This document shows positions 1-64,000 of a stretch of DNA of 64,000 nucleotides, piece after piece (the stretch's first letter is position 1; the number at the start of each line of letters is the position of its first letter). The translations under genes were made by a program, and so were the position numbers. Source of the DNA: Ramlibacter algicola (lineage in GTDB: Bacteria > Pseudomonadota > Gammaproteobacteria > Burkholderiales > Burkholderiaceae_C); contig NZ_JAEDAO010000001.1 of assembly GCF_016641735.1 (NCBI RefSeq), forward strand, positions 3,596,001 through 3,660,000. The letters run 5' to 3'. The notes under the pieces were generated by a model. The model saw only the letters and a list, made by a program, of their open reading frames with translations. It did no database searches and had not been told where the DNA came from.

Positions 1-178
1 GCAGCACGCCCAGGCCGGGGATGCGGAACCCGAGCAGGTGCTCGGGCTGCCAGGACCCCGGCAGGATCAGCAGCGTCTGGTCGAGGGTGCCGACGATCCA
101 CTGCAGCACCCACAGCGTGATCGCCAGCGGTGCGATGACGAGCAGGCCGGCAAACAGCCAACGGCGGAGTGCGGCCAT
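1..178 (-). CDS. DUF502 family membrane protein (N-terminal part)
   Basis: Only the first 59 codons are inside the window; the gene runs off the left edge. The translation begins MAALRRWLFAGLLVIAP and holds one clear membrane segment at about residues 6-28, followed by a region with Trp, Gln and Pro that resembles the start of DUF502 proteins. These are small inner-membrane proteins of unknown role. The start is 20 nt after the stop of the fmdB-like gene on the same strand, so the two are probably cotranscribed. In Burkholderiales an FmdB-DUF502-aspS order is common, so aspS would be expected just outside the window (inference). Family assignment rests on a short segment and on context. Confidence 0.72.
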   Translation of the reverse strand, partial: MAALRRWLFAGLLVIAPLAITLWVLQWIVGTLDQTLLILPGSWQPEHLLGFRIPGLGVL

Positions 179-197
179 GCGGTGTCGTCGCTTCCGG

Positions 198-545
198 TCA
201 GTGGCAGGCGCAGGCGCCGCCGCAACCGCCGGCCGATGCCGACGGCGTGTCCGACTTGGACGTGCTGGCGCCGCCCTCGGCCGGCTTGGAATCGCCGGAG
301 GTGGATTCGGCGGGCTTGCTGTCCGACTTGGCGTCCGCCTTGGTGGACGACGTCGACGACGCGTTGTTGCGGAAGTCGGTGACGTACCAGCCGGAGCCCT
401 TGAGCTGGAAGCCGGGGGCCGTGAGTTGCTTGCCGAACGATTCCGCCCCGCACGCGGGGCAGGTGGTCAGGGGCGCGTCCGAGATCTTCTGCAGGACATC
501 CTTGGCATGGCCGCAGGAGCCGCATTTGTAGGCGTAAATGGGCAT
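198..545 (-). CDS. FmdB family zinc-ribbon protein
   Basis: A 115-residue protein that opens with the FmdB signature MPIYAYKC. Two knuckles, C8-x2-C11 and C29-x2-C32, make the zinc ribbon of the FmdB/CxxC_CXXC_SSSS family (putative regulatory proteins; exact function unknown). Residues 65-100 are Ser/Lys/Asp/Ala-rich low complexity and the tail ends with a Cys- and His-containing Gly-rich stretch, so the C-terminus is longer than the minimal ribbon. I chose the ATG at 545 because the ribbon starts there; the upstream in-frame extension to 608 is not conserved in character and would run through a good -10 box. It precedes the DUF502 gene. Confidence 0.9.
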   Translation of the reverse strand: MPIYAYKCGSCGHAKDVLQKISDAPLTTCPACGAESFGKQLTAPGFQLKGSGWYVTDFRNNASSTSSTKADAKSDSKPAESTSGDSKPAEGGASTSKSDTPSASAGGCGGACACH

Positions 546-582
546 GGCGAGGACTGGAAAAGGATGGGATGCAAAGCCTTCA

Positions 583-588
583 ATTATA
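583..588 (-). promoter_or_regulatory. -10 box upstream of the fmdB-like gene
   Basis: The minus strand reads TATAAT, a perfect sigma-70 -10 hexamer, 37 nt upstream of the fmdB-like start and 46 nt downstream of the symporter stop. It lies in an AT-rich island within very GC-rich sequence. No good -35 hexamer is visible at 16-18 nt spacing, so the promoter is supported mainly by the -10. It would let fmdB-DUF502 be transcribed separately from the symporter. Confidence 0.5.
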
Positions 589-633
589 GGCGGCGCGCCC
601 CACTCCAACCCCGGCGACCCGGGCTGGGCCGGC

Positions 634-2094
634 TCAGGCCACCATGCTGTGCGCCCGCGGCTCCTTGCGGTTGCGCAGCCGCTGCGGTGCCAGCGAGCCT
701 GCCACCATGCCCACGATGGCCGCCAGCAGCCCGGCGAGCTGCCCCGGGAACAGCTGGCTGAGGGGCTCGTTGATCTGCGGGAAGAACAGCACCCAGGTGC
801 CCACGCCCAGCACGATCGACGTGACCGCGCCCTGGGTGCTGGAGCGGCTCCAGTAGAGGCCGAAGACGAGCGGCACGAACGCGCCGACGAGGGTCACCTG
901 GTAGGCGGCCGAGACCAGGTCGTAGATCGGCGTGCCCTTCATCGCGATGGCGTAGGCCAGCACGATGGCGGTGAAGGCGACGATGGTCACGCGCATGGCC
1001 AGCAGCTGCTGGCGGTCCGACATGTGCGGCCGCAGGTTCTTCAGGATGTTCTCGACGAAGCTGGTCGAGGGCGCGAGCAGCGTCGCGGACGACGTGCTCT
1101 TGATGGCCGACAGCAGCGCGCCGAAGAACAGGATCTGCATCACCAGCGGCATCTTGGTCAGCACGAAGGTGGGCAGCAGGCGCTGGTAGTCGTTCTTGGC
1201 CAGCTCCATCGCCTGGTCGCCCATCACGACCACGGCGCTGGCGACGACGAACATCGGGACGAAGGCGAACAGGATGTAGCTGAAGCCGCCGATCATGGCG
1301 CCGTTGCGCGCCGTGCGTTCGTCCCGCGCGGACATCACGCGCTGGAACACGTCCTGCTGCGGGATGCTGCCCAGCATCATGGTCAGGCCGGCGCCGATGA
1401 ACATCGCGATGTCGGTGAACGTCGGCGGCGGCAGGAACGTGAAGAGCTCCCTGGACTTCGCCATCGACATCACGACGTCCGCCCCGCCGGCCAGGTCGCT
1501 GGCGAAGAACGCGATGATGGACAGGCCCACCACCAGCACGATCATCTGGATGAAGTCGGTCCAGGCGATGGCCAGGAAGCCGCCGATCACCACGTAGACC
1601 AGCACCGCCAGCGTGCCGACGATCATGCCGGTCGTCTCGGACATCGCCCCGTTGGTGAGGACCGAGAACACCAGCCCGAGCGCCGTGATCTGCGCCGCCA
1701 CCCAGCCCAGGTAGCTGAGGATGATGGCGACCGAGCAGAAGACCTCGATGCCGCGGCCGTAGCGCGCGCGGTAGAAGTCGCCGATCGTCAGCAGGTTCTG
1801 CCGGTACAGCTTGGTGGCGAAGAACGCGCCGACCAGGATCAGGCAGGTGCCCGCGCCGAACGGGTCCTCCACGATGGCGTTCAGGCCGCCCTGCACGAAC
1901 TTGGCCGGGATGCCCATCACCGTCTCGGCGCCGAACCAGGTCGCGAAGGTCGTGGTGATCACCATCGCCAGCGGCAGGCTGCGGCCGGCGACCGCGAAGT
2001 CGGACGTGTTCTTGATGCGCGTGCCGGCCCACGCGCCGATGGCGAGCGTGCCGACGAGATAGAGGACGACGAAGGTGATGAGGATCGTGTTCAC
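634..2094 (-). CDS. Sodium:solute symporter (SSS family)
   Basis: A 486-residue polytopic inner-membrane protein with about 13 predicted membrane segments starting with a segment at residues 3-22. Typical SSS features include the DFAVAGRSL region near the N-terminus, the polar TTFATWFGAETVMG stretch, and a central IPQQDVFQRV motif, all as in the SSS/STAC-like Na+-dependent transporters of organic solutes. The substrate cannot be told from sequence. The start is a GTG at 2094, since the only in-frame ATG upstream lies inside ubiB and the leader before V33 of the long frame is not membrane-like. It sits 43 nt downstream of ubiB, in a block that otherwise is housekeeping, and looks like an accessory insertion. 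Confidence 0.86.
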   Translation of the reverse strand: MNTILITFVVLYLVGTLAIGAWAGTRIKNTSDFAVAGRSLPLAMVITTTFATWFGAETVMGIPAKFVQGGLNAIVEDPFGAGTCLILVGAFFATKLYRQNLLTIGDFYRARYGRGIEVFCSVAIILSYLGWVAAQITALGLVFSVLTNGAMSETTGMIVGTLAVLVYVVIGGFLAIAWTDFIQMIVLVVGLSIIAFFASDLAGGADVVMSMAKSRELFTFLPPPTFTDIAMFIGAGLTMMLGSIPQQDVFQRVMSARDERTARNGAMIGGFSYILFAFVPMFVVASAVVVMGDQAMELAKNDYQRLLPTFVLTKMPLVMQILFFGALLSAIKSTSSATLLAPSTSFVENILKNLRPHMSDRQQLLAMRVTIVAFTAIVLAYAIAMKGTPIYDLVSAAYQVTLVGAFVPLVFGLYWSRSSTQGAVTSIVLGVGTWVLFFPQINEPLSQLFPGQLAGLLAAIVGMVAGSLAPQRLRNRKEPRAHSMVA

Positions 2095-2137
2095 CGGGGC
2101 ACCATGGATGGGCTGCGCGATGATACCGGCGCCCGCC

Positions 2138-3703
2138 TCAGGTCCACTGCCACCAGTGCGCGACGTGCGCCGCGGCGAGGCCCAGCGCAAAACCGGTCCC
2201 CAGGACGAGGATGGTGCGCAACAGCCGGTTGGTGCGACGCTGCTCGGCCAGCATCAGCAGCAGGTCCTCGCGGCCGTCCCGCCGGTCGCGCCGCAGGTAG
2301 TCGTGCACCAGCCGCGGCAGGTCGGGCAGCAGCTTGGCGTAGCGTGGCGCCTGGTCGCGCAGTTCGTCCAGGAGCCGCTGCGGTCCGACCTGTTCCAGCA
2401 TCCAGCGTTCCAGGAAGGGCTTGGCCGTGGCCCACAGGTCTAGCTCCGGGTCGAGCTCGCGGCCCAGGCCCTCGATGTTCAGCAGCGTCTTCTGCAGCAG
2501 CACCAGCTGCGGCTGGATCTCGACCTGGAAGCGGCGCGAGGTCTGGAACAGGCGCATCAGCACCATGCCCAGCGAGATCTCCCGCAGCGGCCGGTCGAAG
2601 TACGGCTCGCAGACGGCGCGGACCGCGGATTCCAGTTCGTCGACCCGCGTGCCGGGCGGCACCCAGCCCGACTCGATGTGCAGCTCGGCGACGCGCTTGT
2701 AGTCGCGGCGGAAGAACGCGGTGAAGTTCTGCGCCAGGTAGTCCTTGTCGAACTCCGTCAGCGTTCCGATGATCCCGAAGTCCAGCGAGATGTAGCGGCC
2801 GAAGGTGCCCGGGTCGACGCTGACCTGGATGTTGCCCGGGTGCATGTCGGCGTGGAAGAAGCCGTCGCGGAACACCTGGGTGAAGAAGATCGTGACGCCG
2901 TCGCGCGCGAGCTGCGGCAGGTCGACGCCCGCTTCGCGCAGGCGTTCGAGCTGGCTGATGGGCACGCCGTGCATGCGCTCCATCACGATCACCTCGGGAT
3001 GGCACCAGTCCCAGAACATCTCGGGGATCAGCACCAGGTCCAGCCCCGCCATGTTCCGGCGCAGCTGCGCGGCGTTGGCGGCTTCGCGCTGCAGGTCCAG
3101 CTCGTCGTGCAGGTACTTGTCGAACTCGGCGACCACCTCGCGCGGCTTCAGGCGCTTGGCGTCGGCGGACAGCGACTCCATCCAGCCGGCCATCATGCGC
3201 ATCAGCGCCAGGTCCTTCTCGATGACCGGCAGCATGCCGGGCCGCAGCACCTTCACCGCGACCTCGCGGGTGTGGCCCTGGCGGTCCTTCAGCGTCGCGA
3301 AGTGCACCTGCGCGATCGACGCGCTGGCGACCGGCTCGCGCTCGAAGCTGGCGAAGATCGTGTCGACCGGGCGGCGGAACGCGCGCTCGATGGTCTCGAT
3401 GGCGATGGCCGGGTCGAACGGCGGCACCCGGTCCTGCAGCCGGGCGAGTTCGTCGGCGATGTCCGCCGGCAGCAGGTCGCGCCGCGTCGAGAGCACCTGG
3501 CCGAACTTGACGAAGATGGGGCCGAGCAGTTCCAGCGCCTCGCGCAGTCGCTGGCCGCGTGGCGCGCGCAGGTCGCGGCCGAACGCGAGCACCCGCGCGA
3601 TGCGCGAGACCCAGGGCCGCTGGAAGCTGTTGAGGACGAGCTCGTCGAGCCCGAAGCGCAGGACGATCCAGAGGATGAACGCGCTGCGCAGGATCCGCGT
3701 CAT
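2138..3703 (-). CDS. ubiB: UbiB/ABC1 atypical kinase-ATPase of ubiquinone biosynthesis
   Basis: A 521-residue member of the ADCK/UbiB protein-kinase-like family, needed for ubiquinone biosynthesis at the inner membrane. The family KxGQ motif is at 66-69 (KFGQ), the alanine-rich nucleotide loop at about 127-131 (SASIA), the invariant lysine at 151, the HADMHPGN catalytic loop at 284-291 and the DFG at 308-310. A C-terminal membrane anchor lies at about 492-515. Length matches the family. It overlaps the upstream ubiJ by 4 nt (ATGA), so the pair is translationally coupled, and ubiE lies two genes upstream, which agrees with the role. Confidence 0.95.
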
Positions 3704-4266
3704 GCCGGTCCCGCGCCGGCGGGCGGCGCCGCGGTGGCGCCGGGAGGGGGCGCGCCAGGCACGAAGCGGCGCAGCGCATTGGCCATGCCGCGCGCGGCCT
3801 GCGCGGCGGCATGGGCCGGCGCGTCGCCGACCATGCGGGCGAGGTCTTCCTCGAGGTCCCAGCGCACGTGGTCGACCAGCCAGTTCACCTCGGCGGCGAA
3901 CTGCACGTCACCGGCGATCTGCACCGGCGGCTTCTCGCCGCGCAGCGCGGCCTGGGCCAGGGCGAAGGGCGACGCCTCGGTGACGGTGAGGGTAAGGTCC
4001 GGCGCGGCCGCGGGGCTGGCCAGGTCCAGCAGGCCCGCCGGCGTGGCGAGCAAGCGGATGTGGAACTGGCGCCAGCGCGCCTCGACGATGCGGCCCTGCT
4101 GGCGGCGCAGCCGGTCCATCGCCTGCGGCTCCTGCATCAGCACGTGGTTGAGGAGCAGCACCAGCCGGTGCTGGGCCTCGTGAACGGCCCATGCGGGCGG
4201 GGCGAGGTGCTTGTCGACCGCGTCGAACAGGCCTTCGAGGAACGAGAGCGGCGGGGTCGTCGGCAT
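3700..4266 (-). CDS. ubiJ: SCP2-domain ubiquinone biosynthesis accessory factor UbiJ
   Basis: A 188-residue soluble protein. The central part (about 45-125) resembles an SCP2 sterol-carrier fold, with the hydrophobic/acidic pattern [13 protein letters not shown] and a QIAGDVQFA strand, as in UbiJ, which holds lipid intermediates in the Ubi metabolon. The C-terminal helix with an Asp/Glu cluster ([13 protein letters not shown]) is also typical, followed by an Ala/Pro-rich tail. It lies between ubiE (via one gene) and ubiB and overlaps ubiB by 4 nt. Assignment relies on weak sequence similarity plus strong context. Confidence 0.88.
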
Positions 4267-4309
4267 GGGCCGCCATTATGGCGGCGCGTGGCGGGCGCGG
4301 CCGCCCCGC

Positions 4310-5323
4310 TCAGGCGAGCGCCTGCACCCCGGCGACCAGCCAGCCGGTGGCGCCGTCCTTCGGCTTGGTCATGTTCCAGACCTCGCGGAAGGGGCTCGGG
4401 CCGGCCGAGGGCTGCTCGCGGATCATCCCGGAGAACTCCACGCTGGCCATGTAGTCGTTGCCCAGGTCCTCGATGCCGAGCAATTGCGCGTCGAGCATCA
4501 CGACGTCGGTCTGGTTGCGCTCGCCGCCCAGGTGCTTCTCGCGCTCGGCCAGCTGCGAGCGGATCTCGCGCAGCATGCCGTCGGTCATCATCGAACGGAG
4601 CGTCGCGATGTCGGCGCGGTCCCAGGCTTCCTGCAGCGTCATGAAGTTGCGCTTGGCAGTGTCGACGAAGCCCGCGGCGTCGAACCCGCCCGGCACCGCC
4701 CACGATTGCCCGGGCAGCGCCGAGCCGATCTGCAGCCCGGTGCCCTCCGCCTTGCTGCCGTCGAACGCCATGCTGCCGCGCTCCCAGGGACGCGCGGATG
4801 CATCGTTGCCGACCTTCGCCGGGTTGTATTGCGGCGGCTCGCGCGCCACGTCGGTGGGGAAAGGCGCACCCGCCCCGGCCATCGCGGGGCTGCGTCGGCC
4901 GCGCATCAGCATGCGGATGACGGCGAAGGCGGCGACGGCCAGCAACAGCACCAGCAGCATGTTGGCCATGGCGGGACCGAAACCCAGCGTGTTGGCGAGC
5001 CATGCGAGCCCCAGGCCGGCGGCGAGGCCGCCCAGCATGGCGCCCCACGGGCGGCGCGGCGCCGGGGCCGGTGCGGCCTGCGTGGGCCGTGCGGCCTGGG
5101 CGGGCGCCGCCTGGTTGCCGGGCGCTGCCTGGTTGCCCGGCGCGGGTTGCGCAGCCTGTTGCTGCTGCGCCGGCGTGGTGGGTGCCGGACGCGCGGCTTC
5201 GCGCTGCGTCACGTTGGGCGACTGCTTGCCGATGGACCGGCCGCCGCCGAGCCGGCGCGCGGCCTCGGCGTCCATCGCACCGAGGGACAAGAAGGCCGCC
5301 AGGGCGGCAACGAACAGCTTCAT
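4310..5323 (-). CDS. Tim44-like domain membrane protein
   Basis: A 337-residue protein. Residues 1-22 are a signal peptide-like segment ending AEAARR; about 35-110 is Ala/Pro/Gln-rich low complexity; two hydrophobic segments lie near 115-155; the C-terminal ~140 residues fit a Tim44-like domain (FMTLQEAWDRADIATLRSM, then a beta-rich half ending in a W-N-x-T-K-P motif). Bacterial Tim44-like proteins are widespread but of unknown function, perhaps membrane-associated scaffolds. It lies between ubiE and ubiJ, a common arrangement in this order, but no direct role in quinone synthesis is shown. The start at 5323 gives the signal peptide. Confidence 0.86.
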   Translation of the reverse strand: MKLFVAALAAFLSLGAMDAEAARRLGGGRSIGKQSPNVTQREAARPAPTTPAQQQQAAQPAPGNQAAPGNQAAPAQAARPTQAAPAPAPRRPWGAMLGGLAAGLGLAWLANTLGFGPAMANMLLVLLLAVAAFAVIRMLMRGRRSPAMAGAGAPFPTDVAREPPQYNPAKVGNDASARPWERGSMAFDGSKAEGTGLQIGSALPGQSWAVPGGFDAAGFVDTAKRNFMTLQEAWDRADIATLRSMMTDGMLREIRSQLAEREKHLGGERNQTDVVMLDAQLLGIEDLGNDYMASVEFSGMIREQPSAGPSPFREVWNMTKPKDGATGWLVAGVQALA

Positions 5324-5339
5324 GCTTTGTCCTTCCACG

Positions 5340-6071
5340 TCAGCACTTGATCCCGACATGCAGCGCGACGACGCCCGCCGCCATGTTGTGGTAGTCCACA
5401 TGCCCGAAACCGGCCTTGTGCATCAGGGCCTTGAGCTCGTCCTGGCCGGGGTGCATGCGGATCGATTCGGCCAGGTAGCGGTAGCTGTCGGCGTCGCGCG
5501 CGATCGCCTGCCCGAGGCGCGGCAGCACCTGGAACGAGTACCAGTCGTAGGCCTTCGTGAGCGGCGCCGCCACCTTGGAGAACTCCAGCACCAGCAGCTT
5601 GCCGCCCGGCTTGAGCACCCGCTGCATCTCGGCCAGCGCGACGTCCTTGTGCGTCATGTTGCGCAGGCCGAAGGCCACGGAGACCAGGTCGAAGTGGCCA
5701 TCGGGGAACGGCAGCTTCTCGGCGTCGCACACCAGCGTGGGCAGCGCGATGCCGGCGTCGAGCAGCCGGTCGCGGCCGGTGCGCAGCATCGTCTCGTTGA
5801 TGTCGGTGTGGACCACGCGGCCCTGCGGCCCGACCTTGCCCGCGAACGCCAGCGCGAGGTCGCCGGTGCCGCCGGCGATGTCCAGCACCTGCCAGCCGGG
5901 CTGCACGTTGGCGACCAGCACCGTGTAGGCCTTCCACGCCCGGTGCAGCCCCATCGACATGAGGTCGTTCATCAGGTCGTAGCGCGGCGCGACGGAGTCG
6001 AACACGCCGCGCACGCGTTGCGCCTTGTCGCGCTCGTCGACGGTCTGGAAGCCGAAATGCGTGCTGCTCAT
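5340..6071 (-). CDS. ubiE: Ubiquinone/menaquinone C-methyltransferase UbiE
   Basis: A 243-residue SAM-dependent methyltransferase for the C-methylation of the demethylated benzoquinol in ubiquinone synthesis. It begins [18 protein letters not shown], the typical UbiE N-terminus, with the [13 protein letters not shown] region following. The SAM-binding motif [10 protein letters not shown] lies at about 66-75 and the FGLRN motif and LKPGGKLL post-motif are present. The ATG at 6071 was chosen over 6092 because the MSSTHFGFQ start is the family norm. It is 71 nt after the DUF971 gene and heads the Tim44-ubiJ-ubiB series. Confidence 0.96.
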
Positions 6072-6142
6072 ACGCCGCATGGTACGGCGCAAACGCGGGC
6101 GCGGACCGCGCCCCCCGGCATTCGCGGGGGGTCTTCAGGGGT

Positions 6143-6556
6143 TCAGTGGTGGCCGCAGGCGTGCCCGCCGCCGGCCTGCATGGGCGCGTCGCGGTCGACG
6201 CCGGCTTCGCGCAGGCGCCGTTCGTAGTCACCCCACAACTCGTCCTGCTTGGACCCGAGGAAGTACAGGTAGTCCCAGGTGAAGATGCCGCTGTCGTGGC
6301 CGTCGGAAAAGCGCGGCTGCACGGCGTAGTTGCCGACGGGGTCGAGCCCCAGCAGTTCAACGTCTCGCTTGCCGGTCTGCAGCACTTCCTGCCCCGGGCC
6401 GTGGCCCTGCACCTCGGCCGACGGCGAATACACGCGCATCAGCTCGAACGGGATGCGGAAGGTGGCGCCGTCGCTGAAGCCGACTTCGAGCACGCGCGAC
6501 TTCGCGTGGACGGTGATGGATTGCGGCGTCGCCGCGCCGCGTTGGAGGCCTGCCAT
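6143..6556 (-). CDS. DUF971 (GBBH-like N-terminal) domain protein
   Basis: A 137-residue protein with the DUF971 fold seen at the N-terminus of gamma-butyrobetaine hydroxylases. Recognisable parts are the start (SITVHAKSRVLEVGFSDG), the IPFELMRVYSPSAEVQGHG stretch at about 35-53, and the F-x-D-G-H-D-S-G-I-F-x-W-D-Y-L motif at about 83-98. The tail is Gly/His-rich with a possible metal-binding GGHACGHH end. Stand-alone DUF971 proteins are common next to ubiE in beta-proteobacteria; biochemical role is not established. Confidence 0.92.
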   Translation of the reverse strand: MAGLQRGAATPQSITVHAKSRVLEVGFSDGATFRIPFELMRVYSPSAEVQGHGPGQEVLQTGKRDVELLGLDPVGNYAVQPRFSDGHDSGIFTWDYLYFLGSKQDELWGDYERRLREAGVDRDAPMQAGGGHACGHH

Positions 6557-6565
6557 CGCCCGAGT

Positions 6566-8203
6566 CTAGAACCGCAGGCCGAGGCTGAGGTAGAAGCGGT
6601 CGTCGCCACGTTGCGGCGAGGCCGAGTTGAACGCGAGCGGCACTTTGCTGCCGCGCACGAGGCGGCCGTAGTCGCCCGTAACCGAGTACGGGCCGCTGAA
6701 CCAGCGCAGGCCGACGCCGACGCTGGCCAGCTGGTCGGTTCCGGGCCGGGTGGTGCCGTTGGCGCGGTTGTTGCCCAGCACGCCGGCGTCGGTGAACGCG
6801 GACAGGCGCAGGCCGGGCGCGAGTTCCGGCGTGCTCACCTCGGCGGTGCCGCTGAGGCCGTAGTCGCCCGAGATCGGCCGCTCGATCGACGTGCCGCGCA
6901 CGGAGCCGAGGCCGCCGAGGCCGAACTGCTCGCCGGAGATCAGCACGTCGGAACTGGCCTGGAACGCACCACGCAGGTTCAGCAGCCAGCCTTTCCCGAA
7001 GGGGGCCAGGTAGCTGGCAGTGCCGCGCAGCGCCTTCCACCTGGTCGTCTCGATCCGCGGGTCCTCGCTCTGGTAGTTGGCCAGCTCGTTGGCTGCGCCG
7101 GACGGCAGGTTCACCGCCAGGTCGACGTTGAACGCCACGATCGAGTTGTCGCCGTCGATCCGCGTGTTGTAGCCCAGCGTGAGCGGGCGGCTGCGGCGGT
7201 CCAGCGCGCCGGGCACCAGCTGGTCGTTGATGCGGGTGGCCTTGAACAGCTTGTCGTCCAGGGACAGCGCGACGTAGCTGCGGCGGCCACCGTCCGGCGG
7301 CAGGTACCACGTGTAGCTGATGCCCGCGGTGCGGCCGGCGCCGGTGCTGGAGAACGCGCCGAAGTTGCCGACCACGTCCGAGCGTGTGTAGCTGGCGCCG
7401 ATGACGCCGCCCAGCGCATACAGCGGGATCTTGTACGCCAGGCCCAGCTGCTTGACGTCGCTCGAGCGCTCCAGCGACGTCGTGTAGGCGCCGGTGAACT
7501 GGTGGTCGAGGTTGAACAAGTTGGTGTGGCCGCCGGTGATGGACAGCCGGTCGCGCCCGGTGGACTCGGTGCCCGAGTTGTTGGCGCTGACGGAGAAGGT
7601 CCAGGGGCGTTGCTCCTTGACCGTGATCGTCGCGTCGATCTTGTCCGGCTCGTCGCCCTCGCGGATGCCGACCTGCACCTGCTTGTTCGGGTTCTCGTTG
7701 GCGATCGCGGTCTGCACCGCGAGCGTCTTGAAGTTGGGCGTGCGGCCTTCCTGCAGCTCCGGCAGGGCGCGGCGCACGTTGCCTTCGTCGTAGAGGCTGC
7801 GGCCGTCGATGGCGACCTTGCTGACGCTGAAGGTGACGATCTCCAGCCGCACGGTGGACCCGACTTCCTGCGGCGGCAGCGCCACGCGATGCAGCCCGTA
7901 GCCCTTGGTGCGCAGCGCGGTCTCGAGCGCCTGGGTGGCCTGCTGGAGGGTCTCGATGGTGGCGTCGGGGCGCACGAACGGCGCCAGCACGCGGGCGGTC
8001 TCGCCGTCGCCGAGCGGGTTCTCGCCGGTGACCTTGAAGCCCTGGATGGCGAAGACGGCGGGCGCCGCCGGGGCGGGCACTGCCGGCGGTGCGGCCGGCG
8101 CCGTGGTCTGCGCCTGCGCCCCCGCGGCAGCCAGTGCCAGCGCGATGCAGGCCGGCGCGGCCAGCCTGCGCGATCGCGCAGGCGCGCGTTGCCCCTTGCT
8201 CAT
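6566..8203 (-). CDS. TpsB/ShlB-FhaC type outer-membrane transporter
   Basis: A 545-residue precursor with a signal peptide (1-31) and a Pro/Ala-rich linker. About 50-125 is a ShlB-type POTRA domain (FAIQGFKVTGENPL, LETALRTKGYGLHRVALPPQE). The rest is a beta-barrel with the conserved GLGGLGSVRGT loop motif (VRG/Y tip of the L6 plug) at about 431-441 and a terminal aromatic strand ending LSLGLRF. Such proteins export a large TpsA exoprotein across the outer membrane. No TpsA gene is in the window; the partner may lie elsewhere. It follows the FecR-domain gene by 78 nt and both look inserted into the HIT-DUF971-ubiE block. Confidence 0.9.
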   Translation of the reverse strand: MSKGQRAPARSRRLAAPACIALALAAAGAQAQTTAPAAPPAVPAPAAPAVFAIQGFKVTGENPLGDGETARVLAPFVRPDATIETLQQATQALETALRTKGYGLHRVALPPQEVGSTVRLEIVTFSVSKVAIDGRSLYDEGNVRRALPELQEGRTPNFKTLAVQTAIANENPNKQVQVGIREGDEPDKIDATITVKEQRPWTFSVSANNSGTESTGRDRLSITGGHTNLFNLDHQFTGAYTTSLERSSDVKQLGLAYKIPLYALGGVIGASYTRSDVVGNFGAFSSTGAGRTAGISYTWYLPPDGGRRSYVALSLDDKLFKATRINDQLVPGALDRRSRPLTLGYNTRIDGDNSIVAFNVDLAVNLPSGAANELANYQSEDPRIETTRWKALRGTASYLAPFGKGWLLNLRGAFQASSDVLISGEQFGLGGLGSVRGTSIERPISGDYGLSGTAEVSTPELAPGLRLSAFTDAGVLGNNRANGTTRPGTDQLASVGVGLRWFSGPYSVTGDYGRLVRGSKVPLAFNSASPQRGDDRFYLSLGLRF

Positions 8204-8281
8204 GTCGATGCCCCTCTTCTTCTCGCCCTCGGTCGGGCAAATTGTCTCATCGGCGCCGCGCGGTTGTCACCCGCGCGGGAC

Positions 8282-9655
8282 TCACTTGCAGACGGCGGCC
8301 GGCTTGATGTTGTTGTCCGCCAGCACCGTGGACAGCAGCGGGTTCTTCGCCGTCGGCAGGGGCAGCTTGTCGAAGTCGATGAACTTCGGGATCGAGAGCG
8401 GACGCGCGGTCTCGCCGTTCTGGCCGGCGAAGCCGGCCTCGCCCTTGCCCAGGTGCAGCACGTCGCTGGCGGTCGCCACTTCGATGTGGCCATCGCGCAC
8501 GAAGACGAACAGGCCTTCGCGGGCGTCGGACACTTCCTCCTTGGTGAACAGCTTGGCCGGCGGCGTGACCGTGGCCGGGGGGGCCAGGTCGTTCACCATC
8601 GGCGCGGGGGCGTTCACGATGGGCACCGGCGCGCCATTCAACGGCAGGAACACGCCCTGGCCGGCCGCCAGGATCTGCAGCACCTGCTGGTTGACCTGGC
8701 TGAGGGGCGTGACGGTGCCGGCGCCTTCGAACACGAAGACGTTCACGCCGCCTTCGCAGCTGTCTCCCTGGCAGGTGGCGCCGATGTCGGTGCCGCGGAT
8801 GCCGATGGTGGCCGTGGCGGTCGAGAAGCCCACGTTGCGGTTGTTGGCCTTGCCGATCAGGCCGGTGACGGCGCGGAAGGTGCCGCGCAGCAGCGAAGTG
8901 AGGAAGCGGCCTTCGGTGGCGTTGGCCTCGTCGAACACGAAGTTGTCGATGCGGAAGCGCGTGTTCGAGCTGAGCGACACCTTGCTGTCGTCACGGAAGA
9001 CGAGCACGCCGCGCGCACCGGCGCCGGTCTCGACGGCGTCCCCCGGGTAGACGCTGCCGCCATCGACCAGGCGGCGGCGGTGGCCGTTGCTGTCGACCGC
9101 GTGGACGTCGCCCTGCGAACCGACCACCTTGGCGCTGGCAAGCACCGCGTTGGGGCGCGCGGATTCGGAGACACGTGACGATTCCTGCCCGCAGTCGCGC
9201 GTGCAAAGGCGCGCGTCGAAGTCGGTGCCACGGATGCCGATGGTGGCCGTGCTGGTCTGCACCTTGGCGGCGTTGGGCGACGCCTTCGAGATCAGGCCGG
9301 TGACGGCGCGGAAGCCGCCGCGCACCAGCTGCATCAGCATGCTGTTGTCGGGCGCGTTTTCCTTGAAGTGGTACTGCTGCAGCACCAGTTCCGAGTTCGG
9401 GCGCACGGTCATGCGGGTGCCGTCCTGCAGCTTCACGATCGCGGATGCGCCGTCGGACGTCGTCAGGCGGTCGCCCTCCTTCAGTTCCAGGCCCTTGCCC
9501 AGCGTGCGCGGGGTCTGGCCGGGCGTCTGCGCGAAGCCGACGCCACGGGAGAACTCGACCTCGCCCGCGACTTGCGCGGACGCGGCGTGGCTGGCCAGCG
9601 CGAGCAGCGCGCCGACCGCGATCGCGGCGAATGTGTTGGCCTTGGTGCCGTGCAT
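8282..9655 (-). CDS. Secreted protein with two tandem FecR domains
   Basis: A 457-residue protein with a signal peptide (1-27, ASAQVAG) and two copies of a FecR-like unit. The repeats share the pattern LVRGGFRAVTGLI...STATIGIRGTD (about 110-145) and LLRGTFRAVTGLI...TATATIGIRGTD (about 256-290). Each IRGTD is followed by a cysteine pair (C151/C155 and C295/C300), so disulfides are likely in the periplasm. It lacks the cytoplasmic helix and membrane segment of a sigma regulator, so it is not a classical FecR anti-sigma factor. A GGAG ribosome-binding site is 6 nt upstream and a TATAAA-like box is further up. It is probably cotranscribed with the TpsB gene. Confidence 0.87.
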   Translation of the reverse strand: MHGTKANTFAAIAVGALLALASHAASAQVAGEVEFSRGVGFAQTPGQTPRTLGKGLELKEGDRLTTSDGASAIVKLQDGTRMTVRPNSELVLQQYHFKENAPDNSMLMQLVRGGFRAVTGLISKASPNAAKVQTSTATIGIRGTDFDARLCTRDCGQESSRVSESARPNAVLASAKVVGSQGDVHAVDSNGHRRRLVDGGSVYPGDAVETGAGARGVLVFRDDSKVSLSSNTRFRIDNFVFDEANATEGRFLTSLLRGTFRAVTGLIGKANNRNVGFSTATATIGIRGTDIGATCQGDSCEGGVNVFVFEGAGTVTPLSQVNQQVLQILAAGQGVFLPLNGAPVPIVNAPAPMVNDLAPPATVTPPAKLFTKEEVSDAREGLFVFVRDGHIEVATASDVLHLGKGEAGFAGQNGETARPLSIPKFIDFDKLPLPTAKNPLLSTVLADNNIKPAAVCK

Positions 9656-9762
9656 GAAGCCCCTCCGGAAACCGAGGTTCCCCTGTGTCGGAATGTTTCC
9701 GGGGGTTTATACACGCTGTCGAGCTGCCCGCCTCATCCGCAGCGGCGGCCAGCGTGCGAATT

Positions 9763-10221
9763 TCACGCGCTTCGATGGTGGGCAGCCAGGCGGGGCATTG
9801 CGGCAGCGATGTCCGCTTCCACCGCCTGGAGGGCAGCAGTCACTTCGGCCAACCGGTCGACGGGCGCCTGCCGCTGCTCCACGGCCCAGACCGGGCCCGG
9901 GAAATGCGCGTCCCAGGGCCACCGGGCGATGACGTGCCAATGCAGGTGCGGCACCGCGTTGCCCAGGCTGGCCAGGTTCACCTTGTGCGGGCGCAGGTGG
10001 CGGCGCAGCGCCTCCTCGACCAGCGCGACCACTTCCAGGCAGTGTGCGCGCTGCGCGACGGACAGGTCGGTGAATTCGGGCGCGTGGTCGGTCCAGACCA
10101 CGCGGTAGAAGGCCGGATAGCGGGGATCCTCCTCTGAACGGATCACGCGCAGCGACGGCGTGCTGGCGACGACGGCGCCGCCGTCGGTCTCGCAGAGCAC
10201 GCAGCCGGCCACGCGGGCCAT
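9763..10221 (-). CDS. HIT family nucleotide-binding protein
   Basis: A 152-residue histidine-triad protein with the H-x-H-x-H active site HLHWH at residues 92-96, in the context NAVPHLHWHVIARW. HIT proteins hydrolyse or transfer nucleotide phosphoramidates and dinucleoside polyphosphates; the exact substrate is unknown. A cysteine pair C7/C10 at the N-terminus (VAGCVLC) is common in this subfamily. Its start overlaps the stop of the large oxidoreductase gene by one base (TGATG), so the two are translationally coupled. Confidence 0.93.
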   Translation of the reverse strand: MARVAGCVLCETDGGAVVASTPSLRVIRSEEDPRYPAFYRVVWTDHAPEFTDLSVAQRAHCLEVVALVEEALRRHLRPHKVNLASLGNAVPHLHWHVIARWPWDAHFPGPVWAVEQRQAPVDRLAEVTAALQAVEADIAAAMPRLAAHHRSA

Positions 10222-13200
10222 CAGACCAGCACCCGCTCGATCCCGCCCTCGTTGGCGGCGTGCACGTACTGCGGCATCCAGTCGGGGCCGAGGATCTTGT
10301 TGGCCATCTCGATGACGATGTAGTCGGCCTCCAGCAGGCCGTTCTGCAGGTCATGGCCGTAGCGCGTCAGGCCCTGCAGGCAGCTGGGGCAGCTGGTGAG
10401 GATCTTCACGTTGTCCTTCTCGCCGACGGCACCGGCCGCGCGCAGCGCCGCCTCGTCCATGCGCAGCTGCTCCTCCTTGCGGAAGCGCACCTGGGTCGCG
10501 ATGTCGGGGCGCGAGATGCCGAACGTGCCCGACTCGCCGCAGCAGCGTTCGGACTTGCGCACGTTGGGGCCCAGCAGCGCCTTGACCGTCTTCATCGGCT
10601 CCTGCTGCTTCATCGGCGTGTGGCAGGGGTCGTGGTACAGGTACGCGCCCGTCCCTTCCAGCTTGATGCCCTTTTCCAGCAGGTATTCGTGGATGTCGAC
10701 GATGCGGCAGCCGGGGAAGATCTTCTCGAACTCGTAGCCCTGCAGCTGGTCGTAGCAAGTACCGCAACTCACGACGACCGTGCGGATGTCCAGGTAGTTC
10801 AGCGTGTTGGCCACGCGGTGGAACAGCACCCGGTTGTCCGTGATGATCTTCTCCGCCTTGTCGTACTGGCCGGCGCCGCGCTGCGGGTAGCCGCAGCACA
10901 GGTAGCCCGGTGGCAGCACCGTCTGCACGCCCGCGTGCCACAGCATCGCCTGCGTCGCCAGGCCCACCTGCGAGAACAGGCGCTCGGAGCCGCAGCCCGG
11001 GAAGTAGAAGACCGCCTCCGTCTCGCTGGTCGTCGACTTCGGGTTGCGGATGATCGGGACGTAGTTGCGGTCCTCGATGTCCAGCAACGCGCGCGCCGTC
11101 TTCTTCGGCAGCCCGCCGGGCAGCTTCTTGTTGATGAAGTGGATCACCTGCTCCTTCACCGGCGCGCGGTCGTGCGTCGACGGCGGGCGCGTGACCTGCA
11201 GGTGCGCGAAGCCGCGCAGCAGCGTGTTGCCCAGGCGCTGCGCCTTGAAGCCGACCCCGATCATCCCGGCGCGCACCAGCTTGATCGTCTCCGGGTTGGT
11301 GGCGTTGAGCATGAACATCGCCGCGGCCTGCGCCGGGCGGAAGCTCTTCTTGCCCATCTTGCGCAGCAGGTTGCGCATGTTCATCGACACGTCGCCGAAG
11401 TCGATGTTGACCGGGCACGGGTTGGCGCACTTGTGGCACACCGTGCAGTGGTCCGAGACGTCCTCGAACTCCTCCCAGTGCTTGATCGACACGCCGCGGC
11501 GCGTCTGCTCCTCGTACAGGAAGGCCTCGACCAGCAGCGACGTTGCCAGGATCTTGTTGCGCGGGCTGTACAGCAGGTTCGCGCGCGGCACGTGCGTGGC
11601 GCACACCGGCTTGCACTTGCCGCAGCGCAGGCAGTCCTTGACCGAATCGGCGATCGCGCCGATGTCCGACTGCTGCATGATCAGCGACTCGTGCCCCATC
11701 AGGCCGAAGCTGGGCGTGTAGGCGTTGGTCAGGTCCGCATAGACCGACATCGGCATGTGCCGCATCGTCGACGGCCGCAGCAGCTTGCCCTGGTTGAAGT
11801 GGCCTTGCGGGTCCACCCTGGCCTTGTAGTCGGCGAACGGCCCGAGCTCCTCGTCCGAGAGGAATTCCAGCTTGGTGATGCCGATGCCGTGCTCGCCGGA
11901 GATCACGCCGCCCAGCGAACGGGCCAGCGCCATGATGCGCTTCACCGCCGCGTGCGCGGCCTGCAGCATCTCGTAGTCGTCGCTATTGACCGGGATGTTG
12001 GTGTGCACGTTGCCGTCGCCGGCGTGCATGTGCAGCGCGACCCACACGCGGCCCTTGAGCACGCGCTTGTGGATGGCGACCACCTCGTCCAGGAGCGGGC
12101 GGAATTCGGCGCCGGAGAAGATGTCCTGCAGCGGCGCGCGGACCTGCGTCTTCCAGCTGGCACGCAGCGTGTGCGACTGCAGCTGGGGGAACAGCGCGTC
12201 GACGTTGACCAGCCAATCCTGCCACTGCGTGCGCACCTCGCCGAGCACGGCGAGCGCCTGCGCCACGCGGTCCTCCAGCAGTTCCGCCGAGGGAATCTCG
12301 TTGGCGTCGTCCAGCTTGCCCAGCGGCAGCTGGCCACGGCGGAAGAACGCCTCCAGTTCGTCCACCAGGCGCAGCTTGTTCTGCAGCGACAGCTCGATGT
12401 TGATGCGCTCGATGCCGTCGGTGTACTCCGCCATCCGTGGCAGCGGGATCACCACGTCCTCGTTGATCTTGAACGCGTTGGTGTGCTTGCTGATCGCGGC
12501 CGTGCGCTTGCGATCGAGCCAGAACTTCTTGCGCGCCTCGGGGCTGACGGCGACGAAGCCTTCACCGCTGCGCGAATTGGCGATGCGCACGACCTCCGAG
12601 GTGGCGCGCGCGACCGCGTCGGCGTCGTCCCCCACGATGTCGCCCACCAGCACCATCTTGGGCAGGCCGCCGCGCTTGCTCTTGGTGGAGTACCCCACCG
12701 CCTTCAGGTAGCGGTCGTCCAGGTGCTCCAGGCCGGCGAGCAGCACGCCGCTGCGGTCTTTCTCCGCGAACATGAAGTCGCGGATCTCCACGATGCTGGG
12801 CACCGCGTTGCGGGCGTGGCCGAAGAATTCCAGGCACACGGTGCGCGTGTGCGCCGGCATGCGGTGCACCACCCAGCGCGCGCTGGTCACCAGGCCGTCG
12901 GTGCCTTCCTTCTGGATCCCCGGCAGGCCCGACAGGAACTTGTCCGTGACGTCCTTGCCCAGGCCTTCCTTGCGGAACGCAGGCCCCGGGATCGACAGCG
13001 TCTCGCGGCGCAGTTCGGTCTTGCCGTCGGCGGCGAAGTACTGCAGGTCGAAGGTCGCGACCTCGACGTCGTGGATCTTGCCCAGGTTGTGGTCCAGGCG
13101 CGTGACCTGGAGCCACTCGGCCTGCGGCGTCACCATCCGCCAGGACACCAGGTTGTCCAGCGCGGTGCCCCACAGCACGGCCTTCTTGCCGCCGGCGTTC

Positions 13201-14099
13201 ATCGCGATGTTGCCGCCGATGCACGACGCCTCGGCCGACGTCGGGTCGACCGCGAACACGAAGCCCGCGCGCTCGGCGGCGTCGGACACCCGCTGCGTCA
13301 CCACGCCGGCTTCGGTCCACACCGTGGGCACGGGCTGGTCGTGGCCGGCGATGGAGACCAGTTCCACCTCCGTCATCGCCTCGAGCTTCTCGGTGTTGAT
13401 CACCGCGCTCTTCCACGTCAGCGGGATCGCGCCGCCGGTGTAGCCGGTGCCGCCGCCGCGCGGGATGATGGTCAGGCCCAGCTCGATGCAGGCGGCCACC
13501 AGGCCCGCCATCTCGGCCTCGGTGTCGGGCGTGAGGACGACGAAGGGGTACTCGACGCGCCAGTCGGTCGCATCGGTCACGTGCGAGACACGTGACAGGC
13601 CGTCGAACTTGATGTTGTCCTTCGCCGTGCGCCGGCGCAGGACCTTCTGGGCACGCGCGCGCAGCTCGGCGGTTTCGCGGAACGACTGGTCGAAGGCGCG
13701 GACCGCCGCCTGGGCGGCGTCCATCAGCTCGCCGACCAGCGCATCGCGGGCGCCGTCGTTGCCGGGCGTGCGGCGCTTGCCGATCTCGGCCAGGCGGTGC
13801 TCCAGCGCCTCGACCAGCAGCCGGCGGCGCTTGGGGTTGTCCAGCAGGTCGTCCTGCAGGTACGGGTTGCGCTGCACGACCCAGATGTCGCCCAGCACCT
13901 CGTACAGCATGCGGGCGGAGCGGCCGGTGTGCCGCTCGTCGCGTAGCTGCGCGAGCAGGTCCCAGGCGCGCGGCCCGAGCAGGCGGATGACGATCTCGCG
14001 GTCGGAGAACGAGGTGTAGTTGTACGGAATTTCGCGCAGCCGCGGCGAGCCGTCCGAAGCCGCGGCCAGGAGCTGGTCGAGCGTTGTGGGTGCGTTCAT
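10221..14099 (-). CDS. DUF3683 / FAD-linked oxidase / Fe-S (CCG) fused dehydrogenase
   Basis: A 1292-residue cytosolic-face oxidoreductase. Order: DUF3683 (1-~180), FAD-binding PCMH domain with the [11 protein letters not shown] motif (~218-228), FAD-oxidase C-terminal domain (~560-790), then a 4Fe-4S dicluster ([11 protein letters not shown] and [12 protein letters not shown]) and two cysteine-rich CCG domains ([10 protein letters not shown] and CCGESGTFG). The layout joins GlcD-like and GlcF-like functions in one chain, as in Dld2/D-2-hydroxyacid (D-lactate or glycolate) dehydrogenases that feed electrons to quinone. The substrate is inferred only. This fused form is common in Burkholderiales. 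It is followed without gap by the HIT gene. Confidence 0.92.
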
Positions 14100-14259
14100 G
14101 TGCTGGTCGTGCCTGCTTCGGGCACAGCGTCAGCCGCACGGGGGGTGGCTGACAGGGGATGTTACCGCAGTGCAACAATGCGCGTCGCGCGGCGGGGACC
14201 GCGTTCCAGCGTCAGGGGAAGCCCCGTAGGCGCCGCAAGGCCGCCGACCTTCTAATGCG

Positions 14260-14285
14260 CTGTCACAAACCGACCGTAGAGTCAC
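14260..14285 (+). promoter_or_regulatory. Possible degenerate Pho box upstream of ugpB
   Basis: CTGTCAC starts at 14260 and GAGTCAC at 14279, about 50 nt upstream of ugpB. The first matches a PhoB half-site (consensus CTGTCAT) at six of seven bases, but the second half expected 11 nt later matches poorly. Ugp operons are PhoB-activated in E. coli, so a degenerate box is plausible from context only. Confidence 0.28.
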
Positions 14286-14318
14286 GACCCGCGTGACCAA
14301 TCCATTTCAGGAGTTCCC

Positions 14319-15629
14319 ATGAAACTGAAGCTCTCCGCCCTCGTGCTCGCCGCCTCGGCGTGCGTGGGCGCCCAGGCCCAGACCGAGATCCAGTGGTGGC
14401 ATTCGATGACCGCCGTCAACAACGAGTGGGTCAACGACCTCGCCAAGGATTTCAACGCCAAGCAGAAGGACTACAAGGTCGTTCCCGTCTACAAGGGCAG
14501 CTACGACGAGTCGATGACGGCCGCCATCGCCGCCTTCCGGGCCGGCAATGCACCGCACATCCTGCAGGTGTTCGAGGTGGGTACCGCCACCATGATGGCC
14601 AGCAAGGGCGCCATCGTGCCGGTCACCAAGGTCATGAACGACGCCGGCAAGAAGTTCGATCCGAAGGCCTACATCCCTGCCGTCGCGGGCTACTACACCG
14701 CGCCCAACGGCCAGATGATGAGCTTCCCGTTCAACAGCTCGACCACGGTCTTCTACATCAACAAGGACGCGTTTGAGAAGGCCGGCCTCGACGCCAGCAA
14801 GCCGCCGGCGACCTGGCCGGAAGTGACGCTGGCCGCCGCCAAGCTCAAGGCCAGCGGCCACAAGTGCCCGCTGACCATCGGCTGGCAGGGCTGGACGCAG
14901 CTGGAGAGCTTCTCCACCTGGCACAACACGCTGCTGGCGACCAAGGACAACGGCCTGAAGGGCATGGACGCGCGCCTGGTGGCCAACTCGCCGCTGCACG
15001 TGCGCCACATCGAGAACCTGGGCAACATGGCCAAGCAGGGCCTGTTCGTCTACAAGGGCCGCAACAACACCGCCGAGGGCTCGTTCGTCTCGGGTGAGTG
15101 CGCGATGATCACGACGTCGTCGGGCTTCTACGGCAACGTGTCCAAGAACGCCAAGTTCAAGTACGCCGTCGCCACGCTGCCCTACTACCCCGACGTCGCC
15201 GGCGCGCCGCAGAACACCGTCATCGGTGGCGCCAGCCTGTGGGTCATGTCCGGCAAGAAGGCCGAGGAGTACAAGGGCGTCGCCGCCTTCTTCGACTACC
15301 TGTCGAACCCCGAGGTGCAGTCGGCCAGCCACAAGCGCACGGGCTACCTGCCCATCACGATGGCCTCGTTCAAGCTGACCGAGCAATCGGGCTTCTACAA
15401 GGAGAAGCCGGGCACGGACACCGCCGTCAACCAGATGATCCGCAAGGTCACCGACAAGTCGCGCGGCATCCGCCTGGGCAACTACGTGCAGATCCGTGCC
15501 ATCGAGGACGAGGAACTCGAGCAGGTGTGGGCCGGCAAGAAGACCGCGAAGGAAGCACTCGACTCGATCGTCCAGCGTGGCAACGAGCAGCTGGAACGCT
15601 TCGAGAAGGCGAACAAGGGCAAGTCCTGA
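14319..15629 (+). CDS. ugpB: sn-Glycerol-3-phosphate ABC transporter substrate-binding protein
   Basis: A 436-residue periplasmic binding protein with a signal peptide (1-20, VGAQAQ). The mature start TEIQWWHSM, the TSSGFYGNV segment, and the ASLWVMSGKK and HKRTGYLPIT regions are typical of UgpB. It captures glycerol-3-phosphate or glycerophosphodiesters for uptake. A CAGGAG ribosome-binding site lies 5 nt before the ATG. It heads the ugp operon, and a strong terminator sits between it and ugpA, a common way to make more binding protein than permease. Confidence 0.95.
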   Translation: MKLKLSALVLAASACVGAQAQTEIQWWHSMTAVNNEWVNDLAKDFNAKQKDYKVVPVYKGSYDESMTAAIAAFRAGNAPHILQVFEVGTATMMASKGAIVPVTKVMNDAGKKFDPKAYIPAVAGYYTAPNGQMMSFPFNSSTTVFYINKDAFEKAGLDASKPPATWPEVTLAAAKLKASGHKCPLTIGWQGWTQLESFSTWHNTLLATKDNGLKGMDARLVANSPLHVRHIENLGNMAKQGLFVYKGRNNTAEGSFVSGECAMITTSSGFYGNVSKNAKFKYAVATLPYYPDVAGAPQNTVIGGASLWVMSGKKAEEYKGVAAFFDYLSNPEVQSASHKRTGYLPITMASFKLTEQSGFYKEKPGTDTAVNQMIRKVTDKSRGIRLGNYVQIRAIEDEELEQVWAGKKTAKEALDSIVQRGNEQLERFEKANKGKS

Positions 15630-15668
15630 ACGTCGCGCGGCCCCGCCACCGGCGGGACATTCGCACGA

Positions 15669-15694
15669 GCCCCGCAGCCGCGGGGCTTTTTTTT
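15669..15694 (+). terminator. Intrinsic terminator between ugpB and ugpA
   Basis: A perfect 7-bp GC stem (GCCCCGC/GCGGGGC, 15669-15675 and 15680-15686) with a 4-nt loop is followed by eight T residues. It lies 40 nt after ugpB and 39 nt before ugpA, so it probably attenuates rather than ends the operon. Confidence 0.9.
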
Positions 15695-15732
15695 GGCAGG
15701 CCACCGCCGAGCTTCATGGACAATAGCGGCCC

Positions 15733-16614
15733 ATGGAGAAGCGGGTCACGTTCAAGTCGGCATGGTTGCCCTGGGTGCTGTTGGCACCCCAGGTCGCGAT
15801 CATCGCCGTGTTCTTCTTCTGGCCCGCCGGCCAGGCCCTGGTGCAGTCGTTCCAGCAGCAGGACGCCTTCGGCACCTCGGTCGAATGGGTCGGGTTCGAG
15901 AACTTCCGCAACCTGTTCGACGACGACAGCTACCTGGAATCCTTCAAGACCACGGCCTTCTTCTCGCTGATGGTCGCGGCGGTGGGCATCGTCACGTCGC
16001 TGGTCCTGGCGTACTTCGCCGACCGCACCGTGCGCAGCGCCCTCGCCTACCGCACGCTGCTGATCTGGCCGTACGCGGTCGCCCCGGCCGTCGCGGGCGT
16101 CGTGTGGCTGTTCATGTTCTCCGGCAGCATCGGCGTGATCGCCTACTGGCTGCACAGCATCGGCTTCCCCTGGGACCCGCTGCTCAATGGCGACCACGCG
16201 ATGGCGCTGGTGATCATGGCCGCCGTGTGGAAGCAGCTGTCGTACAACTTCCTGTTCTTCGTCGCCGGCCTGCAAAGCGTGCCCAAGTCCCTGATCGAGG
16301 CCGCGGCCATCGACGGCGCGGGTGCCTGGCGGCGGTTCTGGACCATCCAGTTCCCCCTGCTGTCGCCCACGACGTTCTTCCTGCTGGTGATCAACGTCGT
16401 CTACGCCTTCTTCGACACCTTCGGCATCATCGACGCCGCCACGCACGGCGGCCCGGGCAAGGACACCGCGATCCTGGTCTACAAGGTCTACTTCGACGGC
16501 TTCAAGGCCCTGGACCTGGGCGGCTCGGCGGCGCAGTCGGCCGTGCTGATGGCCATCGTCATCGTGCTGACGGTCATCCAGTTCCGCTTCGTCGAGAAGA
16601 AGGTCAATTACTGA
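15733..16614 (+). CDS. ugpA: sn-Glycerol-3-phosphate ABC transporter permease UgpA
   Basis: A 293-residue inner-membrane permease with six predicted membrane segments. The EAA loop that contacts the ATPase is at about residues 190-210 ([20 protein letters not shown]). Length and the N-terminal [10 protein letters not shown] segment match UgpA/MalF-type subunits. The stop overlaps the start of ugpE by one base (TGATG), coupling the two permease subunits. Confidence 0.95.
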
Positions 16615-17468
16615 TGGTCGAGCGCAACCGATTCCTGTCCGTGCTGACGCACGTGATCCTGATCCTCGGGATCATGGTCGTCGCGTTCCCGGTCTACCTC
16701 ACCTTCGTCGCGTCGACGCACACCACGCAGGACATCCTGCAGGTGCCGATGTCGCTGACGCCCGGCGACAGCTTCATGGACAACTACCGTGCGGCGCTGC
16801 TGGGCGAGCGCAGCGGCGGCGGTTCGCACGCGCCGGTGGCGCGGATGATGACCGTCAGCCTGGTGATGGCCCTGTCCATCGCGATCGGCAAGATCGCCAT
16901 CTCGCTGCTGTCCGCGTTCGCCATCGTGTACTTCCGGTTCCCGTTCCGGATGGCGTTCTTCTGGGCCATCTTCATCACGCTGATGCTGCCGGTGGAGGTG
17001 CGCATCCTGCCCACCTACCAGGTCGTGTCGGACCTCGGGCTGCTCAACTCGTACGCGGGCCTGACGGTGCCGCTGATCGCGTCGGCCACCGCCACCTTCC
17101 TGTACCGGCAGTTCTTCCTGACCGTGCCCGACGAGCTGGCCGAAGCGGCCCGCATGGACGGCGCCGGCCCGATGCGCTTCTTCAAGGACGTGCTGATGCC
17201 GCTGTCGGCCACCAGCACGGCGGCGCTGTTCGTCATCCAGTTCATCTACGGCTGGAACCAGTATCTGTGGCCGTTGCTGGTCACGACCAACGAGAGCATG
17301 TACCCGGTGGTGCTGGGCATCAAGGCCATGATGCCCACCGGCGGCGACGCGCAGATCGAATGGAACGTGGTGATGGCCACCGCGATCCTGGCGATGCTGC
17401 CGCCGGCGCTGGTGGTGACGCTGATGCAGAAGTGGTTCGTCAAGGGCCTGGTGGATACGGAAAAGTGA
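16614..17468 (+). CDS. ugpE: sn-Glycerol-3-phosphate ABC transporter permease UgpE
   Basis: A 284-residue permease, close to the usual ~281 for UgpE. Six membrane segments are predicted, and the EAA loop is seen at about 180-200 ([20 protein letters not shown]). The N-terminus [14 protein letters not shown] and the periplasmic MDNYRAAL segment are typical. The start ATG overlaps the ugpA stop by one base; a much longer frame exists upstream but is a shadow of ugpA. ugpC follows 13 nt later. Confidence 0.95.
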
Positions 17469-17481
17469 GAGGAACGGTCTG

Positions 17482-18488
<1,007 letters not shown>

Positions 18489-18489
<1 letters not shown>

Positions 18490-19220
18490 TGGCCGACTGG
18501 GTTTATCCGCGCTGGATCGCCCATCGCGGCGCCGGCAAGCTCGCTCCCGAGAACACCCTGGCGGCCTTCCGCCTCGGCGCGGAGCACGGCTACCGCATGT
18601 TCGAGTGCGACGCCAAGCTGTCGGCCGACGGCGTGGTGTTCCTGATGCACGACGCGACGCTCGATCGCACCACCAATGGCACCGGCGTCGGCGGCGACCA
18701 GCCGTGGAGCGCCCTCGCGCAGCTGGATGCCGGCGGCTGGCATTCGCGCCGCTATGCGGGCGAGCCGCTGCCCACGCTGCAGGCGCTCGCGCGCTGGTGC
18801 ATCGCCAACGGCCATTTCTTCAACATCGAGATCAAGCCGACGCCCGGCACCGAGCAGCGCACCGGCGAGGAAGTCGCGCGCCGCGCGGCCGAATGGTGGG
18901 CCGGCCACGTGCCCCCGCTGCTGACGTCGTTCCGCCCCGAAGCGCTGCTCGGCGCGATGACGACGGCGCCGCACCTGCCCCGCGGGCTGCTGGTGGACAC
19001 CTTCTGGGACGGCTGGTTCGACTACGCACGCAAGCTGCAATGCGTGGCGGTGGTGGCCAACCAGAACCTGTGGGACGCCGCGAGCGTGAAGCAGGTGCAC
19101 GACGCCGGCATGCGCTGCCTGAGCTACACGGTGAACGACGAGTGGTCCGCGCAGCGCCTGCTGCAGCTGGGCACCGACGGCATCATCACCGACCGCGTCG
19201 ACCTGTTCCCGCCGGCCTGA
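18489..19220 (+). CDS. ugpQ: Cytosolic glycerophosphodiester phosphodiesterase
   Basis: A 243-residue GDPD TIM barrel. The catalytic HR-G motif (AHRGAGKLAPENT) lies at about 11-23, followed by the ECDAK strand and the HDATLDRTTNGTG loop, which carry the metal-binding and acid/base residues. It hydrolyses glycerophosphodiesters to glycerol-3-phosphate and an alcohol. There is no signal peptide, and the gene is coupled to ugpC (TGATG), so it should act on phosphodiesters imported by the Ugp system, as UgpQ does in E. coli. Confidence 0.94.
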
Positions 19221-19222
19221 CC

Positions 19223-20533
19223 ATGCCGCGCTGGCTGCACCTGGGGCTCGGGGCTTTCCACCGCGCGCACCAGGCGGCGGTGCTGCAGCGCTTGCGCGAT
19301 GCGGGCGACCGCAGCTGGACGCTCGCCGCGGGCAACGTGCGGGGTGACGCCGAGACATCCGTTGCCCGGTTGCGAGCCCAAGTCGGCGCCTACACGCTGG
19401 AAACCATCTCCCCGCAAGGCGAGCACCGCTACGAGCGCATCGACGCGCTGCAGGAAGTGGTCCCGTGGGACGAGAACCTCCGGCGGCTCATCGAACTTGC
19501 CGCCGATCCGCAAACGACGATCATCTCCTTCACCGTGACGGAAGGCGGCTATGCGTTGCCGCAGGGCGAGGCCGCCGGCACGTGGCACGCTGCACTCGGC
19601 ACGTTGCTTGGCGAACGCTTGCGGCGCAACGCCGGCCCGGTCACGCTGCTGTCCTGCGACAACCTGCGCCACAACGGCGACCGCAGCCGGCAAGCGCTGC
19701 TGCAGTTCCTCGATGGCCTGGGCGATGCGCCGCTGCGCGCGTGGGTGGAGGCGAACACCACCAGCCCGAACTGCATGGTCGATCGCATCACCCCCCGGCT
19801 CACCGCCGAGGTGGTGCAGCGCGTCCGCGCGGCGACCGGCATCGACGACCCCTGCGCCGTGATGGCCGAGAGCTACCTGCAATGGGTGATCGAGGACCGC
19901 TTCGCCGCGGGCCGGCCCGCGCTGGAGCGAGCCGGGGTGCAGATGACGGACGACGTCGCGCCCTACGAGGAAGCCAAGATCCGGCTGCTCAATGCGACGC
20001 ACAGCGTGGTGGCGTGGGCCGGCACGCTGCGCGGCCATGCGTTCATCCATGAAGGCGTGCGCGATGCAGCCGTGGAAGGGCTGGCACGTGCCTGCACGAA
20101 TGCGGTGATCCCGCTTCTCACGCCCAGCCCGCTGGACCTGGCCGCCTATCGCGATTCCGTGCTCGAACGCTTCGGCAATGCTGCGATCCGCGACACGAAC
20201 CAGCGCGTGGCCTCGGGCAGCTTCGCCAAGGTCCCGGCCTTCATCGCCCCCACCGTGAACGAGTCACTGGCACGCGGCCGGGCACTCGCGCCGGTCGCGA
20301 TGCTCGCCGCGCTGTTCCTGGCCTTCCTGCAGCGCTGGGACGCCGGACAGCTGCCCTACGAGCACGAGGACGCCGCGATGGATCCTGCGCTGGCCCGCGG
20401 CATCTGCCGGCACCCGGATGCGGCGGGCGCACTCGCGCGCGTCGGCAGCCTCTGGGGCGACGCGTCAACGGATCCGCGATGGGCATCGGCCGTGCGGGTG
20501 GCGCACGCACAGGTGCTCGCGCTGGTCGCCTAG
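19223..20533 (+). CDS. Mannitol dehydrogenase family polyol dehydrogenase
   Basis: A 436-residue NAD-dependent polyol dehydrogenase of the long-chain mannitol/arabinitol/fructuronate family. The N-terminus HLGLGAFHRAHQA is the dinucleotide-binding start, SCDNLRHNGDR follows, and the catalytic K-x5-N-x2-H motif is seen in EEAKIRLLNATH (about 251-262). It is 2 nt after ugpQ, so it is cotranscribed with the Ugp genes. That may mean the imported compounds include polyol (for example arabinitol) phosphodiesters, but that is inference. Its stop codon overlaps the stop of the convergent DUF3501 gene. Confidence 0.88.
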   Translation: MPRWLHLGLGAFHRAHQAAVLQRLRDAGDRSWTLAAGNVRGDAETSVARLRAQVGAYTLETISPQGEHRYERIDALQEVVPWDENLRRLIELAADPQTTIISFTVTEGGYALPQGEAAGTWHAALGTLLGERLRRNAGPVTLLSCDNLRHNGDRSRQALLQFLDGLGDAPLRAWVEANTTSPNCMVDRITPRLTAEVVQRVRAATGIDDPCAVMAESYLQWVIEDRFAAGRPALERAGVQMTDDVAPYEEAKIRLLNATHSVVAWAGTLRGHAFIHEGVRDAAVEGLARACTNAVIPLLTPSPLDLAAYRDSVLERFGNAAIRDTNQRVASGSFAKVPAFIAPTVNESLARGRALAPVAMLAALFLAFLQRWDAGQLPYEHEDAAMDPALARGICRHPDAAGALARVGSLWGDASTDPRWASAVRVAHAQVLALVA

Positions 20534-21120
20534 CGCAGGTCGCCCGCCAGCGACGCCAGCGTCTCGGCGGGCACGGCCACGTGGGCCGGGTAGTTGCGGT
20601 GGTCGCAACCGAGCTTCACGCCAGCGCCCGCCTTGATCGCCTGCACGGCCGACGGCGCGAACTCGAAGCGCAGGAAGTGCACGGCCGACGTCTTCTCGTC
20701 GTTCTCGCGATCGAGGTCCTCGTCCGCGATCGCGTACACGCGCTGGTGGCCTTCGACCTCGACGAACATGCGGTCCTCGACGCCGATCAGGCGTGCAAGT
20801 TCGCGCTTGCGCTCGTTGATGTCGGGGTACTCGAGCAGCATCGTGGCCTTCCAGTTGCTGCCGTCCGGCACCAGGGGCGCGTACGCCTCGACCTCCTGCT
20901 CGATGCCTTCTTCCTCGAAGATCTTCTCGATGCGCAGCATCTCCTGCACCTGGTAGCGCAGCGTCAGCTCGCTCTCGAACTGCACGGTGAGGTGGTCGCC
21001 CAGGTGCACGGTGCGCAGGCGGCGGTGCGCGATGACTTCGGCCTGGTGCTGCTTGCGCCACCTGGCGTACGCCTCCAGCGTCATCAGGCTGTCGGCGGTG
21101 ATGCGGCCGGTGAGCTGCAT
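20530..21120 (-). CDS. DUF3501 family protein
   Basis: A 196-residue protein matching DUF3501: start MQLTGRITADSLMTLEAY, a central VQFESELTLRYQVQEMLRIEK segment, and the C-terminal GVKLGCDHRNYP motif. It is soluble, without signal peptide. DUF3501 genes nearly always follow a rubrerythrin and a CCG-type Fe-S protein, as here, and its start is 2 nt after that Fe-S gene. Function is unknown; an oxidative or redox stress role is inferred from company. It is convergent with the polyol dehydrogenase and the two stop codons share a CTAG tetramer. Confidence 0.9.
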   Translation of the reverse strand: MQLTGRITADSLMTLEAYARWRKQHQAEVIAHRRLRTVHLGDHLTVQFESELTLRYQVQEMLRIEKIFEEEGIEQEVEAYAPLVPDGSNWKATMLLEYPDINERKRELARLIGVEDRMFVEVEGHQRVYAIADEDLDRENDEKTSAVHFLRFEFAPSAVQAIKAGAGVKLGCDHRNYPAHVAVPAETLASLAGDLR

Positions 21121-21122
21121 GG

Positions 21123-22466
21123 TCACAGCCCGTAGGCCTCGCGCACCAGCGTCAGCGGATGCGCCAGCCGCGGTTCGCCCAGGCCGTTCTCGCGGAAGCC
21201 CTGCGCGATGTGGTGGCCGCCCAGCGGGCAGTCGGAGCTGATGACATCCGGTCCGCCGCCTTGCGGGTGCTCGGCCATCCGCTTGAAGAGCGGCTTGCCG
21301 ATCTTCATCGCCATCGCGTGGCCCGAGGTCTTCACGCCATACGTGCCCGCGTGGCCCGAGCAGCGCTCGTGCGTCGCCACGTGGTTGCCCGGCACGAGCT
21401 TGAGGATCTCCTCCGTGCGCTTGCCGATGTTCTGCACGCGGCCGTGGCAGGGCGTGTGGTAGCTCACCTTGCCGGCGGGCTGCTTGAACTCGGTCTTCAG
21501 CAGGCCGTCGCGGCGGCGGTCGCTGAGGTATTCGAACGGGTCCCACATCGCATCGCGCACCGCGTGCACATCGGCTTCCCCGGGGTACATCAGCGGCAGT
21601 TCCTGCTTGTACATCAGCGTGCAGCTGGGCACCGCCGACAGGATGGCGTAGCCCTCACGCGCGTACTTCGCGAGCACCGGGATGTTCACCCGCTTGAGCG
21701 CATCGACGCCGTCGAGGTCACCGAGCTCCAGCTTGGGCATGCCGCAGCATTTCTCCTTCGCGACCAGCACGTACGGAATCGCGTTGTGGTCGAGGATCTT
21801 CAGCAGGTCCTGGCCAATGCCCGGTTCGTTGTAATTGACGTAGCAGGTCGCGTAGATCGCGACCTTGCCCGGCGTGCGCTGGCCGTCGCGCACCTCGTGT
21901 TGCGCCGACTTCGGCGCGGCGCTGCGGAACTTGCGCGTCGCCAGGTCCGGTAGCCAGGCCGTGCGGTCCACGTGCAGCACCTTCTCCATCACGGCGCGCG
22001 CCGCCTGGGTGTGGTTCAGCGCATTGGCGGCCTGCACGACGATGGGTATGCCGGCGAAGCTGCCGTGCGTGTCGGTGGAGGCCAGGAAGCGTTCGCTGGC
22101 ACCGACCTCGCCCTTGCGGAACTTGATCGCCTTGGCGCGCAGCATGGTGTGCGGGAAGTCCAGGTTCCACTCGTGCGGCGGCACGTAGGGGCACTTGGTC
22201 ATGTAGCAGAGGTCGCACAGGTAGCACTGGTCGACCACCTTCCAGAAGTCGCGCTTGTTGACCCCGTCGATCTCGCCCGTCTTGCCTTCGTCGACCAGGT
22301 CGAACAGCGTCGGGAACGCGCCGCACAGGCTCACGCAGCGACGGCAGCCGTGGCAGATGTCGAAGATGCGCTCCAGCTCGGCGAGCGCCTTCGTCTCGTC
22401 ATGGAAGTCCGGCGATTTCCAGTCGATCGGGTGGCGGGTGGGGGCTTCGAGGCTGCCTTCGCGCAT
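21123..22466 (-). CDS. Heterodisulfide reductase-like Fe-S (CCG) protein
   Basis: A 447-residue protein with two 4Fe-4S ferredoxin-type sets near the N-terminus (CHGCRRCVSLC at about 36-46 and CYLCDLCYMTKC at about 76-87) and later cysteine motifs of HdrB/GlpC type (CCGMPKLE and a CSGHAGTYG variant). It resembles GlpC/HdrD-like electron-transfer subunits but has no adjoining flavin dehydrogenase. The start at 22466 is favoured; the longer frame upstream would translate the intergenic palindrome. It is the middle gene of rubrerythrin - Fe-S - DUF3501, probably a peroxide or redox defence unit. Confidence 0.88.
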   Translation of the reverse strand: MREGSLEAPTRHPIDWKSPDFHDETKALAELERIFDICHGCRRCVSLCGAFPTLFDLVDEGKTGEIDGVNKRDFWKVVDQCYLCDLCYMTKCPYVPPHEWNLDFPHTMLRAKAIKFRKGEVGASERFLASTDTHGSFAGIPIVVQAANALNHTQAARAVMEKVLHVDRTAWLPDLATRKFRSAAPKSAQHEVRDGQRTPGKVAIYATCYVNYNEPGIGQDLLKILDHNAIPYVLVAKEKCCGMPKLELGDLDGVDALKRVNIPVLAKYAREGYAILSAVPSCTLMYKQELPLMYPGEADVHAVRDAMWDPFEYLSDRRRDGLLKTEFKQPAGKVSYHTPCHGRVQNIGKRTEEILKLVPGNHVATHERCSGHAGTYGVKTSGHAMAMKIGKPLFKRMAEHPQGGGPDVISSDCPLGGHHIAQGFRENGLGEPRLAHPLTLVREAYGL

Positions 22467-22497
22467 GGGGGACCTGCCGCTCAATGAAGAAAGAACC

Positions 22498-22612
22498 GAA
22501 CTCCCAAACGCAGAAGTCACGGATGAAGCGCAGAGGTCACAGAAGGAACCTTTTGGATGGTTTTCTTCTGCGTCCTCTGCGCTTCTTCTGCGTCCTCTGC
22601 GTTCGGGAGTCC
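22498..22612. repeat. GCAGA palindrome, copy A
   Basis: A ~115-bp imperfect palindrome. The ends pair over 17 bases with two mismatches (22498-22514 with 22596-22612), and they contain the CTCCC-AAACGCAGA type of terminus. The left half repeats GCAGA-like units, the right half repeats TCTGC. It lies between the rubrerythrin stop (34 nt away) and the Fe-S gene start on the same strand. Confidence 0.85.
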
Positions 22613-22646
22613 TGCAGCCCGGCCGAAGTGCCGGGCGCATCACCAA

Positions 22647-23069
22647 TCAGTCGACCAGTTCGTTCAGCGCCTTCTGGTAGCGATTGGCGTGCGAGCGCTC
22701 GGCCTTGGCCAGCGTCTCGAACCAGTCGGCGACTTCGTCGAAGCCTTCGTCGCGCGCGGTCTTGGCCATGCCCGGGTACATGTCGGTGTACTCGTGCGTC
22801 TCGCCGGCGACGGCGGCCTTGAGGTTGTCGCGCGTGGCGCCGATGGGCAGGCCGGTGGCGGGATCGCCGCACTGCTCCAGCCACTCCAGGTGCCCGTGCG
22901 CGTGGCCGGTCTCCCCTTCCGCGGTGGAGCGGAACAGCGCGGCGACGTCGTTGTAGCCCTCGACGTCCGCCTTGCTTGCGAAGTAGAGGTAGCGGCGGTT
23001 GGCCTGCGACTCGCCGGCGAACGCGGCCTTGAGGTTTTCCTCGGTCTTCGAACCCTTCAACGTAGCCAT
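22647..23069 (-). CDS. Rubrerythrin-like ferritin-family diiron protein
   Basis: A 140-residue four-helix diiron protein. Helices carry E-x-x-A/Y repeats ([18 protein letters not shown]), a second E-x2-H set ([10 protein letters not shown]), and the third helix with [15 protein letters not shown]. There is no C-terminal rubredoxin domain, so it is the short rubrerythrin/ferritin-like type. It would reduce peroxide at the expense of an electron donor. The start at 23069 has a perfect AGGAGG ribosome-binding site (23075-23080), much better than the upstream ATG at 23105. Confidence 0.92.
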
Positions 23070-23175
23070 GCGGACCTCCTTGTGGTCTGGGGTGGATCGG
23101 ATCACTGTAGCGGCTCACGCGCGCCCGGCGCAACCGGGTTCGCACCGTGCCGGAGGCCCAGCCGTGTCATTACGG

Positions 23176-23192
23176 TATAGTAAATTCGTTAC
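23176..23192 (+). promoter_or_regulatory. AT-rich promoter/operator-like site before the VOC operon
   Basis: TATAGT (23176-23181) could be a -10 box, and GTAA-N5-TTAC (23180-23192) is a small inverted repeat overlapping it. The AT-rich patch stands out in this genome. No regulator gene is adjacent and no clear -35 is seen. Confidence 0.35.
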
Positions 23193-23215
23193 GCATCGTT
23201 GAATCGGAGTTGTCC

Positions 23216-23845
23216 ATGGCCGCCGTCCTGAGCGCCCCTTCCACCGCCGCAGCGGCGATCCCCGCGCCGCCGCCGATCCAGCAACTGCACCACTACGCGT
23301 ACCGCGCGAAGGATGCCGAGGAAACGCGGCATTTCTACGAGGACATCCTCGGCCTGCCGCTGTACCACATCATCCAGAGCGACATCGTCCCGAGCACCGG
23401 CGAGTACTGTCCGTACACGCACTTCTTCTTTCGGCTGCAGGACGGCTCGTTCATCGCCTTCTTCGACCTCGGCGACGACGTCGCGGCCGAGCCGTCGCCG
23501 AACACGCCGCAGTGGGTCAACCACATCGCGTTCCGCGTCAACACCGTTGACGAGCTGCGCGCGATGAAGCAGCGGCTGGAAGCCAACGGTGTCGAGGTGC
23601 TGGGCGTCACCGACCACCACATCTTCCACAGCATCTACTTCTTCGATCCCAACGGCATCCGACTCGAGCTCTCGGCCCAGCTGGCGGACGAGTTCCAGAT
23701 GCTGCAGGAGAGCAAGACCTGCCACCAGCGGCTCGACGAGTGGACCGCCCGCAAGGAACAGTGGCGCAAGGACCGGGCGGCCGGCAAGGCCAGCCAGCCG
23801 CTCAAGCCGCAGCAGAACGACCGGCCGGAACTGGTGAAGCGGTGA
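23216..23845 (+). CDS. VOC (glyoxalase/dioxygenase superfamily) protein
   Basis: A 209-residue protein with one VOC fold at about 25-165: HHYAYRAKDAEETRHFYEDILGLPL at the start, WVNHIAFRV in the middle, and DPNGIRLELSA at the end. The His/Glu positions fit a metal site (H22/H23 region, H104 region, E157 region; approximate). The C-terminal 45 residues are charged and helical. Such proteins include extradiol dioxygenases and isomerases. It overlaps the next gene by 4 nt (GTGA), so it works with that monooxygenase, probably in breakdown of an aromatic compound. The substrate is unknown. Confidence 0.88.
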   Translation: MAAVLSAPSTAAAAIPAPPPIQQLHHYAYRAKDAEETRHFYEDILGLPLYHIIQSDIVPSTGEYCPYTHFFFRLQDGSFIAFFDLGDDVAAEPSPNTPQWVNHIAFRVNTVDELRAMKQRLEANGVEVLGVTDHHIFHSIYFFDPNGIRLELSAQLADEFQMLQESKTCHQRLDEWTARKEQWRKDRAAGKASQPLKPQQNDRPELVKR

Positions 23846-25557
23846 CTGGCTACGCCGAGACCGCGTTCACCAACGGCTACGAGTTCACCCAGGGCTCGGG
23901 CTACCGGCTGCCCACCTATCCCTTCGTCGAGCCGCCGGAGCTGCGCGCCGAAGGCCGCACGGGCCACCATCCGGTGGTCATCGTCGGGGCCGGCCTCGCC
24001 GGCCTGACGCTTGCATGCGCCCTCGCCCGCCTGCACGTGCCCGCCGTGGTGGTCGACGAGGACGACACGGTCGGCGTCAAGGGCGCGTCGTCGCGCGGCA
24101 TCTGCTACACGCAGAAGTCGCTGGAGATCTTCCACCGGCTGGGGGTCTACGACCGCATCGCGGCGAAGGGCATCCAGTGGCACGTCGGCCGCACGTTCGC
24201 CGGGCACGACGAGGTCTATTCCTTCGACCTGCGGCAGCAGCCGGGCTTCGACCTGTCCTCGCAGCCGCCCTTCATCAACATCCAGCAGTTCTACATCGAG
24301 GGCTTCCTGGTCGAGCGCATCCAGGAACTCGGCGGTGTCGAGCTGCGCTGGAAGAACCGCGTGCAGTCCTTCACCCAGGACGGCGAACGCGCGACGCTCA
24401 CCATCGAGACGCCCGCCGGCGACTACCGGCTGACCGCCGACCACGTGATCGATGCCAGCGGCGCGCGCTCGCCGTTCCGCGAATGGGTGGGCGCCAGCGT
24501 GACGGCGAAGAAGGGCGACGACCGCTGGTGCATCGCCGACGTGCGCTTCGGCAAGCAGCCGCCGGTGGAGCGCCACACCTGGATCGAAGCGCCGTTCAAC
24601 GAGAACCGCGCGGTGTGGCAGCACCTGATGGGCGACAACGTCTGGCGCATCGACTACCAGATGGCGCCGCATTCCGACCCGGAAGTGGTCAGCCGCGAGG
24701 ACGTCGTGCGCGAGCGGCTGACGCGCCAGTTCGGCGCCGACTGCGAGCTCGAGATCGTCTGGGTCGGCCCGTACGCGTACCGCAGCGAATGCGTGGATGC
24801 GATGCGCCATGGCCGCCTCTTCTTCATGGGCGACTCGGCCAAGGTGGTCTGCCCCTTCGGCGCGCGCGGCGGCAACACGGGCGTCGCCGATGCGGACAAC
24901 CTGGCCTGGAAGCTGGCCGCGGTGCTGCAAGGGCGCGCGCCCGCGTGCCTGCTGGACAGCTACCACGAGGAACGCCACGAGGCCGCGCGGCAGAACGTGC
25001 TGGTCACCAACCGCACCGCGCGCTTCCTGCGCCCGGCCGATGGCGCCGAGCGCGTGTTCCGCACGGCGGCGCTGACCTTGGCGCGCCAGTTCCCGTTCGC
25101 GCGCCAGCTGGTGAACACCGGCCGCATGGCCGTGGCCAACACGTACACCGCGTCCAGCGTCTGCGGCGGCACCGGCGGCACCTCGGTGCAGAACGTGCGG
25201 CTGCAGTGGCCCGACGGCAGCGCGGGCACGGTGAACGACCTGCTGGCGTGGGCCGGTGGCGACCTGCTGCTGCTGGTGTTCGGCGATCCGGGACCCACCG
25301 GCATCGCCCGCCTGCGCGCGCTGGCGGCCGAAGCGCCGCTGCGGGTCGTGCAGGTGGTGGCGCCGGGGCAGGCCGCCGCCGCCGTCGAGCACGTGCGGGA
25401 CCCGCAAGGCCACGTGCAGGGCGCCTGCCACGTGTTCGGCCATGCCTGGGCGCTGCTGCGGCCCGATGCCTACGTGGCCGCCACCGGCGAAGCCATCGAC
25501 GCCGGCGTCATCGACGCGATCTCCCGCGCCCTGGGCACCCACGGAGCCGACGCATGA
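23842..25557 (+). CDS. FAD-dependent aromatic-ring monooxygenase-like protein
   Basis: A 571-residue class A flavoprotein hydroxylase. GxGxxG FAD motif VIVGAGLAGLTLA is at about 36-48, an ASGARSPFRE strand (DG-type motif) at about 205-214, and the GD motif GRLFFMGDSAKVVCPFGARGGNTG at about 322-345, followed by a thioredoxin-like C-terminal domain as in phenol and MhpA-type hydroxylases. It would hydroxylate an aromatic substrate with NAD(P)H and O2. The start is a GTG overlapping the VOC stop. The N-terminal ~34 residues before the FAD motif are longer than usual. Confidence 0.89.
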   Translation: MTGYAETAFTNGYEFTQGSGYRLPTYPFVEPPELRAEGRTGHHPVVIVGAGLAGLTLACALARLHVPAVVVDEDDTVGVKGASSRGICYTQKSLEIFHRLGVYDRIAAKGIQWHVGRTFAGHDEVYSFDLRQQPGFDLSSQPPFINIQQFYIEGFLVERIQELGGVELRWKNRVQSFTQDGERATLTIETPAGDYRLTADHVIDASGARSPFREWVGASVTAKKGDDRWCIADVRFGKQPPVERHTWIEAPFNENRAVWQHLMGDNVWRIDYQMAPHSDPEVVSREDVVRERLTRQFGADCELEIVWVGPYAYRSECVDAMRHGRLFFMGDSAKVVCPFGARGGNTGVADADNLAWKLAAVLQGRAPACLLDSYHEERHEAARQNVLVTNRTARFLRPADGAERVFRTAALTLARQFPFARQLVNTGRMAVANTYTASSVCGGTGGTSVQNVRLQWPDGSAGTVNDLLAWAGGDLLLLVFGDPGPTGIARLRALAAEAPLRVVQVVAPGQAAAAVEHVRDPQGHVQGACHVFGHAWALLRPDAYVAATGEAIDAGVIDAISRALGTHGADA

Positions 25558-25766
25558 AGACCACCCTCAACCTCCAGGACGCCGACGGCTTCTACGAGCA
25601 GTTGCTGGACGCGCACGAGGGCCTCAGCCGCGAGCAGAGCGAGCTGCTGAACGCCCGCCTCATCCTGCTGCTGGCCAACCAGGTCGGCGACGCCAAGGTC
25701 CTCGCCGAGTGCGTCCGCGCCGCCGCGCAGGTCCCGCCCGCCTCGGCGGGCGGGTCGGCTGCATAG
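25554..25766 (+). CDS. DUF2783 small protein
   Basis: A 70-residue protein, MKTTLNLQDADGFYEQLLDAHEGLS at the start and an alpha-helical ELLNARLILLLANQVGD core. It matches DUF2783, a family of small proteins encoded right after FAD-dependent monooxygenases in aromatic-degradation operons. Its start overlaps the monooxygenase stop by 4 nt (ATGA). Function is unknown; a partner or stabiliser of the hydroxylase is plausible. A good terminator follows. Confidence 0.88.
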   Translation: MKTTLNLQDADGFYEQLLDAHEGLSREQSELLNARLILLLANQVGDAKVLAECVRAAAQVPPASAGGSAA

Positions 25767-25787
25767 AATCAGGCATCCCCCAGTCCC

Positions 25788-25815
25788 GCGGCACCCTCGG
25801 GTGCCGCTTTCGTTT
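25788..25815 (+). terminator. Intrinsic terminator after the VOC-monooxygenase operon
   Basis: A perfect 9-bp stem (GCGGCACCC/GGGTGCCGC) with a 2-nt turn is followed by TTTCGTTT. It ends 12 nt before valS and so separates the catabolic operon from valS. Confidence 0.85.
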
Positions 25816-25826
25816 CCAAGCCCGCC

Positions 25827-28649
25827 ATGAGCGACACGCCTTCCCAACCCGGCCTGGACAGCCTGTCCAAGTCCTTCGAACCCGCCTCCATCGAGCAACA
25901 GTGGACGCGAGTCTGGGAGGAGCGCGGCTACGGGCGCGCGGGCCACCGCGGCACCGGCGCCCCCAAGGACGGCGAGCCGGCCTTCTCGATCCAGCTGCCG
26001 CCGCCCAACGTCACGGGCACGCTGCACATGGGGCACGCGTTCAACCAGACGATCATGGACAGCCTGACGCGCTACCACCGGATGCGCGGCTTCAACACGC
26101 TGTGGGTGCCCGGCACCGACCATGCGGGCATCGCCACGCAGATCGTCGTGGAGCGCCAGCTGCAGGACCAGGGCCAGTCGCGCCACGACCTGGGCCGCAA
26201 GAATTTCGTCGCCCGCGTGTGGGAGTGGAAGGAGAAGTCCGGCAACACCATCACCACGCAGATGCGCCGCATGGGCGACAGCGTGGACTGGACGCACGAG
26301 TACTTCACGATGGACGAGAACCTCTCGACCATCGTCACCGACACCTTCGTGCGGCTGTACGAGCAGGGGCTGATCTACCGCGGCAAGCGGCTGGTCAACT
26401 GGGACCCCGAGCTCAAGACCGCCGTGAGCGACCTCGAGGTGGAGAGTGAGGAGGAGGACGGCTTCCTCTGGCACATCCGCTACGAGCTGTCGGACGGTTC
26501 GGGCCACCTGACCGTGGCCACCACGCGCCCCGAGACGATGCTGGGCGACGTGGCGGTGATGGTGCATCCCGAAGACGAGCGCTACCAGCGCCTGGTCGGC
26601 AAGACCGTTCGCCTGCCACTGTGCGACCGGGAGATCCCGGTCATCGCCGACGAGTACGTCGACCGCGCCTTCGGCACGGGCGTGGTCAAGGTCACGCCGG
26701 CCCACGACGCCAACGACTACGCGGTGGGCCAGCGCCACCAGTTGCCCATCATCGGCGTGCTCACGCTCGATGCGAAGATCAATGACAACGCGCCCCCCGC
26801 CTACCGCGGCATGGACCGCTTCGCGGCGCGCAAGCAGGTGGTCGCCGACCTGGAGGCGCTCGGCCTGCTGGAGGAGACGAAGAAGCACAAGCTGATGGTC
26901 CCGCGCTGCGCCCGCACCGGCCAGGTGGTCGAGCCGATGCTGACGGACCAGTGGTATGTCGCGATGACCAAGGTCAGCGACAAGGACCCCACGGGCAAGT
27001 CGATCGCGCAGAAGGCGATCGACGCCGTGGCCACCGGCCAGGTGCGCTTCGTGCCGGAGAACTGGGTCAACACGTACAACCAGTGGATGGACAACATCCA
27101 GGACTGGTGCATCTCGCGCCAGCTCTGGTGGGGCCACCAGATCCCGGCCTGGTACGACGAACAGGGCGAGGTGTACGTCGCGCGCACCGAGGCCGATGCG
27201 CTGGCGCAGGCCCCCGGCAAGCAGCTGCGCCGCGACGAGGACGTGCTGGACACCTGGTACTCGTCGGCGCTGGTGCCGTTCTCCACGCTCGGCTGGCCGG
27301 CCAAGACCAAGGACCTGGAGCTGTACCTGCCCTCGACGGTGCTGGTGACCGGCTACGACATCATCTTCTTCTGGGTCGCCCGGATGATCATGATGACGAC
27401 GCACTTCACCGGCCAGGTGCCGTTCCGCGACGTCTACATCCACGGCCTGGTGCGCGATTCGCACGGCAAGAAGATGAGCAAGTCCGAGGGCAACGTGCTC
27501 GACCCGGTGGACCTCATCGACGGCATCTCGCTCCCGCCGCTGCTGGACAAGCGCACCACCGGCCTGCGCAAGCCCGAGACGGCGCCGCAGGTGCGCAAGG
27601 CCACGGAGAAGGAATTCCCGGACGGCATCCCCGCGTACGGCGCCGACGCCCTGCGTTTCACCTTCGCGTCGCTCGCGTCGCTGGGCCGCAGCATCAACTT
27701 CGATTCCAAGCGCTGCGAGGGCTACCGCAACTTCTGCAACAAGCTCTGGAACGCGACGCGCTTCGTGCTGATGCACTGCGAAGGCCGCGATCTCGCCGAG
27801 GACGGCGCAACGCGCACGCAGGCCGACCGGTGGATCGTCTCGCGCCTGCAGCGCGTGGAAGCCGAAGTGGTGAAGGGCTTCGCCGAGTACCGCCTGGACA
27901 ACGTCGCCAACGCGATCTACCAGTTCGTGTGGGACGAGTTCTGCGACTGGTACCTCGAGATCGCGAAGGTGCAGATCCAGGCCGGCGACGAGGCGCAGCA
28001 GCGCGGCACGCGTCGCACGCTGATCCGCGTGCTGGAAGCGATCCTGCGCCTGGCGCACCCGGTCATCCCCTTCATCACCGAGGAGCTGTGGCAGAAGGTC
28101 GCGCCGGTCGCGGGCAAGAGCGGCGAGTCGATCAGCGTCGCGCCGTATCCGGCGAGCCAGGCCGCCAACATCGACGAAGCGGCCGAAGCGCACGTCACGC
28201 ACCTGAAGGCCGTGGTGGACGCGTGCCGCAACCTGCGTGGCGAGATGAACGTCTCGCCCGCCACGCGCCTGCCGCTGTACGCCGTCGGCGACGCCGCGTT
28301 CCTGCGCGAGGCGGCGCCGGTGCTGCAGGCACTCGCGCGCCTGTCCGAAGTGAAGGTGTTCGACGACGAGTCGGCGTGGGCCGCCGCCGCGCAGACGGCG
28401 CCGGTGGCGGTCGTGGGCGACGCGCGCCTGTGCCTGTTCATGGAGATCGACGTCGCCGCCGAGAAGGAGCGCCTGGGCAAGGAAGCCGCGCGCCTGGAAG
28501 GCGAGATCGCCAAGGCCAACGGCAAGCTGTCCAACCAGGCTTTCGTCGCCAAGGCCCCGGCCGCCGTGATCGACCAGGAGAAGAAGCGCATCGCCGACTT
28601 CAGCGCGACGCTGGCTCGCGTCAAAGAGCAGCTGGCGCGACTGGGCTGA
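25827..28649 (+). CDS. valS: Valine--tRNA ligase
   Basis: A 940-residue class I aminoacyl-tRNA synthetase. HIGH-type motif is in [17 protein letters not shown] (about 54-70), the editing (CP1) domain in the middle ([10 protein letters not shown]), and KMSKS in [15 protein letters not shown] at about 549-563. A C-terminal coiled-coil of Lys/Glu/Leu residues ([18 protein letters not shown]) closes the protein, as in ValRS. Length is normal. It starts just after the terminator at 25788-25815 and ends just before palindrome copy B. Confidence 0.98.
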
Positions 28650-28660
28650 GGAAAGCCGGA

Positions 28661-28764
28661 CTCCCAAACGCAGAAGTCACGGAACAAGCGCAGAAGTCAC
28701 GGAAGCCTCTAAGGAACTCTTTCTACGACTTCTTCGCTTCTTCCGCGTGCTCTGCGTTTGGGAG
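28661..28764. repeat. GCAGA palindrome, copy B
   Basis: A ~104-bp palindrome with perfect 14-bp ends: CTCCCAAACGCAGA (28661-28674) and its complement TCTGCGTTTGGGAG (28751-28764). Inner halves carry GCAGA and TTC-rich/TCTGC units. It starts 12 nt after the valS stop. A further GCCGGA/TCCGGC pair lies just outside. Confidence 0.88.
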
Positions 28765-28795
28765 TTCTGATTTCCGGCTGTCGCACAATCGCGGC

Positions 28796-29755
28796 ATGCA
28801 ACGCCGCCACCTGCTCCTTGCCGCCGCTTCGACGGCCGCCCTTCCCGCCTTCGCGCAAGCCCGCCCGATCCGCCTGATCGTCCCGTATGCCGCCGGCGGT
28901 CCCATCGACGCCACGGCGCGGGTGCTGGCCGAGCGGGTGAAGGACAGCCTGGGGCCGGTGATCATCGACAACCGGCCGGGCGCGGGCGGCAACATCGGCG
29001 TGGACGCGGTCGCGAAGGCGGCACCCGATGGCCTGACCATCGGCATCGCGGCGGTCGCGACCCACGCGATCAACCCCTGGCTGTTCACGAAGATGCCGTT
29101 CGACGCGGCCAAGGACTTCGCGCCGATCACGCAGATGGTCCGTGTGCCCAACGTGCTGGTGATGAACGCCGAGACCGCGGCGCGGCTGAAGATCAACACG
29201 CTGGCCGACCTCATTCGCTACGCGAAGGCCAATCCGGCCCGCCTGAACTACGGCAGCGGCGGCAACGGCAGCGCCGGCCACCTTGCCGGCGAGATGTTCA
29301 AGCGCGACGCCGGCATCTTCGCCGTCCACATCCCGTACAACGGCGGCAACCCGGCGCAGCTGGCGCTGCTCTCCGGGCAGGTCGACTTCAACTTCGACAA
29401 CCTCGCGACAGCCGCCCCGAACATCCGCTCCGGCAAGCTGAAGGCGCTGGCCGTGACGACCTTGCAACGCTCGCCCATGCTGGCCGACGTGCCGCCGGTC
29501 GCCGAGACCCTCAAGGGATTCGCGATCGACACCTGGTGGGGCCTGGTCGCGCCCGCCGGCACGCCGCGCGAGACCATCCAGAAGCTCAATGCAGCCTTCG
29601 TCGCCGCCCTGAACTCGCCGGAAGCGAGGACGCGCTTCGCCAACCTGCTGGCCGAGCCCGTGGCCACGTCGCCGGATGAGTTCGGCGCGTTCATGCGGGC
29701 CGAACTCGCCAAGTACGAGAAGGTCGTCAAGGCCTCGGGCGCCAAGGTCGACTGA
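28796..29755 (+). CDS. Bug-family (TctC-like) tripartite tricarboxylate transporter binding protein
   Basis: A 319-residue periplasmic binding protein with a short signal peptide (1-20, ALPAFAQA). The family motifs RLIVPYAAGGPIDATAR, IIDNRPGAGGNIG and DLIRYAKANPARLNYGSGG are present. Such Bug proteins bind small carboxylates or other anions and are very numerous in beta-proteobacteria; most are orphans without TctA/TctB, as here. The substrate cannot be predicted. It starts 32 nt after palindrome copy B. A GCCGGC hairpin without a T-tract follows the stop. Confidence 0.92.
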   Translation: MQRRHLLLAAASTAALPAFAQARPIRLIVPYAAGGPIDATARVLAERVKDSLGPVIIDNRPGAGGNIGVDAVAKAAPDGLTIGIAAVATHAINPWLFTKMPFDAAKDFAPITQMVRVPNVLVMNAETAARLKINTLADLIRYAKANPARLNYGSGGNGSAGHLAGEMFKRDAGIFAVHIPYNGGNPAQLALLSGQVDFNFDNLATAAPNIRSGKLKALAVTTLQRSPMLADVPPVAETLKGFAIDTWWGLVAPAGTPRETIQKLNAAFVAALNSPEARTRFANLLAEPVATSPDEFGAFMRAELAKYEKVVKASGAKVD

Positions 29756-29890
29756 CGACCGCCGGCTCGGCGCCGGCGACGAGCGGCAGGGGGTTCTCCA
29801 GGCGTCCTACTTCCGCTGTGCGGTTTTTCCGACAGTGGCTCAACCATTCCCGGCCTACAGTGGCTCGACGGGAACACGAGGAGAGTCACC

Positions 29891-30496
29891 ATGGGCGCAG
29901 CTGGTGGTGTGGCAGCAATCCGGGCAGGCCTGGCCGTCGCGGCCTGCGTGTGGGCGACGGCAGCCGGCGCTCAGGCGCTCGGCGCCCCTTCGCAGGGGTT
30001 CGACTGGCGCCCGCAAACCTCCAGCCTCGGGCTGAGTCCCGCCCGCGCCGAAATCGCCATCGGCTGCGGCTCCTCCCTCCTGCCTTGCCGCAACAGCTTC
30101 GAGGCCGCGCAAGCCACCACCCTGCAGGACCAGCTGCGCTGGACCATGGAGGTCGGCGTGCTGAACCTGGGCTCCACCGGCATGGCGCTGTCGCCCGGCC
30201 GCCAGGGCCTGAACGTGAGCCTGGTGGGGCGCCAGCCGCTGTCGTTGTTCGGCACCCGCTTCTCGCTGTACGGGAAGCTGGGCACCACCTACGGCCTCAC
30301 CGACCCGTCGCTCGCGGCCACGCCGCTTGCGGGCACGGACGGTGGCCATGGGCTGTCGTTCGGCGCCGGCGTGAGCATGGCCTTCACGCCGCGCCTGTCC
30401 GCTTCGTTCGGCGTCGACAGCCACGAACTGCGCCTGGGCGGCGGCCCGCGCGACCCGGTGCGTGCGACCAGCCTCGGGCTGCAGTACCGCTACTGA
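29891..30496 (+). CDS. Small outer-membrane beta-barrel-like protein
   Basis: A 201-residue protein with a signal peptide (about 1-28, ATAAGAQA). It then shows alternating hydrophobic/aromatic strands with loops rich in Gly (SLYGKLGTTYGLTDPS, LSFGAGVSMAFTPRLSASFGVD) and ends in LGLQYRY, i.e. an aromatic-terminated strand as in outer-membrane barrels of the OmpA/OmpW size class. Two cysteines (GCGSSLLPC) sit in an early loop. A GAGGAG ribosome-binding site precedes the ATG. No closer family is recognised. It is convergent with livF. Confidence 0.7.
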   Translation: MGAAGGVAAIRAGLAVAACVWATAAGAQALGAPSQGFDWRPQTSSLGLSPARAEIAIGCGSSLLPCRNSFEAAQATTLQDQLRWTMEVGVLNLGSTGMALSPGRQGLNVSLVGRQPLSLFGTRFSLYGKLGTTYGLTDPSLAATPLAGTDGGHGLSFGAGVSMAFTPRLSASFGVDSHELRLGGGPRDPVRATSLGLQYRY

Positions 30497-30551
30497 GCCC
30501 GGGCGCGCTGCGGTTGGAAGTTCCAGCGGCGCGACAGCCCCGCGCACAAAG

Positions 30552-31268
30552 CTATTCGCCCAGGTAGGCCGCGCGCACCTTGGGGTCCTGCAGCATCTGC
30601 TGCGCCTGGCCTTGCATGGTGACGACGCCGGACTCCATCACGTAGGCGCGGTCGGCGATCTGCAGCGCGCGGCTGGCGTTCTGCTCCACCAGCAGCACGG
30701 TGACGCCCTGCCCGTGCACGTCGCGCACGACCTCGAACACCTTGTCGACCATGATCGGCGACAGGCCCATCGACGGTTCGTCCAGCAGCAGCAGCCGCGG
30801 CCGGCTCATGAGCGCGCGCCCGATCGCCAGCATCTGCTGCTCGCCGCCGGACATGGTGCCGGCGAGCTGGTTCCGGCGTTCCTTCAGCCGCGGGAAGATC
30901 GTGAAGACCTTGTCCAGGTCCGCCGCGATGTCGGCCGTGTCCCTGCGGATGTGCGCGCCCATCTGCAGGTTCTCGGTGATGGTCATGCGCGTGAACACGC
31001 CACGGCCTTCGGGCACCATCGCCAGGCCGTCCTTCACCAGGTCCCACGCGCCGCGGCCGCGGATGCTGCGGCCCCGGAACGTGATGTCGCCGTCGCGCAG
31101 CGGCAGCAGGCCGGTGATGGCCTTCATCGTGGTGGTCTTGCCGGCGCCGTTGGAGCCGATGAGCGACACCAGCTCGCCCTCGCGCACCTCGAAGTCCACG
31201 CCCTTGACGGCCTGGATGCCGCCGTAGGCGACCTGCAGGCCCTTCACCTGGAGCAGCGTGTCGGCCAT
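30552..31268 (-). CDS. livF: Branched-chain amino acid-type ABC transporter ATPase LivF
   Basis: A 238-residue ABC ATPase. Walker A GSNGAGKTT, signature MSGGEQQMLAIGRAL, Walker B LLLLDEPSMGLSP, and the Liv-type end (VRAAYLGE) identify LivF. It is the second ATPase of a HAAT-family importer and follows livG directly (1 nt gap). Genes livG, livM and livH lie upstream on the same strand, making one operon. Confidence 0.93.
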   Translation of the reverse strand: MADTLLQVKGLQVAYGGIQAVKGVDFEVREGELVSLIGSNGAGKTTTMKAITGLLPLRDGDITFRGRSIRGRGAWDLVKDGLAMVPEGRGVFTRMTITENLQMGAHIRRDTADIAADLDKVFTIFPRLKERRNQLAGTMSGGEQQMLAIGRALMSRPRLLLLDEPSMGLSPIMVDKVFEVVRDVHGQGVTVLLVEQNASRALQIADRAYVMESGVVTMQGQAQQMLQDPKVRAAYLGE

Positions 31269-31269
31269 C

Positions 31270-32040
31270 TCAGTGCGCTCCCGTGCCGAGGTAGGCCTCG
31301 ATGACCTTCTCGTTTTTCTGCACTTCCGCCGGCGTGCCCTCGGCGATCTGCTTGCCGTAGTCCAGCACCGTCACGCGGTCGCACAGGCCCATCACGAGCT
31401 TCACGTCGTGCTCGATCAGCAGGATGGTGCGGTCGTCGTTGCGGATGCGGTCGATCAGCTCGCGCAACTGCGTCTTCTCCGTCGCGTTCATGCCGGCCGC
31501 CGGTTCGTCCAGCGCGATCAGCTGCGGGTCGGTGGCCATCGCACGTGCGATCTCCAGCCGGCGCTGGTCGCCGTACGACAGCGTGCGCGCGCGGTAGTCG
31601 GCATAGCGGCCGATGCCGACGTACTCGAGCAGTTCCTGCGCGCGCCTGGCGATCGCGGCTTCCTCGTCGCGGAAATGGCGAGTGCGGAACATGGCGCCGA
31701 ACAGGCCCGAGCTGGTGCGGATGTGGCGCCCGACCATGACGTTCTCCAGCGCGGTCATGTCGGGGAACAGCCGGATGTTCTGGAACGTGCGCGCGATGCC
31801 GGCCCTGGCCACCTCGTGCACCGCCGACGGCTTGTACGGCTTGCCGGCCAGCTCGAAGCTGCCGCTGTCGGGCGCGTACAGGCCCGTGATCACGTTGAAG
31901 AACGTCGTCTTGCCCGCGCCGTTGGGGCCGATCAGGCCGTAGACCTGGCCGCGGTGGATCGTCACACCGACGTCCGACAGCGCCTGCAGCCCGCCGAAGC
32001 GCTTGGAGATGCCCGCCACCTGCAGGACCACGTCACCCAT
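31270..32040 (-). CDS. livG: Branched-chain amino acid-type ABC transporter ATPase LivG
   Basis: A 256-residue ABC ATPase. Walker A GPNGAGKTTFFNVITG, the LivG-type IARTFQNIRLFPDMT segment, signature LSYGDQRRLEIARA and Walker B LIALDEPAAGMN identify LivG. The start at 32040 begins MGDVVLQVAGISKRFGG; the longer upstream frame overlaps livM and is not ABC-like. It is 11 nt after livM. Confidence 0.93.
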   Translation of the reverse strand: MGDVVLQVAGISKRFGGLQALSDVGVTIHRGQVYGLIGPNGAGKTTFFNVITGLYAPDSGSFELAGKPYKPSAVHEVARAGIARTFQNIRLFPDMTALENVMVGRHIRTSSGLFGAMFRTRHFRDEEAAIARRAQELLEYVGIGRYADYRARTLSYGDQRRLEIARAMATDPQLIALDEPAAGMNATEKTQLRELIDRIRNDDRTILLIEHDVKLVMGLCDRVTVLDYGKQIAEGTPAEVQKNEKVIEAYLGTGAH

Positions 32041-32051
32041 CGCAGCGTCCC

Positions 32052-33182
32052 TCACTTGGCGCCGGACGGCAGCGACTTGCCGTGCTCGGGGGTGGGCCAC
32101 AGGCCGCGCGGCCGCAGCAGCATGATGATGATCATCGCCAGCGCGATCAGCAGCTGGCGCAGGATCGACGCGTCCAGGCGCCCGTCGGTGAGGCGCTGCA
32201 GGTCCCACACCCCGGCCACCCAGCGCAGCACCTCGGGCATCGCCGCCAGCAGCACCGCGCCCAGGATCACGCCCGGCAGGTGGCCCAGGCCGCCGAGCAC
32301 CACCATCGCGACGATCATCACGGACTCCATCAGGCTGAAGGATTCCGGCGAGACGAAGGTCTGGAACGCCGCGAACATGACGCCCGACACGCCGCCGAAA
32401 GTGGCCCCCATGCCGAACGCCAGCAGCTTCATGTTGCGCGTGTTGATGCCCATCGCCTTGGCCGCGATCTCGTCCTCGCGGATCGCCATCCAGGCGCGGC
32501 CGATGCGCGACAGCTCGAGACGGTGGCAGATGATCACGCTGAGGACGACCAGCGCCAGGAACAGGTAGTAGTACAGCGTCACCGACGACAGCGTGTAGCC
32601 GCCGATCTCGAGCCGCTTGCCCAGGTTGATGCCGGGGATGCCGAACCAGTCGAAGCGGAACAGCGTCACCGGCTCGATCTGGTCGAGGCCGCGCGGGCCG
32701 TTGGTGATGTTGATCGGCGCTTCCAGGTTGTTCATGAACACCCGGATGATTTCGCCGAAGCCCAGCGTGACGATGGCCAGGTAGTCGCCGCGCAGCTTGA
32801 GCGTCGGCGCGCCGAGCAGCACGCCGAAGATGCCCGCGACCGCGGCCCCGAGCGGGATCACCAGCCAGACGGACGTGTGCAGGCCGTGCGGGAACAGCGC
32901 CGCGAACCAGGGGAAGTGCTCCGACAGGTGCGGCGACGCCATCAGCCCGTACATGTAGGCACCGATGGCGAAGAACGCGACGTAGCCCAGGTCCAGCAGC
33001 CCCGCGTAGCCGACCACGATGTTCAGGCCCAGCGCGAGCAGCACGTACAGCAGCGCGGTGTCCGCGATGCGCACCCAGAAGTTGCCGGCGGACTGCAGCA
33101 CCAGCGGCAGGATCAGGAGCCCGAAGGTGCTGAAGGCGATGACCAGGAAGCGGTCGCGGCGGGAGGCGTCGGTGGAAGCCAT
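32052..33182 (-). CDS. livM: Branched-chain amino acid-type ABC transporter permease LivM
   Basis: A 376-residue inner-membrane permease with about nine to ten membrane segments. Typical parts are LGLNIVVGYAGLLDLGYVAFFAIGAY, LRGDYLAIVTLGFGEIIR and GRAWMAIREDEIAAKAMGIN, the last being the ATPase-coupling loop. An inserted loop between LRG... and the coupling region is longer than in the shortest LivM. It lies between livH and livG in the operon. Confidence 0.93.
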   Translation of the reverse strand: MASTDASRRDRFLVIAFSTFGLLILPLVLQSAGNFWVRIADTALLYVLLALGLNIVVGYAGLLDLGYVAFFAIGAYMYGLMASPHLSEHFPWFAALFPHGLHTSVWLVIPLGAAVAGIFGVLLGAPTLKLRGDYLAIVTLGFGEIIRVFMNNLEAPINITNGPRGLDQIEPVTLFRFDWFGIPGINLGKRLEIGGYTLSSVTLYYYLFLALVVLSVIICHRLELSRIGRAWMAIREDEIAAKAMGINTRNMKLLAFGMGATFGGVSGVMFAAFQTFVSPESFSLMESVMIVAMVVLGGLGHLPGVILGAVLLAAMPEVLRWVAGVWDLQRLTDGRLDASILRQLLIALAMIIIMLLRPRGLWPTPEHGKSLPSGAK

Positions 33183-33197
33183 GGCGCGCTCCTGTCC

Positions 33198-34130
33198 TCA
33201 GGCCCGGTCGGCGACGCGCTCGCCCAGCAGGCCCGAGGGCCGCAGCGTCAGCATCACGATCAGCACGACGAAGGCGAAGATGTCGGCGTAGTTGCTGCCC
33301 AGCACGCCGCCGGTGAGGTCGCCGATGTAGCCGGAGCCGATCGCCTCGATCAGCCCCAGCAGGATGCCGCCGACGACGGCGCCGGCCAGGTTGCCGATGC
33401 CGCCGAACACCGCGGCGGTGAAGGCCTTCAGCCCGGGCAGCACCCCCATGGTGTGGTGCGCGCTGCCGTAGTTGGACGCGTACATCACGCCGGCGATGGT
33501 CGCGAGGATGGCGCCGATGACGAACGTGGCGCTGATGACCGTGTCGGGCCGCACGCCCATCAGCGCCGCGACGCGCGGGCTTTCGGCGGTGGCGCGCATC
33601 GCCCGGCCCAGCCGCGTGTAGTTGACCAGGTACATCAGCGACACCAGCGACACCGCGGTGACCACCAGCACCATGATCTGCGTCGGCGTGATCACCGCCG
33701 ATTCACCGATGGCGATGGCGTCGGTGGGCAGCAGCGCCGGGTACGGCTTGTAGTTGGGCTTGAAGACGATCATCGCCAGCGTCTGCAGCAGCAGCGAGAC
33801 GCCGATGGCGGTGATCAGCGGCGCGAGCTTGGGGCTGTTGCGCAGCGGCCGGTAGGCGAGCTTCTCGATCGTGTAGTTGAGCGCCGACGTCACCACGCAG
33901 GCCACCAGCGTCACGAACAGCAAAAGCACCCACCCAGGCAGGCCCGGCGCGTGCTCCTGCATCCAGCCGATGAGGGCCCAGCTCACGAGCGCGCCCACCA
34001 TCAGCACCTCGCCGTGCGCGAAGTTGATCAGGTTGATGATGCCGTACACCATCGTGTAGCCGAGGGCCACGAGCGCATACATGCTGCCCAGGACCAGCCC
34101 GTTGATGATCTGCTGCAGCAGGACGTCCAT
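33198..34130 (-). CDS. livH: Branched-chain amino acid-type ABC transporter permease LivH
   Basis: A 310-residue permease. The start MDVLLQQIINGLVLGSMYALVALG is the standard LivH N-terminus, and the coupling loop GRAMRATAESPRVAALMGV and the KAFTAAVFGGIGNLAGA region are present. About eight membrane segments are predicted. It is the first gene of the livHMGF operon. The substrate-binding protein LivK is missing here, so the substrate could be amino acids or another small solute, and the binding protein must be supplied from elsewhere. Confidence 0.93.
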   Translation of the reverse strand: MDVLLQQIINGLVLGSMYALVALGYTMVYGIINLINFAHGEVLMVGALVSWALIGWMQEHAPGLPGWVLLLFVTLVACVVTSALNYTIEKLAYRPLRNSPKLAPLITAIGVSLLLQTLAMIVFKPNYKPYPALLPTDAIAIGESAVITPTQIMVLVVTAVSLVSLMYLVNYTRLGRAMRATAESPRVAALMGVRPDTVISATFVIGAILATIAGVMYASNYGSAHHTMGVLPGLKAFTAAVFGGIGNLAGAVVGGILLGLIEAIGSGYIGDLTGGVLGSNYADIFAFVVLIVMLTLRPSGLLGERVADRA

Positions 34131-34166
34131 GTTCGATGTCGTGTGGTGGCCCGGGGGCCCATTAGC

Positions 34167-34197
34167 AAAAAACCCGCCATGCACGCAGGACGGGTTT
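34167..34197 (-). terminator. Intrinsic terminator between rarA and livH
   Basis: On the minus strand a 7-bp stem (AAACCCG/CGGGTTT; 34191-34197 with 34170-34176) with a 14-nt loop runs into a T stretch complementary to the A-run at 34167-34172. It lies 93 nt after rarA and 37 nt before livH, so it ends rarA transcription. Confidence 0.82.
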
Positions 34198-34289
34198 CTC
34201 AGCCGTTCAAATTGTAGCGATGGGTGCAGGCAGTCTCCCCGCCGCGCGCCGCAGCCGTCCCCCGTGGAAACACGAATAGGAGGCGGGCC

Positions 34290-35603
34290 TCACTCCTCCG
34301 TGCCGCCGGCCTGCGTATTGCGCTGGCGCAGCTCGCGCAGCTTGTCGGCGATGCGCAGTTCCAGGCCGCGCTCGACGGGCTGGTAGAAGCCGGGCGGCGC
34401 CATGCCGTCGGGCAGGTAGGTCTCGCCCGCCGCGAAGCCGCCCTCCTCGTCGTGCGCGTAGCGGTAGCCCTTGCCGTAGTCGAGGTCCTTCATCAGCTTC
34501 GTGGGCGCGTTGCGCAGGTGCATGGGCACGGGGCGCGTGCCGTCCTGCTTCACGAACGCGCGGGCCGCGTTGTAGGCCTTGTAGACCGCGTTCGACTTGG
34601 GCGCGATCGCGAGGTACACGATGCACTCGGCCAGCGCGAGTTCGCCCTCGGGCGTCCCGAGGCGCTCGTACACCTCGGCCGCGTCGAGGGCCAGCCGCAG
34701 CGCACGCGGGTCCGCCAGCCCGATGTCCTCGGCCGCCATGCGGATCATGCGGCGCGCCATGTAGCGCGGGTCGGCACCGCCGTCGAGCATGCGCACGAGC
34801 CAGTACAGCGCCGCATCCGGGTCGGAGCCGCGCACCGACTTGTGCAGCGCGCTGATCGTGTCGTAGAACTGCTCGCCGCCCTTGTCGTAGCGGCGCATGC
34901 GCTCGCCCAGCACCTTCAGCAGCCAGGCGTCGGTGACTTCGCCGAGCTGCTCGCTCGCCGCCGCGACGGCGAGCGTCTCCAGCGTGTTCAGCAACCGGCG
35001 CGCATCCCCGTCCGCGTACGCGACGAGGCGATCGCGCGCCGCGTCTTCCAGCGGCGGCACGGCGCCGATCGCCTGCGCCTTGCCGATGATGGTGGCCAGG
35101 TCCTGTTCCGACAGCGGCTGCAACACGTACACCGCGGCGCGCGACAGCAGCGCGGAATTGACTTCGAACGAGGGGTTCTCGGTGGTCGCGCCGATGAACG
35201 TGAACAGCCCCGATTCCACGTGCGGCAGGAACGCGTCCTGCTGGCTCTTGTTGAAGCGGTGGACTTCGTCGACGAAGACGATGGTGCGGCGCTGCTCGAG
35301 GCCGTCGCGCGCCTTCTCCGCCAGGTCGACGGCCTCGCGGATGTCCTTCACGCCCCCGAGCACTGCGCTGATGGTGATGAACTGCGCGTCGAACGCGTCG
35401 GCCATCAGCCGCGCGATGGTGGTCTTGCCCGTGCCCGGCGGTCCCCAGAGGATGCAGCTGTGCGGCTGCCCCGACTCGAACGCGATCCGCAGCGGCATGC
35501 CCTCCCCCAGCAATTGCTGCTGCCCGACGACTTCCCCCAGCGACTGCGGGCGCAGCCGTTCGGCGAGCGGGGCATGGGGCGGGGTGGCAGGCTTGCGGGG
35601 CAC
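34290..35603 (-). CDS. rarA: Replication-associated recombination ATPase RarA (MgsA)
   Basis: A 437-residue AAA+ protein of the RarA/WRNIP1 clamp-loader-related family. N-terminal LAERLRPQSLGEVVGQQQLLGEG, Walker A GPPGTGKTT (about 54-62), Walker B VFVDEVHRFNKSQQD (about 109-123), sensor region GATTENPSFEVNSALLSR, and the C-terminal MgsA tetramerisation domain (GYRYAHDEEGGF) are present. It acts at stalled replication forks. Length is normal. Palindrome copy C separates it from lolA. Confidence 0.96.
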   Translation of the reverse strand: MPRKPATPPHAPLAERLRPQSLGEVVGQQQLLGEGMPLRIAFESGQPHSCILWGPPGTGKTTIARLMADAFDAQFITISAVLGGVKDIREAVDLAEKARDGLEQRRTIVFVDEVHRFNKSQQDAFLPHVESGLFTFIGATTENPSFEVNSALLSRAAVYVLQPLSEQDLATIIGKAQAIGAVPPLEDAARDRLVAYADGDARRLLNTLETLAVAAASEQLGEVTDAWLLKVLGERMRRYDKGGEQFYDTISALHKSVRGSDPDAALYWLVRMLDGGADPRYMARRMIRMAAEDIGLADPRALRLALDAAEVYERLGTPEGELALAECIVYLAIAPKSNAVYKAYNAARAFVKQDGTRPVPMHLRNAPTKLMKDLDYGKGYRYAHDEEGGFAAGETYLPDGMAPPGFYQPVERGLELRIADKLRELRQRNTQAGGTEE

Positions 35604-35643
35604 GCGCCGAGTCTACGGTGCGGCGCTGGCGCGCCGCTGGAAC

Positions 35644-35752
35644 CTCAACGCAGAGGTCGCAGAGTGCAGAGAGAGAGAACGCAGAGAAGACACAAGGCAA
35701 GTGTTCTGGATTCCTCCGCGACCTCTCTCTCCTCTGTGTCCTCTGCGTTGAG
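35644..35752. repeat. GCAGA palindrome, copy C
   Basis: A ~109-bp palindrome with perfect 13-bp ends, CTCAACGCAGAGG (35644-35656) and CCTCTGCGTTGAG (35740-35752). The purine-rich left half carries GCAGA units, the right half CTCTC/TCTGC units. It lies 30 nt after the lolA stop, between lolA and rarA. Confidence 0.88.
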
Positions 35753-35782
35753 AACGCCAGCGGCGCGGAGGCGCCGCGACCA

Positions 35783-36415
35783 CTACTGCCGAACGACGTC
35801 CGCCCCCTGGGGCGCCTTGAAGTCGAAGGTGCCTGCGGGCACCGGCACGTTCAGCTGCAGCTTGTCGAACTTCAGCACCGACAGCTGGCCGAAGCCGTCC
35901 AGGATCTCCAGCGTCGACAGGTCGTTGCCCTTGAAGCCGACCTTGACGTTGTTCAACTGGCCTTCCTTGTTCTTCGGCGTCGCGACCACCCACTGCAGGC
36001 CGTCGCGGTCGGGGGCGTTCTCCAGGTTGAAGTCCTTGCGCAGGCTGGCCAGGTCGGGCGCGGCCGCGATGATGGCGGCGGGCGTGGAGCCGAGCACCTG
36101 CGCCTGCTTGCGCGCGGTGACCTGGTTGAGGTCGATGTCGTGCATCCACAGCGTCTGGCCATCGGCGACCAGCGTCTGCGCGAACGGCTTGCGGTACTCG
36201 AAGCGGAAGCGGTTCGGCCGCGAGAACTCGAAGGTGCCGCTGGACGTGCGCGTGCGCGCGGCCTGGCCCTCGCGCGCGGGGGCGGTGACGACCTGGGTGA
36301 AGTCGGCGCGCCCGGACTTGGCCGTCTTGACGAAATGCTCCAGGGCGTCGAGGCCGGCGGCCTGGGCGGCGGCGGACGCGAACGCGACCGCAGCGAAGGC
36401 GATGAGCTGCTTCAT
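35783..36415 (-). CDS. lolA: Outer-membrane lipoprotein carrier protein LolA
   Basis: A 210-residue periplasmic chaperone that carries lipoproteins from LolCDE to LolB. Signal peptide is residues 1-20 (AAAQAAG). The mature part has the LolA features: FTQVV strand, SSGTFEFSRPNRFRFEYRKPFAQTLVADG, and LWMHDIDLNQVT. The start at 36415 begins MKQLIAFAAVAF, a good signal peptide; the longer frame to 36451 is not. Downstream of ftsK, as commonly seen. Confidence 0.95.
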   Translation of the reverse strand: MKQLIAFAAVAFASAAAQAAGLDALEHFVKTAKSGRADFTQVVTAPAREGQAARTRTSSGTFEFSRPNRFRFEYRKPFAQTLVADGQTLWMHDIDLNQVTARKQAQVLGSTPAAIIAAAPDLASLRKDFNLENAPDRDGLQWVVATPKNKEGQLNNVKVGFKGNDLSTLEILDGFGQLSVLKFDKLQLNVPVPAGTFDFKAPQGADVVRQ

Positions 36416-36458
36416 GGCTGTTGGGTCCGGCGGCGCCGGCGAAGTTCGCAACCGCGCG

Positions 36459-38783
36459 TTACTCGGCGCGGGTGGGGACCAGGATCTCGCGCTGCCCCTG
36501 GCCGTTCATGGCGCTGACCAAGCCGGCCTTCTCCATGTCCTCCACGAGGCGCGCCGCCCGGTTGTACCCGATCTTCAGGTGCCGCTGGACCAGCGAAATG
36601 CTCGCCTTGCGGTTCTTCAGCACCACCTCCACGGCCTGGTCGTACATCGGGTCCTTCTCGCCGCCCGCGTCGCCCAGCAGGTCGCCGCCGGCGCCGTCGT
36701 CATCGACCACGCCGCCTTCGAGCACGCCCTCGATGTAGTTGGGTTCGCCGCCCTGCTCCTTCAGGTACGCGACCACGCGGTGCACTTCCTCGTCGCTGAC
36801 GAAGGCGCCGTGCACGCGGATCGGCAGGCCGGTGCCGCTGGCCATGTACAGCTGGTCGCCCATCCCGAGCAGCGCTTCCGCGCCCATCTGGTCGAGGATG
36901 GTGCGGCTGTCGATCTTGCTGGAGACCTGGAATGCGATGCGGGTCGGGATATTGGCCTTGATCAGGCCCGTGATCACGTCGACCGAAGGCCGTTGCGTCG
37001 CGAGGATCAGGTGGATGCCGGCCGCGCGCGCCTTCTGCGCCAGGCGCGCGATCAGCTCCTCGATCTTCTTGCCCACCACCATCATCAGGTCGGCCAGCTC
37101 GTCGATGACGACCACGATGTACGGCAGGCGGTCGAGCGGCTCGGGCTCCTCCGGCGTCAGGCTGAAGGGGTTGTAGAGGAACTCGCCCTTGGCCTTGGCG
37201 TCGTCGATCTTGGCGTTGTAGCCGGCCAGGTTGCGCACACCCAGCTTGCTCATCAGCTTGTAGCGGCGTTCCATCTCGCCGACGCACCAGTTCAGGCCGT
37301 GCGCGGCCTGCCTCATGTCGGTGACCACCGGCGCCAGCAGGTGCGGGATGCCCTCGTAGACCGACATCTCCAGCATCTTGGGGTCGATCATCAGCAGGCG
37401 CACGTCGCGCGCCTCGGACTTGTAGAGCAGCGACAGGATCATCGCGTTGATGCCCACCGACTTGCCCGAACCGGTGGTGCCGGCGACCAGCACGTGCGGC
37501 ATCTTGGCGAGGTCGGCCACGACCGGGTTGCCGACGATGTCCTTGCCCAGGCCCAGCGTGAGCATCGACTTGGCTTCGTTGTAGACCTGCGAGCCGAGGA
37601 TCTCGGACAGCCGGATCGACTGCCGCTTGGCGTTGGGCAGTTCCAGCGCCATGTAGTTCTTGCCCGGGATCGTCTCGATCACGCGGATGGACACCAGCGA
37701 CAGCGAGCGCGCCAGGTCCTTGGCCAGGTTGACGATCTGCGAGCCCTTCACGCCCGTGGCCGGCTCGATCTCGTAGCGCGTGATCACCGGGCCGGGCTGC
37801 GCGAGCACCACCCGCACCTCGACGCCGAAGTCCTTCAGCTTCTTCTCGATCAGCCGCGACGTCATCTCCAGCGTCTCGGGGCTGACCGTCTCCTGCCGCT
37901 GCTGCGCGCCATCGAGCAGGTCGACCTGCGGCAGCTTGCTGTCCGGCAGTTCGGTGAACAGCGGCTTCTGGCGCTCCTTCACGACCCGCTCGCTCTTGGG
38001 CACGTCGATGATGGTCGGCTCGATGAGCACCGGGGTCGGGTGGTGTTCCTCGATCTCGACGCGTTCGACCTCCACCGTCTCCTCGCGCTCGCGCGCCGCC
38101 TGCTGCCCCAGCGCGACGTCCTGCGCGATCTCGCGCTTCTCGCGCCGGCGGCGCACCAGGTCTTCCAGCGCGGCGCCGATGCGTTCGGCCGCGTGGCCCC
38201 AGGAGAAGCGGAACACGATGGCCATGCTGGCGACCACGAGCGCGACGGCCACCAGGCCCGAGCCCGTGAACCCGAGCCACTTCACGGCCGCCGGGCCCGT
38301 GATGAACCCCAGCGCGCCCCCCGCGTGATCGGGCAGCCGCGACTCGAAGCGGTACAGGCGCGACCACTCCAGCGCCGTGCTCGCGCACAGCAGCGCGGCC
38401 AGCGCGACCCAGAAGGCGACGCGGCTGCGCGTCCAGCCGCGGGCGGCCGGGTCCGCACCCCGCATCCAGCGTGCCAGCGCCGTCAGCCAGGCGCGCACGC
38501 CGGCGGCGAAGCACCACCAGGCCGAGAACCCGAGCAGGAAGTAGCTGCCGTCCGCGAGCCAGGCGCCCAGGCGGCCGCCCCAGTTGCGCGGCGGCAGGCC
38601 GCTGCCGGAGGTGGAGAACGCGGCGTCCTGCGCCGAGTACGACGCGATCGCGAGCAGCCAGAACAGGAGCGCCGCGGCGCCGGCGATGAGGGCGATTTCC
38701 TGCGCGAAGCGCAGTGCCGCGGGCCGCGGCGTGGACGCCGACCCCGGCGCCCCGTGCGTGAGGGTGTTCAGCGAATAGGTCAT
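36459..38783 (-). CDS. ftsK: DNA translocase FtsK
   Basis: A 774-residue cell-division DNA translocase. N-terminal membrane domain with four segments within about 24-200, a charged linker (about 210-290), then the alpha/beta motor with Walker [17 protein letters not shown] (about 440) and Walker [15 protein letters not shown], and finally the gamma winged-helix domain ([29 protein letters not shown]) that reads KOPS sites. The linker is short, as in most beta-proteobacteria. The start ATG at 38783 ([11 protein letters not shown]) is preferred to 38822. Confidence 0.97.
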
Positions 38784-38903
38784 CCGCTGCCAAGGATACC
38801 CGCCGCCCCAGCGGTGGACCACGGTGTCACGGCGCGGTGTTGGTAAAGCGACGCGCTACGCGGGCGAAGGTGCGCTCACGGGCGTGGGGAGCGCTGCGCG
38901 CGG

Positions 38904-39009
38904 CTCAACGCAGAGGACGCAGAAGTAGCGCAGAAGTCGCAGAAGGAGCAAAAGATGATTTCTTCTTCTGCGATCTCTGCGCGTCTTCTGCGACTTCTGC
39001 GTTTGGGAG
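38904..39009. repeat. GCAGA palindrome, copy D (hybrid ends)
   Basis: A ~106-bp palindrome. The left end is the CTCAACGCAGA type (38904-38914) whereas the right end is the TCTGCGTTTGGGAG type (38996-39009), so this copy mixes both terminal classes. Left half has four GCAGA units, right half four TCTGC units. It lies 32 nt after the Crp-like stop, upstream of ftsK. Confidence 0.86.
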
Positions 39010-39041
39010 TTCACGAAGCGGCGCGCGAGCGCCGCGCACAC

Positions 39042-39716
39042 TCAGCCGAGCGTGGACAGACGGTCCTTGACCACCATCGAGCCGTCCTCGCGGGTCTCGA
39101 TGAAGCCGCGGTCTTCCAGGTCCTTCATCACGCGGCTGACCATCTCGCGCGACGCGCCGACCATCTTGGCGATGTCCTGGCGGGAAATGCGCTCGCGGAT
39201 GATCGTGTTGCCTTCGCGGTCGGGTTGCGCGAATTCGAGCAGCGCACGCGCGACGCGGCCGTACACGTCCATGAGCGCCAGCGACTCGATCTTGCGGTCG
39301 GCATTGCGCAGGCGCTGCACCAGCCCCTTCATGATGGCGTAGGCCATCGAGCTGTTCTCCGGCAGGCAGCGCGCGAACTCCGCGCGGCCCAGGGCCAGCA
39401 TGTCGGTCTGCACTTCGGCGCGCACCGTCGCCGAATGCGGCTCGTTGTCGATGAGGCTCATCTCGCCGATGTAGTCGCCGGGATTGAGCGTCGCCAGGAT
39501 GACCTCGCGGCCGCGCTTGTCGGAGGTGACGACCCGCACGCGGCCCGTGAGGATGATGAAGAGCGTGTTGGACTTCTCGCCCTGTTCCACCACCGTCTCG
39601 CCCCGCTTGAAGCGGCGCTTCGCCACCGCATCGGCCACGGCTTCGGCCTGGTTGGCTGTGAGCAGCGCGAACAGCGGCACGCGCCGGATCAGCTCCAGGT
39701 TCGACAGCATCGACAT
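39042..39716 (-). CDS. Crp/Fnr family transcriptional regulator
   Basis: A 224-residue regulator with a cyclic-nucleotide-binding fold (about 15-125: LFIILTGRVRVVTSDKRGREVILATLNPGDYIGEMSLIDNEPHSATVRA) and a C-terminal winged helix with the recognition motif ISRQDIAKMVGASREMVSRVM (about 175-195). It lacks the N-terminal cysteine cluster of FNR, so it is not an oxygen-sensing Fe-S type; ligand is probably a cyclic nucleotide or none. A GGAGGGG ribosome-binding site precedes the start. It is divergent from trxB. Confidence 0.92.
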   Translation of the reverse strand: MSMLSNLELIRRVPLFALLTANQAEAVADAVAKRRFKRGETVVEQGEKSNTLFIILTGRVRVVTSDKRGREVILATLNPGDYIGEMSLIDNEPHSATVRAEVQTDMLALGRAEFARCLPENSSMAYAIMKGLVQRLRNADRKIESLALMDVYGRVARALLEFAQPDREGNTIIRERISRQDIAKMVGASREMVSRVMKDLEDRGFIETREDGSMVVKDRLSTLG

Positions 39717-39806
39717 CGAGTCCCCTCCAACGTGGTGCCCACCGATGGGTACCTACAATCAGCGGCATTGAGAAAGCCAAGTCATCGAAGCGCTCGTCTC
39801 GCTTGA

Positions 39807-40823
<1,017 letters not shown>

Positions 40824-40825
40824 CC

Positions 40826-40918
40826 TCGTCGTTCCCGCGAAGGCGGGACCCCACCGCTTCCGTCTCAGTGGAAGGGAAGCGATAGTTCCCCGCCTCCGCG
40901 GGGATGACGGTCAGAGCG
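40826..40918. repeat. Short interspersed GCGGGA-type palindromic repeat
   Basis: Between the convergent trxB and dehydratase genes lie two opposed hairpins, TCCCGCGAAGGCGGGA and CCCCGCCTCCGCGGGG, whose outer ends (CGTCGTTCCCGCG and CGCGGGGATGACG) also pair. This is a familiar dispersed REP-like element of proteobacteria; when translated it gives the well-known VIPAEAG/SRLRGND peptides. One copy in the window. Confidence 0.75.
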
Positions 40919-41843
40919 ACGCAGGATCCACGTTCGCGCCGCAGATCACCAGGCACACGATCTCGTCGGGCTTGGGCACATAGGCGCCGGTTTGCAGCGC
41001 CGCCAGCCCCAGCGCCGCGGCTGGTTCGACGGGGATGTGCATCTCGCGCCACAGCCAGCGCTGCGCATCGCGGATGGCCGCGTCGGGCAGCAGCAGCGCG
41101 TCCTTCACCCACTTCCGCGTCACGTCCCACGCGATGCCACCGATGCGCTTGGCGCCCAGCGAATCGGCGGCGATGCCGCTGACGGCGACGTCCACCGGCT
41201 GGCCGGCTTCGCGGGCGCGGAACAAGGTCGGCGCGAGTTCGGGCTCCAGCGCGACGACGCGCGCGCGGTCCTCGAACCACGCCGCGATGCCGGCGATCAA
41301 GCCGCCACCACCGACGCTCACCAGCACGCTGTCCGGCACGCCTTCGTCGTCCTCGATCTCCATCGCGAGCGTGCCGGCGCCGGCCACCACCTCGGGCTGG
41401 TCGTAGGCATGCGTGAGCAGCGCCCCGGTCTGCTGCTGGCGCGCGAGGCAGGCTTCCAACGCTTCGGCATACACGTCACCGGTGACGACGACGTCGGCGC
41501 CGAGCTCGCGCAGCCGCGCCTGCTTGGCGGGGCTGGAGACGGTCGGCACGAAGACTTCGCAGCGCACGCCGAGCGCACGCGCGGCCGCGGCGGTGGCGAT
41601 GCCCGCATTGCCGCCCGACGCGACGATCACGCCGGCGGCAGGAATCGGGTTGGCCAGCAGCCGGTGGAACATGCCGCGCGCCTTGAAGCTGCCGGCGACC
41701 TGCTGGTGTTCCAGCTTGAGCCAGACCTCGGCGCAGCGCACGCCGAACGCGGACCCGGGCAGCACCCACAAGGGCGTGCGGCGCAGGAAATCGGGGAACG
41801 TCGCGAAGCGGCGTGCCGCCTGCTCGATGTCCGACGGCGTCAA
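40911..41843 (-). CDS. PLP-dependent threonine/serine dehydratase-like enzyme
   Basis: A 310-residue fold-type II PLP enzyme. The PLP lysine is in GSFKARG (about 52-58), the phosphate/asparagine loop in VASGGNAGIATAAAARALG and the PLP-phosphate glycine loop in VSVGGGGLIAG. It would deaminate threonine or serine to the ketoacid. It lacks a C-terminal ACT domain, so it is a catabolic or unregulated type. The stop lies inside the right end of the palindromic repeat at 40826-40918. ispH follows upstream on the same strand. Confidence 0.88.
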   Translation of the reverse strand: MTPSDIEQAARRFATFPDFLRRTPLWVLPGSAFGVRCAEVWLKLEHQQVAGSFKARGMFHRLLANPIPAAGVIVASGGNAGIATAAAARALGVRCEVFVPTVSSPAKQARLRELGADVVVTGDVYAEALEACLARQQQTGALLTHAYDQPEVVAGAGTLAMEIEDDEGVPDSVLVSVGGGGLIAGIAAWFEDRARVVALEPELAPTLFRAREAGQPVDVAVSGIAADSLGAKRIGGIAWDVTRKWVKDALLLPDAAIRDAQRWLWREMHIPVEPAAALGLAALQTGAYVPKPDEIVCLVICGANVDPASL

Positions 41844-41874
41844 GATACAACCTCCGCGCCAGGCGCTGCCCGGC

Positions 41875-42813
41875 TCACGGCGCCTTCAGGCCCTTGGGCA
41901 GCGGGAACTTCATCGTCTCGACCACGCCGTCCATGCGGCGCACCGTCACGCCACCGAGCTCGCGGATGCGGTCGATGACGCGGGTCACCAGGACTTCCGG
42001 GGCAGACGCCCCCGCGGTCAGGCCCACGCGTTGCCGGCCCTCGATCCACTCGGCCCGCAACTCGTCGGCGCTGTCGACCATGTGGCTTTCCACGCCCAGC
42101 TTGCGCGCCAGCTCCGCGAGGCGGTTGCTGTTGCTGCTGGTGGGGCTGCCGACGACGATGACGACGTCGACCTCGCGCGACAGCAGCTTGACCGCATCCT
42201 GGCGGTTCTGCGTCGCGTAGCAGATGTCCTGCTGCTTGGGCTCGCGGATCGCGGGGAAGCGCTTGCGCACCGCGGCGGTGATTTCCGCCGCGTCGTCCAC
42301 CGACAGCGTGGTCTGCGTGACGACGGCGAGCTTCTCCACCTGCGCCGGCTGCACGTGGGCGACGTCGCCGACGTCCTCGACCAGGTGGATGCCCGACTCG
42401 AGCTGGCCCATCGTGCCCTCGACCTCGGGGTGGCCCTTGTGGCCGATCATGATGAATTCGTAGCCTTCGCGCGCGAGCTTGGCGACCTCGACGTGGACCT
42501 TGGTCACCAGCGGGCAGGTGGCGTCGAAGATGCTGAAGCCGCGGCGCTGGGCCTCGTCCTGCACCGCCTTGCTGACGCCGTGCGCCGAGAAGACGAGCGT
42601 CGAGCCCGGCGGCACTTCCGCCAGGTCCTCGATGAAGATCGCGCCCTTGGCCTTCAGGTCGTTGACGACGTAGGTGTTGTGCACGATCTCGTGCCGCACG
42701 TAGATCGGGGCACCGAACTTGGCCAGCGCGCGCTCGACGATCTCGATGGCGCGGTCGACGCCGGCGCAGAAGCCGCGCGGCTCGGCCAGGATGACTTCCT
42801 TGGCCAGGTCCAT
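41875..42813 (-). CDS. ispH: 4-Hydroxy-3-methylbut-2-enyl diphosphate reductase
   Basis: A 312-residue Fe-S enzyme of the MEP isoprenoid pathway, converting HMBPP to IPP and DMAPP. Cluster cysteines are in [12 protein letters not shown] (C18 region), [12 protein letters not shown] and [12 protein letters not shown]. Other signatures are HEIVHN, FSAHGVS and [13 protein letters not shown]. The start ATG overlaps the slpA-like stop by one base (TGATG). Length is normal. The slpA-ispH pair is conserved in proteobacteria. Confidence 0.96.
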
Positions 42814-43280
42814 CAGAGCACCCCCACGAGTTGCACCTCGAACGTGACCGGCTGGCCCGCGAGCGGATGGTTGAAGTCGAACAGCACGGCGTCCGGCGCG
42901 CCTTCGCGGCCGACCTGCTGCACGGCGCCCGCGTAGCTGCCCAGCCCGTCGGGCGTGGGGAACTGCACGACGTCGCCGGCCTGGTACTGCTCGTCGGGGT
43001 CGCCCATCTCGCGCAGCAGCTGGCGCGACACCCACTGGAGCATCTCGGGGTTGCGCGGCCCGAAGGCTTCGCCCGCCGGGATCTCGAACGTCGCGCGGGC
43101 GCCCTCTTCCAGGCCCAGCAGGCGCTGTTCGACGGCCGGCGACAGCTCGCCGCTGCCCAGCGTCAGCGTCGCGGGCTTGTCGGCGAAGGTGTTGATGATG
43201 TCGCCCTGCGGCCCGGCGAGCCGGTAGTGCAAGGTGAGGAAGGAGCCCGGTTGGACCCGTGGCGCGGGGGAGGAACCCAT
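42813..43280 (-). CDS. slpA: FKBP-type peptidyl-prolyl isomerase (SlpA/FkpB type)
   Basis: A 155-residue SlyD/SlpA-like FKBP. FKBP core start [15 protein letters not shown], the inserted flap region with [21 protein letters not shown], and the [21 protein letters not shown] end are clear. It assists folding in the cytosol. The start at 43280 (MGSSPAPRV) is preferred; the same frame extends far upstream over radC in antisense. It is coupled to ispH and divergent from radC. Confidence 0.93.
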
Positions 43281-43358
43281 GGCAGTCTCGAACAACCCGT
43301 CATTGTAGGCGGCGCCCCGTCCCCGCCCCGCCAGCGCAGCACAAGCCCCGACGCCCCG

Positions 43359-44036
43359 ATGGCCCTCCTCGACCTGCCCGTCGACGCCCGCCCGCGCGAG
43401 AAGCTGCTGGCGCGCGGCCCGGCGGCCCTGTCCGACACCGAGCTGCTCGCCATCCTGCTGCGCACCGGCACCGCCGGCCGCGGCGTGTTCGCGCTCGCCG
43501 ACGACCTGCTCGGGCGCTTCGGCGGCCTCGCCGGCCTCCTGGGCACCGGGCCGCAGGACCTGCGCGTGGTCAAGGGGCTGGGCGGCACCGCCAAGCGGGC
43601 CGAACTGGCCGCGGTGCTGGAACTGGCCCGCCGTGCGCTGGCCCAGCAGTTGCGCGCCCGCGAGGTGTTCACGTCGCCCGACACCGTCAAGCACTACCTC
43701 CAGTTGCACCTGGGGCGCCAGCCGCACGAAGTCTTCGCCGTCATGTTCCTCGACTCGCAGAACCGGCTGCTGGACCTCGAGGTGCTGTTCCGCGGCACCT
43801 TGACGCAGACGTCGGTCTACCCGCGCGAGATCGTCGTGCGCGCCCTGCACCACGAAGCGGCGTCCGTGGTCCTGGCCCACAACCATCCCAGCGGCACGCT
43901 GCAGCCGTCGCGCGCCGACGAAGCGCTGACGCACACCGTGAAGGCGGCGCTCGCGCTGGTCGACGTCCGGGTGCTGGACCACATCGTGGTGGCGCCGGGC
44001 GGCGCGGCGTCCATGGCCGAGCTCGGACTGCTCTAG
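43359..44036 (+). CDS. radC: RadC family JAB/MPN-domain protein
   Basis: A 225-residue protein of the RadC (UPF0758) family. Residues 1-~100 are helix-hairpin-helix-like ([28 protein letters not shown]), and 100-225 is the JAMM metalloprotease-like domain with H-x-H-x10-D in [19 protein letters not shown]. The DNA-repair role once proposed is not established; the metal site suggests a hydrolase or nuclease. The ATG at 43359 gives [16 protein letters not shown], the family start. Confidence 0.94.
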
Positions 44037-44076
44037 CGACGCACGGGGCCTTCCGGCGCCCGGTGAAAATGGGTGC

Positions 44077-45765
44077 ATGGACCACCACGTACCGCTGATT
44101 GCGACCATCGCCGCCGGCCTGGGTCTGGCCCTGCTGCTCGGCTTCCTGGCCGCGCGCGTGAAGCTGCCGGCGCTGGTCGGCTACCTGCTGGCGGGCGTCG
44201 TGATCGGTCCGTACACGCCGGGCTTCGTCGGCGATGCCGCCATCGCGGCGCAACTGGCCGAGATCGGCGTGATGCTCCTGATGTTCGGCGTCGGCCTGCA
44301 CTTCTCGCTCGGCGACCTGCTGGCCGTGCGCAAGCTGGCGGTGCCGGGGGCGGTGGTGCAGATGGTGGCGGCGACTGTCCTCGGCGGCGGTCTGGCCCTG
44401 TGGTGGGGCTGGTCGCTGGCGGGCGCACTGGTGTTCGGCGTCGCGCTGTCGGTGGCCAGCACGGTGGTCCTGCTGCGGGCCCTGGAAAGCCAGGGCACGC
44501 TGGACAGCTTCAACGGCCGCGCCGCCGTCGGCTGGCTGGTCGTCGAGGACCTCGCGATGGTGCTGGTGCTGGTGCTGTTGCCGCCGCTGGCCGGCATCAT
44601 CGCGCCGCAGGCAGGCACCGTCGTCGACGCGTCGATCTGGCGCACGGTGGGCGTCACGGTGGCGGAGGTCAGCCTGTTCGTCGTCCTGATGCTGGTGGTC
44701 GGCCGCCGCGTGTTCCCCTGGCTGCTGTGGCAGGTGCAGCGGGTCGGCTCGCGCGAGCTGTTCACGCTGTGCGTCGTGGCCGCGGCGATCAGCATGGCCT
44801 GGGGCGCGACCAAGCTGTTCGGCGTGTCGTTCGCGCTCGGCGCCTTCTTCGCCGGCATGGTGCTGCGCGAATCCGAGTTCAGCCACCGTGCGGCCGAGGA
44901 GTCGCTGCCGCTGCGCGATGCGTTCGCGGTGCTGTTCTTCGTCTCGGTGGGCATGCTGTTCGACCCCAGCGTGCTGCTGCGCCAGCCGCTGCAGGCGCTG
45001 GCCGTCGTCGCCGTCATCGTGCTGGGCAAGTCGATCGCCGCGGCGGTCGTGGTGCTCGCGCTGCGCTACCCGCTGCACACCGCGCTGTCGATCTCGGCCA
45101 GCCTGGCCCAGATCGGCGAGTTCTCCTTCATCCTGGCCGGCGTCGGCGTCTCCCTGGGCGTGCTGCCGGGCGAAGGCCAGAGCCTGATCGTCGCCGGCGC
45201 CATCGTGTCCATCGCGCTGAACCCGATCGTCTTCAAGGCCGTGGCGCCGCTGCAGCGCTTCCTGCTCGCGCGCTCCGCCCTCGCGCGGCAGCTGCAGTCG
45301 CGTGCCGACCCGCTGGCGGAACTTCCCATGGCGACCCACGAGCGCTACCTCGCCAAGCAGGTCGTCCTGGTGGGCCACGGCCGCGTCGGCAGCGAGATCG
45401 CCGCCGCCCTGCGCGCCGCCGGCCTGCCCTACGTGGTGGCGGAGCAGAACCGCGAAATCGTCGAACGGCTGCGTGCCGAAGGAATCCCCGCCGTCGCCGG
45501 CGATGCCGCCGAGCCCGAGGTGCTGGTGCAGTCGCACATCGCGCGCGCCCGCATGCTGGTGATCGCCACCGACGACACGCTGGGCGTGCGCCGCATGGCG
45601 ACCACCGCCCGCGTGCTCAATCCATCCATCGAGATCATCGTGCGCGGCGACAACGCCGACGAGGCGCGCCGCCTCGAGCAGGAACTCTCCGGCCGCGTCT
45701 TCCTGGCCGAGCGCGAACTGGCCAGCGCGATGGGCCGCTACGTGGTGGAGCGCTGCGCCCTGTGA
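44077..45765 (+). CDS. ybaL: CPA2 cation:proton antiporter with TrkA-N domain (KefB/YbaL type)
   Basis: A 562-residue membrane protein. About 12 membrane segments (1-~400) form the CPA2 Na+/H+ exchanger fold, with LLMFGVGLHFSLGDLL and the FALGAFFAGMVLRESEFSH region. A C-terminal TrkA-N (RCK) domain follows at about 425-545 with the Rossmann motif VVLVGHGRVGSEIAAAL. This is the YbaL layout (potassium/proton or general cation efflux). The smr-like gene overlaps its stop by 4 nt. Confidence 0.92.
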   Translation: MDHHVPLIATIAAGLGLALLLGFLAARVKLPALVGYLLAGVVIGPYTPGFVGDAAIAAQLAEIGVMLLMFGVGLHFSLGDLLAVRKLAVPGAVVQMVAATVLGGGLALWWGWSLAGALVFGVALSVASTVVLLRALESQGTLDSFNGRAAVGWLVVEDLAMVLVLVLLPPLAGIIAPQAGTVVDASIWRTVGVTVAEVSLFVVLMLVVGRRVFPWLLWQVQRVGSRELFTLCVVAAAISMAWGATKLFGVSFALGAFFAGMVLRESEFSHRAAEESLPLRDAFAVLFFVSVGMLFDPSVLLRQPLQALAVVAVIVLGKSIAAAVVVLALRYPLHTALSISASLAQIGEFSFILAGVGVSLGVLPGEGQSLIVAGAIVSIALNPIVFKAVAPLQRFLLARSALARQLQSRADPLAELPMATHERYLAKQVVLVGHGRVGSEIAAALRAAGLPYVVAEQNREIVERLRAEGIPAVAGDAAEPEVLVQSHIARARMLVIATDDTLGVRRMATTARVLNPSIEIIVRGDNADEARRLEQELSGRVFLAERELASAMGRYVVERCAL

Positions 45766-46397
45766 AGTCCAAGTCGCTGCAGGACCTGCAGCAGATCCGC
45801 CGCCAGCTGGTGGAACGGCAGGAACGGGAAGCCCGCGAGAAGGCGGCGCGCGAAGCCGAGGAGCGCCGGCGCGAAGCCGAGCGCACGCTGTTCCAGCGCA
45901 GCGTCGGCGCCGTCGAGCCCTTGCGCCATGGCCCGCGGGTGCCGCTCGCCGGCGACCTGCCGCTGCCCATCCCGGTGCAGCAGCAGCTGGACGAGCAGCG
46001 CGTGCTGCACGAGTCGCTCAGCGACGAGTTCGACGCCAGCACGCTGCTGGACGTCGACGACGCGCTCAGCTTCCGCCGCCCCGGCGTCGGCCTGGACGTC
46101 ACGCGCAAGCTGCGCAAGGGGCACTGGAGCATCCAGCGCGAGATCGACCTGCACGGCCTGCGCGTGGAGGACGCCCGCGAGGCGCTGGCCGACTTCATGC
46201 GCGAAGCGCACAAGGCCGGCGTGCGCTGCGTGCGCGTGGTGCATGGCAAGGGCCTCGGCTCGCCCGGCAAGACGCCCGTCCTCAAGGGCAAGGTGCACGG
46301 CTGGCTGGTGCAGAAGAAGGAAGTGCTGGCCTTCGTGCAGGCGCGCGGCGACGAAGGCGGGGCCGGCGCGCTCGTCGTGCTTCTGCGCCCGTCCTAA
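45762..46397 (+). CDS. Smr-domain protein
   Basis: A 211-residue protein with a strongly charged coiled-coil N-terminus (RQLVERQEREAREKAAREAEERRR, about 14-38) and a C-terminal Smr domain at about 122-210 (REIDLHGLRVEDAREALADFM, then VVHGKGLGSPGKTPVLKGKV). Smr domains bind or nick nucleic acids, or rescue collided ribosomes. The start is a GTG inside the antiporter stop (GTGA overlap). Its stop overlaps, in antisense, the stop of the globin gene. Confidence 0.9.
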   Translation: MKSKSLQDLQQIRRQLVERQEREAREKAAREAEERRREAERTLFQRSVGAVEPLRHGPRVPLAGDLPLPIPVQQQLDEQRVLHESLSDEFDASTLLDVDDALSFRRPGVGLDVTRKLRKGHWSIQREIDLHGLRVEDAREALADFMREAHKAGVRCVRVVHGKGLGSPGKTPVLKGKVHGWLVQKKEVLAFVQARGDEGGAGALVVLLRPS

Positions 46398-46804
46398 GCC
46401 CCGGCCCGGTTGCGCATCCAGTCGGCGGTCTGGAAGAACGAGTCGTTGAGGCGGCGGCGCAGGTCGGCGTCGATGCCGACGTCGCCCATCGCTTCGTCCA
46501 TGCACGCGAGCCACTGGTCGCGCTCCAGCACGCCGATCGAGAACGGCATGTGCCGCATGCGCAGGCGCGGGTGGCCGAACCGGTCCGTGTAGTGCGCCGG
46601 CCCGCCGAGCCAGCCGCACAGGAACCAGAACAGCTTCTCGCGCGCGCTTTCCAGCGTGGTGCCGTGCGCGGCGCGCAGCGCGGCGTACTTCGGCTCCAGG
46701 TCCATGAGGTCGTAGAAACGCTCGACCAGGTCCTTCACCTTCCCCTCGCCGCCGATCCACTCGAAGGGGGTGGCGAACGGCGGCTTGTCCTGCGGGTCCT
46801 GCAT
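46394..46804 (-). CDS. Group II truncated hemoglobin-like protein
   Basis: A 136-residue 2-on-2 globin. FEWIGGEGKVKDLVERFYDLMD is the A-B helix region with the tyrosine at the B10 position (FY), and FGHPRLRMRHMPFSIG is the F-helix region with the proximal histidine. The C-terminal WMRN is typical. Group II globins bind O2/NO. The start at 46804 (MQDPQDKPPF) is chosen because the sequence before it looks promoter-like (GACAAT); 46831 is the alternative. Confidence 0.92.
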   Translation of the reverse strand: MQDPQDKPPFATPFEWIGGEGKVKDLVERFYDLMDLEPKYAALRAAHGTTLESAREKLFWFLCGWLGGPAHYTDRFGHPRLRMRHMPFSIGVLERDQWLACMDEAMGDVGIDADLRRRLNDSFFQTADWMRNRAGA

Positions 46805-46853
46805 GCACTCATTGTCGCAGCCGAAAGCCATGCGGCGCTGGCGCGCCTGGCCA

Positions 46854-46951
46854 GCTTCGAGCGCAGAGGACGCAGAGCAAGCGCAGAGGTCGCAGAGAGA
46901 ACTTGAAAAGGGTCTTTCCTCTGCGTTCTCTGCGACCTCTGCGTTGAAAGC
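46854..46951. repeat. GCAGA palindrome, copy E
   Basis: A ~98-bp palindrome with ends GCTT...CGCAGAGG (46854-46869) and CCTCTGCG...AAGC (46936-46951); four central positions of the arms differ. Four GCAGA and four TCTGC units are seen. It lies 14 nt after the FtsX-type permease stop, between it and the globin start. Confidence 0.84.
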
Positions 46952-46965
46952 TTTTTCTCAGTCGC

Positions 46966-49485
46966 TCATTCGGCAGCGCGCCGCAAAGTCTCCACCACCG
47001 GCCGCTGCAGCACCTCGCGCAAGCCCCACCAGCCGGCCGCCAGCGCGAGCGCGGCGCCGCAGAGGGCGCCGACGATCGGCACGAACGGGGATGCGGTCCA
47101 CTGGAACTCGAACACGTAGCGGGCGAGCCCCCACCCGACCAGCGAGGCGACGCTGCTGGCGAGGAAGCCGGCGAGCAGGCCGACGCCGGCGAGTTCGGCG
47201 CGCTGCACCTGCCGCAGCAGCGACGCGCGCGCGCCGACGGCACGCATGATCGCGAACTCGCGCGCGCGCTCCTCGCGAGTCGCGGTGACGGCGGCGAACA
47301 GCACGACGACGCCCGCTGCGAGCGTGAAGCCGAACAGGAACTCCACCGCCCGCACCACCTTGTCCAGCACCGACTGCACCTGGTCCAGCGTGCTGGTCAT
47401 GTCGACGTTGGTCACGTTCGGGAAGCGCCGCACCAGCTGGTTGTCGAAGCCGGGCCGCTGCGGCGCGCGGAACGCGGTCATGTACGTGGACGGCACGTCG
47501 GGCAGCTCGCTGACCGGGAACATGACGAAGAAGTTCGCCCGCATCGAGCCCCAGTCCACCTTGCGCAGCGACGTGATGCGCCCCTGCAGCGGCAGGCCGC
47601 CGATGTCGAACTGCAGCTGGTCGCCGAGCTTCAGGCCCAGCGTGGCGGCGATGCCTTCCTCCACGCTCACGGCGCCCTTCTCCTCGGGCACCCACTGGCC
47701 CGCGACGACCTGGTTGTGCGTCGGCTGCGCTGCCGCATGCGACAGGTTGAACTCGCGGTCCACCAGCCGCTTGGCGCGATCCTCGGTGAAATCGTCGGGA
47801 CCGATCGCCTTGCCGTTCACGGCGACCAGCCGCCCGCGAATCATCGGGAACCAGTCGTAGCGCTTGACGCCGCCGGCGCGCAAGGCGTCCTGGAATTCCT
47901 GCGCCTGCTCGGGCATCACGTTGATCACGAAGCGGTTGGGCGCATCGGGCGGCGTCGCGCGCCGCCAGCTGTCCACGAGGTCCGTACGCAGCAACACCAG
48001 CAGCGCCAGCGCGAGCAGGCCGACCGCCAGCGAACTCGCCTGCACCACCGTGTACACCGGCCGCGCGGACACCTGCCGCGTCGCCAGCACGAGCCAGCGC
48101 GGCGCGGTGGCCTCGTTGACGACCGCGCGCAGCAGCTTCACCGCCGCCCAGCTCAACGCCGCGAAGACCAGCACCGCGCCCGCGAAGCCGCCCACGGCGA
48201 TGCCGCCCAGCTTCAGGTCGCTGCTCGCAGCCAGCAAGAGTGCGGCGAAACCCGCCACGCCGACGACCAGCACCAGCGCCGACGCGGGCTTGAGGTTGCC
48301 GACGTCGCGGCGGATCACGCGCAGCGGCGGCACCTGCGCCAGCTGCAGCACCGGCGGCAGGCCGAAGGCGAACAGCAGCGTGAAGCCCATGCCGACACCC
48401 AGCGCCACCGGCCACGGCCCCGGCGGCGGCAACGAGGTCTCGACCAGCCCCGACAGCAGCAGCACGAACACGAAGTGCACCGCGTACCCGGCCACCAGCC
48501 CGAGCACGCTCGCTGCCGCGCCGACGGCGCCGAATTCCACCGTGTACGCCCACGCGATCGTGCGCTGCGGCAGGCCCAGCACGCGCAGCATCGCGCAGTC
48601 GTCCAGGTGCGCGGCCGCGAAGCCGCGCGCGGCCAGGGCGACCGCGACCGCACTGAGCAACGCCGAGAGCAAGGCCACGAGGTTGAGGAACTTCTCGGCC
48701 CGGTCCAGCGTTTGCCGCATCTCCGGCCGCCCGCCTTCCAGCGTTTCGAGCCGCACGCCGCGCACGTCGCCGCGCCCGAGCTGCGCCGCGGACCAGCGCG
48801 TGAAGTCGCGCACGCGGGCGTCGGATCCGGCGACGGCGAAGCGGTACGTCAGCCGGCTCGCCGGTTGCACCAGGCGGGTGCGCGGCAGGTCGCTGGCGGC
48901 GACCAGCACGCGCGGCGAGAACGCCGCGAAGCCGGTGCCGCGATCCGGTTCGAGCAGCACCACGCGCGTCACGCGCAGTTGCGCATCCCCGAGCAGCAGG
49001 GCATCACCGATGCCGATGCCCAGCGCTTCGAGCAGCGAGCGGTCGACCCAGGCTTCGCCCGCAGCGGGGATGGCGCGTGTCGTGGCGCCGGCCGCGCCCG
49101 GGACCGTCGCGACGGTGAGGCTGCCACGCAGCGGGTAGCCCGGTTCGACGGCCTTCAGCGCGACCAGCCGGCTGCCGCCACCCTGCGCATCGGTCGCGCG
49201 GGCCATCGTGGGGAACACGATGTTGGTGGCTGCCTGCAGGCCCAGCTCGCGCGCGCGCTGCACGAAGGCCGGCGGCGTCGGGTTGTCGCTCACGAGCACG
49301 GCGTCGCCGCCGAGCAGCTGGCGCGCATCGCGGGCCAGGCCGCCCTTGAGGCGATCGGCGAAGAAGCCGACGGCGGTCAGCGCCGCGACCGCCAGCGTGA
49401 CGGCCACCAGCAGCAGGCGCAGTTCGCCGGCGCGCAGGTCGCGCCACAGGGTCCGCAGCCCGAGCCGCCAGGGGGTGTCTTGCAT
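46966..49485 (-). CDS. FtsX/MacB-type ABC transporter permease (large, two FtsX domains)
   Basis: An 839-residue integral inner-membrane protein with ten predicted membrane segments grouped as 1 + 3 (about 275-390) + 2 + 1 + 3 (about 715-830). Two FtsX repeats flank large periplasmic domains, as in LolCDE-like or YbbP permeases. Landmarks are LRTLWRDLRAGELRLLLVAVTLAVAALTAVGFFADR at the start and VTATREERAREFAIMRAVGA near the end. No ABC ATPase gene adjoins it. In E. coli the YbbP partner is the ATPase YbbA. Cargo is unknown. Confidence 0.9.
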   Translation of the reverse strand: MQDTPWRLGLRTLWRDLRAGELRLLLVAVTLAVAALTAVGFFADRLKGGLARDARQLLGGDAVLVSDNPTPPAFVQRARELGLQAATNIVFPTMARATDAQGGGSRLVALKAVEPGYPLRGSLTVATVPGAAGATTRAIPAAGEAWVDRSLLEALGIGIGDALLLGDAQLRVTRVVLLEPDRGTGFAAFSPRVLVAASDLPRTRLVQPASRLTYRFAVAGSDARVRDFTRWSAAQLGRGDVRGVRLETLEGGRPEMRQTLDRAEKFLNLVALLSALLSAVAVALAARGFAAAHLDDCAMLRVLGLPQRTIAWAYTVEFGAVGAAASVLGLVAGYAVHFVFVLLLSGLVETSLPPPGPWPVALGVGMGFTLLFAFGLPPVLQLAQVPPLRVIRRDVGNLKPASALVLVVGVAGFAALLLAASSDLKLGGIAVGGFAGAVLVFAALSWAAVKLLRAVVNEATAPRWLVLATRQVSARPVYTVVQASSLAVGLLALALLVLLRTDLVDSWRRATPPDAPNRFVINVMPEQAQEFQDALRAGGVKRYDWFPMIRGRLVAVNGKAIGPDDFTEDRAKRLVDREFNLSHAAAQPTHNQVVAGQWVPEEKGAVSVEEGIAATLGLKLGDQLQFDIGGLPLQGRITSLRKVDWGSMRANFFVMFPVSELPDVPSTYMTAFRAPQRPGFDNQLVRRFPNVTNVDMTSTLDQVQSVLDKVVRAVEFLFGFTLAAGVVVLFAAVTATREERAREFAIMRAVGARASLLRQVQRAELAGVGLLAGFLASSVASLVGWGLARYVFEFQWTASPFVPIVGALCGAALALAAGWWGLREVLQRPVVETLRRAAE

Positions 49486-49583
49486 GCGCCGACCTTAGCA
49501 CCGCCCCTTCCGGCATGCGTTTGCAGAGTCCCATCAGGGTTTGCTCCTGTCGGGTTGGCGCGGCCCGACAGGAGAATCGCGCG

Positions 49584-49940
49584 ATGACCGCTCCCAGGGA
49601 CCGCGTCCCGCCGCCACCGGACCACGCCCCGTCCCTGCCCGCGAGCTCGCAGGCTCCCGACGGCATCGACGTCCACCTGGTGGCCGAGGAAGTGCGCGGG
49701 CCGATCCTGGGCCTGTTCATCGCGGCCTACACGGTGTTCACGGCGCGCGGCTTCTTCTCCTATGCCAAGGTCACGTGGGCCGAACCGCGGTCGTACTGGG
49801 AGGCGCGCGACGTGTTGTTCAAGATCGCCCTCGGCCCGCGCGGCAACGCGAAGGACTCGCACGAAGGCGTGTTCCTCGCCGCGGAGGCCCGCCTGGGCCG
49901 GCGCACCGCGTTCCAGCCCACGCATCCCGCCGAGCCCTGA
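49584..49940 (+). CDS. Uncharacterised small protein
   Basis: A 118-residue protein. A Pro/Ser/Ala-rich N-terminus (1-~30) is followed by a conserved-looking core, IDVHLVAEEVRGPILGLFIAAYTVFTARGFFSYAKVTWAEPRSYWEARDVLFKIALGPRG, with one amphipathic/hydrophobic helix (about 45-62). There is no signal peptide, and I recognise no family. Start chosen at 49584 because of an ACAGGAG ribosome-binding site 6 nt upstream. It is flanked by the divergent permease and the convergent glycosyltransferase. Confidence 0.6.
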   Translation: MTAPRDRVPPPPDHAPSLPASSQAPDGIDVHLVAEEVRGPILGLFIAAYTVFTARGFFSYAKVTWAEPRSYWEARDVLFKIALGPRGNAKDSHEGVFLAAEARLGRRTAFQPTHPAEP

Positions 49941-49997
49941 GGTCCAACGACGTGCGGACGCTCCCCTGGCCGATGCGTGCTGACGCGCGGCTGAGGC

Positions 49998-50867
49998 TCA
50001 GCCCGCGCGCACCGGGCCGCGCACGAAGGCCATGCCACGTGGCCGGCGCCGCACTTCACGCAGCAGCTTGAGATAGGTCCGCAGCACCTCGCGCTGCGCC
50101 GGACCCAGCCGGTGACGCCATGCCGCCCACGCCAGTCGCAAGCGCCCGCGCGGCATCCACGGCTTGTCGCGTCCGGTGAAGTGCACGATGCGCACCGGCC
50201 GCCCCTCGCCCGCTGCATGGGGCAGGCGATAGGCGCCGCTGTCCACGTAAGTGTCGACGTGCTCGAAGAACAGGTTGTCCCCCTCGTCCAGGTGCGGACC
50301 CGTGCGCGGCCAGTCGGCGTAGAAGGCGTTGACGAGGTCCTGGTCGCCCAGCGCTGCGCGTCCGACCGCTTTCATCTCGTCCGTCGCACATTCGAGCATC
50401 GCGGCCATTCGCGCCGGCAGCGTCGCGTCGGGCTCGATCACCATCAGCCCGGAGTTGAGCCGGTTCCAGTCGGGATGCAGGCGCTGCCCCGCCGGCACCG
50501 CCGCCATGTGCGGCGCATCGAACAGGTCGTCGACGTCGTCGAGCACGAGCATGTCGCTGTCGAGGTAGACGAGCTTGTCGAAGCCGGCAAGGCCGAACAG
50601 CCGCAGCTTGTCGAACGTGTGGTTCCAGTGCTGGTGGCGCTGCGATCGCTGCGTCCATCCCTGTGGCAGCAATGCATCCGCGGGCAAGGGCAGCACGCGG
50701 CTGACGCCCTCGCACGCGGCCGCTGCCACGCCGGTCGCTTCCGGCAGGTCGGCGGACAGCGCGACCACGAACGGGACCGTGGTCCCCGTGCGCCGAAGGC
50801 TGGCCGCCAGGCAGGCGACGCCCGGCAGGTAGCCGGGCGTGCTCAGGAGCGTGATGTAGGCGTGCAT
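49998..50867 (-). CDS. Glycosyltransferase (GT8/glycogenin-like)
   Basis: A 289-residue GT-A glycosyltransferase. The start MHAYITLLSTPGYLPGVACLAASLRR is the family N-terminus; the DxD metal motif is in KLVYLDSDMLVLDDVDDLF (about 103-120); LNSGLMVIEP and the late HFTGRDKPW motif also fit GT8. It would transfer a sugar from a nucleotide sugar to an acceptor. It lies 105 nt downstream of the PKS on the same strand and so may act on the product of that pathway, but two hairpins lie between them. The start at 50867 was chosen because the conserved N-terminus begins there. Confidence 0.86.
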   Translation of the reverse strand: MHAYITLLSTPGYLPGVACLAASLRRTGTTVPFVVALSADLPEATGVAAAACEGVSRVLPLPADALLPQGWTQRSQRHQHWNHTFDKLRLFGLAGFDKLVYLDSDMLVLDDVDDLFDAPHMAAVPAGQRLHPDWNRLNSGLMVIEPDATLPARMAAMLECATDEMKAVGRAALGDQDLVNAFYADWPRTGPHLDEGDNLFFEHVDTYVDSGAYRLPHAAGEGRPVRIVHFTGRDKPWMPRGRLRLAWAAWRHRLGPAQREVLRTYLKLLREVRRRPRGMAFVRGPVRAG

Positions 50868-50930
50868 GCGTGTCCCGGGGTTGCCGGGCACTCTAGACGC
50901 ACGCCGCGCGCGCATGTGTGTGCGCGCACC

Positions 50931-50959
50931 CTCACCTGAATCCCAGTGTTCAGGATGAG
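50931..50959 (-). terminator. Stem-loop just after the PKS gene
   Basis: On the minus strand an almost perfect 10-bp stem (50931-50940 with 50949-50959, one bulged base) with an 8-nt loop starts 13 nt after the PKS stop. There is no T-tract, so it is at best a weak or factor-dependent terminator, or a 3'-end stabiliser. A second GC-rich hairpin (50908-50927) lies between it and the glycosyltransferase. Confidence 0.4.
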
Positions 50960-50972
50960 GCCAGGAGCCGCG

Positions 50973-53900
50973 TCAGGACACGGGCGACAGTCCGCGCGGC
51001 GCGCTCGGCCGCAGGGTCGCGTTTGCCTCCGAAGAGTCCGCTGCGTGCGGCAGGCCCGCGTCGAGCCGCGCCAGTTCGCGCCGGAACCCTTCGATGACCT
51101 CGGACACGCCCGGCTCGGCCATCATCGTGAAGTGCGAGCCATGCACGACGGTGACGCGCACCTGGCCCTGCACGTGGTCGTCCCAGCCGAGCTTCGGGCC
51201 GGCGTACAGGTACACGGTTTCGGCGAGCGCCGCGCGCATCAGGACCACGTCGCCTTCATACGGCTGGGGCTGGTAGCGCGCCTGCGCCTCGGTGAAGGTG
51301 CGGAACAGGTGATGCTCGACCAGTTCGGGCGTCAGCGTCTCGCCGCGCGCGATCTTCGCCAGGGCGGCTTCGGATTCGCGCACCATCTCGCGGCCGCGCC
51401 GCCGACGCTTCGGCGTGTCGAGCGCGAACGCCAGCGTCCAGTGCCGCTTGAGCCAGAACTTCTGCCACAGCGGCACGCGGCGGCCGGCGGCGATGGGCGA
51501 CAGGGTGTCGATCATGATGATCGTCTCCACCTGCGCACCGTCGCGCCGCAGCTGCTGCGCCATCTCGTAGGCGATCACGCCGCCGCCGGAGTAGCCCGCG
51601 AGCCGGTAAGGGCCCGTCGGGTCGACGCTGCGGATCGCCTCGATGTACTGCGCCGCCATCGCCTCGATCGACTGCAGCGGCGCGAGCCGGCCGTCCACGC
51701 CCTGCGCCTGCAGGCCGTAGAAGGGCTGGTCAGTGCCGAGCCGGTCGGAGATCACCTTGAAGTTCAGCACGTTGCCGCCGGCCCCGTGCACGCAGAACAG
51801 CGGGCGGCGATCGGCCGAGCCGCGGCAGATCGGCACCAGCGGCGACCAAGAGCGCGGCAGCTGGATGACGTTCGAGGCCGATGCCGGCGCCGGCTGTGCG
51901 GGCGCACCGGGCATCGCGGTGTCGAGGTTGCCGGCCTGCGCGACGAGCGCGGCCAGGCCCGACAGCGTCGCGGCCTGGAACAGCGTGGCCAGCGGCAGGT
52001 CGACGTTCCACTGCTTGCGGATGCGCGCGAACAGGCGCACGGCCGCGAGCGAGTGGCCGCCGAGGACGAAGAAGTCGTCGTCGCGACCGACCTCGTCGAT
52101 GCCCAGCAGCTCGCGCCAGATCTCGGCGATGCCGGCTTCGACCGGGTTGAGCTGCACCGCGGACGGCGCGGGGGCGCGGCTGGACGCGACCGGCGGCAGC
52201 GGCTTCGGGGCCGCGTCTGCCATCGCGCGGCGGATCGCCGACAGCGAGATCGACGACACCACCACGTCGCGCACGCCTTCGGTGAGCACGCGCTCGAACA
52301 GCGCCGGCGCATCCTCGGTGCGCAAGCCGGCGGCGAGCATCGCCTCGGTGAGGCTGGGCTCGCGCCGTGCATGCGCCGCTGCATGGCGAGCCATGGCTTG
52401 CGGGTCGACCCCGCGCAGGCTGAAGCCGTCGAACGTCGCGACGGGCGCGCCTTCCGGCGTGTGCAGCGTCACGTCGAACGAGGCGAAGCGCGACTGGCCC
52501 TGGCCCGGGCTGCGCCCCGCAGGCAAGCCCTTGAGTTCGACGCGGCTGATGCTGCGCAGCGGCAGCGGCGCGACGATGCGGATGCGGTCGACCGACAGCG
52601 GCACGAACAGCGCGTCCTTGCGCTCCGAGGCGTCGAGCAGCTGCAGCCCGAAGGTGGCGGCGATGTCGGTCAGCGCGGGATGCAGCGCGTACGGCTGCAG
52701 GTCGGCGGCGAAGCGCTCGGGAAGCGCCATCTCGGCGATGCCGCGCTTGCCGTCCAGGTGCATGCGCGCGATGTTCTGCCAGCGCGGCCCGAAGTCGACG
52801 CCGCCCTGCGGCAGCTGGCCGGGCACCCAGCCGGTCGCCGGACGGTGCGGATTGGGCGCCAGCGTGCCCTTGTAGCGGGCCACGGTGGCGCGCGCGTGTT
52901 GCAGCCAGGGCTCGGTTCCGTCGACGCGGCTGCGCACGGAGAACTCGTAGTGCTCGCCCGCGCGGCGCAGGTCCACGCGCACCTGGCGGCGCGCGGGACC
53001 CTCGAACACCATTGCTTCCTCGAACGACAGCGAGCGGATCTCGACCCCGCTGCCGGGATGCAGCTGCGCCATCGCGGCGCGCGCGATCTCGATGTACGCG
53101 GTGCCGGGCAGCACGGCGCGGCCGCCCACCATGTGCTCGCGCAGCACCCACAGGTCCTGCGGGTCGTACACGGCTTCGAATGCGGGACCGCCCTCGCCGT
53201 CGGCGCGAGCGCCCAGCAGCGGATGCAGGCCGGACGCGACCGGGGCGAGCGGCGCCTTGCCATACGCGCGCGCGGCCATGCCCTGGTCGCCCCAGATGCC
53301 CCAGTGGATCGCGAGGCCGTCGGGACGCGCCGCGGCGAGCGCATCGAGGTAGGCGTTGGCCGCCACGTAGTCGACCTGGCCGGGCGGACCGAGATAGACG
53401 CTGGTCGACGAGAACACGGCGAACACGTCGAGCTCGCCAGGCGGCAGCAGCTCGTGCAGCACCTGCGCGCCGGCGGCCTTGGGCGCCAGCACCTGGCGCA
53501 CGCCCTCCGACGTCTTGGCGGCGATCGGCGCATCGTGCAGCGTGCCCGCGGCATGGAACACGCCTTGGATCGCGCCCCAGCGCGAACGCACGTCGGCCAC
53601 GACCCTGGCCATCGCATCCCGGTCCGCCACGTCGGCGCTGTAGGTCGCCACCTGCGCGCCGCTGGCTTCGAGCGCGACGAGGCGGCGCACCAGGCGCGCG
53701 GTTTCGTCGGTGCCCTGGCCGGCCGCAGCCCACTGCGCGCGGGCCGGCAGCGCACGGCGGCTCACCAGCGCCAGCCGCGCGCGGTGCTTGCGTGCCAGCC
53801 AGTCGGCGAATTCGAGGGCGATGTCGCCCAGGCCGCCCGTGACCAGGTACACACCCTCGTCACGCACGCTCGCGCGCGCCCCTTCGACCGGGGCGGGCGT

Positions 53901-56900
53901 CTTCGCGAGGCGGGCGACGAAGCGCGAGCCCGCCTGCCAGCCGACCAGGTCGACGCCCGGAGCCGCGACGCACTCGCTGACGATGGCACGGGCCACGGCC
54001 GTGGAGGCGATGTCGGCCGGATCGAGATCGACGAGCACCGCCGACACGCTGGGCACTTCACGCGGGATGACGCGGCACGGACCGATCGCGAGCGCGCCGA
54101 CGGGCTGCGTGACGCGGCGGCCGTCGACCGCCTGCGCACCGGCGGTGACGACGGCCAGGCGGATCGATTGCCGTACGTCCATCACCTGCAGCGTGCGCGC
54201 GAGATGCAGCAGGCTGTCGAAGGCCAGCGCCTGGCCACCCAGGCCGGCGTGCTGCGCGGCGTCGAGCGCCCACAGGTGCACGACGTGGTCCGGCAGGCGG
54301 CCGGCCTGCTCCAGCGCGGAGAACAGGCGCTCGGCGTCGGCGCCGTCGGCGGGATCGATCGTGAAGCTGCCGTCCGCGGCCGAGGCGAACGAAGTGCCGG
54401 CGCGCACCAGCGTCGCCTTGCCGCCTTCTTCCGCGATGCGGCGCAGGACGCCGGCGGACAAGGGCGAGTCGCTGCCGAACACCAGCCACTGCGCGCCCGA
54501 TTGCGCGGTCGCGTGCGGCAACGGTGCCGGACTCCATTGCGGCGTGCCGAACCAGTCGTCCTGCTGCGGCAGGCGGGCGATGCGCGGACCCTGCTGCTTC
54601 GCCTCGGCCTCCACGACGCCCTTGCCGGGCTCGATCCAGTAGCGCTGGTGATCGAACGCGTAGGTCGGCAGCGAGATGCGCCGCGGCTGGCCGCCGCCAC
54701 GCACCACGTCCCAGTCGGGGGTCACGCCGCGTGCCCACAGCGTGCCGACCGACGTGAGCATCAGCGGCAGGTCGCCCGTCGCTTCCTGCGGCTTGCAGGT
54801 CGACGGCAGGATGGTGCGTTGCTGGCCTTGCAGGTTCTGGCGCGCCAGCGCGGACATGCCTTGGCCAGGCCCCACCTCGAGCAGCACCGCGTCGCCCATC
54901 GCGAGCAGCTTGGCCACGCCATCGGCATAGCGGACGGGCTGGCGCAGGTGGCGCACCCAGTACTCGGGGTCGGCCAGCAGCGTGGCGTCGGCCCAGTCGC
55001 CGGTGAGGTTGGAGATGAACGGGACCTGCGGCGGCGACAGCCGCACGCGCGAGATGCCCTGGCGGAAGCGGTCCAGGATGCCGTCGAGCAGGCGCGAGTG
55101 CGCCGCGACGTTGATGTGCAGCCGGCGGCCTTCGCGCCCTTGCGCGGCCAGGCGCTTGCCCAGTTCCTCGATCGAGGCGGTGGCGCCCGATGCGATGCAG
55201 AGGTCGGGCGCGTTGATCACGGCGATGTCGAGCTCCAGGCCTTGCATCGCGGCCTGGAGTTCCGGCTCGTTCATGTCGACCGCGAGCATGCTGCCCGCCG
55301 GCACGGCTTCGAACAGTTGCCCGCGCAGCACGACGATGCGCAGCGCGTCGGCGAGCGACATGACGCCCGCGATGGTCGCGGCGGCGTATTCGCCCGCGCT
55401 GTGGCCGATGACGGCGGCGGGCTGGACGCCCCAGCTTTGCCACAGGCGCGCGATGGCGTACTCGAGCACGAACAGCGCGGGGATGTTGTAGCGCGGCTGC
55501 TCGAGCGCGCGCGCGGCGGTGGCGTCGCCCGGCTCGCGGTCGAACATGACGCTGCGCAGGTCGCCCGGTGCTTCCAGCGGCATCTGCGCGAAGCACTCGT
55601 CGACGGCCTGCCTGAACGCCGGCTGCGAGAGCAGCTCCTTGCCGGCGCCCGGGTAGCTGGCGCCGCCGCCGGGGAACATCATCACGACCTGCGGCGCGGC
55701 GCTGCCGGCCTTGCCGGTGGCGACACGCGGCGACTGGCGCGTCTCGAGCGCGGCAGCCAGGCCCTGCACGTCGCGCGCGACGATCGCGCAGCGGTGCGCG
55801 AAGCCGCGGCGGCCGACCTGCGTGGTGAATGCCGCATCGGCCAGCGAGAAGTCCGCCGGCGCCTGCGCGAGGAAGTCGCTCCACTTGGCCTTCAGCCGCT
55901 CCAGCGAGGTCGGCGTGCGCGCCGACAGCGTGAGCACCTGCCAGGGTTGGGCGGGCGCCTGTGACGCCAGCGTGGGCGGCTCCTCGACGATGACGTGCGC
56001 ATTGGTGCCGCCCACCCCCAGCGAGTTGACGGCCGCACGGCGCGGCGTGCCATTGCGCTTCCATTCACGCGCTTCGTTGACGACGCGGAACGGCGTCTTG
56101 TCGATGTCGAAGCGGCTGTTGGGACGGGTGAAGTTCAGCGTGGCCGGGATCAGGCCATGCCGCATCGCGAGCGACACCTTGATCAGCGACGCGACGCCGG
56201 CAGCCGTGTCCAGGTGGCCGATGTTGGTCTTCAGCGAACCGATGCCGGCAAAGCCGCGCCCGCCTTCGCCGTAGGCCTGCGTCAGCGCAGCCACTTCGAT
56301 GGGGTCGCCGACCGCCGTCCCGGTGCCGTGCGCCTCGACGTAGTTGATGGTCGACGGGTCGACGTTGGCGACCGCCAGCGCCTCGACCGCGGCACGCGCC
56401 TGGCCGTCCACGCTGGGCGCCAGGTAGCCCGCCTTCTGCGAGCCGTCGTTGTTGACGGCCGAGCCGCGGATCACGGCGTAGATGTTGTCGCGGTCGCGCA
56501 CCGCGTCCTCGAGGCGGCGCAGCACGACGACGCCGGTGCCGCTGCCGAACAGCGTGCCGCTGGCGCTCTCGTCGAACGCGCGGCAATGGCCGTCGGGCGC
56601 CAGGATCTCGCCTTCGGCGAAGCGGTAGCCGTGGCGGTGCGGCAGCTCGATGCTGGCCGCGCCGGCCAGCGCCATGTCGCACTCGCCGGCCAGCAGGCTC
56701 TGCGCCGCGACGTGCACCGCGACGAGCGAGGTGGAGCAGGCGGTCTGGACGCCGACGCTGGGGCCCTTGAGGTCCAGCAGGTACGACACGCGGGTGGTGA
56801 GGAAATCCTTGTCGTTGCCGGTGTGCCGCAGCAGGAACAGGCCGACCGACTTCTTCAGCTCCGGATTCGACAGCAGGTTGTACGGCAGGTAGGCCTGCAT

Positions 56901-57290
56901 GCCGCAGCCGCCGAACACGCCGATCGCGCCTTCGAACTTCTCGGGCGGATGGCCCGCGTCCTCCAGCGCTTCCCAGCACGCTTCCAGGAAGTGGCGGTGC
57001 TGCGGGTCCAGGATGGCGGCGTCGCGCTTGGAGAAGCCGAAGAACTCGGCGTCGAACATCTCCATGTCGGGCAGCACGAGGCTGGCGCGCACGTAGTTGG
57101 GGTCGGCGAGCTCCTCCTCGCTGACGCCGGCGGCGCGCAGTTCCTCGTCGGAGAGCCATTGCGTCGCCTCGCGGCCCGCGGCGAGCAGCTTCCACAGCTC
57201 GCCCGGCGTGCGGGCGGCGGGAAAGCGGCCCGCCAGCCCGACGACGGCGATGCAGCCGGGCTCGAGGGTGTCGAGGATGGGATCGTTCAT
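50973..57290 (-). CDS. Type I polyketide synthase, KS-AT-KR-DH-ACP-TE
   Basis: A 2105-residue single-module PKS with its own release domain. KS is 10-~440 (Cys185 in TACSTSL, His321, His359). AT is ~530-820 (Ser631 in GHSAGE; specificity loop VAAH at 728-731). KR is ~905-1340, with structural half, NADPH loop TGGLGD 1151-1156, and Tyr1308/Asn1312 of the active site. DH is ~1355-1630 with H-x3-G-x4-P starting at His1386 and Asp1542 in HPALTD. ACP is ~1715-1785 with Ser1747 in GGHSL. TE is ~1825-2075 with Ser1901 (GYSGG), Asp1928 and His2053. There is no ER or MT domain. DH placed after KR is an unusual order. It follows the NRPS by 10 nt and should extend its PCP-bound product by one two-carbon unit to an enoyl chain and release it. 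Confidence 0.94.
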   Translation of the reverse strand: MNDPILDTLEPGCIAVVGLAGRFPAARTPGELWKLLAAGREATQWLSDEELRAAGVSEEELADPNYVRASLVLPDMEMFDAEFFGFSKRDAAILDPQHRHFLEACWEALEDAGHPPEKFEGAIGVFGGCGMQAYLPYNLLSNPELKKSVGLFLLRHTGNDKDFLTTRVSYLLDLKGPSVGVQTACSTSLVAVHVAAQSLLAGECDMALAGAASIELPHRHGYRFAEGEILAPDGHCRAFDESASGTLFGSGTGVVVLRRLEDAVRDRDNIYAVIRGSAVNNDGSQKAGYLAPSVDGQARAAVEALAVANVDPSTINYVEAHGTGTAVGDPIEVAALTQAYGEGGRGFAGIGSLKTNIGHLDTAAGVASLIKVSLAMRHGLIPATLNFTRPNSRFDIDKTPFRVVNEAREWKRNGTPRRAAVNSLGVGGTNAHVIVEEPPTLASQAPAQPWQVLTLSARTPTSLERLKAKWSDFLAQAPADFSLADAAFTTQVGRRGFAHRCAIVARDVQGLAAALETRQSPRVATGKAGSAAPQVVMMFPGGGASYPGAGKELLSQPAFRQAVDECFAQMPLEAPGDLRSVMFDREPGDATAARALEQPRYNIPALFVLEYAIARLWQSWGVQPAAVIGHSAGEYAAATIAGVMSLADALRIVVLRGQLFEAVPAGSMLAVDMNEPELQAAMQGLELDIAVINAPDLCIASGATASIEELGKRLAAQGREGRRLHINVAAHSRLLDGILDRFRQGISRVRLSPPQVPFISNLTGDWADATLLADPEYWVRHLRQPVRYADGVAKLLAMGDAVLLEVGPGQGMSALARQNLQGQQRTILPSTCKPQEATGDLPLMLTSVGTLWARGVTPDWDVVRGGGQPRRISLPTYAFDHQRYWIEPGKGVVEAEAKQQGPRIARLPQQDDWFGTPQWSPAPLPHATAQSGAQWLVFGSDSPLSAGVLRRIAEEGGKATLVRAGTSFASAADGSFTIDPADGADAERLFSALEQAGRLPDHVVHLWALDAAQHAGLGGQALAFDSLLHLARTLQVMDVRQSIRLAVVTAGAQAVDGRRVTQPVGALAIGPCRVIPREVPSVSAVLVDLDPADIASTAVARAIVSECVAAPGVDLVGWQAGSRFVARLAKTPAPVEGARASVRDEGVYLVTGGLGDIALEFADWLARKHRARLALVSRRALPARAQWAAAGQGTDETARLVRRLVALEASGAQVATYSADVADRDAMARVVADVRSRWGAIQGVFHAAGTLHDAPIAAKTSEGVRQVLAPKAAGAQVLHELLPPGELDVFAVFSSTSVYLGPPGQVDYVAANAYLDALAAARPDGLAIHWGIWGDQGMAARAYGKAPLAPVASGLHPLLGARADGEGGPAFEAVYDPQDLWVLREHMVGGRAVLPGTAYIEIARAAMAQLHPGSGVEIRSLSFEEAMVFEGPARRQVRVDLRRAGEHYEFSVRSRVDGTEPWLQHARATVARYKGTLAPNPHRPATGWVPGQLPQGGVDFGPRWQNIARMHLDGKRGIAEMALPERFAADLQPYALHPALTDIAATFGLQLLDASERKDALFVPLSVDRIRIVAPLPLRSISRVELKGLPAGRSPGQGQSRFASFDVTLHTPEGAPVATFDGFSLRGVDPQAMARHAAAHARREPSLTEAMLAAGLRTEDAPALFERVLTEGVRDVVVSSISLSAIRRAMADAAPKPLPPVASSRAPAPSAVQLNPVEAGIAEIWRELLGIDEVGRDDDFFVLGGHSLAAVRLFARIRKQWNVDLPLATLFQAATLSGLAALVAQAGNLDTAMPGAPAQPAPASASNVIQLPRSWSPLVPICRGSADRRPLFCVHGAGGNVLNFKVISDRLGTDQPFYGLQAQGVDGRLAPLQSIEAMAAQYIEAIRSVDPTGPYRLAGYSGGGVIAYEMAQQLRRDGAQVETIIMIDTLSPIAAGRRVPLWQKFWLKRHWTLAFALDTPKRRRRGREMVRESEAALAKIARGETLTPELVEHHLFRTFTEAQARYQPQPYEGDVVLMRAALAETVYLYAGPKLGWDDHVQGQVRVTVVHGSHFTMMAEPGVSEVIEGFRRELARLDAGLPHAADSSEANATLRPSAPRGLSPVS

Positions 57291-57300
57291 GGGTGATGCA

Positions 57301-60300
57301 TCAGGCCGTCGGGGTGGCCAGGTGGCGGTTGCGCAGCATGCGGCGCGCCTGGGCGCGGCTCTGGCCTTGCGAGACGGCGGTCGATTGGGCGCCGCCGGAC
57401 AGGTGCGCGGCGAGCGCGCGGATCGTCGGCAGGCGGAACATGTCGGTGATGGGCACTTCCTGCCCCGTGGCCTCGCGCAGGCGACGCTGCACCTGCACCA
57501 CGAGCAGCGAGTGGCCGCCGAGGTCGAAGAAGTTCTCGGTCGTGCCGACCGCTTCCAGGCCCAGCACGTCCTGCCAGATGCCCGCGATGGTGGTCTCCAT
57601 CGCGTTCTCCGGCGCTATTGCGCTGCGCGGCGCGGCGGCGACGCGCGGGTCGGGCAGCTGCTTGCGGTCGACCTTGCCGTTGGGCGTCATCGGCAGTGCG
57701 GGCAGCACCATCACCACCGCCGGCACCATGATCTCGGGCAGCGCCCGCGCCACCGCTTCGCGCAGCGCCGTGCCTTGCACGTGCGTGCCCGGCTTGCCGG
57801 TCACGTAGCCGGCCAGGAATTTCTGGCCGCTGGCGTCGTCACGCGCCACCACCACCGCCTGCTTCACGCCGTCCTGGCGCAGCAGCACGCTCTCGATCTC
57901 GCCCAGTTCGATGCGATGGCCGCGCAGCTTGACCTGGTGGTCGATGCGGCCCAGGAAGTCGATCGAGCCGTCGGGCAGGCGGCGCACCAGGTCGCCGGTG
58001 CGGTACCAGCGCGCGCCGTTCGCGTCTTGCACGAAGCGCTCGGCGTTCAGCTCGGGCCGGTGCAGGTAGCCGTCGGTCACGCCGTCGCCGCCGATGAACA
58101 GCTCGCCCGGCACGAGCGCGGGGCATTCGGCGCCCCAGGGGGTACGGATCGACAGTTGCGTGTTGGCGATCGGTTCGCCCAGCGGCACGCGGCCGTCGAG
58201 CTTCTCGAGATTGGCCGTCGTCGACCACACCGTGGTCTCGGTCGGGCCGTACATGTTCAGCAGCGCACCGGGCACCAGCGAGCGCAACTGCGTTGCCATC
58301 TCCAGCGGCAACGCCTCGCCACCGACCATCATCGCGCGCAGCCTGGACAGCGCGGCGCGGCCCGGCGCGTCGGCCAGCAGCATCGCCGCCATCGAGGGCG
58401 TGCACTGCAGGTGCGTCACGCCGTGCTGCAGCGCGTTCTCCGCGACGGACACGCGGCGGGTGCTGGCGGCGGGCGCGCGGCTGGCTTCCATCAAAGCCTT
58501 CAGTTGCGGCAGGCTGGCCAGCACGGTGTCGGGCGCGATGCCGAAGTCGACCAGGCAGGCGATCTCGTCGACGCCGGCGTCTTGCACCTTGCGCACCATG
58601 TCCAGGCAGCGCTGCGGCGTGCCGATCAGCGCGCTGCTGCCGTAGTAGCGCTGGAACGCGTGGTCCAGCAGCGCGTCGGTTTCCGCGGGCGACAGCGGCG
58701 CGGCGTCCATGATCTCCTGCGGCGTGCGGCCGTCGGCGGCCGCGCGTTGCACGAAGGTCGGGAAGGTCCAGGCGGCCTTGCGCACCAGGTCCATCGCGCC
58801 GCGAAGGTAGTTCTTCATCGGCTGGCGCGCCGTCTCGCGCGCCCGGTCCTCGTCGTCGTCGACGTAGGTGTGCAGCATCAGCGTGACGTGGCCCTCGCCG
58901 GGGTGGCCGGCTGCCTTCCACGCCGCGCGGTACAGGCGCAGCTTCTCGGCGACGTCGTCCACCGTCTGGCCCAGCAGGTGCGTCAGCAAGCGGCAGCCCA
59001 TGGTGCCGGCCTGCTCGAAGGTCTTCGGGTTGCCCGCCGCGGTGATCCACACCGGGATGTCCTGCTGCACCGGCCGCGGCAGCGTGCGCGTGGGCACCTG
59101 GTCGCCTTTGGGGCCGGGGAACGGCACCGCCTCGCCCTTCCACAGGCGCCGCACGGTGTCGATGTGCTCGACCATCACCTGCTGGCGGTTGGCGAAGTTC
59201 TGCGGCGCGAGCACGAAGTCGTTCGGCTGCCAGCCGGACGCGAAGGAGATGCCGACGCGGCCATTGGACAGGTTGTCGACGAACGCCCAGTCCTCGGCCA
59301 CGCGCACCGGGTGGTGCAGCGGGATCACGCAGCTGCCCGCGCGGATCTGCACGCGCGTCGTCATCGTCGCCAGCGCGGCGGCGGTGACGACGGGGTTGGG
59401 ATACAGCCCGCCGAAGGCGTGGAAGTGGCGCTCGGGCGTCCACACGGCCGAGAAGCCTTCGCGGTCGGCGAACTTCGCGCCTTCCAGCAGCAGCCGGTAG
59501 CTGTCGCGCGTGTCGCTCGACTCGTCGCTGGCGAAGTAGAACAGGCTGAACTCGGGGGCCTTCACCGGCGCCGCGGCGGTGTCGGAGTGCAGCACCACCG
59601 TCACGCCACGCGCGAGCGTCCAGTACAGCTCCAGCACCGAGATGTCGAACGACAGGCTGGTGACGGCCAACCACTTGGAGCCTTCTTCGCGCGGGACGCG
59701 TTCGTCCATGCCCGCGAAGAAGTTCATCACGTTGCGCTGCGTGACCACGACGCCCTTGGGCTTGCCGGTGGAGCCCGAGGTGTAGATCACGTAGGCCGGA
59801 CGGCGCGCATCGGCTTCGGGCAGCGCTTGCGGCGCGACGGCCTCAGGCTGGTCGATGCGCAGCATGCGGCCGGCGTCGACGTCGATCGCGGTGGCGGACG
59901 GGGCGCTGACCAGCACCACGGGCGCATTGGCGTCTTCGACCATGAACTGCAGCCGGTCCTTCGGGTACTCGGGGTCGAGCGGCAGGTAGGCGGCGCCGGC
60001 CTTCATCGTCGCCAGCACGGCGACCAGCAGCGCCGGAGTGCGCGGCAGGCACAGGCCGACGATGTCGCCAGCGCGCACGCCGCGGGCGACCAGGCGGTTT
60101 GCGAGCGCCGTGGATTGCTCCTCCAGCTGGGCGTAGGTGAGCGATTCGGGACCGGTGGTGACCGCGACCTGCTCGGGCGTGCGCGCGGCCTGCGCCGCGA
60201 TCAGCGTGTGCACGCAGGCTTGCTTGTCGAACGCCGACGCGGCCCGCGACAGGCGCGCCACGCTGTCCTGCTCGGCAGACGGCAGCAGCGGCAGCTCGCC

Positions 60301-61830
60301 GATGGGCCCCTGCCCTTGCGCGAACGCGTGCAGCCAGGCTTGCAGCTGGGCGGCCATCGCGACGCCTGCGTCGGGCGCGAACACGGCGTCGTCGAGCAGC
60401 AGTTCCAGGTCGCCGCGTGCATCGACGGTGAGCAGCGCCTCGCAGCCCGCCGGCAGCGATTGCGGCGCCAGCGCCAGCGCGACCTTGCGCAGCGCCGCCA
60501 GCGGCACGGAGCGCTCGCCCAGGCGCGACGGCAGGTCGCGCGTCAGCGGGCCGGCGCTGCGCGCGTGCGACAGCGTGCGCTCCAGGACGCCAGTGAATTG
60601 CAGCGTCGCCAGCGTCGGTGGCACGCTGGCCGTCATCGGCACCCAGGCGTCCAGCCAGGGCTCGAGGCCATGGGCCTGCTCCTGCAGCGACGCGTCGGTG
60701 TAGAGAACGCTGGTGCGCTCCTGGCCCGTGAGCATCGAGAGCCACGCATGGAAAGCGGCCAGCACCACCGGTGCCGGCGGTGCCACGCCGAGGTGGTGCT
60801 TCTGCACGCCGGCAACGCCCGCTTCGTTGCGGCGCGGGTACGGCAGTTCGACCGGCGCCAGCGCATGCAGCACGTCGGTCCAGTGCGACTCGCCCTTGGC
60901 GATGGAGTCGAGGCGATCCTGCAGGCGGCTGCGTGCAGCCTCCGGAACGCCGAGCACGGCGCCTGGCTGCACGCGCGGTGCGCCACCCTCCAGGGTCGTG
61001 CAGCCGCCGAGCACCAGCTCGCCGCCCAGCGCGGCGACGCGAAGGGTGTCGCCCTGCACGCCGAGCACCGTGCCGGGCGCGGCGCTGGCCAAGCCGTCGC
61101 GCACTTCGGCGCTGCGCACGAGCACGAGCTCGTCGCCCGCCAGCACCTTGGCGCGGCCGAGCGGGTTGGCGTACTGGCCGAAGTCGAGCGCGCGCACGAG
61201 CGCGGCGAGTTCCTGGGCGGGCCGCGTGAAGTCCAGTGTCGCCAGCAGCGCGGGGCGCTTGTGGCGGCCGAAGTAGGTGCGCTCGCCGCTTTGCGCCGCC
61301 AGCGCGAGGCGGTCATGCGCGATGTCGTCGGCGATCTGCGTGAAGGCCGCGAGGCCGGCTTCGTAGCACTTGGCGTTCAGGCTCAGCGCCGTTTCGGCGG
61401 GCGACACCTCGAACGAACCCTGCCGCACGATGCGGCCGGCATCGGCACGCGCGGTCATCTCGTGCCACGTGACGCCGTGCACGCCCTCGCCGGCCATCAG
61501 CGCCCAGCAGGTGGCGTTGAGGCCCGCGTAGCGAGGCAGCAGCGCATCGTGGAAGTTGATCGCGAGCTGGCCCGCGCGCTCCAGCACCGCCTGCGGCAGC
61601 ATGCGCAGGTTGGCGACGCTGAACAGGTAGTCGAAGCGGAGGCCATCGAGCTGGGCACCCCACTCGCCTTCCATCGCGATCGCGCGCACGTCCTGCGCGC
61701 GCGCCCAGTCGAGATTCGCGCTGCTGCCCGACACCACGGCGGCCACCGAGTGGCCGGCACGGCGCCACGCTTCGGCGCATTGCACCAGCAGGCTCCCATC
61801 CCCCACGAACACAGCCGTTGTCGTCGTCAT
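57301..61830 (-). CDS. NRPS: formyltransferase - half C domain - A domain with inserted luciferase-like monooxygenase - PCP
   Basis: A 1509-residue loading-type module. Residues 1-~300 match formyltransferases (Fmt fold), with the Asn92/His94 of NFHDALLPRYAG and Asp130 of the ADAG motif as likely catalytic residues. About 320-540 resembles only the C-terminal half of a condensation domain; no HHxxxDG is present. The adenylation domain starts at about 545, with A3 YTSGSTGKPKG at 683-693 and A4 around SFDIS at 727-731, breaks at about 755, and resumes at about 1125 with YGPTETT (1194-1200) and NGK (1384-1386). The gap of about 365 residues is a luciferase-like flavin monooxygenase domain of the natural-product LLM type (TIGR04020-like). 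PCP Ser1441 is in GGHSL. The frame is continuous, so this is not a frameshift artefact. The specificity code reads DILQMGMVWK, close to glycine. Confidence 0.92.
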   Translation of the reverse strand: MTTTTAVFVGDGSLLVQCAEAWRRAGHSVAAVVSGSSANLDWARAQDVRAIAMEGEWGAQLDGLRFDYLFSVANLRMLPQAVLERAGQLAINFHDALLPRYAGLNATCWALMAGEGVHGVTWHEMTARADAGRIVRQGSFEVSPAETALSLNAKCYEAGLAAFTQIADDIAHDRLALAAQSGERTYFGRHKRPALLATLDFTRPAQELAALVRALDFGQYANPLGRAKVLAGDELVLVRSAEVRDGLASAAPGTVLGVQGDTLRVAALGGELVLGGCTTLEGGAPRVQPGAVLGVPEAARSRLQDRLDSIAKGESHWTDVLHALAPVELPYPRRNEAGVAGVQKHHLGVAPPAPVVLAAFHAWLSMLTGQERTSVLYTDASLQEQAHGLEPWLDAWVPMTASVPPTLATLQFTGVLERTLSHARSAGPLTRDLPSRLGERSVPLAALRKVALALAPQSLPAGCEALLTVDARGDLELLLDDAVFAPDAGVAMAAQLQAWLHAFAQGQGPIGELPLLPSAEQDSVARLSRAASAFDKQACVHTLIAAQAARTPEQVAVTTGPESLTYAQLEEQSTALANRLVARGVRAGDIVGLCLPRTPALLVAVLATMKAGAAYLPLDPEYPKDRLQFMVEDANAPVVLVSAPSATAIDVDAGRMLRIDQPEAVAPQALPEADARRPAYVIYTSGSTGKPKGVVVTQRNVMNFFAGMDERVPREEGSKWLAVTSLSFDISVLELYWTLARGVTVVLHSDTAAAPVKAPEFSLFYFASDESSDTRDSYRLLLEGAKFADREGFSAVWTPERHFHAFGGLYPNPVVTAAALATMTTRVQIRAGSCVIPLHHPVRVAEDWAFVDNLSNGRVGISFASGWQPNDFVLAPQNFANRQQVMVEHIDTVRRLWKGEAVPFPGPKGDQVPTRTLPRPVQQDIPVWITAAGNPKTFEQAGTMGCRLLTHLLGQTVDDVAEKLRLYRAAWKAAGHPGEGHVTLMLHTYVDDDEDRARETARQPMKNYLRGAMDLVRKAAWTFPTFVQRAAADGRTPQEIMDAAPLSPAETDALLDHAFQRYYGSSALIGTPQRCLDMVRKVQDAGVDEIACLVDFGIAPDTVLASLPQLKALMEASRAPAASTRRVSVAENALQHGVTHLQCTPSMAAMLLADAPGRAALSRLRAMMVGGEALPLEMATQLRSLVPGALLNMYGPTETTVWSTTANLEKLDGRVPLGEPIANTQLSIRTPWGAECPALVPGELFIGGDGVTDGYLHRPELNAERFVQDANGARWYRTGDLVRRLPDGSIDFLGRIDHQVKLRGHRIELGEIESVLLRQDGVKQAVVVARDDASGQKFLAGYVTGKPGTHVQGTALREAVARALPEIMVPAVVMVLPALPMTPNGKVDRKQLPDPRVAAAPRSAIAPENAMETTIAGIWQDVLGLEAVGTTENFFDLGGHSLLVVQVQRRLREATGQEVPITDMFRLPTIRALAAHLSGGAQSTAVSQGQSRAQARRMLRNRHLATPTA

Positions 61831-61851
61831 TTCGTTCTCAGGTACAGCGGG

Positions 61852-62610
61852 TTACGGATCAACGATGCTAGAAGCCTGGGCTTCCGCGCAGTGACGTTGT
61901 TTACAAATTGCAATTCCTCGGTGCTCTTCCGCGAAGCGGCGCGTGGCCAGCCCGTCGAGCTGGACCAGGCGCACGTCGCCGAGTTCGTCGCTCGCGAGCG
62001 CCAGCGCATGGCCTTCGGGCGCGGGCAGGCGCAACACGACGGTGCCGACGGGCAGCAGCGTGTTGCCGTCGATGACCTCGAAGCAGTCGTCGCCCGCGAA
62101 CGGCCGCAGCCCGATGCGCGGGTTCGACGCCGACAGGCCGGTGCCCTGCGCCTTCCAGTACGCCTCCAGCGCGGTCCATTGCAGGAACAGGTCCACCGGT
62201 TCGGCGTCGGGCAGCGCGACCACGAAGGGGTCGAGCACCGAGGCCTGCACCGACGCATTCACGGTTTCCACGTCCACACCCAGGCGCGTGACGCGGCCCA
62301 CCGCGCAAGCGACGAGGCCGCGGCTGCGCGTGAGGCTGAAGGCGGGCGCCTCTGGCGCATCGAGCAGCACGGGGCGGCCGTGGGCGGCGGTGCCGAAACG
62401 CAACTCGCTCGGGTCCGCGCCGAGCGCGGTGCCGAGCGCCATGCGGCGCAGGGCGTGAGCGAGGATGAAGGCGTTGCGGTCGACGTCGAAGCGGAACGCA
62501 TCGGCGCGTTCACGCTCGCCGGCATCCAGCAGCGCGCGCAGGGTCTCGCACGCGGAGGCGCCGACGCCGTCCGGCCGTGCCGTCCACACCTCGATCGCCC
62601 CAACCTGCAT
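61852..62610 (-). CDS. Sfp-type 4'-phosphopantetheinyl transferase
   Basis: A 252-residue Sfp-class PPTase that would load phosphopantetheine on the PCP and ACP of the neighbouring NRPS and PKS. The metal motif GVDVE is at about 110-114 and the second motif reads WTALEAYWKAQG, where the usual KEA lysine is replaced by Leu. It ends 21 nt before the NRPS start, so the three genes are one operon. The ATG at 62610 has a GGGAG ribosome-binding site at proper distance; the ATG at 62628 is the alternative. Presence of a private PPTase supports the operon being a self-contained biosynthetic unit. Confidence 0.9.
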   Translation of the reverse strand: MQVGAIEVWTARPDGVGASACETLRALLDAGERERADAFRFDVDRNAFILAHALRRMALGTALGADPSELRFGTAAHGRPVLLDAPEAPAFSLTRSRGLVACAVGRVTRLGVDVETVNASVQASVLDPFVVALPDAEPVDLFLQWTALEAYWKAQGTGLSASNPRIGLRPFAGDDCFEVIDGNTLLPVGTVVLRLPAPEGHALALASDELGDVRLVQLDGLATRRFAEEHRGIAICKQRHCAEAQASSIVDP

Positions 62611-62735
62611 CGGACTCCCTGGTTGCATTTCCTGACGCGGCGATGGTGCCGGTCAGGCAAGCCCTTGTGCGCTTCAGTGGCCCGGACGGACTACGGCTCC
62701 CGCGCGCGTGCGTTGCGTCGAGCAAACTCGTGCGC

Positions 62736-63539
62736 ATGTCGAAGGCCGAGCCACCGGACCGCGGCGCCCCACGGATGAGTCGCGCGGCGATTCCCATCCT
62801 GTCGTACCACCAGGTCGACCGGCCGCCGCCGCGTGGCACGCCGGTGCGGTCGCTCGTGTTGCCGCCATGGCGGCTTGCAGCGCAGCTGCAGGCGTTGCGC
62901 GCCCTCGGCTGGCAGGGCCTGTCGATGCGCGAGCTGCAACCGTACCTGCGCGGCGAGCGCCACGGCAAGGTCGTCGGGATCACTTTCGACGATGGTTACC
63001 GCAACAACCTGCGGCACGCGCTGCCGGTGCTGCAACGGCTGGGCTTCAGCGCGACGGTGTTCATGGTCAGCGGCCAGCTCGGCGGCACGAACGCGTGGGA
63101 CCACGCGCTGGGCGTGCCGCCATCACCGCTGATGACCGCGGCGGAACTGCGCGAATGGATCGACGCCGGCATGGAGGTGGGCTCGCACACGCGCAACCAC
63201 GTGAACCTCGCGCAGTGCGACGACACGACCGCGCGCGAGGAGATCACCGGTTCGCGGCTCGACCTCGAGGACGTGCTGGGCGTCCCGGTGCGCAGCTTCT
63301 GCTACCCCTACGGCGGCCACCGCGCCGAGCACGCCGAGATGGTCCGCGAAGCCGGCTACACCAGCGCCACCACGATCGTCAGCGCGCGCACGCAGGAGGG
63401 CGATGACATGTTCCGGTTGCCGCGCGTGTCCGTGGAACTCGACGACCCGATCGCGCGGACCGTGCTGCACGTCGCCACGCCCTGGCTGGAGTGGCGTTCC
63501 CGCCGCCGTGGTGCGGCCGCCTTGCCGGCGGCCTGTTGA
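62736..63539 (+). CDS. NodB-type polysaccharide deacetylase
   Basis: A 267-residue carbohydrate esterase 4 domain protein. The NodB motifs are clear: TFDDGYRNN (metal/base Asp pair), the SHTRNH (H-x3-H) zinc ligands, and a C-terminal CYPYGGHRAEHAEMVREAGY segment. It would remove N- or O-acetyl groups from a polysaccharide or another amide. No signal peptide is evident, so it may be cytosolic. The start is uncertain: 62736 (MSKAEPP) or 62775 (MSRAAIPILSYH), and an even longer frame overlaps the PPTase promoter region. It is divergent from the PPTase. Confidence 0.87.
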   Translation: MSKAEPPDRGAPRMSRAAIPILSYHQVDRPPPRGTPVRSLVLPPWRLAAQLQALRALGWQGLSMRELQPYLRGERHGKVVGITFDDGYRNNLRHALPVLQRLGFSATVFMVSGQLGGTNAWDHALGVPPSPLMTAAELREWIDAGMEVGSHTRNHVNLAQCDDTTAREEITGSRLDLEDVLGVPVRSFCYPYGGHRAEHAEMVREAGYTSATTIVSARTQEGDDMFRLPRVSVELDDPIARTVLHVATPWLEWRSRRRGAAALPAAC

Positions 63540-63542
63540 TTT

Positions 63543-63664
63543 CTCAACGCAGAGGGCAGGCAGAAGCGCAGAAGGAAGACAGAAGGAAGCAGATAGAGTG
63601 CAAAGAGGTTCGCTCCCTCTTTTTTCTGCGCCTTCTGTCCCTGTTCTGCGTCCTCTGCGTTGAG
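63543..63664. repeat. GCAGA palindrome, copy F
   Basis: A ~122-bp palindrome with perfect 13-bp ends, CTCAACGCAGAGG (63543-63555) and CCTCTGCGTTGAG (63652-63664). It fills almost the whole gap between the convergent deacetylase (stop 3 nt before) and fdhD (stop 1 nt after). Five or more GCAGA-like units and four TCTGC-like units occur. Confidence 0.88.
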
Positions 63665-63665
63665 A

Positions 63666-64000
63666 TCAGGCTGCGATAAGCAGCCGCTCCTTGCCCGTGT
63701 AGCAGAGGAACCGCCTGTTCAGCGCGCGGCCGATGGTGCACAGGCCCAGGCGGTCGGCGATGGACCAGCCCATTTCGGTCATGCCACTGCGGGACACGAC
63801 GATCGCCACGCCCATCTGGGCGGACTTGATCACCATCTCGCTCGTCAGCCGCCCCGTCGTGTAGAACACCAGCGGCTCCGCCCCGCGGTCGACGGGTTCG
63901 GGCCGCATCCACATCCAGCCCGCGATGGTGTCGATGGCGTTGTGGCGGCCGACGTCCTCGACGAACAGCAGCAGCTCGCTGCCGCGGAACAGCGCGCAGC
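63666..64000 (-). CDS. fdhD: Formate dehydrogenase accessory sulfurtransferase FdhD (C-terminal part)
   Basis: The reading frame continues beyond the right edge, so only the C-terminal ~110 residues are present. The FdhD signatures VEDVGRHNAIDTIAG and YTTGRLTSEMVIKSAQMG are visible, followed by ALNRRFLCYTGKERLL. FdhD transfers sulfur from IscS to the molybdenum cofactor of formate dehydrogenase. It converges with the deacetylase, with palindrome copy F between. Confidence 0.93.
   Translation of the reverse strand, partial: CALFRGSELLLFVEDVGRHNAIDTIAGWMWMRPEPVDRGAEPLVFYTTGRLTSEMVIKSAQMGVAIVVSRSGMTEMGWSIADRLGLCTIGRALNRRFLCYTGKERLLIAA

Follow-up and report, generated by a model that had tools for sequence, protein, structure and literature searches.

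The window analysed here is a stretch of 64,000 nucleotides of the Ramlibacter algicola genome (contig NZ_JAEDAO010000001.1, positions 3,596,001 to 3,660,000). It contains a small gene cluster in which a non-ribosomal peptide synthetase (NRPS) gene lies between the genes for a type I polyketide synthase (PKS) and a phosphopantetheinyl transferase (PPTase). The host had been recognized as a beta-proteobacterium in an initial annotation made from the DNA alone, and this agrees with its genus, which also includes Ramlibacter sp. Leaf400 and Caenimonas soli. The NRPS open reading frame (57301–61830, minus strand, 1509 amino acids) begins with an ATG codon and has a coding-like GC content of 0.73, 0.50 and 0.93 at the three codon positions; an overlapping plus-strand frame of 1893 amino acids is presumably a by-product of the 70% GC content. 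The features of the cluster are as follows.

46966..49485, minus strand: FtsX-type permease, downstream of the cluster (FtsX, E = 4.3e-17)
50973..57290, minus strand: type I PKS, 2105 amino acids, KS-AT-KR-DH-ACP-TE (Pfam), 10 bases from the NRPS gene
57301..61830, minus strand: predicted NRPS initiation module of 1509 amino acids, FT - C-lobe - A(A4-LLM-A5) - PCP (Pfam, NCBIfam, motifs and hhalign)
57400..57591, minus strand: peptidyl carrier domain (PCP), residues 1414–1477, with Ser1441 (PP-binding, E = 6.4e-17)
57673..58452, minus strand: second part of the adenylation (A) domain, residues ~1127–1386, A5–A10 (TIGR01733, AMP-binding_C)
58492..59550, minus strand: luciferase-like monooxygenase (LLM) insert, residues 761–1113 (TIGR04020, 512.8 bits; PuwE 6ket, E = 2.6e-114)
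59572..60198, minus strand: first part of the A domain, residues 545–753, motifs A3 and A4 (Pfam AMP-binding; motifs)
60208..60939, minus strand: C-terminal lobe of a condensation domain, residues ~298–541, without HHxxxDG (hhalign, 99.0%)
60982..61830, minus strand: formyltransferase (FT) domain, residues 1 to ~283, with N92, H94 and D130 (Formyl_trans_N, E = 1.3e-20 on the slice; motifs)
61852..62610, minus strand: Sfp/HetI-like PPTase, 21 bases upstream of the NRPS gene, start taken from our own gene calling (ACPS, AASDHPPT_N, HetI and AusB models)
62577..63539, plus strand: divergent polysaccharide deacetylase, start codon uncertain (Polysacc_deac_1, E ~3e-28)

The initial annotation had described a single 1509-residue frame combining a formyltransferase, an A domain, an LLM and a PCP, and every one of these domains was recovered by Pfam and NCBIfam: Formyl_trans_N (52–163), Formyl_trans_C (198–274, borderline), AMP-binding (545–753), TIGR04020 (761–1113), TIGR01733 (1127–1327), AMP-binding_C (1311–1386) and PP-binding (1414–1477). 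The carrier serine is kept in all 71 aligned relatives. Among the best 120 of 7840 passing homologues (8000 candidates scored; the window protein included), all but one (119) have the four Pfam domains together (FT, AMP-binding, LLM and carrier), and chance or an assembly artefact can therefore be ruled out as the origin of the architecture. At the level of sequence, the domain assignments are firm.

The region between the FT and A domains had been proposed to be half of a condensation domain. Pfam called no condensation domain in the protein, and a pattern search found no HHxxxDG motif in it. In a profile–profile comparison (hhalign) of 37 family sequences (residues 285–545) with a template built from 30 distinct condensation domains of the fetched loci, residues ~298–541 matched columns 176–458 of 459 with a probability of 99.0%, and the columns before 176, which include the HHxxxDG lobe, had no counterpart. 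When single sequences are used, the signal of the window protein is weak (best domain i-E 0.0071), and that of some relatives is stronger (2.6e-13 at locus L008). The proposal thus holds in the sense that this region appears by profile similarity to be a remnant consisting of the C-lobe only, which may perhaps serve as a spacer or a docking surface.

The FT domain is nearest, among solved structures, to ArnA (E = 2e-20), a sugar-amine formyltransferase, with LgrA next at 5e-5. Its top NCBIfam model is likewise that of ArnA, at 105 bits and far under the equivalog cut-off of 777, and Formyl_trans_C is barely over its cut-off on the FT slice alone (21.6 versus 21.1 bits). Asn, His and Asp, which we take to be the catalytic residues of ArnA, are present as judged by alignment: N92, H94 and D130 line up with the corresponding ArnA motifs and occur in 63, 66 and 67, respectively, of 71 aligned relatives, six of which are fronted by a complete condensation domain instead. 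Formylation by this domain is likely. The resemblance to ArnA raises the question of whether the FT acts on an amino sugar and not on carrier-bound glycine, the fusion merely joining two polysaccharide enzymes; the annotation of Paracoccus marcusii gives the FT an overlapping gene of its own, and the same seems to hold for Deinococcus (a frameshift is possible). However, 119 of the 120 homologues listed combine the FT with the NRPS domains in a single chain, and in initiation modules the F domain formylates an amino acid that is already carrier-bound, according to the accessible part of PMC8949500. Formylation of a sugar is thus highly improbable.

The A domain is interrupted between motifs A4 and A5, as initially annotated: FDIS (A4) is at residue 728 and YGPTE (A5) at 1194, and the LLM lies in between. 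The insert passes the curated cut-off of TIGR04020 (MupA/Atu3671 FMN-dependent LLM; 512.8 versus 244.45 bits), and PuwE (6ket) is its closest solved structure by sequence. The ten-position code of the A domain is DILQMGMVWK, and the pattern D-I-L-Q-x-G-x-[IV]-W-K is present in 72 of 72 sequences (the window protein included; seven loci are present twice, from two collections). Since we take codes like DILQLGLIWK to specify glycine, the code is read as glycine-like, and the domain likely loads glycine. In the myxothiazol and melithiazol systems, a monooxygenase inserted into the A domain between a4 and a5 hydroxylates the alpha-carbon of the glycyl residue. The product then collapses to an amide and a two-carbon glyoxyl thioester, and this remnant is hydrolysed by the TE; solanimycin B retains alpha-hydroxyglycine (all from the accessible sections of PMC10204066). 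Nested domains in unusual NRPSs are generally found at a8/a9, as far as the available text of PMC8949500 describes them. By analogy, it can fairly be inferred that the LLM hydroxylates the alpha-carbon of the loaded glycine.

A different target, the nitrogen, would give the hydroxamate N-formyl-N-hydroxyglycine, and the product would be a metal chelator. Formyl-hydroxamates serve as siderophore ligands, and this reading had been prompted by the name of the LLM model, in which Atu3671 is presumably an Agrobacterium protein; nothing on Atu3671 was found in the open-licence literature. We consider it very unlikely, because the described domains of this kind act on carbon (in the parts of PMC8739492 and PMC10204066 available to us) and because neither the Pfam scans of the window neighbours nor the annotation at those relatives' loci that carry one named a gene for iron uptake.

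The PKS is composed of KS (14–387), AT (538–836), KR (1146–1334), DH (1356–1633), ACP (1721–1783) and TE (1829–2069) domains as located by Pfam. In an alignment of 50 sequences, one per locus and from our own gene calls, the KS cysteine and both histidines, the AT serine and histidine, the KR serine and tyrosine, the DH histidine and aspartate, and the ACP serine are identical in all 50, the TE serine in 49, and the DH motif glycine in 46. The PKS gene is located no more than two genes from the NRPS gene in 36 of 39 loci. The PPTase matches (ACPS, AASDHPPT_N, HetI and AusB) are all under their cut-offs. The C-terminal end of the PKS varies: Pfam identifies KS-AT-KR-DH-ACP-C-A-PCP-TE in Aliiroseovarius, genome G508 apparently has the same additional C-A-PCP ahead of the TE (from length and motifs), and the Deinococcus PKS gives no TE match and closes instead with a condensation-superfamily domain whose motif is altered. 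Release therefore differs between members, and a constant front end with a varying exit would fit a conserved acyl cap whose fate is not always the same.

The surroundings of these genes contain several other features. The FtsX-type permease was found at 9 of 17 loci compared, and its position may reflect plain synteny. A GT8-like frame between the PKS and FtsX genes (49998–50915, minus strand) was dropped as a component, as tblastn gave a match in none of 16 other loci. A formate-dehydrogenase-like operon precedes the cluster beyond the right end of the window (L091) and at 8 of 17 loci (by eye, from protein starts); this too may be plain synteny, though a link between formate and the formyltransferase is tempting. 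In genome G153, genes for an amino acid--[acyl-carrier-protein] ligase (PRK07080, 403.9 bits, over its cut-off) and an acyl-CoA dehydrogenase are located directly upstream of the NRPS gene (L085:10145-12207, minus strand), with a divergent AcpS-like PPTase. The same arrangement of gene families is seen in genomes G191 and G196 of the genus, the profile scan being that of G153 alone.

We propose, with a probability of roughly 0.55 and from sequence comparisons, that the 1509-residue protein serves a small NRPS-PKS line as its loading module, making an N-formyl-(alpha-hydroxy)glycine starter for one PKS extension, and that the product becomes an exopolysaccharide substituent in those relatives where the cluster is linked to exopolysaccharide genes. 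The A domain would load glycine, the FT would formylate the loaded glycine from formyl-tetrahydrofolate, and the LLM would hydroxylate its alpha-carbon. The N-formyl-(alpha-hydroxy)glycyl starter would then be accepted by the PKS ketosynthase and undergo one malonyl extension, ketoreduction and dehydration. A single, non-iterative pass would yield a 4-formamido-but-2-enoyl chain, with a hydroxyl group at C4 provided that the LLM acts and this group is retained, and the TE would release the C5 unit, e.g. as 4-formamido-4-hydroxybut-2-enoate, or hand it over to an acceptor. The placement of KR before DH differs from the canonical PKS module order, and given this order, iteration by the PKS is possible.

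The same enzymes could be used in another way: hydroxylation of N-formylglycyl-S-PCP by the LLM would be followed by loss of formamide, in the manner of the terminal amide in myxothiazol, and the resulting glyoxylyl thioester would be extended by the PKS to a 4-oxo-crotonate-like acid, the formyl group serving only to make the nitrogen a leaving group. The insertion site and the glycine-like code match those of MtaG/MelG, in which such a collapse gives a glyoxyl thioester, but the remnant is hydrolysed there by the TE, and in solanimycin B the hydroxyglycine is kept (MtaG/MelG and solanimycin as described in the accessible text of PMC10204066). It would also be costly to formylate glycine and then discard the group. 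We regard this route as improbable and retain the formylated starter as the preferred reading.

In searches with strict E-value limits, the NRPS was matched in 20 of 60 genomes of the genus and in 4 of 150 genomes of the family to which the window belongs, the source genome being included in both sets. Of 398 genomes sampled across the phylum, 16 gave a match, and 14 of these were near full length (own genome included). Among 120 genomes of a further family, 43 contained a match (38 near full length, four partial, and one in two fragments), and condensation domains at E <= 1e-30 were present in 18 of the 120 genomes of the same draw. This family is taken to be the Rhodobacteraceae because its members cluster with Cribrihabitans, Ruegeria and Parasedimentitalea in the tree. 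The NRPS thus represents a widespread family and is not peculiar to one strain or bacterium. The initial annotation had considered the combination of domains uncharacterized in a loading-type protein of a beta-proteobacterium. No characterized case was found and, within the open-licence literature, no description of the architecture, of its function or of its exopolysaccharide link, which is weak evidence of novelty given that most subscription papers were outside that scope; any impression that the combination is special to this bacterium has to be given up.

The exopolysaccharide context of many relatives had escaped the initial annotation. The genomic context of relatives was analysed using PF02397 within 25 kb as the marker for exopolysaccharide-type sugar transferases. 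In a first sample, consisting of 36 of 38 genomes (G495 and G536 were left out because of partial matches), the marker was present at 13 of 27 testable loci versus 0.96 expected from gene number and genome size, six loci being untestable because contig ends lie within 25 kb; these counts, like the other co-location counts and P values given here, ignore relatedness. Linked loci made up 8 of 13 outside the genus and 5 of 14 inside it. Three further loci (G189, G194 and G356) are near PF02397 but outside the strict set; when they are included, the count is 16 of 30. A first control with condensation domains of the same 38 genomes comprised some nine loci once the fragmented G174 is set aside; it was too limited in size and failed to separate the family from other NRPS loci, as the NRPS loci of G536 (~8.5 kb) and G320 (~11 kb) were by eye also near PF02397.

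A second sample was drawn from the Rhodobacteraceae-like family. Among the PF02397 matches listed, the marker was found within 25 kb of 26 of 44 family loci, four of which are partial, and of 3 of 25 control NRPS loci (Fisher P = 1.3e-4). Several controls are on numbered contigs; if these are short, the control count would be too low. For near-full-length members only, the number was 24 of 40 (P = 2.1e-4, among the same matches), and the remaining 18 of all 44 family loci are not within 25 kb of a listed match, contig ends not being considered. The two G687 fragments were left out of this sample, three control condensation domains beside family members were dropped, and control domains within 40 kb of each other were merged.

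According to annotation, the NRPS and PKS genes lie among genes for glycosyltransferases, sugar transferases, flippases or polysaccharide export in plasmid loci of Aminobacter, Paracoccus, Shinella, Parasedimentitalea, Ruegeria and Deinococcus. The Aliiroseovarius locus adjoins a nitrous-oxide reductase operon and has, at a greater distance, just an exosortase and a VPLPA-CTERM protein, and in the Streptomyces record, where the match stops short of the FT part, no polysaccharide-type neighbour is named in the annotation. Two further records carry no annotation. Recurrent neighbours in 39 clustered loci are glycosyltransferases, a Wzy-like protein, a flippase, sugar transferases and WecG/TagA. 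The order PKS, glycosyltransferase 2, NRPS is seen in 14 of the 39; no glycosyltransferase separates the two genes in the genus loci compared. An SGNH-like protein (DUF4886, under its cut-off; GHS and DxxH conserved) is encoded in 20 of the 39 loci and no more than two genes downstream in 15. It was rejected as a universal requirement, being found in 3 of 26 genomes searched and in none of the 19 of the genus. An 841-aa protein (L037:18360-20885, plus strand) resembles the SGNH-like protein in having a GHSL motif at its N terminus, and Pfam gives no match to it at E <= 0.01; its family is present in nine clustered loci. In Paracoccus liaowanqingii, a second small NRPS (C-A-PCP-TE; L148:12002-16057, plus strand) is located beside a WecB/TagA glycosyltransferase.

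The window copy itself does not show this linkage, its nearest PF02397 gene being 187 kb away, and 9 of 14 testable genus loci, the window included, have no PF02397 within 25 kb. A polysaccharide deacetylase adjoins the cluster in seven of these nine unlinked loci, and the divergent deacetylase gene is the sole carbohydrate-related neighbour noted in the window. In a tree of the A-LLM part (65 sequences), the linked label needs 3 changes, compared with a mean of 13.0 in shuffles, with group labels set partly by eye and 15 of the 65 sequences in no group. The window falls in a starred clade made up of six genus sequences, all unlinked, within a starred 18-row set that includes seven linked ones. 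Together with the PF02397 counts, the tree indicates that the link is common in the family and missing from the branch of the window. The polysaccharide role is a statistical association in relatives, and its transfer to the organism of the window is not safe; the polysaccharide step may not apply there, given the 187-kb distance and the 9 of 14 unlinked genus loci. In linked alpha-proteobacterial relatives, a substituent of exopolysaccharide is the likeliest destination of the product.

The product could instead be a free secreted small molecule, e.g. a 5-formamido-butenolide formed by TE cyclization and used as a signal or an antibiotic, the exopolysaccharide neighbours being incidental. The TE serine conserved in 49 of 50 sequences, the clade of the window without a nearby PF02397 gene and the amino-acid module added in one lineage would be consistent with such a product. 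Co-location with PF02397, however, was found in two samples and exceeded that of other NRPS loci of the same genomes, and presence in 43 of 120 genomes of one family, versus condensation domains (E <= 1e-30) in 18 of 120, looks like a lifestyle trait. A free product is therefore unlikely overall. We tentatively suggest, at somewhat less than even odds, that the NRPS-PKS product is a non-sugar acyl building block for exopolysaccharide, i.e. that formyl-hydroxyglycine-primed C5 units are placed on a secreted polysaccharide and do not form a free natural product.

If the exopolysaccharide link is true, assembly-line enzymes would have a structural role at the cell surface, the annotation of such clusters would change, and a so far unexplained gene set in many bacteria would find an explanation. 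The system is small, with three genes. On this reading it would rank with the most common NRPS-type genes of Rhodobacteraceae-like bacteria, having been overlooked because genome mining would take it for an orphan antibiotic or siderophore cluster. According to the accessible part of PMC8949500, formylating NRPS domains are very scarce, and this 2022 review knows of just three peptides that an F domain formylates; near-full-length members are present here in 38 of 120 genomes of one bacterial family.

Several known systems resemble parts of this protein. Conglobatin and oxazolomycin are oxazole polyketides begun by FT-A(Gly) loading modules with N-formylglycine as the polyketide starter; to our knowledge, those modules have no LLM. 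No cyclodehydratase was called by Pfam among the scanned window neighbours. The F domains of LgrA (linear gramicidin), anabaenopeptilide and kolossin are, as in the window protein, N-terminal and followed by A and PCP domains, and LgrA chains such as 6mfz were matched. The comparison with LgrA made in the initial annotation holds for the presence in one protein of A, PCP and an FT with Asn, His and Asp, but not for the FT itself, which is closer to ArnA; in addition, we know of no LLM or condensation C-lobe in LgrA. PuwE, the nearest solved LLM by sequence (6ket), is comparable at the domain level only. Module 4 of SolF (solanimycin) is likewise a glycine module with a flavin monooxygenase, and its alpha-hydroxyglycine is kept in solanimycin B; unlike the present protein, it is an internal module with the monooxygenase inserted between a8 and a9, and the accessible text of PMC10204066 mentions no FT. 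MtaG and MelG (myxothiazol and melithiazol), compared by description only, share with the window protein an A domain split at A4/A5 by a flavin monooxygenase, which in MtaG and MelG acts on a glycyl residue (same source); the code DILQMGMVWK of the window protein resembles glycine codes and may point to the same substrate. In MtaG and MelG the module terminates the chain as an amide, whereas the window protein has an N-terminal FT, a C-lobe in place of an intact condensation domain and a PKS gene following it. The MtaG precedent stands for the insertion point, and its terminal-amide chemistry is not directly transferable, because the window protein appears to be a first module whose starter feeds a PKS.
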